Positions 1-29,010 of a DNA stretch of 29,010 bases are shown here, in pieces (the stretch's first letter is position 1; each line of letters starts with the position of its first letter). This stretch comes from a virus. The stretch covers positions 1 through 29,010 of IMG/VR virus record IMGVR_UViG_3300031622_000012. One strand, given 5' to 3'. The notes below the pieces were generated by a model, which searched no databases, had not been told where the DNA came from, and worked only from the letters and a program-made list of their open reading frames with translations. A program made the position numbers and the translations under genes.

Positions 1-2
1 CC

Positions 3-1469
3 CAATTAGACACTAAGATTTCTACTACTGACTCTAACAGTGGAGATGCTGCTGTAGAAGCTAGAAGAGCTGCTAACGTAACTTTACAAGATACAGCTAC
101 AACGGCTGTAGAAGCTAGACGTACTGCTAACATAGCTGGAGCTGTTTCTACTATTACTACTGGTAACTTAACAGCGTCAAAAGCTCTAGTATCAGACGGA
201 TCAGGTAAAGTAGCTGCTTCTAGCGTTACTAGCACTGTTCTAGGATACTTAGATGCTACTAGCTCTGTTCAAACTCAACTAAATACTAAGATTTCTACTA
301 CAGATGCTAATGCTATAGAAACTAGAAGAGCAGCTAACGTAACCTTACAAGATACAGCTACTGCTGCTGTAGAGACTAGAAGAGCTGCTAACGTAACTTT
401 ACAAGATACAGCTGCTACTGCTGTAGAAGCTAGAAGAGCTGCTAATATAGCAGGTGCTATATCTACAGTCACAACCAGTAACTTAGGAACTGCTAAAGCT
501 TTAGTATCCGATAGTTCTGGTAAAATAGCTGTTTCTAGCGTTACTACTACTACTTTAGGGTACTTAGATGCTACTAGCTCTATTCAGACCCAAATAGATG
601 CAAAAGCTCCTTTAGCTTCTCCTACTTTCTCAGGACTAGTAACTGCTGGACATGACTTAGTAATTACAGGTAACTTAACAGTTAATGGTTTGACTACTAC
701 TATTAACTCAACTAATAAAGTAATACAAGATAGATTTATAATGCTTGCTAATGCTGTTACAGGTACCCCCAGCAGCGATGTAGGTATATTCTTAAATCGA
801 GGTACTTCAGGTAATGCTGCTATATACTATGATGAATCTACTAAGTCTTTTACTCTGTCAGAGACTAGAGACCCTGAAAGTAACACAGTTATTGCTCCTA
901 CAGGGGCTGCTAACTTAGTTGTAGGAGCCTTTAGTGCTTCTACTATATCTTATAACGGTGCCGATTTAAATACCGCTATAACAGCTAACGTAAGCACTTT
1001 AACTACTGAAGCTACTGCTATAGAAGCTAGACGAGCTGCTAACATTGCTGGAGCAGTATCTACTATTACTACTGGTAACTTAACAGCGTCAAAAGCTCTA
1101 GTATCAGATGGGTCAGGTAAAGTAGCTGCTTCTAGCGTTACTAGTACTGTTTTAGGTTACTTAGATGCAACTAGCTCTGTTCAGACCCAACTAAATACTA
1201 AGATTTCTACTACTGACTCTAACAGTGGAGATGCTGCTGTAGAAGCTAGAAGAGCTGCTAACATAGCTGGAGCTGTTTCCACTATTACTACTGGTAATCT
1301 AGCAACGTCAAGAGCTATAGTATCAGACGGTTCTGGCAAAGTAGCTGTATCTGATGTTACTGCTACAGAGGTAGGTTACTTAGATGGTGTGTCTAGTGCT
1401 ATACAAACTCAACTAAATGCTAAGCAAGCCAGCCTAGCAGGAGCTACCTTAGATTTAGGTACACTATGA
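3..1469 (+). CDS. Tail fibre / adhesin protein, 5'-truncated, internally repetitive
   Basis: The frame is open from the first complete codon (position 3) to TGA at 1467-1469, about 488 codons; the true start lies before the window. A TTG at 690 is only an internal codon. Seen directly: four copies of a roughly 55-residue module of the type IAGAVSTITTGNL...SGKVA...GYLD...QTQLN at about 132-300, 447-610, 1044-1212 and 1266-1430, linked by short helical repeats (EARRAANVTLQDT). The module ending VTATEVGYLDGVSSAIQTQL is a familiar motif of phage tail fibres, and ITGNLTVNGLTTTINSTN (about 669-722) is a motif widespread in marine phage structural proteins. Alternating beta modules and heptad-like linkers suggest a trimeric fibre shaft; this is inference. 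It is followed by two further adhesin-like genes. Receptor-binding function is likely but the receptor is unknown. Confidence 0.82.
   Translation, partial: QLDTKISTTDSNSGDAAVEARRAANVTLQDTATTAVEARRTANIAGAVSTITTGNLTASKALVSDGSGKVAASSVTSTVLGYLDATSSVQTQLNTKISTTDANAIETRRAANVTLQDTATAAVETRRAANVTLQDTAATAVEARRAANIAGAISTVTTSNLGTAKALVSDSSGKIAVSSVTTTTLGYLDATSSIQTQIDAKAPLASPTFSGLVTAGHDLVITGNLTVNGLTTTINSTNKVIQDRFIMLANAVTGTPSSDVGIFLNRGTSGNAAIYYDESTKSFTLSETRDPESNTVIAPTGAANLVVGAFSASTISYNGADLNTAITANVSTLTTEATAIEARRAANIAGAVSTITTGNLTASKALVSDGSGKVAASSVTSTVLGYLDATSSVQTQLNTKISTTDSNSGDAAVEARRAANIAGAVSTITTGNLATSRAIVSDGSGKVAVSDVTATEVGYLDGVSSAIQTQLNAKQASLAGATLDLGTL
123..302 (+). repeat. Direct repeat in tail fibre gene, copy A
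   Basis: This segment recurs at 1035-1214 with an exact offset of 912 bases (304 codons). Over about 150 bases the two copies differ at a handful of sites, nearly all third-codon positions. Two more diverged copies lie at about 447-610 and 1266-1430. Confidence 0.8.
1035..1214 (+). repeat. Direct repeat in tail fibre gene, copy B
   Basis: Near-identical to 123-302; the encoded peptide is the same through the module while bases differ mainly at synonymous positions. The flanking block from about 1197 to 1265 also repeats the sequence at the very start of the window (about 11-86). Confidence 0.8.
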
Positions 1470-1513
1470 TAAATACATTGACTAAGTAATTTTAATATGG
1501 TATAAGGGATGAT

Positions 1514-1684
1514 ATGACACAAAAAGTTTCAACATACATGGGTGGTCTTGGTTTAGATGCAACTGCTAAATTAGAAATACAAGCTAACGCTACTGTTACT
1601 GTTGGTAATGGTACTAGCACAGGTAATGTAATAGTTGGTGGTAATATGGTAGTAGGTGGTACTTTCGACCTTGGATCATTCTAA
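1514..1684 (+). CDS. 56-residue small fibre-like protein
   Basis: ATG at 1514 is preceded by AAGGGATGAT, a usable ribosome-binding site, and the frame ends at TAA 1682-1684. The product starts MTQKVSTYMGGLGLDATAKL and contains GNVIVGGNMVVGGTFDLGSF. That C-terminus resembles both the end of the preceding fibre (ATLDLGTL) and its GNLTVNG motif, so it looks like one isolated fibre module. It sits 44 bases after the fibre gene and 26 bases before the collar gene, in the same orientation. It could be a fibre tip or cap, a fibre chaperone, or a relic of a longer fibre gene. No signal peptide or membrane segment is visible. Function unknown. Confidence 0.7.
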   Translation: MTQKVSTYMGGLGLDATAKLEIQANATVTVGNGTSTGNVIVGGNMVVGGTFDLGSF

Positions 1685-1710
1685 ACTAATAAATTTTTAA
1701 GGAGTAACTA

Positions 1711-2751
1711 ATGGCTACACAGCTACAATTCAGAAGAGGCACAACAGCCCAAAATAACTCATTTACAGGTGCTGATGGTGAGGTATCTATAGACAAGGGC
1801 TCTAAAGGCCTAAGAATTCATGATGGCGCCACTGCTGGAGGTTACGAAGTAGTACCTGCTGGCACTATAGTTGCTTATGGGGGCGCTTCTGCCCCTATTG
1901 GTTGGCTACTATGCGATGCTGCTGCTGTTAGTAGGACAACTTACGCAAGATTATTTGCAATTGTAGGTACTGCTTTTGGAGTAGGTGATGGATCTAGTAC
2001 TTTTAACACTCCTAATTTAGCAGATAGACTTCCTCTCGGTAAAGGTTCTAATAATGGTACTGTAGGTGCTACAGGCAGCGCTGCTGCTGCTAGTGGTGTA
2101 CTTACTTCTGCCGCTATATCGGGAGTTCAAACTGGCGCTTCTAACACAGGTACGGGTACTAGTGGTACGGGTACAACTGGTACAGCTAACACAGGTACCG
2201 GTAACACAGGCACTGGTACTAGCGGTAATTCTACTGCTACTATAGCAGCATCTACTTATAATACAGGTACGGGTACAACGGGTACAGGTAACACAGGTAC
2301 GGGTACTAGTGGTACAGCTACTACTGGAGCAGGTAATACAGGTACAGGCACTACTGCTGCGGCTACTCAAGCTCTTAATGTAGGAACGGGTAACGTTGCT
2401 GCATCTGCTAAAGACTCCTCTTTAACTGCTGTAGTTACTTCTGTAAACACTGCTGCACACTCACACTCTATTCCCGCCTTGTCTGTCGCAGGTCTATCTG
2501 TTCCAGGATTATCTGTTCCAGCCTTATCTGTTCCAGGATTATCTATTCCAGCACTAACCATTCCTACTATGACTACGGGTAATCATACGCACTCTGTTCC
2601 AGCACTAGCTGTTCCAGCACTATCTGTACCGGGGCTATCTGTACCGGGACTAACAGTACCCGCACTAACAGTACCAGCACTAACAGTAGCTAATCATACT
2701 GCAGCTACTGCGTTGCCTTTTGAAATTACTAACTTTATAATTAAGATTTAA
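1711..2751 (+). CDS. Tail collar-domain fibre/adhesin protein
   Basis: ATG at 1711 follows TAAGGAGTAACTA, a good ribosome-binding site. The N-terminus (about 1-45: QLQFRRGTTAQN...GEVSIDKGSKGLRIHDG) resembles the N-terminal domain of major tropism determinant (Mtd) type proteins. Residues about 50-110 (PAGTIVAYGGASAPIGWLLC...FNTPNLADRLPLG) are a phage tail collar domain (Pfam PF07484 type). Then come a Gly/Thr low-complexity tract (about 140-225), and two blocks of a five-residue repeat (LSVPG/LSVPA) each preceded by an HxH motif (HSHS, HTHS). The C-terminus (ALPFEITNFIIKI) has the usual ending of collar proteins. HxH pairs bind metal in the T4 gp12 short fibre, so a trimeric metal-pinned tip is plausible. 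Likely host-surface binding; confidence in the collar family is high. Confidence 0.88.
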   Translation: MATQLQFRRGTTAQNNSFTGADGEVSIDKGSKGLRIHDGATAGGYEVVPAGTIVAYGGASAPIGWLLCDAAAVSRTTYARLFAIVGTAFGVGDGSSTFNTPNLADRLPLGKGSNNGTVGATGSAAAASGVLTSAAISGVQTGASNTGTGTSGTGTTGTANTGTGNTGTGTSGNSTATIAASTYNTGTGTTGTGNTGTGTSGTATTGAGNTGTGTTAAATQALNVGTGNVAASAKDSSLTAVVTSVNTAAHSHSIPALSVAGLSVPGLSVPALSVPGLSIPALTIPTMTTGNHTHSVPALAVPALSVPGLSVPGLTVPALTVPALTVANHTAATALPFEITNFIIKI

Positions 2752-2753
2752 TT

Positions 2754-3056
2754 ATGGTAGAAGAACGAGAGCTAGACCAAGTTAGAAGCGAACTTGATAA
2801 ACTACATGAGAGAAGTACTAGGAACGGTACAGAAATATCTGCTCATGAAGCTGTTTGTGAAGAACGGTATAAACATATATCAAAAAGTTTAGATGACATG
2901 AACAAACAAATGGATGAGCTACACGCTTGCGTGTCTAGTTTACGTAGCTTAGCTACACAAGGGCGAACCTCTATTAAAACATTACTATGGTTAGGAGGAG
3001 CAGTAGCTGCTATAAGTGGTTACTTCTTAATGATTTCTGATTACTTTATAAAATGA
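2754..3056 (+). CDS. Coiled-coil single-span membrane protein, holin/XhlA-like
   Basis: The 100-residue product has an N-terminal heptad-rich charged region (about 1-68), then one hydrophobic span near residues 77-94 (LLWLGGAVAAISGYFLMI) and a short lysine-ended tail. This layout matches the haemolysin XhlA-type family found next to holins and endolysins, and small single-span holins. No signal peptide is present. It starts two bases after the collar gene stop and its TGA overlaps the terminase ATG (ATGA). No endolysin gene is adjacent, so lysis function rests on architecture only. An alternative is a Rz-like or structural membrane protein. Cysteines at about 35 and 59 are the only ones. Confidence 0.6.
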   Translation: MVEERELDQVRSELDKLHERSTRNGTEISAHEAVCEERYKHISKSLDDMNKQMDELHACVSSLRSLATQGRTSIKTLLWLGGAVAAISGYFLMISDYFIK

Positions 3057-4297
3057 GTTTTTTCAGGCTTCCTATAGATAAGCTACTATCTAAGCTACCC
3101 GTACCTACAGAATTTAACGAATCTCAGCAAGCTATGATAGACGGGCTTAATGAGAATCGTTTTTTTGTTCATATAGCTGGGCGACGTACTGGAAAATCTT
3201 ATGGTGCAGCTATATTAGCTTTCGCTAAATTACTTGAGCCAGGACAGCAAGTAATGGTAGTAGCTCCAAACTTCTCACTATCTTCTATTATTTGGGACTA
3301 TGTAACTGACCTAATTAAACAGATGGAACTTGAAGTAGATAAGTTTAATCAAAAAGATAAAGTAGTAAAGCTAGTTAATGGCTCTATATTTAGACTTTTA
3401 TCTGCTAATAATAGAGACTCTTTAGTTGGGCGCGCTGCTAACCTACTTATAGTAGATGAAGCTGCTATTATACCTAACGATGAGTACTTTACTAGAGATT
3501 TACGTCCTGCACTATCCACCTTTAAAGATTCTAGATGCTTATGGATCTCCACCCCACGAGGCAAGGCTAACTATTTATATAGTTATTTCTTACGAGGAGA
3601 AGATGCTGAGTTTGATGAGTGGGGTTCTGCTAAATTTACTTGGAGAGCTAATCCTATGCTATCTTCAAAAGATGTTGATGAAGCTAAAAGATCCATGACT
3701 AGAGCTTTGTACATGCAAGAATACGAATGTGAATGGACTACTACTGAATCCCAGATATTTGATGCTATAGATGAAGATAAACACCTAATAGACTGTGAAG
3801 AGCTTGTTTTTTCAGAGGTTATAGCAGGGCTAGACGTAGGCTATCGAGATGAGAATGTATTTGTAGTTATAGGCGTTTCTAGAGATGATAAATACTATAT
3901 ATTAGATGAATATATATCTAAAGAGTCTACTACTTCAGAATTAGCTAGTGTTATACGTGATAAAGTAGATCAATGGGCTATAGAAAGTATTTATATAGAC
4001 TCAGCCGCACAACAAGTAAAAGCTGACTTTGCTTACGATTATGATATTTACTGTGAGAACGCAATTAAATCAGTAAACGACGGTATAAGTTTTGTACAAT
4101 CTTTAGTAGAGAATGATAATTTGTATTTTGATATAGAGGGCGCTACTCATACTTTTTCTGCTATAGCTGCTTACTCTTGGAACCCTAATACTGATATACC
4201 TAAACCAGTACATAACTGGGCGTCTCATCCTTGTGACGCAGTTAGGTATGCTTTATATACTCATCACAAGACTAACGGTATTTCTATCTATGCTTAG
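3053..4297 (+). CDS. terL: Terminase large subunit (DNA-packaging ATPase/nuclease)
   Basis: This is the motor protein that drives DNA into the prohead at the portal and cuts the concatemer. Residues 43-49 (GRRTGKS) are the Walker A loop, 131-138 (LLIVDEAA) carry Walker B with catalytic Glu136, and STP at 166-168 is the coupling motif. The C-terminal RNase H-like nuclease shows GLDVGY (Asp261), YIDSAA (Asp316) and HPCDAVRYAL (Asp394 region), the expected acidic triad. The 414-residue length is normal for a compact TerL. The ATG overlaps the preceding stop (ATGA), suggesting coupling, and no strong Shine-Dalgarno is visible. No small terminase is recognisable upstream; it must lie outside the window or be highly diverged. 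Confidence 0.96.
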   Translation: MSFFRLPIDKLLSKLPVPTEFNESQQAMIDGLNENRFFVHIAGRRTGKSYGAAILAFAKLLEPGQQVMVVAPNFSLSSIIWDYVTDLIKQMELEVDKFNQKDKVVKLVNGSIFRLLSANNRDSLVGRAANLLIVDEAAIIPNDEYFTRDLRPALSTFKDSRCLWISTPRGKANYLYSYFLRGEDAEFDEWGSAKFTWRANPMLSSKDVDEAKRSMTRALYMQEYECEWTTTESQIFDAIDEDKHLIDCEELVFSEVIAGLDVGYRDENVFVVIGVSRDDKYYILDEYISKESTTSELASVIRDKVDQWAIESIYIDSAAQQVKADFAYDYDIYCENAIKSVNDGISFVQSLVENDNLYFDIEGATHTFSAIAAYSWNPNTDIPKPVHNWASHPCDAVRYALYTHHKTNGISIYA

Positions 4298-4952
4298 GAT
4301 TATGGTACTTAATTATAAAAGACCTGACAATGTTAACAAGATTATAGCTGCTTATAAAGATAAATTTCCTATAACTGTTATAAATAACAATCCTTCTAAC
4401 CCTTTTCCCGTAATGGGAGGTACTATAGATGTTATAAATAATGATACTAATTATAAATGTATGGAAAGATGGATACGCTGTTATGAGTATAATGAACCTT
4501 ATAAACTAGTATTAGATGATGATTTATTACCTTCTATAGATACTATTAAAACTATGTATAAAAAAAATAAACCTATGATAGGAGTTTACGGTAAGTCAGG
4601 GGTATCTTCTTCTAATTCATACTCTGATTTAAATGATCACTGGTGTACGGATTCTATTGTAGATTTTTTAGTAGGATCAGTAGTACTTATTAAACAAGCA
4701 GCTCTTGATCTAGTAAAAAAAGACCTACTAGCTATAGGCTATCCTGAGCGTGGAGATGATATTATTGTTAGCTATCTGGTTAAGAATAAGTGTAAGATAA
4801 ATAATCTAAGTACAGTATCTGGAAAAGTTTTGAACTTACCAGAAGGTGACGTAGGTTTAAATAAAGACCCCTCTCATTTTATAAAGAGATGGAATGTTTT
4901 GCAAAACTTTAAAAATATAGGTTGGACAGATTCCAAAAATGCATTATCATGA
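4290..4952 (+). CDS. GT-A-like glycosyltransferase
   Basis: The likely start is ATG 4290 (eight-base overlap with terL) or ATG 4302; an open frame reaches back to 4233 but would bury 65 bases in terL. The 220-residue protein begins MLRIMVLNYKRPDN, the classic beta-strand and nucleotide-sugar entry of GT-A enzymes. DDD at residues 76-78 in KLVLDDDLLP is the metal/nucleotide-sugar DxD motif, and ERGDDIIVSYL (about 153-163) matches the second acidic motif common in GT-A folds. No membrane span is evident, so it should be cytoplasmic. It lies between terminase and portal, an unusual place, next to an HNH gene. The acceptor could be a virion protein, DNA or host glycan; sequence does not say which. 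Confidence 0.75.
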   Translation: MLRIMVLNYKRPDNVNKIIAAYKDKFPITVINNNPSNPFPVMGGTIDVINNDTNYKCMERWIRCYEYNEPYKLVLDDDLLPSIDTIKTMYKKNKPMIGVYGKSGVSSSNSYSDLNDHWCTDSIVDFLVGSVVLIKQAALDLVKKDLLAIGYPERGDDIIVSYLVKNKCKINNLSTVSGKVLNLPEGDVGLNKDPSHFIKRWNVLQNFKNIGWTDSKNALS

Positions 4953-5326
4953 ATAAACTAAAAAGATTTCCTGTAAAATATATAAGAGATTATATAAAAA
5001 AAGATTATAAACTACGTGATGAATGTTATATATGTAAGGCTACTGACAATTTAGAGCTACACCATTTATATAGTGTAAGTCAATTATTTGAAAAGTGGTG
5101 TACTAATAATAACGTAAGACATATAGATGATGTAGATGTTATTAAAGAACTACGAGTTATTTTTGCAGAAGATTGTAAGAGTGACCTAGGACATGACAAC
5201 TTATTTACTTTATGCGGTAAGCATCATAAACAGTTACATAACTTATATGGACAGAAATATTCTAATCACCTAGTACCTAAGATAAAGACTTGGTTAGACA
5301 TTCAGAAGGCGAAACATGGCAATTAA
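4949..5326 (+). CDS. HNH endonuclease
   Basis: ATG 4949 overlaps the previous stop as ATGA and is preferred over an upstream in-frame TTG at 4922. The 125-residue protein has a zinc-binding CYIC (26-29) followed by LELHHL (His38/39), then HDNLFTLCGKHHKQLH (about 82-97) with Asn84, Cys89 and His92/93/97. This is the beta-beta-alpha-metal HNH fold with structural Cys pairs. HNH proteins beside terminase genes assist packaging-linked cleavage in several cos-type HK97-like phages, which is established for that group; a free-standing homing endonuclease is the alternative. The basic N-terminus (KRFPVKYIRDYIKKDYK) suits DNA contact. Its end overlaps the portal gene by 11 bases. Confidence 0.88.
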   Translation: MNKLKRFPVKYIRDYIKKDYKLRDECYICKATDNLELHHLYSVSQLFEKWCTNNNVRHIDDVDVIKELRVIFAEDCKSDLGHDNLFTLCGKHHKQLHNLYGQKYSNHLVPKIKTWLDIQKAKHGN

Positions 5327-6563
5327 AGAAACACCTCAATGGAGACAATGGTTATCAGAAAAACTTAATCCTGCTCAGGCGTCTATAGCGTCTTTAGAGC
5401 CTTTTGCTAGTCCTGATAATATTGTAGAATACGAACAAGCTTATAGAGAAATTGAAATAGTTCATAGAGCTATAGACCTTGTTGTAAATGCTTGTGCAGA
5501 GATTCCTTTTATAGTTGAGGGTACAGGCCCTGCAAAAAAAGTAAATAAAATACTTAACCTAAAACCTAATCCTTTTGAGGATAGAGTACGCTTATTTAGA
5601 AGAGCATTTTTAGATTTTATGCTAGATGGTAATGCTTTCTTTTATTATGATGGTAATGATCTATATGTACTTCCTGCAAATGATGTAGAAGTAGTACCAG
5701 ATCCTAAAACTTTTGTATCACACTACAACTACTTAGTATCTAATCAACGTAGCTCAGATTTATTTGGATACGGTAAACATACTCGTAAGTCTGATGCAAT
5801 TAGGTTTGAAGCTCATGAGATAATTCATATTATGGCTGAGAATGATGAGTCTATATTTAGAGGAGTATCTAAGATTAAGTCTATTATTAGATTAATTGAG
5901 CTGTACTACTATATGATTAACTTTCAAAGACAGTTTTTTAAAAATAATGCTGTTCCAGGATTTGTTCTTACTACTGATAACATACTTTCTAAAAGAGTTA
6001 AAGAGCGCTTGCTAGAAGCTTGGAGATCTACTTATACAACTATATTTGATGGTGCTAGAAATCCCGCTATACTTGATGGTGGTTTAAAAATTGATAAGTT
6101 TTCCACCGTTAACTTCGATCAACTAGACTTTGAAGATTCTATTGAACGTATACAGCAAGATATGTCTAAAGCATTAGGTGTTCCTTATGTATTACTAAAA
6201 TCTGGTAATAACGCAAATATTGACGCTAACCAAAAATTATTTTATTTACATACTATCCTACCTATGCTAAGTCAGTTTTGTAGTGCTTTTTCTCACTTCT
6301 TTAACTCTGGAGTTGACATCCGACCAGACAAGTTATCAGTGCCCGCACTTCAGCCTGATAACAGAACTCAGGCTTTGTACTACTCTACTCTGGTAAATAC
6401 AGGAATCATAACCCCGAATGAGGCTCGTGAAGGATTAAGATTTGCAAAACTTGAAGGAAATGATAATATAAGAGTACCACAAAACATAACGGGTAGTGCT
6501 ACTGATGCGTCCCAAGGTGGTAGACCAGTAGATGATACTACTAGTGATCAAGGAAGTGATTAA
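5316..6563 (+). CDS. Portal protein, HK97 family
   Basis: The dodecameric portal forms the unique vertex through which DNA enters and leaves and to which terminase and neck bind. The 415-residue protein has the family signatures: REIEIVHRAIDLVVNACAEI near 46-65, a FRRAFLDFMLDGNAFFYY stem region near 94-111, VPGFVLTTDN, and the late DFEDSIERIQQDMSKALGVP helix followed by FYLHTILPML. Matches Phage_portal (PF04860) architecture. ATG 5316 has AGAAGG six bases upstream and overlaps the HNH gene by 11 bases. The C-terminus is a disordered Gly/Asp/Ser tail (PVDDTTSDQGSD). The stop overlaps the next ATG by one base (TAATG). Confidence 0.95.
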   Translation: MAIKETPQWRQWLSEKLNPAQASIASLEPFASPDNIVEYEQAYREIEIVHRAIDLVVNACAEIPFIVEGTGPAKKVNKILNLKPNPFEDRVRLFRRAFLDFMLDGNAFFYYDGNDLYVLPANDVEVVPDPKTFVSHYNYLVSNQRSSDLFGYGKHTRKSDAIRFEAHEIIHIMAENDESIFRGVSKIKSIIRLIELYYYMINFQRQFFKNNAVPGFVLTTDNILSKRVKERLLEAWRSTYTTIFDGARNPAILDGGLKIDKFSTVNFDQLDFEDSIERIQQDMSKALGVPYVLLKSGNNANIDANQKLFYLHTILPMLSQFCSAFSHFFNSGVDIRPDKLSVPALQPDNRTQALYYSTLVNTGIITPNEAREGLRFAKLEGNDNIRVPQNITGSATDASQGGRPVDDTTSDQGSD

Positions 6564-9286
6564 TGACAAATAAAACATTTTATTTAAACAGCTCCTTCGA
6601 AGCTAAATCCTATAAAAGAGGCAGTAAGTCTCTAAAGATTGCTGGATATGCTAATACTATTACTAAAGACCGTGCAGGTGACGTTGTTACCGCTGAAGCA
6701 TGGGCTAAAGGTGTAGAGAATTACAGAAAAAATCCAGTAATGCTTTATCAGCATAAACATGAATGTCCCATTGGGCGTATAGAAAAGATTGTTGTTGATA
6801 AAAAAGGTATTTATGTAGAAGGTGCCGTGAGTGAAGCTGCTGAAAAAATTCACGGGATACAAACACTTATAAATGATGGAGCTTTAAAAAGCTTTAGTGT
6901 AGGTTTCCGAGTAAAAGACGGCAAATATAATCGAAATGATGATTCTATGACTATTACTGAAGTAGAATTATTAGAGATATCTGTTGTAAGTGTACCTTGC
7001 AACCAAGATTCTCTATTTAGTATTCGTAAGGGTTTTGACTCGGACGATGACTACTCTAAATTTGTAAAAGAATTTAAAGAAACTGATCAAGAAGATCAAA
7101 AAGCAATGCGTAAGATTAAAGCCGGTATAACTGATATGACTGCTGGTCATTATCATACTGTCGAAGTTGACGAAACTGGTAACGGTGTAACAACCTACGC
7201 ATCGCATATGACTAATCACGCTCATAAAATTGTAAATGGTATATTATTAGAAGCCGAAGGGCATACACACGATATTACTATGGTAGGCGTGCCAATTCAT
7301 GATATGGAGGAAGATCTTTCTACTAATGAAAGGCCTTTATCTCCAACAGAGGAGGAAGCAATGAATACATCAAAACAAGATATAGTTGAAGAAGTAAAAA
7401 CAGACGAAGTTGATACTACTGAGCTAAAAGCTGATGAAGCTAGTTTTGAGGTAGAAGTTAAAGCTGAAGAGGAAGTAACCTCAGAAGATAAAACTAAAGA
7501 TACTACCATAGAAGCTACTAATTCAGAAGAAGTAGAAGCAGAAATTAAATCTGTAGATATTACTTCAGAAATTGAAGTCGAAAAAGAAGATGAGGAAGAG
7601 CATTTCGAAGTTCGTGACCCGAATGAAGTAATACCTTTTACTAATCTACTATCTGCAGACACTGCAGAACTTCAAAATGGGGACCTAGTAAATTACCAAG
7701 AAAAAATGTATAAGGTCCTTAATATCGCAACTGCCCAAAACCCAATATTTAAATTTTTAGAGATTGACGCAGAAGGCAAAGATTGTGATAATGTACTTAA
7801 TGTGAATGCAGAAGAAATTTCCCAAATCACTAAAACTGAACTTAATAAAGAAAATACTAGTGAAGACGCTATTGAAATCAAAGAGCTTCACGAAGATTCA
7901 ACAAAGGAGAACGACACCATGGCTGATCAAGTCGTAGAAACAATCGACCTTACAGAGGCAACTAAATCTGTAGAAGTCGAAACCACAAAAACAGTTAACA
8001 CTGTTTCTGAGCCTAGAGTTGCAAATCTGGTTGAAAAAACTGGTGAAGCAATTACTAAAAATGCAAATGCAGAGGACCTACAAGGTTACTCTTCAAAAGC
8101 AGACCAAGCTGAGTTAAAAGAACTACAGTTTGAGATCTCAAAGCACAAAGATGAGATCAAAGCATTACAGAATAGCAAAATGCTATATCAAGAGAACCAG
8201 AACCGTCAGGCTCAATTCTCAGAAAAAGATATGGCTAACGCTGTTCTTCTTTCTAAAATGCTAAACAAGCGTGACGTATTTGATACCAAATTTGGTCAAC
8301 GCATGAAAGCAGTTACAAATGTAGATCAATTCTTATCTAACTTTTCTTCCAACATCTATACAGAAATGGAACAACAGCTAGTTATCGCACCTATGTTTAA
8401 CCGTCTACCAGTAGACGCTAAGAACTTCCGCGTACCAGTTGCTGATGAAGATACAGATGGTGATGTAGCGATGTTCAAATCCGGTACTTATGCTACTGGT
8501 GTTGGAGACGTTACAAACGTACCAACTTCTAACCAAAACACTATCTCTTCTGTGGACTTTACCCCACATAAATTTATGGCTACAACACACTTAGCCAAAG
8601 ATGAAGAAGAAGATACAGTACTACCACTTCTAGATTTCTTACGTGCTGCTGCGACTCGTCGTTTAGCTCGTGCTATTGATAAATCTATTCTACGTGGTAC
8701 TGGTGCTCTAACAGGCTTTACTGCTTCCCCAACCAATGCAATTACTGTTGGTGTTGGTTACGCTTCTGTAATCAAAGGTGTTGCTGCTCTAGCTCGCGCT
8801 GCTTCTCTAGATGTTGCTACAGGTTCTGCAAACGATAAAGCTGATCCTTCAGATATCGCTGCTGCTCGTACAGCAATGGGTAAATATGGTCTACAACTAG
8901 GTAATGACCTAGTGTATGTTACATCTATCCAAGGTTATAACAACCTAGTAACAACTTCTGATTTCCAGACTGTTGATAAATTCGGTCCTAACGCTACTTA
9001 CCTAACAGGTTCTGTAGGCGCGGTATACGGTATTCCTATCGTAGTATCTGAGTTCATGGACAATGTTGGTACACAGAATAACGAAATTGGTTGTTTAATG
9101 TATAAGCCTGGCTTCATGATTGCTGAACGTCGCGGTATTGAGATTGAATCTGAGTACGAACCACGCCAGCAAGTAACTGCAATGTATATGTCAACTCGTT
9201 TTGACTTCCATGCGCTTACAACTGTTGCCTCAGCTGCTCTTAGTTCTGCTAAGTATGCTTACGCTGTTAACGTTAAAGCAGGTTAA
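6563..9286 (+). CDS. Tripartite prohead protease - scaffold - major capsid protein
   Basis: One frame of 907 codons holds three head functions. Residues 1-155 are an HK97-type (S78) prohead protease: LYQHKHECPIGRI with His64/66, LKSFSVGF with Ser112, and ELLEISVVSVPCN. Residues 185-240 carry three HxH motifs (196-198, 219-221, 234-236). Residues 250-452 are very acidic and Glu/Thr/Ser-rich, like a scaffold, with a small folded-looking patch near 354-430. From Met453 comes a coiled-coil delta-like region (to about 560) and an HK97-fold capsid protein to 907. Strong internal ribosome-binding sites precede Met267 (7361) and Met453 (7919), both in frame, so separate scaffold-capsid and capsid products are likely, plus proteolytic maturation. 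The capsid part uses CGN arginine codons, unlike its AGA-rich neighbours, consistent with high expression. A fused arrangement is known from Salmonella phage Gifsy-2. Confidence 0.93.
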   Translation: MTNKTFYLNSSFEAKSYKRGSKSLKIAGYANTITKDRAGDVVTAEAWAKGVENYRKNPVMLYQHKHECPIGRIEKIVVDKKGIYVEGAVSEAAEKIHGIQTLINDGALKSFSVGFRVKDGKYNRNDDSMTITEVELLEISVVSVPCNQDSLFSIRKGFDSDDDYSKFVKEFKETDQEDQKAMRKIKAGITDMTAGHYHTVEVDETGNGVTTYASHMTNHAHKIVNGILLEAEGHTHDITMVGVPIHDMEEDLSTNERPLSPTEEEAMNTSKQDIVEEVKTDEVDTTELKADEASFEVEVKAEEEVTSEDKTKDTTIEATNSEEVEAEIKSVDITSEIEVEKEDEEEHFEVRDPNEVIPFTNLLSADTAELQNGDLVNYQEKMYKVLNIATAQNPIFKFLEIDAEGKDCDNVLNVNAEEISQITKTELNKENTSEDAIEIKELHEDSTKENDTMADQVVETIDLTEATKSVEVETTKTVNTVSEPRVANLVEKTGEAITKNANAEDLQGYSSKADQAELKELQFEISKHKDEIKALQNSKMLYQENQNRQAQFSEKDMANAVLLSKMLNKRDVFDTKFGQRMKAVTNVDQFLSNFSSNIYTEMEQQLVIAPMFNRLPVDAKNFRVPVADEDTDGDVAMFKSGTYATGVGDVTNVPTSNQNTISSVDFTPHKFMATTHLAKDEEEDTVLPLLDFLRAAATRRLARAIDKSILRGTGALTGFTASPTNAITVGVGYASVIKGVAALARAASLDVATGSANDKADPSDIAAARTAMGKYGLQLGNDLVYVTSIQGYNNLVTTSDFQTVDKFGPNATYLTGSVGAVYGIPIVVSEFMDNVGTQNNEIGCLMYKPGFMIAERRGIEIESEYEPRQQVTAMYMSTRFDFHALTTVASAALSSAKYAYAVNVKAG
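7350..7363 (+). promoter_or_regulatory. Internal ribosome-binding site and in-frame start (scaffold-capsid)
   Basis: AGGAGG at 7350-7355 is a perfect Shine-Dalgarno, five bases before ATG 7361, which is in frame with the 907-codon gene. Translation from here gives a 641-residue protein beginning MNTSKQDIVEEV, right where the acidic scaffold-like part starts. The analogous case is lambda Nu3 starting inside C. Confidence 0.7.
7904..7921 (+). promoter_or_regulatory. Internal ribosome-binding site and in-frame start (major capsid protein)
   Basis: AAGGAG at 7904-7909 lies nine bases before ATG 7919. The start is in frame and sits exactly where the capsid module begins (MADQVVETIDLTEATKSVE), giving a 455-residue capsid precursor. 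Codon use also shifts within the following few hundred bases. Confidence 0.75.
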
Positions 9287-9312
9287 TTTATACTTGACAT
9301 CGTTGAGACTAC

Positions 9313-9345
9313 AGGGGGAGGCGGTCAAACGCCTCCCCTTATTTG
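9313..9345 (+). terminator. Rho-independent-like terminator after the capsid gene
   Basis: GGGGAGGCG (9315-9323) and CGCCTCCCC (9330-9338) form a perfect 9-bp GC-rich stem with a six-base loop (GTCAAA), extendable by a G-T and an A-T pair, followed by TTATTTGATATT. The T-run is imperfect, so partial readthrough into the neck genes is likely. It lies 27 bases after the capsid stop. Confidence 0.75.
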
Positions 9346-9363
9346 ATATTAAGGCAGGGAAAT

Positions 9364-10695
9364 ATGACAGAACGTTTTGAAGAAGATTTAGGCACATATA
9401 CATATATTGGTTTAGCACAGGTCAAAGACTATCTTAGTATATCTAGTACTGTTCAAGATGCTAGACTAGCTAATATTATTTCCTATGCTACTGGAGTAGT
9501 TGAACACTATATCGGACAAGAATTACTAGCTAACGATTATGTAGAGATTTTTGATGGAGGTAAAGCCTCCTTATTTACAAGTAGATTACCTTTAAATAAT
9601 GTATACCAAATAACAGAATTTAACGGCTCCGAACACCAAATACTAAATGATTCAACAACTATAGGTACTCCTGTAGTTAGTGCTGACGCTAGTGGTATAG
9701 ACTTTGCAGCTGTAGGAGCTAGCTTAACTACCCGCATAAAAAACTTTGGAACAGCAAGTTTAGAACTTAATAGCTCTAACTATGTAGTATCAAACTCTGT
9801 GCCTGATAACTTAAAAATGTACGAAGGCGACTTTACTATTGAAACTTTTGTTAGGATAGATGAGAACACTATTCAAGATAATGTAGTTTTTGCTATAAAT
9901 ACCGATGCCAGTAACTATATGAAGTTCAGTACTTCTAATCAGTATGGGCTAGCTTTTGAAGCAAATGTAGAAGGTACAGCTACTGTAGTGCGAGGTGCAA
10001 ATACTTCTATTGAAGCACAACAATTTTCTAAGCGCAAGTGGGCGCATATCGCTGTATCCCGTAAGCTAGATGATGAAAAACTGTATATGCACTATAACGG
10101 TAATGTTATAGCAGATGCTAGCTATAGTGAAGCTAACTTAACTTTTACTAGTAATGTGCAAATAGGTACTACCTTTAAAGGGTACATAGACGATATGAAA
10201 GTTACTAATAAAGCTGTGTACGGAGCTTCTAATTTTACTCCTCCATCAAACAGATCTAGACCTGATGATGATACAGTATTACTACTACATTTTGACGGTA
10301 AACAAGGCGACACTTCTATTATTGACGTACATGGAGCTATTAATGACTATACCTTCAGTAGAGATCATGGAGAGATAATTAGAGAAACCAATTCTTCTGC
10401 AGCTGTAAAAGGTGGCGTACAAAGAAGCTTCCCATCTATGACCCTATTAGGTCCTGCAGTATTTCAAGGATATCCTAGTGGCATAAAAGTTTCTTACCGT
10501 GCGGGTTACGAAAATAATACTGTACCTTTAGATATTCAAATGGCTACTTTAGATTTTATAAAACTAGTGTATAAACAAGATCAGGATAAAAAAGGTTTTA
10601 CTTTTGAAGGAGAAAGTGGTGATAAGTATCCTTTAGCTTCTAGTTTTCCTCCCCACATAAAACGTATTTTAGATATGTATAGGATTATTATGTAA
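9364..10695 (+). CDS. Head-tail connector (gp6-like) with inserted LamG domain
   Basis: ATG 9364 has CAGGGA just upstream and is preferred to an in-frame TTG at 9343 that lies against the terminator. Residues 11-90 (YTYIGLAQVKDYLSISST...ANIISYATGVVEHYIGQEL) and 335-443 (IKVSYRAGYEN...VPLDIQMATLDFIKLVY...HIKRILDMYR) are the two halves of an HK97 gp6-type connector. Between them, about 120-315, sits a LamG/concanavalin-like beta sandwich: SLELNSSNYV, DFTIETFVRID, KRKWAHIAVSR, LYMHYNGN, IGTTFKGYIDDMKVTNKAVY and DDDTVLLLHFDG. Connectors usually have about 100-200 residues, so the extra length is the insert. The ring would sit below the portal with the LamG domains facing outward, a probable glycan-binding or decorative collar (inference). 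Confidence 0.8.
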   Translation: MTERFEEDLGTYTYIGLAQVKDYLSISSTVQDARLANIISYATGVVEHYIGQELLANDYVEIFDGGKASLFTSRLPLNNVYQITEFNGSEHQILNDSTTIGTPVVSADASGIDFAAVGASLTTRIKNFGTASLELNSSNYVVSNSVPDNLKMYEGDFTIETFVRIDENTIQDNVVFAINTDASNYMKFSTSNQYGLAFEANVEGTATVVRGANTSIEAQQFSKRKWAHIAVSRKLDDEKLYMHYNGNVIADASYSEANLTFTSNVQIGTTFKGYIDDMKVTNKAVYGASNFTPPSNRSRPDDDTVLLLHFDGKQGDTSIIDVHGAINDYTFSRDHGEIIRETNSSAAVKGGVQRSFPSMTLLGPAVFQGYPSGIKVSYRAGYENNTVPLDIQMATLDFIKLVYKQDQDKKGFTFEGESGDKYPLASSFPPHIKRILDMYRIIM

Positions 10696-12020
10696 TGGCG
10701 AAAGCCTACCCTCTTGTTAACTCTACTATTATTAGTAAAGTAACTAGTTCAGATCCTAAGCTAAACGTAACAACTAAAGGGCCTTTAGCTTTGTCTAAGG
10801 CCCTTAAAACTTCTCAACAATTATATAGGGCTTCTAGAATAGATAGTAAGTATAAAGGTGTACTAACTTCTTTAGCAGGTAGACTAAACTCCCAGATAGA
10901 GCTAGCTATTGTTAAAGAGCTGGGAGGAGGTCAAATTAGTGCAGGTAAAGGTGGATTTTATCCTGATTTTTTTATAAATATAGATGGTTCAGAAGAGTTT
11001 AGAGAGCAAAAACTTGTAGCAACTAAAGAAACTGACACAGGCGTAGTCAGAAAAAGCAGAGTTGGACTAGCTGGGGGTAGTGGTATTACCTTAAAAACAG
11101 GTAAACAAGAGCTACTTACTGGGTTTAACCTATCAAGTGGTGAACCAGAAGCAGAAACTAAAGAAGTTAGAACTACTAGACTAGTAAGAAATTTAAGAAC
11201 AAATGCTAATAATCCAAGAGAACTACTAAGAATATTAGATGGTAGAAGTCCTGCTGCTAGAGCTATAAAAAATAGCTTAATAACTAAAGCTAGTGCAATT
11301 GATATACCTGTACAATTCAGAGGAGTATTACAGAATAGAACTATTAAGTTTACTTGGCCTCAAATAAAAAAATGCGTAGCTGCAGGCAAAATGAAAATAT
11401 TAATTAAGCTTGCTGATGATGAGACTGTTGAAACAATACAGCTAAACTTATACTTTACAGGGTCTACTATAACTAAAGCTTTAAATGATATGAATAGAGT
11501 AGTTATAAAACAACTAGACGGAGAATTAGGTACTACAGTACTTAAAGCTTTATCGGAAATGGCTACTCTACCTTCCGGTATTACTGCGGGAGAGGTACAG
11601 AAATGGCTAAAGAGTATGGGCTTTAATCATGCTCTTGCATATATTGCAGGATCTGCTATTATATCACGCGGCATAGCTAAGATAAAAAAACCTAAACTAC
11701 AAAAGAAACAAGCTACCAAGACTCAAGGATTTATTTCAGGTGTACAGTGGACAGCTTTAGTACAAAATCAACTACAGAAAACTATGAGAAAAGGTGGTCC
11801 ACCTATTAAACCTAATCTAACAGAGCGTTCTGGAAGATTCAGAGGTAGTGTGAGAGTTGTTCCAAATTATAGAAATAACTTAATAAGTTTTTACTATCTA
11901 CCTTTATATAGCCATTTAGAGAAATATGGTTATGATCCTGAACAACAAATAACCCGCAGTATACGAGAAGTAGCTCAAAAAGTATACGCAAGACAATTTA
12001 ACATACAAAGGATGGCCTAA
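10695..12020 (+). CDS. Putative neck / head-completion protein of unknown family
   Basis: The 441-residue protein overlaps the connector stop by one base (TAATG) and the next gene in the same way. It is basic, with no signal peptide or membrane span. Only the last 70 or so residues look familiar: LTERSGRFRGSVRVVPNYRNN...LPLYSHLEKYGYDPEQQITRSIREVAQKVYAR, which has the feel of HK97 gp10-type neck or tail-completion proteins that end with a beta hairpin and a C-terminal helix. Position, between the gp6-like connector and the probable tail terminator, supports a neck role. The first 370 residues have no clear match by eye; they include a central PVQFRGVLQNRTIKFTWPQ beta region and a helix-rich stretch. 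Other virion roles remain possible. Confidence 0.5.
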   Translation: MAKAYPLVNSTIISKVTSSDPKLNVTTKGPLALSKALKTSQQLYRASRIDSKYKGVLTSLAGRLNSQIELAIVKELGGGQISAGKGGFYPDFFINIDGSEEFREQKLVATKETDTGVVRKSRVGLAGGSGITLKTGKQELLTGFNLSSGEPEAETKEVRTTRLVRNLRTNANNPRELLRILDGRSPAARAIKNSLITKASAIDIPVQFRGVLQNRTIKFTWPQIKKCVAAGKMKILIKLADDETVETIQLNLYFTGSTITKALNDMNRVVIKQLDGELGTTVLKALSEMATLPSGITAGEVQKWLKSMGFNHALAYIAGSAIISRGIAKIKKPKLQKKQATKTQGFISGVQWTALVQNQLQKTMRKGGPPIKPNLTERSGRFRGSVRVVPNYRNNLISFYYLPLYSHLEKYGYDPEQQITRSIREVAQKVYARQFNIQRMA

Positions 12021-12475
12021 TGCCTGTAAATAGAAGAACAGAGATAATCCAATTTTTAGTAACTAGATTAAAAGAGATTGATGGGGGCGTTTCTCCTTAT
12101 GATAGTAACTATACTTTTGCATTAAATCTTTTTGATAATGTATTTCGTAAAATTAAATTTCTAGATGAAGTTAACGACTTTCCTGCCTTGTATGTCTCTG
12201 CGGGGACCGAAATCCGAGATTTTCAATCAGAAAATTTGACGGTAGCTACGTTAGACGTTATTATAAGGGGATACGTATATGGAGAAGATAATTCACAAAA
12301 TATATCTGATAATCTTGTTCAAGACGTCGAACACATTATATACGCATTAGGCGACAATCCTGATAAAGGCATATTAGATATAACAATAGATAATATTACT
12401 ATGGATGAGGGATTGGCTATACCATACGGTATAGCAGAAATTGAATTATCAATAGTCTATAGACTAGAAAACTAA
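12020..12475 (+). CDS. Probable tail terminator / tail completion protein
   Basis: The 151-residue product begins MPVNRRTEIIQFLVTRLKEID and later has FPALYVSAGTEIRDF, VATLDVIIRGYVYGED, and ends GIAEIELSIVYRLEN. An N-terminal helix, a central beta sheet with the FPALYV element and alternating strands at the end fit lambda gpU-type tail terminators, which cap the tail tube and join it to the neck. Length and gene order (immediately before the major tail protein) agree. Start and stop overlap or abut neighbours (TAATG at 12018-12022; 12 bases to the next gene). Family assignment is by pattern and position, not by a diagnostic motif. Confidence 0.62.
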   Translation: MPVNRRTEIIQFLVTRLKEIDGGVSPYDSNYTFALNLFDNVFRKIKFLDEVNDFPALYVSAGTEIRDFQSENLTVATLDVIIRGYVYGEDNSQNISDNLVQDVEHIIYALGDNPDKGILDITIDNITMDEGLAIPYGIAEIELSIVYRLEN

Positions 12476-12487
12476 GGAGAAAAAAAT

Positions 12488-13759
12488 ATGGCATCTCTTA
12501 ATCTACAAAGAAATTCCGAGGTATTCTTCTCTTCCGTTGATTTAAACGGAGGAGCAGCTGTTACCACTATGACACCTCAAAACACCTGGAAGCTAGAAGT
12601 GCTTGCTGGGTTTGCTGTGTCATCATCTGCCGCTACTCAGGACATAACCAGCTTAGAATCTGGAACTAGTCCTGATCGCTCGCAGCAAAGATTTAATACC
12701 GCAATTAACCCTGTTGACTGGAACTTACAAGTATACGTAAGACCTACGGGTGTACAAACAGGTGCTGCAGCTAATGGGACAACAGCTGCAACAAACAAAA
12801 CAGGCAACGTTAAGCCCGTAGCTGACTGGTTTATGTGGCAGTCACTTACTTCTAACACTAAACCTACTTCAGGCACTGCTGATCAGTCTATATGGACTAG
12901 CGGAGGTAAACTAGCTACAACTACTACTGCAGCTTCTACAGGAGCACACTCTTCTCGCTCTAACTTCTCTACTATGCCTGAAAATCATATGTACTTTAAA
13001 CTAGATAATGTTATTTATCAAGTACAAGCTTCTACTGTTAATGGCGCTGCTGTTGACGCAGGTATTGAAGAAATTGCTACTACTACATGGACCGGCTTTG
13101 GTACTACACTAACTGAACTTTCAGGAACTCCGCGCAATAATGCTATTTCTGTATTTGGTGGCATACTAAATAGCGGTAGTACCGTATTAGCTAACTCAAG
13201 CTCAGTTAATACTTCTGCTCCTTCCAGCTATCACCCTTTTGCTACTATGAATGTAGCGGGTGTTTCTGGTACTAACTCTTTCATTAAAAACCGCTTAAGT
13301 TCTATCGAATTCCATCATAAACCAACTGCAGGTGGATCTGATGTTAAGTACACCTTCCCAGTTACTGCTCTAAGCTTTGACTACAATAATAATGTTACTT
13401 ACTTAACTCCAGAAGAACTAGCATCACTTAACCAACCTATCGGTCAGTTTACTGGTACTCGTGCCGTAACTGGTTCTGCTACTATGTATCTACGTTCCGG
13501 TGATACTGAGTCAGCTACGTTCCTACGTAATATTGCTAATGATACTAGAACTTCATCTGCTGTAACTTCTAATGCAAACTTAATTATTGGCGGCGCTACT
13601 GCTCCCTATATGGCTTTTCAATTAGATGCATGTCAGTTTGAATTCCCTACACTAGCTGTTGAGGATGTTATCTCACTAAGTGTTAATTTTGTAGGACAAG
13701 AACCGACTGCAAGTAAAGGCGATGGTGGAGAGGTTACAATCTTCGCTGCTAAAGCTTAG
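12488..13759 (+). CDS. Major tail protein (tail tube)
   Basis: AAGGAG lies seven bases before ATG 12488. The 423-residue protein is Ser/Thr/Ala/Asn-rich and mostly beta in pattern, without membrane spans. It starts MASLNLQRNSEVFFSSVDL, has NTWKLEVLAGFAVSSSAATQDITSLESG and ends in VEDVISLSVNFVGQEPTASK, typical of tube-forming proteins whose last strands complete the hexameric ring. Position between the tail terminator and the chaperones with frameshift is the standard siphovirus place. It is longer than a single tube domain (about 150-250 residues), so a surface insertion is probable around residues 95-260. Codon use is mixed CGN/AGA, more optimised than for the genes around it, consistent with abundant expression. 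Confidence 0.82.
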   Translation: MASLNLQRNSEVFFSSVDLNGGAAVTTMTPQNTWKLEVLAGFAVSSSAATQDITSLESGTSPDRSQQRFNTAINPVDWNLQVYVRPTGVQTGAAANGTTAATNKTGNVKPVADWFMWQSLTSNTKPTSGTADQSIWTSGGKLATTTTAASTGAHSSRSNFSTMPENHMYFKLDNVIYQVQASTVNGAAVDAGIEEIATTTWTGFGTTLTELSGTPRNNAISVFGGILNSGSTVLANSSSVNTSAPSSYHPFATMNVAGVSGTNSFIKNRLSSIEFHHKPTAGGSDVKYTFPVTALSFDYNNNVTYLTPEELASLNQPIGQFTGTRAVTGSATMYLRSGDTESATFLRNIANDTRTSSAVTSNANLIIGGATAPYMAFQLDACQFEFPTLAVEDVISLSVNFVGQEPTASKGDGGEVTIFAAKA

Positions 13760-13780
13760 TACTTAAACTAACGATGTTTC

Positions 13781-13895
13781 TGAGGGGGAACATTAACTAT
13801 TAACCAGAGAGTGTCTATTCACTTGCAAATCAAGGTCCCCCCTCACCTTAGAAAGCAGATACGTGAATAGACACTCACCATAATCAAATGAGGGA
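13781..13895 (+). promoter_or_regulatory. Structured leader RNA before the tail chaperones (interleaved inverted repeats)
   Basis: GAGTGTCTATTCAC (13809-13822) and GTGAATAGACACTC (13863-13876) form a perfect 14-bp stem around a 40-base loop. The loop contains a smaller hairpin AAGGT/ACCTT (13832-13836/13845-13849) exposing CCCCCCTC. That C-run is complementary to TGAGGGGG upstream (13781-13788 with 13838-13845) and also to TGAGGG at 13889-13894, the Shine-Dalgarno of the next gene. No T-run follows, so it is not a classic terminator. The pairings are seen directly; a regulatory role is inference. Confidence 0.6.
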
Positions 13896-13900
13896 AAATC

Positions 13901-14332
13901 ATGAGTAAAATTAAAAATGCAATAGCCAAAGAAACGTCAACATGGGTAGAATTCCCGGATATTGAAGGTTTTGAGGTTAATTTACGTTTCTTAACCAGAG
14001 AAGATTTAGTTAAGATTAGAGGCCAAAGCCTACAATATAAATTCAATAAAAGAACCCGTCAACGTGAAGAAGAAGTAGATAGTGATAAGTTTTTAGAAGC
14101 TTACGCTGAAAAAGCTGTTGCCGATTGGAAAGGCTTAAAGTGTAAACACTTACCTCTATTGTTACCTGTTGACATTTCTTCTATGGACCCCGAAGAAAAT
14201 ATCGAATATAGTATAGAAGAAGCCTTAGAATTACTTAAAAATTCTACTATATTTGACCAGTTTGTTACTGATACTATGAATGATTTTGAGCAATTCTCTA
14301 AGAAAAAAGTAGAGACTAACTCAAAAAACTAA
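13901..14332 (+). CDS. Tail assembly chaperone (lambda G-like)
   Basis: ATG 13901 follows TGAGGGAAAATC. The 143-residue acidic, helical protein (MSKIKNAIAKETSTWVEF...GFEVNLRFLTREDLVKI...ALELLKNSTIFDQFVTDTM) has the profile of tail assembly chaperones: short beta start with a conserved LTRED-like turn, then helices. These proteins coat the tape measure protein before tube polymerisation and are absent from the mature tail. Its last codons TCA AAA AAC TAA form the slippery site that lets some ribosomes shift -1 into the next frame, giving a longer GT-type product. Position between major tail protein and tape measure is diagnostic. Confidence 0.85.
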   Translation: MSKIKNAIAKETSTWVEFPDIEGFEVNLRFLTREDLVKIRGQSLQYKFNKRTRQREEEVDSDKFLEAYAEKAVADWKGLKCKHLPLLLPVDISSMDPEENIEYSIEEALELLKNSTIFDQFVTDTMNDFEQFSKKKVETNSKN

Positions 14333-14366
14333 TAGACTACCTCCGTAGTTCTTTTAACGGAGGTGG
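14323..14366 (+). promoter_or_regulatory. Programmed -1 ribosomal frameshift signal
   Basis: A AAA AAC (14323-14329) is a canonical X XXY YYZ slippery heptamer in the zero frame, directly before the TAA stop. Seven bases later a stem forms between 14337-14346 and 14357-14366 (core ACCTCCGT/ACGGAGGT, 10 pairs including one G-T, 10-base loop). After slippage reading continues at CTA (14329), in the frame open to 14694. Confidence 0.9.
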
Positions 14367-14694
14367 AGTAGACGTAGAACAGTATCTACTAATGTGTGAG
14401 CAGATGGGTTGGGAGCCTGACGAAAATCAGATACCTATAGACCCTTCTACTTTATCAATAGAAGTTCAGCAAACTCTAGTACTACTAAACGCTCTACCAG
14501 ATAAATGGGAGGGTATGAGTGGTTCTTGGATGGGCAAAGACTATAGCGGTTTATCTGCGATTATGGATATATATGAAATTCAAGATCGTAAAGATGTTTT
14601 TGAGTTGTTAAAATTAGCAGAACAAGAACTAGGAAAATTCTATACCCAGAAGCAAAAAGAGCAAGCCTCTTTAAGCAAAGCAAAGAGAGCATAA
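14329..14694 (+). CDS. Tail assembly chaperone T extension, made by -1 frameshift
   Basis: The frame is open from 14320 and is best read as the continuation of the chaperone through the slip at 14323-14329: join 13901-14329 with 14329-14694, 264 residues in total. The extension (LIDYLRSSFNGGGVDVEQYLLMCEQMGWEPDENQ...ELLKLAEQELGKFYTQKQKEQ, shown in two parts) is helical with a basic coiled C-terminus. An ATG at 14392 exists but has no ribosome-binding site at a useful distance, so independent translation is unlikely. In lambda the T part of gpGT binds the tape measure and recruits the tube subunit; the same role is inferred here. The stop is four bases before the tape measure start. Confidence 0.85.
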   Translation, partial: LIDYLRSSFNGGGVDVEQYLLMCEQMGWEPDENQIPIDPSTLSIEVQQTLVLLNALPDKWEGMSGSWMGKDYSGLSAIMDIYEIQDRKDVFELLKLAEQELGKFYTQKQKEQASLSKAKRA

Positions 14695-14698
14695 GTAG

Positions 14699-17600
14699 TT
14701 GAGCATTATTAAAAACGTTGTAGATACAACATTTACATCCAAGGGAGCTGCCGGAGTTGCTAGCTCTACTGCGGGTGTAACTAAAGCACAAACACGACTG
14801 GGACAAGCAAGTGCTAGTTCCGGTCGTCAATTTTCTGCACAAGCTACTGGCATGGGCGGCTTAGTAGCTGCTTACGCTGGCGCTGCTGCTACCATCTTTG
14901 CTCTTGAAGCTGCTTACATGGCTCTATCTAAAGCTGCTCAGGCTGAAACTATCGAAAAAGGTACTAACTCTCTTGCTAGAAGTATAGGACAGAGTGGTCC
15001 CGCTATTATTAAATCACTAAGAGAAATTTCACAAGGCCAGCTTACTTTAGCTGAGACAGCAGCAACAGCTAACATCGCCCTTTCTGCTGGCTTTAATGCT
15101 TCCCAACTTGAAAAATTAACTACTATCGCTTTAGGAGCTTCTCGCGCTCTAGGTAGAGACTTTGAAGACGCACTTCAAAGGGTTACTAGAGGTGCGGCCA
15201 AGCTAGAGCCTGAACTATTAGACGAACTTGGTATTTTTACACGTATTGATCCTGCTATTAGAGCTTACGCCTCATCCTTAAATGTGTCTGCATCCAGCTT
15301 AACTCAGTTTGAAAGAAGACAAGCTTTTGTTAATGCTGTTATCGAGGAAGGTAATAAAAAGTTTAAATCTATAGATATATCAGCTTCTTCCTCCCAAAAA
15401 TCATTAGAACAACTAAGAGTACAAATTAGCGACTTAGGTACTGACTTTCTACAGCTAGTAGCAAGTGGTATTAAGCCTCTTGTTGACTTTTTAAATGATA
15501 ATGCCGGTGCTGCACTATTACTATTTGGTGGTATACTAGCTTTAGTATTTGGTAAATCTGCACAAGTTATATCAGGTTTTGCTGCTACTAGTTTAACTAG
15601 CTTAGGTGTTCTAGCTACTGGATGGGCTATGAAAGCTGAAAGCATGCGCGGTAATTTTGTAGCAGTAACTGCAGCGGCTAAAGCCTTTAATAAAGAAGTA
15701 GCTAGTCGTGGCGGTGTACTAGGCAAGGGGCTATTAAATGCTAAAGGCAAGCCAGCTAAGTTAGCAGGTACAGGGTCTTTTGTACAAGGATTAGATAGAA
15801 CTACGTCTTCTGCAGCTTCTTCGGCAAGAGCTGATTTTGCAGCTGGTGGCGTTAATTACGCTGGTAGAAAAAAAGCTATTGCCGATTTAACTAAGGCGAA
15901 GCTAGCCTTAACAGCTGCTCAAAGAGGCGAGAGCCTTGCTTTTAAAGACGCAACTAGGATAATTGCTGCTTATACTGTGGCTAATAAATCAGCTACAATA
16001 GGTACTAGATTATTTGCTGGTGCAGCTACAGTAGCTACGTTTGCTGCTAGAGGATTAACTGTCGCTATGGGTCTACTAAATGCTTCTCTTGGTATTATAT
16101 TTACTATAATTACTGTAGCTCAGATAGCTGGTACCTTTTTTGACGTAGATATATTAAAGAAAATAAAAGAAGGTATTCTTGGTATTAGAGAAGCTTCAGA
16201 AGATTTAGCGTCTGGTTTTCTTGGTGTTGCTGGAGGTAGCATAGGTGAAGATTTAGTAAATAGAGTAAGAGATTTAGGTGGCGAGACAGAAGGCCTAGCT
16301 AAGAGGTTAGTAAAAATGAGAGATAAGAATGCCACAATGACCATTATAGAACAAGGCCCGAGGGCTAATAACTATGGTCCAGACGCTTCAATAACCCCTC
16401 TACTTATAGCTACTACGGATTTAACTAAGAAGCAGGAAAAGCTAAATAGAGTAAGAGAAGGTGGCAACGAAAGCCAGATAAGACAACTACAGATAGAGAT
16501 AGCACTGTACACTGCTCTAGTATCAGCGCTAAGTTCTGTAAACGCAGGGTTTGAGTTACTTGTAGGACAGACTGCTAGGTTATCTGGTATACCTGCTAAC
16601 ACTATTTCTGATTTATTTAGCAGTGCTGACGGCATTATAAAGAATCTTGGTGATGACGTAGAGATTATGTATAATAAATTTCCAAAAGGTACGGATTTTA
16701 ATACTCTAACGGAAGCCCAACAAAATCTTATATTAGATGCCGTGCGTCTGCAGGATGCTTTAAACAACGCAGGAGATGGGTTATCTGACGCTAGTTTAGA
16801 CTCAGAAAAATTATCAGCTTTATTGTCTGGTGCAAGTACCGCTCTTAAAGAGCTAAAGAAGAATAGCTTAGCCTCTGCTCGTTCAATAAGAGAATTAATA
16901 ATACCAATGGATAATCTTAATGCTAGCCTTAGAGAATTACAAACAGCTGAAAAAGTGTTAGCTGGTATACAGAAAAACTTTAGCTCAGCTATTTCAGGAG
17001 TAGATACTACTGCTTTTTCTGGGTTAATTAGTATTACAGGTAAGATAGCTACAAACACTGAACAAATGACTGCATTTCAAAATGAATATCTTGCTAGTCT
17101 TATAAAAGCGGAAGGAATTGGAACAGACAGTGCGGGAGTAGCCTTAACAGATGCCGGAGTAGTTGCGCAAAAAGCTGCTCTTGGATTAATTATACAAAAT
17201 CTTCAAAAGACTAAACAAATTAGAAAAGAAGCTGATAAACAAGTAGAAGCTTTAGAGTCTCAACTAAGATTATTAAAACAGCAAAATGATATTACGTTTA
17301 AAATAGCTGAGAATACTAATTCAGCATCGAAACTATCTAGAGCCCAAGAAATGAGTAAGATAAACATAGACGGACTAAATATTGAGCTTGCAACTATGAA
17401 AGCTAGCTCAGCTTCTGATATACAACGCAATAAATTTCACACACAAAGAAAGTCTATTGAGTTAGAGATAGCTAGAATAACTAGTAATAGTAATAGAGCG
17501 GCTCAGATAGCTGCTTTAGAAGCTGTTAAAAATGCTCATAAAATATTACATGCTGAACAGGAATTAGTAGACTTGAGAAGATCTCCCGGTTCTACTATAG

Positions 17601-19504
17601 ATGATGATATTAGTAAACAACGCGCTAATATAGAACTACAGCGTAAAGTTTTACAAGATAACTTTAATAATGAAAAAGCTGCTATTATGCAAAAAGGTTC
17701 AAGTGCACAAAAAGAAGTTGATGCTCTAGAGAAGATTACCGCGATGCGCAGAAGCGATTTAGACCTTGAGATATCAGATAGACTTAATTTACAAGAGAAA
17801 GAACTTGAAATATTTGATGCAGAAACTGCTAATAGGAAACAAAAAATTCAAAACGATATAACTGCTGCAGCAAACCAAAAAGAAATAATTAGTTTAACTG
17901 CCAGCTTAGATAAAAATCGTATAAACGCTGCCGAAGCAAATAGCAAAGCTAACTTTGTAGCTATAGAAGCTCAAGTCGCTGCTATGGCGGTATTTCAAGA
18001 AAGTGTAAAAGGCTTAAATGTTGGTATAGAAGCTTTTGCTACTAGCGTAGCAGAAATATTAGGTATCACAATGAAGGGCACTCCAGAAGGCGAGATTGCT
18101 AGAGATAAAATAAAGGCAAGTGTGGCTAACTTACCTAATCAACTAGGAGACAACTTAGGGGCTACTCAAGCAGCTCTAGCTAAGCAACAAAAACTTCAAG
18201 GATCTATATTTAATGAACAGAGAAGTTCTATAGAAAAAATAGCCAAACTTAATACAGATAACGCTGATGCTACTATAAAGCATTTAAATAAGGTATTAGG
18301 GATTGCTGAAACTAATAGAATTCTTGAGAGAGTTACCTTACAAACAACTGCTACAGCTCAGGTACAAGCATTAATAAATGCAAAAATATTATTAAGGTTA
18401 GAACTAGAAAAAGCACGAGCTCAGGATGCTATAGGAGGTACAGATAGAACTTTAGAACTACTAACTTTACAAGCGCAGCTTGAGAATGATCTTACTAGCT
18501 TAAATAGTACAATTGCAGACTTAAACTATGAAACTAATACATGGAATCAAGCTTTAAATGCTACTAAAGAAGTTATAGGTAGTAGTGTTACTCAAGCACT
18601 AGTAGATTTAAATGCTAGTTTCTTCGATACCGCTAACGATGTTAGAACTTTTGGTGAGAAAATACAAGACTCTTTTGCTAATATCTTTAAGTCTATACAA
18701 GAAACATTCTTTGAAAAAACTATAGCTAAACCTATAGGAGACTTTGTAATGGACGCTGTTTCTCCTATATTCGGGAACTTAGCTAGTGAAGGTATTGATA
18801 ATGTAGTATTAAGAGATGGGGCTGTACCTGTTGTAATGTCTTCATCCGATGCAAATGGTGAAGATCCTGTAACAGCTTTAAAAGATAAAGCTGGTGGATT
18901 CTTTAGTACTGTATTTGAAAGAATAAAAGGCGGATTCAGCTCTATATTCGGTGAAGGAGGCTTCCTACCTAATCTAGCCAATTCAGTATTCGGTTCAGAC
19001 GGCCTACTTGCTCAAGGTATTAGAGGCTTAGGTAATATAGGATCAACTGTTTTTCAAGGATTAGGTAATATACTTGGCAGTTTAACTGGTGGCGGAGGTG
19101 ACTCAGGTGGTAATCTACTTGGCACTATATTTAAGGCAGGTGTTGGTTTATTTTCTGGTGGAACACCTGCTCCTGCTATGGCTGCGGGAGGTATAGTAAA
19201 ACATATGTCTCAAGGTGGCGGTGTTAATGGCCTGCGTGATAGAGTTCCTGCCTTACTAGAACCTGGAGAGTTTGTAATGCGCAAGCAAGCTGCTAAGTCA
19301 ATAGGTACTCCAGGATTACAAGCTATGAACTCTGGCGGTGGTGCTGGCGGTAATGTAGTAGTTAATATTAAGAATGAAGGAACTCCACAAGAAGCAACTG
19401 CGAGTGCTCCTAAGTTTGATGGAGAAAAGTTTGTTATCGATATAGTTACTAGAGACTTAGCAAATAACGGACCAATACGTAGATCAATGAGAGCAGGAGC
19501 TTAA
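14699..19504 (+). CDS. Tape measure protein
   Basis: The 1601-residue protein sets tail length and travels with DNA at infection. TTG 14699 is the only sensible start close to the preceding stop; it gives MSIIKNVVDTTFTSKGAAGV, and the next ATG would drop about 50 residues. Hydrophobic stretches lie near residues 50-66, 268-312 and 439-482, long helical coiled-coil segments run from about 840 to 1330, and the Gly-rich C-terminus contains AAGGIVKHMSQGG and LLEPGEFVMRKQAAKSIG, a hallmark of tape measure C-termini. At about 0.15 nm per residue the tail would be near 240 nm. A lytic domain is not visible. It directly follows the chaperones, as expected. Confidence 0.95.
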   Translation: MSIIKNVVDTTFTSKGAAGVASSTAGVTKAQTRLGQASASSGRQFSAQATGMGGLVAAYAGAAATIFALEAAYMALSKAAQAETIEKGTNSLARSIGQSGPAIIKSLREISQGQLTLAETAATANIALSAGFNASQLEKLTTIALGASRALGRDFEDALQRVTRGAAKLEPELLDELGIFTRIDPAIRAYASSLNVSASSLTQFERRQAFVNAVIEEGNKKFKSIDISASSSQKSLEQLRVQISDLGTDFLQLVASGIKPLVDFLNDNAGAALLLFGGILALVFGKSAQVISGFAATSLTSLGVLATGWAMKAESMRGNFVAVTAAAKAFNKEVASRGGVLGKGLLNAKGKPAKLAGTGSFVQGLDRTTSSAASSARADFAAGGVNYAGRKKAIADLTKAKLALTAAQRGESLAFKDATRIIAAYTVANKSATIGTRLFAGAATVATFAARGLTVAMGLLNASLGIIFTIITVAQIAGTFFDVDILKKIKEGILGIREASEDLASGFLGVAGGSIGEDLVNRVRDLGGETEGLAKRLVKMRDKNATMTIIEQGPRANNYGPDASITPLLIATTDLTKKQEKLNRVREGGNESQIRQLQIEIALYTALVSALSSVNAGFELLVGQTARLSGIPANTISDLFSSADGIIKNLGDDVEIMYNKFPKGTDFNTLTEAQQNLILDAVRLQDALNNAGDGLSDASLDSEKLSALLSGASTALKELKKNSLASARSIRELIIPMDNLNASLRELQTAEKVLAGIQKNFSSAISGVDTTAFSGLISITGKIATNTEQMTAFQNEYLASLIKAEGIGTDSAGVALTDAGVVAQKAALGLIIQNLQKTKQIRKEADKQVEALESQLRLLKQQNDITFKIAENTNSASKLSRAQEMSKINIDGLNIELATMKASSASDIQRNKFHTQRKSIELEIARITSNSNRAAQIAALEAVKNAHKILHAEQELVDLRRSPGSTIDDDISKQRANIELQRKVLQDNFNNEKAAIMQKGSSAQKEVDALEKITAMRRSDLDLEISDRLNLQEKELEIFDAETANRKQKIQNDITAAANQKEIISLTASLDKNRINAAEANSKANFVAIEAQVAAMAVFQESVKGLNVGIEAFATSVAEILGITMKGTPEGEIARDKIKASVANLPNQLGDNLGATQAALAKQQKLQGSIFNEQRSSIEKIAKLNTDNADATIKHLNKVLGIAETNRILERVTLQTTATAQVQALINAKILLRLELEKARAQDAIGGTDRTLELLTLQAQLENDLTSLNSTIADLNYETNTWNQALNATKEVIGSSVTQALVDLNASFFDTANDVRTFGEKIQDSFANIFKSIQETFFEKTIAKPIGDFVMDAVSPIFGNLASEGIDNVVLRDGAVPVVMSSSDANGEDPVTALKDKAGGFFSTVFERIKGGFSSIFGEGGFLPNLANSVFGSDGLLAQGIRGLGNIGSTVFQGLGNILGSLTGGGGDSGGNLLGTIFKAGVGLFSGGTPAPAMAAGGIVKHMSQGGGVNGLRDRVPALLEPGEFVMRKQAAKSIGTPGLQAMNSGGGAGGNVVVNIKNEGTPQEATASAPKFDGEKFVIDIVTRDLANNGPIRRSMRAGA

Positions 19505-19505
19505 C

Positions 19506-21104
19506 ATGGTAGCAACTTACCCCGATCAGGCAACAGCGCCTGTAACAGAATTTTCGACAATAACACAGATTGTTTATACTAATACAGCTACTACTACAGA
19601 TTTTAATCTTGCTGCTACTGTAGATAATCGAGGAGAGGTTGTAGCTCTTGCAGATGGTGTACTACAGTCTACCGATTCTTACGATATATCAAATAATGGT
19701 ATAACTGTATCTTTTGTTACTGCACCTGCAGCTACATCTCTTACTTTAAAAACAGTTAATATACCTAGTAGATATAGGCTTACTAGAGAGTATCCTGCGG
19801 TAAGAGCTGTAGAATATGCAAATGCAGCTTTAACTACTGTAAATGGTAATACTTATTCTATTAATTCGTATACGGATAGTTTTGCATTACCTGAAGGGGT
19901 AAATGTAGCTTCTTCTACTGATTTCATGGTATTTTTATCTGGAGTGTACCAAGACCCTAGTAGTTATACTTATCCTTCTGTATCTCTTAATTATGATGGT
20001 ATAGACATAGGAGATAATACTGCTACTAAATTGTTATTAAATTACAGCGGTAATTTTACAGATGAAAGCTCTTTACCTAGTACTATTACTAATGTAGGCA
20101 GCGTTTCTACCTCTAACTCTGCTGGTAGATACGAGGCGGTATTTAGTGGTAGTAACTACTTAAGTGCCCCTTCTAATGATAAATTTAATTTTCACTCTCA
20201 ACAGGTTACTCTGGATACTTATTTTAGGCCTGCTACGGGTGCTACTATGGCAGCTAATCAAACCTTGTTTTCAAGATATGAAGACTCAGATAACTATTAT
20301 ATGTTACGATTAGTAGGTGCTAACTCTAATGTAGGAGTAGTAATTAACTCTGGCGGAGCAATTACCGAATTATACGGTGGTAATGCTAATGGGGGTATAA
20401 ACTACCACGTAGCTGTAAGTTATGATATAAATTCTACAGATATTAACTTATACGTAAATAATGTAAGAACAGCACAAGGTAGTTACTCAAGCAGTGCTAC
20501 CACTAACGGTCCTATAGAAATAGGTAGAGCAAACACTATAAGTCAGTATTTTACAGGTAATATAGATTTTACTCGTTTTGCCTCTGCTTATAGATATGAT
20601 AGTGCTACTAGTGAGCCTCTAGTTATTAGCCCTACCCCACAAACAGTAATTAGTGGAGCGCCTCTAGGTGCGGTAAGTGCTACAGATACGCTAAGTATAA
20701 GAGTATTTGACTCTTCTGTAACTTCTGTAGATAGATTTAGTTCTATGGCTGATAGAAAACCCGATAAGGGCATATCTTCTAAGAGAAGTTTTGATGTAGC
20801 TACTTTTACTTCGCAGGCTGGCTATGAGAAAAGGCGCTTAAAGTCTAGACGTTCTAAGAGAGAGTATGATCTATCATACACTAACGTGACTGGTATAGAA
20901 AAAACAGCTATTGAGAATTTCTATACGGCAAGAAGTGGAGAGTTTGAGACTTTTATATTTGACTTGGCACACATAAATGAATCTGGTACAATTACAGTTA
21001 AGTTCGGTGCTGATCTACAGATATCTCAAATTTTATCAAACGGCCCTGCTCTTACTGATAATTACTACGATATTAAATTTAAATTAAAAGAGGTTTTTGA
21101 CTAA
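19506..21104 (+). CDS. Distal tail protein, gpM-like, with inserted LamG domain
   Basis: ATG 19506 has AGGAG eight bases upstream. Residues 420-532 (SKRSFDVATFTSQAGYEKRR...YTNVTGIEKTAIENFYTARSGEFETFIFDLAHINES, in parts) resemble the lambda gpM minor tail protein family, which sits at the tail tip. Residues about 20-95 and 115-165 look like two beta-sandwich repeats with the VxADGVLQ/VFLSGVYQDPSSY signature common in marine phage fibres. Residues about 175-365 are a LamG/concanavalin-like domain: LLLNYSGNF, SAGRYEAVFSGSNYLSAPSN, QQVTLDTYFRP, NYHVAVSYD, INLYVNNV and FTGNIDFTRFASAYRY. The 532-residue length versus about 110 for gpM reflects these additions. Likely presents carbohydrate-binding domains at the tail tip (inference). 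Stop overlaps the next ATG (TAATG). Confidence 0.78.
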   Translation: MVATYPDQATAPVTEFSTITQIVYTNTATTTDFNLAATVDNRGEVVALADGVLQSTDSYDISNNGITVSFVTAPAATSLTLKTVNIPSRYRLTREYPAVRAVEYANAALTTVNGNTYSINSYTDSFALPEGVNVASSTDFMVFLSGVYQDPSSYTYPSVSLNYDGIDIGDNTATKLLLNYSGNFTDESSLPSTITNVGSVSTSNSAGRYEAVFSGSNYLSAPSNDKFNFHSQQVTLDTYFRPATGATMAANQTLFSRYEDSDNYYMLRLVGANSNVGVVINSGGAITELYGGNANGGINYHVAVSYDINSTDINLYVNNVRTAQGSYSSSATTNGPIEIGRANTISQYFTGNIDFTRFASAYRYDSATSEPLVISPTPQTVISGAPLGAVSATDTLSIRVFDSSVTSVDRFSSMADRKPDKGISSKRSFDVATFTSQAGYEKRRLKSRRSKREYDLSYTNVTGIEKTAIENFYTARSGEFETFIFDLAHINESGTITVKFGADLQISQILSNGPALTDNYYDIKFKLKEVFD

Positions 21105-22675
21105 TGACTGCTCGTAACTATGACGTTATATTAACTGTTTCTAACGCAGCTAGTTTTACTACCTCTAATTTTATAGTAGGTAACACAACTGCTACTACAG
21201 CAGTTATAGCTAATGTTGATTCTGTTTCTAATACTCTAAAAGTAAAACTTAATAATAGTTTACAGCAATTCAGTTCTACTGAAGTTATACACTCCAATTC
21301 TATAACTATATCTGGAACTACTTCAGGTAAACTAAGTCAAGCAAATACTTTTACTCCTAATGTTATGTCAGGTAATGTTACTACAGCTATTGCTAATATA
21401 AGTGCTATCACTCCAGGTACTTTTATAGCTGAGAAAAATTCTTTTAGTCAAAACCCTATTGTTAGACTTTACTCTATATACTATCCTGGAGAGTGGTATC
21501 CTCCTAATCAAAATGGTAATCCTACTGGGCAGGGAGAGGGCAGAGCTTGGCCTTTAGACTTTCCTATTCGATTTGCAGAAGTTACTGGGGATTATAGCTC
21601 AGACTTGTATTATAATGTCATACATGACGGAATAAATTATATGCCCTTTCCTGTAAATTTATCTGGATTTGATGTTAATTCTGATGGTAAAATTAATGAA
21701 CTCAGCCTAACAGTATTTAATGTAGATAACATTATTTCAGCAATAGTAGAAGATCCTTTTTTAGTAGGTAATAATTTATCTAACTCAGTTATAGCTGTAG
21801 TTAATAATGAGCCTGTACACGGAATCGATCCTAGAACTGTAAATGCAACTCCTGCTGATGTAGGTAGTCAAGGAGACGATGCTTTTGACACTCTTACTAG
21901 AGCTCGTGCTAATGGTTTAGCCTATAGTACTGATATAGTTAACACATACGGACGTGCTAATGCTACTTTTACAAAAACACAGACAGAAATAGTAAAGGGT
22001 AGATGGCAAGCACAAAAACAAGATACTCGTGATTTATTAGGTGCTGTAGTAGAAATTAAAACTACTTTTGCAAATTTTATAGATTACTGGCCTGAGTATA
22101 GTACTGTACGTTTCATAACATCTAATGTAGTAGAAGTTTTTAATGCAGTACCTTATAGAGTAGGTGATAATGTTATTACTACTAGTAGTAACGTTGAAGG
22201 TACTATACAAGCTATAGAAGAAAATAGATTATTATTCTTATCTAATCCTTTAGGAGATGAAGTATCTGTAGGCGCGCCTATATACATAGTCAATAATAAA
22301 GCTGATCCTGAAAGCTATATCGAAGACAAGTTTAAAATAAATCAACTTGAAAGCTTAAATGACTATGTTGCTAACTTTGGCTTAGTATCTTGGTTACAGT
22401 ATTTTAAAGTTGTTACTCCTAAGAGAAAATATTATAAAAATACTTGCCAGTGGCGGTATAAAGGTGAAGAGTGTCAGTATCCTGGTCCTGGGGGATTAGC
22501 TATTCCAGGCACGTCACTTACTTCTAACGCTAACCCAATAGCTGCAAATAATGAGATAGCCTCTGATGCCTTTGGCGATGTTTGTGCTAAGTCGTTATCT
22601 GCCTGTACTTTACGAAATAATCAAATACACTTCGGAGGTTTCCCTGCAACAGGAAGAACAGTACCAAGACAATAA
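21104..22675 (+). CDS. Tail tip protein, gpL-like, Fe-S cluster type
   Basis: The C-terminal third ends with C448-x8-C457-x36-C494-x6-C501 (TCQWRYKGEEC and VCAKSLSACTLRNN), the same first and last spacings as the four cysteines that bind a [4Fe-4S] cluster in lambda gpL. It is therefore a minor tail protein L-type tip subunit linking the gpM-like ring to the gpI/gpJ complex. The central part (SLYYNVIHDG-like strands, LTVFNVDNIISAIVED, then LLGAVVEIKTTFANF) is beta-rich. At 523 residues it is about twice lambda gpL; an N-terminal extension (1-115) of short beta repeats is extra. The last 110 bases lie under the earliest possible start of the radical SAM gene. Confidence 0.85.
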   Translation: MTARNYDVILTVSNAASFTTSNFIVGNTTATTAVIANVDSVSNTLKVKLNNSLQQFSSTEVIHSNSITISGTTSGKLSQANTFTPNVMSGNVTTAIANISAITPGTFIAEKNSFSQNPIVRLYSIYYPGEWYPPNQNGNPTGQGEGRAWPLDFPIRFAEVTGDYSSDLYYNVIHDGINYMPFPVNLSGFDVNSDGKINELSLTVFNVDNIISAIVEDPFLVGNNLSNSVIAVVNNEPVHGIDPRTVNATPADVGSQGDDAFDTLTRARANGLAYSTDIVNTYGRANATFTKTQTEIVKGRWQAQKQDTRDLLGAVVEIKTTFANFIDYWPEYSTVRFITSNVVEVFNAVPYRVGDNVITTSSNVEGTIQAIEENRLLFLSNPLGDEVSVGAPIYIVNNKADPESYIEDKFKINQLESLNDYVANFGLVSWLQYFKVVTPKRKYYKNTCQWRYKGEECQYPGPGGLAIPGTSLTSNANPIAANNEIASDAFGDVCAKSLSACTLRNNQIHFGGFPATGRTVPRQ

Positions 22676-23843
22676 TATTAAGGGTTGTATATTACCTTGG
22701 ATACACTTACATGGTAATATACTTGGCGAATATAAAGTTTGTTGTTTTGCAGACTATGTTCCTGATACACAAGTATTAGGAGTACATACTGATGATATTA
22801 CTGATGTTTGGAATAATGCCAGCTATAAAAAAATACGAAAAAGTTTTATAGAAGGGCAGGTGCCTTTACAATGTGCTCAAGCCTGTTATAATAAAGAGGC
22901 TACTGGTAACATTAGTAGTAGAGAGATAAGTAATAAAAAATATGCGCAGTATGCTAGTTTACAAAAAAATACTAATTCTGAGGGACTAGTATCTCATACT
23001 CCTACCTACTTAGATATTCGCTTTGGTAATTTATGCAACTTTAAATGTAGAACTTGTGGTCCTGACGCCTCTACTAGCTGGTATAAAGAATACCCTGATT
23101 TTACCCATAAAAAAGCTATAGATAATTATACTAATAATGTTATTTTTTGGAATAGCTTAGCTACTATAGCTGCAAGTATTGAGCATGTTTACTTTGCTGG
23201 AGGAGAGCCTTTTGTACAAGATGGTCATTATAAACTACTAGAGTATTTAATAAAAAATAACTATGCAAAAGATATAGAGCTAACCTATAATACTAATTTA
23301 AGCTATAGTAAGTATAAAAATCATAATCTACAAAGTTTGTGGTCTAACTTCAAATCCGTAAGTCTGTGGCCTAGTATAGATGGTTATGGCAAAAAAGCTG
23401 AATATACCAGGAGTGGTTTGTCATGGGATACTTTTGAGAAAAATACAATAACATTTGCAGATAGAATTACAACTTTAAGTGCTGTTATAAGTATATATAG
23501 TATAACTTCAATGCCTAATTTAATTTTATGGTGTAAGAAATATAACTTATCGTTTAACGGTACTACTTTGTTAAATCCTTCTCATCAATCTGTAACTTGT
23601 CTACCTTTATCTACTAAAAATAAAATAACTGCTCTTTACACTGCTTTTATAAGTAATTACGCTAATCTTCTAGAGTCTTATGAAATATCTGATATTAATG
23701 ACTGGGTATCTTATATGAATTCTAAAGACGATTCTGATAAGTTATTAGAATTTAAACAATATAATGATAAGCTAGATAAAAGTAGAAAAGAGTCCTTTAT
23801 GGAAATATTCCCGGAGTATGCCTCATGGTACAGCGCTATCTAA
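22566..23843 (+). CDS. Radical SAM protein with N-terminal twitch/SPASM-like cysteine domain
   Basis: C157-NFK-C161-RT-C164 is the radical SAM CxxxCxxC motif for a [4Fe-4S] cluster, and YFAGGEPFV (209-217) is the SAM-binding GGEP motif (numbering from ATG 22566). Before it lies a SPASM/twitch-like module: C41-xxPWxxLH, G54, C59-C60, VWNN (81-84), then C103-AQA-C107, able to hold an auxiliary cluster. This permuted layout matches twitch-domain radical SAM proteins seen in cyanophages and other marine phages. The start is uncertain: ATG 22566 is deep inside the gpL-like gene; CTG 22644 follows a GGAGG at 22634-22638 with a five-base gap and begins 12-13 residues before the conserved domain. The substrate is unknown; RiPP-type peptide, virion protein or cofactor modification are possible. 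Its end overlaps the NlpC/P60 gene. Confidence 0.88.
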   Translation: MPLAMFVLSRYLPVLYEIIKYTSEVSLQQEEQYQDNNIKGCILPWIHLHGNILGEYKVCCFADYVPDTQVLGVHTDDITDVWNNASYKKIRKSFIEGQVPLQCAQACYNKEATGNISSREISNKKYAQYASLQKNTNSEGLVSHTPTYLDIRFGNLCNFKCRTCGPDASTSWYKEYPDFTHKKAIDNYTNNVIFWNSLATIAASIEHVYFAGGEPFVQDGHYKLLEYLIKNNYAKDIELTYNTNLSYSKYKNHNLQSLWSNFKSVSLWPSIDGYGKKAEYTRSGLSWDTFEKNTITFADRITTLSAVISIYSITSMPNLILWCKKYNLSFNGTTLLNPSHQSVTCLPLSTKNKITALYTAFISNYANLLESYEISDINDWVSYMNSKDDSDKLLEFKQYNDKLDKSRKESFMEIFPEYASWYSAI

Positions 23844-24214
23844 ATATCCCACACAAGTACGGTACTTGTGACTGTATAACTCTAGTTTCTGAGTTTTATA
23901 AACAAGAATTTAATATAGATGCTGTACTGCCTAAGTATCCTCATGACATTACTTGGATTAAAAAATTTACCCCTACATTTATAGACGAACAACTGTTAAG
24001 GTATTCTGTAAAAGTTAGCTTGACAGATATGAAAAATTATGATGTAATAGCATTTAAGTCAAGAAGAACAAATCTAATAATTCATTTTGGTATATATTTA
24101 CATCCAAATAAGTTATTGCATATAGAACATGGGGGAGTATCACGTATAGACAATCTGTCTTTGTATTGGATAGATTATATACATGGTATATATAGATATA
24201 ATGAATTGGTATGA
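23825..24214 (+). CDS. NlpC/P60-family cysteine peptidase, first copy
   Basis: ATG 23825 has GGAG eight bases upstream and overlaps the radical SAM gene by 19 bases. The 129-residue protein has the peptidase core: KYGTCDCITLVSEFY with candidate nucleophile Cys17, then DVIAF (73-77) and IIHFGIYL with His87, and LLHIEHGG with a further His100. This fits a cell-wall amide hydrolase like the C-terminal domain of lambda gpK, acting at the tail tip to cut peptidoglycan stem peptides, or as an assembly factor. It is short for the family but keeps the catalytic Cys and His. A second, diverged copy follows directly. Confidence 0.8.
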   Translation: MVQRYLNIPHKYGTCDCITLVSEFYKQEFNIDAVLPKYPHDITWIKKFTPTFIDEQLLRYSVKVSLTDMKNYDVIAFKSRRTNLIIHFGIYLHPNKLLHIEHGGVSRIDNLSLYWIDYIHGIYRYNELV

Positions 24215-24629
24215 AAAATACACAGGTTTTACCTACAAGCATTTAGGTAACGATATAGATCAGGGAATAGATTGTTTTAATTTATGTAGGTATGTTTATA
24301 AACAAGAATTAGATATAGATATTCCGTACATTACCTCAGATTTGTGCAACATAGTAGATGAAAATTGGTATGAAAAGACTCACAGTCAGTTTATGTTAGA
24401 TCAAGCTACGGAAGATAATGGCTGGATAAAAGTACAAGAGCCTAATAAGTATGATGTGATACTAATGAGCTTAGGATCTACCCATGTAGTTAATCACTGT
24501 TCTTTATACGTAGCTAGAAACAAAATGTTACAAACTATGTTAAAGCATAAGAGCTGGATTGCTCCTTATGGGAATTACTATAAACAATATACGGTGGGGG
24601 TATACAGATGGAAAACTTTAAGCAACTAA
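24201..24629 (+). CDS. NlpC/P60-family cysteine peptidase, second copy
   Basis: The start is taken as ATG 24201 (overlap of 14 bases with the first copy), since MNWYEKYTGFTYKHLG is the usual N-terminus of this family; an upstream in-frame ATG at 24183 adds six residues. Candidate catalytic residues are Cys25 in GIDCFNL and His99 in VVNHCSLYVAR, with DVILMSL (85-91) as the usual strand before the His. The 142-residue length fits a single NlpC/P60 domain. With the preceding paralogue it makes a tandem pair; both retain Cys and His, so both may be active. It ends 22 bases inside the JAB gene. Confidence 0.82.
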   Translation: MNWYEKYTGFTYKHLGNDIDQGIDCFNLCRYVYKQELDIDIPYITSDLCNIVDENWYEKTHSQFMLDQATEDNGWIKVQEPNKYDVILMSLGSTHVVNHCSLYVARNKMLQTMLKHKSWIAPYGNYYKQYTVGVYRWKTLSN

Positions 24630-24979
24630 AAGATGATATGAATGTTCATTCACTATCTTCCTACCCTCGTGAAGCTGTAGGTATAATAACTAAAGACTTT
24701 AAGTATATTCCTTGTAATAATTTAAGTAATAATCCTACTACAACATTCTTTCTAGACCCTGCTGCTTTAGTTACTCATGATAAAAATATTTGGGGTATCT
24801 TTCATTCTCATCCTGGGGATGAAAATCCTATTCCTAGTTCTGAAGATAAAATAAGTGCTGCTTTTAATGAATATAATTTTTTAGTAGGATTTAATAATAA
24901 GTTTTTTATATATTGGTATGATAAAGGCGTAGACGCTCTAAAATTTGATAAGTTTAAGGAAGAGCATCTTGTTAATTAA
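24608..24979 (+). CDS. JAB/Mov34-like metallopeptidase (gpK N-domain-like)
   Basis: Residues 66-80 (HSHPGDENPIPSSED) are a JAMM motif: His66, His68, Ser77, Asp80, with Glu22 in YPREAVGII as the expected catalytic glutamate. In lambda gpK the JAB domain is fused N-terminal to NlpC/P60; here the same domain is a separate 123-residue gene placed after the two NlpC/P60 genes, in reversed order. ATG 24608 follows GGTGGGGG seven bases upstream. It acts at the tail tip, in assembly or in peptidoglycan degradation. All zinc ligands are present, so it should be catalytically competent. Confidence 0.87.
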   Translation: MENFKQLKDDMNVHSLSSYPREAVGIITKDFKYIPCNNLSNNPTTTFFLDPAALVTHDKNIWGIFHSHPGDENPIPSSEDKISAAFNEYNFLVGFNNKFFIYWYDKGVDALKFDKFKEEHLVN

Positions 24980-25712
24980 TCTTAAAATCCAATCAGCTTT
25001 TAGTAAATTTTTTGATCAATCTAACTATGTTATTGATATACATAGCTATGCTGATGTACTATTTTACGTTAATTCTATGCACCCCAAATTTGCTTATTAC
25101 CTATCTCAACAAGAAGTATCTGGGGAGCATAATGAAGGTTACTCTTTTTTAGATAAAAATTTAAATGTTATTAGTAACGAAGAGCTTTACATGACTAAAG
25201 CTAAGGAGGGTGATGTTATATATCTTGCTCCAGCTATTATAGGTGGCGGAGGTAAGCGTGGTGGTTTATTTGCTATTCTTGCTATTTTCGCTGTAGTAGC
25301 TTTTACCGGAGGCTTAGGTTTAGGCGCTTTGGGAGGTGCTGCAGGTGCTGGTACTGCAGGTGCTGGTGCTGTTGGAACCGCTGGTGCTAGTACTGGATTT
25401 TTTGGTGGTATATTTAATGCCTTTAAGGCTTTACCTACTTTTATTAAAAGTATTGCTACAAATGTAGCTATAAGCGTGGTATCTAGAGCTTTTCAAAGAC
25501 AACCTACTGCTACAGGCGTAAGTACAGGTAGTACAGACGAGGCAGTTAGAGAAAACGGTATATTTGGCTCTTTAACTAACTCTACTACTAGCGGTACTCC
25601 TGTTGCTTTGCACTACGGTATGCCTAGAATTTCTGGGCAGTTTTTAAGCGGTTACATAGAATCCACAGAGCACGGTAAGGCTGACATAGTTAAAGTAGGG
25701 GAAAGTTTTTAA
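24969..25712 (+). CDS. Tail tip assembly protein, gpI-like
   Basis: TTG 24969 is the preferred start, eight bases after AAGGA (24956-24960); an earlier in-frame TTG at 24945 has no such site. The 247-residue protein begins MLINLKIQSAFSKFF and has IDIHSYADVLFYVNS and MHPKFAYYLS, then a GDVIYLAPAIIGGGG turn (about 81-95), which is the lambda gpI (ubiquitin-like tail assembly) pattern. A hydrophobic Gly/Ala-rich stretch follows (about 99-140), as in gpI relatives, then a soluble tail. gpI is needed to build the gpJ tip and is not found in mature lambda tails. It overlaps the JAB gene and abuts gpJ (TAATG). Confidence 0.8.
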   Translation: MLINLKIQSAFSKFFDQSNYVIDIHSYADVLFYVNSMHPKFAYYLSQQEVSGEHNEGYSFLDKNLNVISNEELYMTKAKEGDVIYLAPAIIGGGGKRGGLFAILAIFAVVAFTGGLGLGALGGAAGAGTAGAGAVGTAGASTGFFGGIFNAFKALPTFIKSIATNVAISVVSRAFQRQPTATGVSTGSTDEAVRENGIFGSLTNSTTSGTPVALHYGMPRISGQFLSGYIESTEHGKADIVKVGESF

Positions 25713-28700
25713 TGGCTATAATTAAGCAATATGTTCATCATTCAAATAGTCTAGTTCCAAGAATAATAGGATCTAAAGGAGGTAAAGGTGGTGGCGGTAC
25801 TGCAGAGCCTCCTGCAGCTCCTACAGAGTCTCCAAATAGCTTGTTTTCTACTGATATCATATTTGTTACGGTGGGTCTTGGAGAAGGGCCTATATATAGG
25901 GTAAATCCTAACGGTCCTCAAGACATAGAAATTCAAGATGGTACTATAGACGACTTAATTAACTTAGACGGTGATGGCTTAGCTAACACTGATAAATTTG
26001 TCTACGCTTATAGAACAGGCACTAATACTCAAGATAGTATGGCCGTATTTGGTGAAGCAATAATAACTCCTCAAAATTTTGGTAGCGCAGTAAGGTTAAA
26101 AAAAGGTAACTTATCTGGGATACCTTCTAGTTCGGTAACATTACAAGATACAAGCTCCTCAGACTGGGACTCACTATCTTTTAACTTTCAAATAGGGCAA
26201 TTAGTAAAACAAGACGGAGACGGTAATACTCTTCCTCATAGCATAAGTGTTAGTGTAGAGGTATTTGATAGACTTGGTACTACCTTAATTGCTAGTAGAA
26301 ATAGATCTATTAATGGCAAAACTACTACTCCATTTAACTTTAATGTAAAAGTAGAAATACCAGAACAATACAAGTCATTAGATGGTTATAGATTTACTGT
26401 ACGTAAAACCTCTAATGACTCTGACAGCTCTAAGATTGCTGAAGTAGTTGCGTTAACTGGTTGGAATGAAATTGAGAATTCAAAACAAGCGTATCCCCGT
26501 ACTGCAGTAATTGGTTATGCACTAAAAGCAGAAAATGAACATACGGGAGGAGTTCCTACCTTTACTTCTTTAGTAAAAGGATTGTTAGTCAAAGTACCTA
26601 GTAATTATAATCAACCTATTCTAGAAAATGGGGAAGTAGACTGGAGAGAGGTAGAAATACCTAGCAGCACTTTGACTAACACTGGTTATAGGTTACAAAA
26701 ATCAGGTACGGGTACAGTACTTACACAAGCTAATCCTCAGATATATGTAGGAGGCTGGGATGGTACTTTTGTATACTCTTGGACTCAAAACCCTGCTTGG
26801 ATTCTTTATGATATACTTACTAATAAAACCTATGGGTTAGGTATAGCAGAAGAAAACATTGATAAGTACAGATTTTATCAGGTAGCACAGTATGCAGACG
26901 CTTGTGATAGTAGTAGTGGCAACTTTATAGGAGTAACGGGTATGGCTGATGGATCTTTTAGGCATAAGCCTAGAGGAGAGTTTATCACTATACGAGAAAA
27001 TCAAGTAGGTCTTGGTAAAGGTGTTGTATTATCTGAGAGAAGGTTTGTAACTGACTTAACTATCTCTGCACAAGGACAAACTATAGATTTATTAAATTCT
27101 TTAGCTGCTTCTATACGTGCGGCTGTTATATATGCTGGTGGTAAGCTTAGTTTAGCTGTAGATATGCCTGATGAGTTTCCTGTTATGTTATTTAATGAAG
27201 CTAATATTAAAGAAGGTACTTTTCAAATAGCTGGAACTAAAGAAAGCGATGTACTAACAGGCGTAGACGTAAGTTATATAGAACCAAGTAATCACTTTAG
27301 AAGAGAAGTAGTGCGTATAGATAGTGCTGATGCTAATGATGGCACTGATGCAGCAGAAATAGAAAACATAGCTAGCTTAGAATTACTAGGTGTTACCAGA
27401 AGAAGCCAAGCTATGCGTGCTGCTCAGTACCAAATAGCTGCAAGTAAGTATATGAGAAGAACTACTACCTTTACTACTGGTACAGAAGCACTTTATCTAA
27501 GTCCAGGCGATGTAATAGCTATTGCTAGTCAAGGTACTGGTATAGCTTATGGTTACGGTGGAAAAGTTATAGCTAATAGTGCTGTATCAGTAGGTACAGA
27601 TACTAACGTTACTTTAGAGCACTTTACAGTTCCCGGCCTAACTAATAATATTTTTACTAGCAATACATATCCTATAGCTTTAAGAGTTATAAGATCTGAT
27701 AGTGACCAGATGGATTTATTTATAGTAAGCAACACTAACTATGAATTGTTTAGTACTGGTAACGTAAGTACAGGTAGTGATACTGCTAATGTATCTGTAG
27801 TTGCAAGATTCAACCCTATAACTAAGAATCTAACCAGTCTTTCTGGTGCAGGATTACTAGCTAACGTAGCGCCTAAGAAAGGTGATTTATGGAGTTTAGG
27901 AGAATTTGAAGATACTAGTAATTACTACACTAATAAATCAGGTAAGTTATTTAAGATAACAGATATAGGTAGAGAGCCTGAGCAAGAAGAGTTTACTATA
28001 TCTGCAGTAGAATATATATCTAATATATATGTAGATTCAGATACATTTATAAACTATGAACCTACTGCTTATACCGATATAGACAGCCCCTTAAGTGTTC
28101 CTCCTGTTCCAGTAATTAATTTTAAAGCCGTACCTAGAAGAAGAATTGACGGCAGTATAGCAGTTGACGGGGTAATAGAAGAATCAGCTGATAAATTTGG
28201 TTTTGGTCAAACTTTTGCTACTATTTATGAACTTTCTAAACCCGATGAAGTGTTAACTGTAGAAGTTATTAATAACTCTTCTCCGCTTACTTTTAATGTA
28301 TTTTCTACTGCAGGTGTATCTAACGATACTGCTCCTGCTACTCTAGCGGGTAAAAACGGGTTTACGACTCCTATAGGTACAGTACGATTACTGTGTAATT
28401 CTTATAGCATAGTAGATACCGCAGGGGGTACTCTAACTGGTAATATACAGATGCAGGTAAACGGCCTACAAAACTGTTTTGACCGTAATTTTAATAAACA
28501 TATTTTAGACGTAAATGATGGAGGGGTATTTGGAGACTTAAAAGGCTCAGATTATGTTACTATACCTGTTATAGAAAAGGCTAATACTGGAGCTTTGTTA
28601 GATTTTGTTGGTCATAACTCTAAGATTACAGAAATAGCAAGACAAATTACTGGATTTACTTCTTCGTCAAATATACTTAAACTAGAAAATACTCTTACAA

Positions 28701-29010
28701 ACGGGGTAAATTTAGATCAAGTATTACCTGCTGCCCCTTTTTATATTGAAATAAACCAACTGTTAGATTCAAGATACTACAATAATAATAGCTTTTTTGT
28801 ACAAGGTACTGAGTATATATATACTCAAGATGGAGAGCTAAACACTGCACAATCTACTAACTTTATAAATATCGATGTAAAACCTATAGCTAGCACTCTT
28901 GTAAGATTAACTATTGACGGTATTGAGAAAAATAGTGGGCAGTACTCTATTAATGTTAATAGGGATCTTAACATTAAAGCAAACATAGCATATTCTGTCG
29001 CAGTTGGGGA
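25712..29010 (+). CDS. Central tail tip / host-specificity protein, gpJ-like, 3'-truncated
   Basis: ATG 25712 overlaps the gpI-like stop (TAATG). The frame stays open for 1099 codons to the window edge, so the C-terminus is missing. Features of gpJ-type proteins: Gly-rich start (about 24-32), GLGEGPIYRVN near 56-66, and NPAWILYDILTNKTYGLGI near 360-378, the most conserved part of the family's hub domain. A VTRRSQAMRAAQYQI stretch and LYLSPGDVIAI fit the later hub domains. After about residue 800 (VPPVPVINFKA...) the protein is beta-rich and probably variable, where host-receptor contacts are made in lambda. It is the last gene of the tail-tip operon visible. Confidence 0.92.
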   Translation, partial: MAIIKQYVHHSNSLVPRIIGSKGGKGGGGTAEPPAAPTESPNSLFSTDIIFVTVGLGEGPIYRVNPNGPQDIEIQDGTIDDLINLDGDGLANTDKFVYAYRTGTNTQDSMAVFGEAIITPQNFGSAVRLKKGNLSGIPSSSVTLQDTSSSDWDSLSFNFQIGQLVKQDGDGNTLPHSISVSVEVFDRLGTTLIASRNRSINGKTTTPFNFNVKVEIPEQYKSLDGYRFTVRKTSNDSDSSKIAEVVALTGWNEIENSKQAYPRTAVIGYALKAENEHTGGVPTFTSLVKGLLVKVPSNYNQPILENGEVDWREVEIPSSTLTNTGYRLQKSGTGTVLTQANPQIYVGGWDGTFVYSWTQNPAWILYDILTNKTYGLGIAEENIDKYRFYQVAQYADACDSSSGNFIGVTGMADGSFRHKPRGEFITIRENQVGLGKGVVLSERRFVTDLTISAQGQTIDLLNSLAASIRAAVIYAGGKLSLAVDMPDEFPVMLFNEANIKEGTFQIAGTKESDVLTGVDVSYIEPSNHFRREVVRIDSADANDGTDAAEIENIASLELLGVTRRSQAMRAAQYQIAASKYMRRTTTFTTGTEALYLSPGDVIAIASQGTGIAYGYGGKVIANSAVSVGTDTNVTLEHFTVPGLTNNIFTSNTYPIALRVIRSDSDQMDLFIVSNTNYELFSTGNVSTGSDTANVSVVARFNPITKNLTSLSGAGLLANVAPKKGDLWSLGEFEDTSNYYTNKSGKLFKITDIGREPEQEEFTISAVEYISNIYVDSDTFINYEPTAYTDIDSPLSVPPVPVINFKAVPRRRIDGSIAVDGVIEESADKFGFGQTFATIYELSKPDEVLTVEVINNSSPLTFNVFSTAGVSNDTAPATLAGKNGFTTPIGTVRLLCNSYSIVDTAGGTLTGNIQMQVNGLQNCFDRNFNKHILDVNDGGVFGDLKGSDYVTIPVIEKANTGALLDFVGHNSKITEIARQITGFTSSSNILKLENTLTNGVNLDQVLPAAPFYIEINQLLDSRYYNNNSFFVQGTEYIYTQDGELNTAQSTNFINIDVKPIASTLVRLTIDGIEKNSGQYSINVNRDLNIKANIAYSVAVG

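What the first reader, a model, noticed from the sequence alone, without database searches (positions are those of the whole stretch)
13781..13895. Interleaved inverted repeats: possible pseudoknot or switch controlling chaperone translation
A perfect 14-bp stem (13809-13822/13863-13876) encloses a C-rich hairpin loop (CCCCCCTC). The loop can pair with TGAGGGGG upstream (8 bp) or with TGAGGG in the Shine-Dalgarno of the next gene (6 bp). The upstream copy looks like a decoy of the Shine-Dalgarno (TGAGGG..AA..AT in both). The order a-b-a'-b' is that of a pseudoknot. This lies between the abundant tube protein and low-level chaperones, where a drop in translation is needed.
Basis: partly seen in the sequence, partly recalled or inferred. 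Interest (0 to 1): 0.68.

Follow-up and report, generated by a model that had tools for sequence, protein, structure and literature searches.

The report
Conserved RNA pseudoknot between phage genes
Between the genes for the tail tube and a tail-assembly helper, a large group of uncultured T5-like phages carries a strongly conserved folded RNA in which one hairpin loop can pair with a nearby copy of the ribosome-binding sequence; the fold is well supported by matched mutations, but its job (most likely setting how much helper protein is made) is untested.

Summary
Every uncultured relative examined (85 distinct elements, tube protein identity down to about 51%) has the same element between the major tail (tube) gene and the first tail chaperone: hairpin H1 with loop UGAGGG, a U-rich linker, a long irregular hairpin (P1/P1b/P2) with apical loop CCCCUCA, then an unusual GAGGG(G) ribosome-binding site (RBS) and AUG. 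The two T5-like isolates inspected (tube 31-32%) lack it. P1 carries 42 compensatory double changes on the tube-gene tree; H1 (7) and the H1-loop/apical-loop pairing (4) also covary. UGAGGGG and CCCCUCA hardly vary, although flanking helices changed completely in remote clades. The third arm, apical loop with RBS, is conserved as complementarity (GAGGG(G) in 76 of 84 chaperone RBSs; 1 of 394 other ORFs) but does not covary, and geometry makes it strained. One copy per phage record; no Rfam match. Best reading: a new cis-acting mRNA element whose UGAGGGG strand pairs alternatively within H1 or with the apical loop (pseudoknot/kissing loop), tuning chaperone translation, perhaps coupled to ribosomes ending at the tube stop codon. 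The structure is well supported; the mechanism is inferred. Rivals: RNA processing/3'-end stabiliser, transcription attenuator.

The parts
12488..13759 (+). major tail (tube) protein gene; stop codon 13757-13759
   Evidence: phrog_3575 major tail protein, E 1e-44; T5-like, 25-27% identity to Demerecviridae isolates
13773..13794 (+). hairpin H1: GATGTTTC (13773-13780), hexaloop TGAGGG (13781-13786), GGAACATT (13787-13794)
   Evidence: compensatory changes in relatives; H1 arms swap test p < 2e-4
13781..13788 (+). pseudoknot/kissing 5' strand TGAGGGGG, overlapping the H1 loop and 3' arm
   Evidence: 8 bp with 13838-13845; TGAGGGG in 84 of 85 distinct elements
13795..13808 (+). U-rich linker ending in ACCAGA
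   Evidence: alignment; base composition
13809..13876 (+). long irregular hairpin: P1 13809-13822/13863-13876 (14 bp), P1b UGC 13824-13826/GCA 13855-13857, P2 AAGG 13832-13835/CCTT 13846-13849
   Evidence: P1 42 double compensatory branch events; consensus fold
13836..13845 (+). apical loop TCCCCCCTCA; CCCCTCA (13839-13845) pairs with TGAGGGG (13781-13787)
   Evidence: CCCCTCA in all 85 elements; covariation at pairs 8-10
13889..13894 (+). atypical RBS core TGAGGG of the chaperone gene, complementary to the apical loop
   Evidence: GAGGG(G) in 40 of 43 chaperone starts vs 1 of 394 other ORFs; 76 of 84 over all clades
13901..14332 (+). first tail assembly chaperone gene
   Evidence: phrog_313, E 7e-13

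Best explanation
This is a cis-acting structured RNA in the intergenic mRNA between the abundant tube protein and the low-level tail chaperone. SHOWN by comparative evidence: two hairpins, H1 and the long P1/P1b/P2 hairpin, and a pairing between the H1 loop strand (UGAGGGG...) and the apical loop (CCCCUCA), all acting on the coding-strand RNA. The UGAGGGG strand can pair in H1 or with the apical loop, and compensatory changes support both. INFERRED: it sets chaperone translation. In the state I consider most likely to be 'on', the apical loop is occupied by UGAGGGG, as pseudoknot or kissing loop, and the GAGGG(G) RBS is free. When UGAGGGG is tied up in H1, the apical loop, which mimics the anti-Shine-Dalgarno, is free to pair with the RBS and lower initiation. 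The tube stop codon lies only 7-23 nt upstream, so a terminating ribosome can open H1 and let the pseudoknot form, coupling chaperone synthesis to tube synthesis at a damped level.
For: Same element in every tube relative of about 51% identity or more that reaches far enough to be read. P1: 42 double WC-to-WC branch events over 13 pairs, against a mean of 0.06 per non-pair. H1: 7 double events and pair 6-21 beyond every tree-null value; pseudoknot pair 8: 4 double, 6 one-sided kept, 2 broken. RNAalifold finds H1, P1, P1b and P2 without help. P1+P1b+P2+PK: 96.4% of cells paired, against 42-50% when slid. PK alone: 12 double-change cells, shuffle mean 3.7; H1: 13, mean 3.1. G.U far exceeds A.C in P1 (50:9) and H1 (73:14), so the coding-strand RNA is what is selected. 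UGAGGGG 84/85 and CCCCUCA 85/85 stay fixed even in clades where H1 and P1 have entirely new sequences (L427, L428, L430; L447 with a weaker H1). The fixed trio H1 loop, apical loop and RBS is what one expects if the RBS is held by 16S rRNA and the loop must match it. Atypical RBS. Stop codon to UGAGGG: 7-23 nt, median 12. One copy per record in six records of 48-113 kb.
Against: RBS-apical loop pairing shows no covariation (0 double, 22 broken; swap p 0.94). The 7-13 nt between P1 and GAGG hardly reach the tip of a hairpin of about 24 layers (my estimate, 65-70 A) unless it bends. In the window the stop codon is 21 nt from TGAGGG, at the edge of a terminating ribosome's footprint. Some members have a very weak H1 (L211 none, L179, L447). 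In L427 and L428 the loop-loop match is exactly 7 bp without the extension that would displace H1, so H1 and the loop pairing might coexist there as a kissing complex. MI-APC E-values against a tree null pass 0.05 for only 3 pairs (two P1, one H1), not for the pseudoknot. No expression data.
Confidence: 0.45

Rival explanations
1. RNA processing or stability element: the long irregular hairpin is cut (for example by RNase III) or blocks 3'-5' exonucleases, separating or protecting abundant tube mRNA from the chaperone mRNA. The loop-loop pairing only makes the fold compact and resistant.
For: Long interrupted double-stranded hairpin of RNase III-site size; position directly behind a highly expressed gene; the capsid gene in the same operon is also followed by a conserved hairpin.
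Against: Does not explain the near-invariance of UGAGGGG/CCCCUCA or the atypical GAGGG(G) RBS.
Confidence: 0.25
2. Transcription attenuator: P1 with the U-rich stretch behind it is a leaky intrinsic terminator that lowers transcription of the chaperone and later genes; H1 tunes it.
For: 53 of 69 elements have at least 5 T in 8 bases right after P1; L447 and L294 have GC-rich stem plus a 7-T run; the capsid gene is followed by a terminator-like hairpin.
Against: The window and near relatives have no T-run (ACCATAATC). The 3' spacer is no richer in T than the 5' linker (57% vs 56%). The tape-measure protein and the rest of the tail lie downstream. The terminator scan does not report the site.
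Confidence: 0.17
3. Plain insulator or standby structure: it keeps tube ribosomes from running on or reinitiating, or the SD-like H1 loop tethers post-termination 30S subunits near the chaperone start; no switching.
For: Stop codon very close to H1; P1 ends 7-13 nt before the RBS; the H1 loop carries GAGG, complementary to 16S rRNA.
Against: Two overlapping pairings of one strand are both maintained by compensatory change, more than an insulator needs.
Confidence: 0.1
4. Recoding signal: the pseudoknot stimulates readthrough or frameshifting at the end of the tube gene, giving an extended tube protein.
For: A pseudoknot a few nt behind a stop codon is a classical recoding geometry (own knowledge).
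Against: Downstream frames close after a median of 3, 7 and 1 codons; the distance varies 7-23 nt; no conserved coding extension.
Confidence: 0.02

Closest known systems
Termination-coupled pseudoknot control of repZ (IncI-alpha/IncB plasmids), from own knowledge; no descriptive paper was found in the held library
   Same: A hairpin loop pairs with a distant strand to form a pseudoknot close to an RBS; the pairing strand can be hidden in another hairpin that sits next to an upstream ORF's stop codon.
   Different: No leader peptide, no antisense RNA known here; the upstream ORF is a structural gene; the RBS itself is a third copy of the pairing strand.
Kissing-loop complexes (TAR-TAR*, RNAI-RNAII; own knowledge)
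   Same: A hexaloop fully complementary to another hairpin loop.
   Different: Intramolecular, conserved in sequence and matched to the downstream RBS.
SD-sequestering translational pseudoknots (preQ1-II, SAM-II, ribosomal protein leaders; own knowledge)
   Same: Pseudoknot directly upstream of or at an RBS.
   Different: No ligand site known; no Rfam match; RBS not part of a covarying helix.
RNase III sites between T7 genes (own knowledge)
   Same: Intergenic irregular long hairpin between phage genes.
   Different: Here with conserved loop-loop pairing and sequence-invariant loops.

Membership tests
Conserved structured cis-acting RNA (general) | compensatory base changes in relatives | tested here: met
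Conserved structured cis-acting RNA (general) | fixed position relative to the controlled gene | tested here: met
   always tube stop to chaperone start; GAGG 11 nt before ATG in 46 of 69
H-type pseudoknot / kissing loop | apical loop pairs with a strand outside its stem in a-b-a'-b' order | tested here: met
   7-13 contiguous pairs in every one of the distinct elements parsed; swap p 0.0024, without correction for kinship
SD-sequestering translational switch | RBS pairs with a switch strand, with covariation | tested here: not met
   complementarity conserved, no covariation; the core GAGG/CCUC pairs never vary and so are uninformative
SD-sequestering translational switch | element changes translation of the downstream gene | not testable with these tools
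   needs reporter assays
Intrinsic terminator | GC-rich stem followed at once by a U-tract | tested here: inconclusive
   U-tract in many relatives, absent in the window; no enrichment over the 5' linker
Known Rfam family, riboswitch or ribozyme | match at the gathering score | tested here: not met
   no match in the window or in six relatives; weak miRNA hits only at E > 1
Stop-codon recoding signal | conserved open frame after the stop | tested here: not met
RNase III processing site | cleavage in the irregular duplex | not testable with these tools
   needs RNA ends data

The most novel reading that the evidence does not exclude
A new class of phage mRNA switch in which three short sequences (H1 loop, apical loop, RBS) form an SD / anti-SD-mimic / SD-decoy triangle locked in sequence by the ribosome's own anti-SD, so that translation termination on the tube gene sets chaperone output and thereby tail-protein stoichiometry.
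Probability: 0.25. Interest if true: 0.8.

Novelty: new variant of a known kind. Interest (0 to 1): 0.62.

Why it matters
How tailed phages make a great excess of tube protein over tail chaperones from one operon is known mainly for the chaperone frameshift. A conserved, covariation-supported RNA exactly at the tube-chaperone boundary of a large uncultured T5-like lineage makes the other half of that ratio directly testable, and adds a sequence-invariant SD/anti-SD-mimic pseudoknot to the repertoire of cis-acting mRNA structures.

Tried and rejected
Rfam at gathering score and at lax E-value: nothing. DNA similarity in phage isolates: none; isolates have only 25-27% identical tube proteins, and the two inspected have a minor tail gene 10-13 nt after the tube gene and no element. 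Bacterial genomes: among the pattern hits inspected in full (those with a stem of 8 bp or more) the one true element was on a contig with tube sequence at its end that looks like a misjoined phage/bacterial contig. A hidden leader ORF using UGAGGGG as RBS: start codons follow in only 10 of 85. Recoding at the tube stop: frames closed. RBS x apical loop covariation: none. DNA-level function (cruciform): judged unlikely because G.U is tolerated far more than A.C. Literature searches for an earlier description found none in the held library.

Full report
CONTEXT. The window is part of a late structural operon of an uncultured T5-like siphophage: capsid (6563-9286), tail terminator (12020-12475), major tail/tube protein (12488-13759), tail chaperones (13901-14332 and 14392-14694) and tape measure (14699-19504). 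The nearest isolates are Demerecviridae with 25-27% tube identity and about 32% capsid identity. Genes are tightly packed; the 141-nt gap between tube and chaperone is exceptional.

OBSERVATION. One arm was missed: the upstream TGAGGG is itself the hexaloop of a hairpin H1 (13773-13794).

RELATIVES. 80 viral contig loci with 74-100% tube identity all carry a homologous element where the contig reaches far enough. A DNA pattern built from the element finds 111 stretches in IMG/VR; those read lie behind a tube gene, apart from two chance matches. In these last clades nearly all letters differ: H1 is UUAGCUAG-UUGAGGGG-CUAGUUAA (L427), P1 is GGCGCUUACYG/CRGUAAGCGCC (L427, L428), yet the architecture, UGAGGGG, CCCCUCA and a GAGG RBS stay. 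In all, 85 distinct elements; the only tube homologues without one are the two T5-like isolates (31-32% identity). Each of six records of 48-113 kb has exactly one copy, with zero matches for the reversed control pattern.

STRUCTURE. RNAalifold on 29 diverse sequences, with no structure imposed, returns H1, P1, P1b and P2; 17 of 27 pairs have compensatory double changes. On 69 distinct sequences and the tube-gene tree, P1 has 42 double WC-to-WC events, 39 one-sided changes that keep pairing and 8 breaks over 13 pairs; random column pairs average 0.06 double events. The upstream strand pairs with the apical loop over 7-13 bp in every element parsed. The first seven pairs are nearly invariant; pair 8 toggles between G-C, A-U and G-U with 4 double events; pairs 8-10 hold 12 double-change cells against a shuffle mean of 3.7. 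H1 has 13 against 3.1. Swapping arms between relatives weakens P1, H1 and the pseudoknot (p < 2e-4, < 2e-4, 0.0024; kinship not removed), but not the RBS-loop match (p 0.94). Under a stricter tree-based null for mutual information only two P1 pairs and one H1 pair pass E 0.05, so the pseudoknot rests on near-universal pairing, the parsimony counts and the swap test together. G.U pairs are tolerated far more often than A.C mismatches in P1 and H1, so the functional molecule is most likely RNA of the coding strand.

TWO STATES OR ONE. The UGAGGGG strand is both the H1 loop/3' arm and the pseudoknot strand. In the main clade the complementarity runs on into the H1 3' arm (GGGGGAAC/GUUCCCCC), so full pseudoknot and full H1 exclude each other; in L427/L428 the match is exactly UGAGGGG/CCCCUCA, which fits a kissing complex of intact hairpins. 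By my rough geometry (about 24 stacked layers, 65-70 A, for the long hairpin) the 16-26 nt between UGAGGGG and P1 allow the pseudoknot comfortably; a straight kissing complex with intact H1 would need a bend.

THE RBS ARM. The chaperone RBS is GAGGGG in 63, GAGGG in 13, GAGG in 7 and AAGGGG in 1 of 84 elements. Of 394 other ORFs from the same contigs one has GAGGG; the usual types are AGGAG and AAGG (ORFs taken mechanically, 192 of them without a recognised RBS). The extra Gs do not improve pairing with 16S rRNA (-8.2 vs -9.0 kcal/mol for AAGGAG) but do match the apical loop. Against this stand the absent covariation and the short spacer of 7-13 nt. My reading: because GAGG of an RBS is fixed by 16S rRNA, a loop that must match it, and an H1 loop that must match that loop, are fixed too; this explains why UGAGGGG and CCCCUCA stay constant while the neighbouring helices change. 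It is an inference.

FUNCTION. Most likely translational setting of the chaperone, with coupling through ribosomes that terminate 7-23 nt (median 12) upstream of UGAGGG and can open H1; in the window the distance is 21 nt, at the margin. The rival that fits nearly as well is a processing or 3'-stabilising element behind the abundant tube mRNA. An intrinsic terminator is possible in some clades (L447, L294) but the window has no U-tract, and U-richness is equal in the linkers on both sides of the hairpin. Recoding at the tube stop is unlikely.

NOVELTY. No Rfam family and no earlier description found in the searches made; absence from those sources is not proof. It works like known translational pseudoknots; membership in an SD-sequestering class is not established, because the defining covariation with the RBS was tested and not found.

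Noticed in passing
window 14323-14392: Classical -1 frameshift site A AAA AAC directly before the stop of the first chaperone, followed by a stem TACCTCCGT..ACGGAGGT; an in-frame AAAAAAC heptamer is present in 99 of 99 distinct chaperone genes of relatives. The second chaperone is probably made as a fusion.
   Followed up: partly
window 9310-9345: The capsid gene is followed by a conserved GC-rich hairpin (GGGGGAGGCG..CGCCTCCCC) plus T-rich tail, terminator-like, in the 26 distinct intergenic regions compared, with changing loops. Possibly the capsid counterpart of the tube element.
   Followed up: partly
L037, L056, L074, L011, L018, L080 between capsid hairpin and next gene: Many relatives carry a small, often very acidic ORF (roughly 80-120 aa) between the capsid gene and the next gene that the window lacks; perhaps a head decoration protein.
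   Followed up: no
L361 (JALQUZ010000068.1): An Ilumatobacteraceae MAG contig begins with the phage tube gene end and most of the RNA element and then switches to apparently bacterial sequence just after P1; probably a chimeric assembly.
   Followed up: partly
window 6563-9286: Protease and major capsid protein appear fused in one 907-aa ORF (phrog_80 at 10-331, phrog_10 at 443-884), while T5-like isolates annotate them as two genes.
   Followed up: no
window 9343-10695: 450-aa ORF whose C-terminus matches a head-tail adaptor family while its middle matches baseplate wedge families.
   Followed up: no
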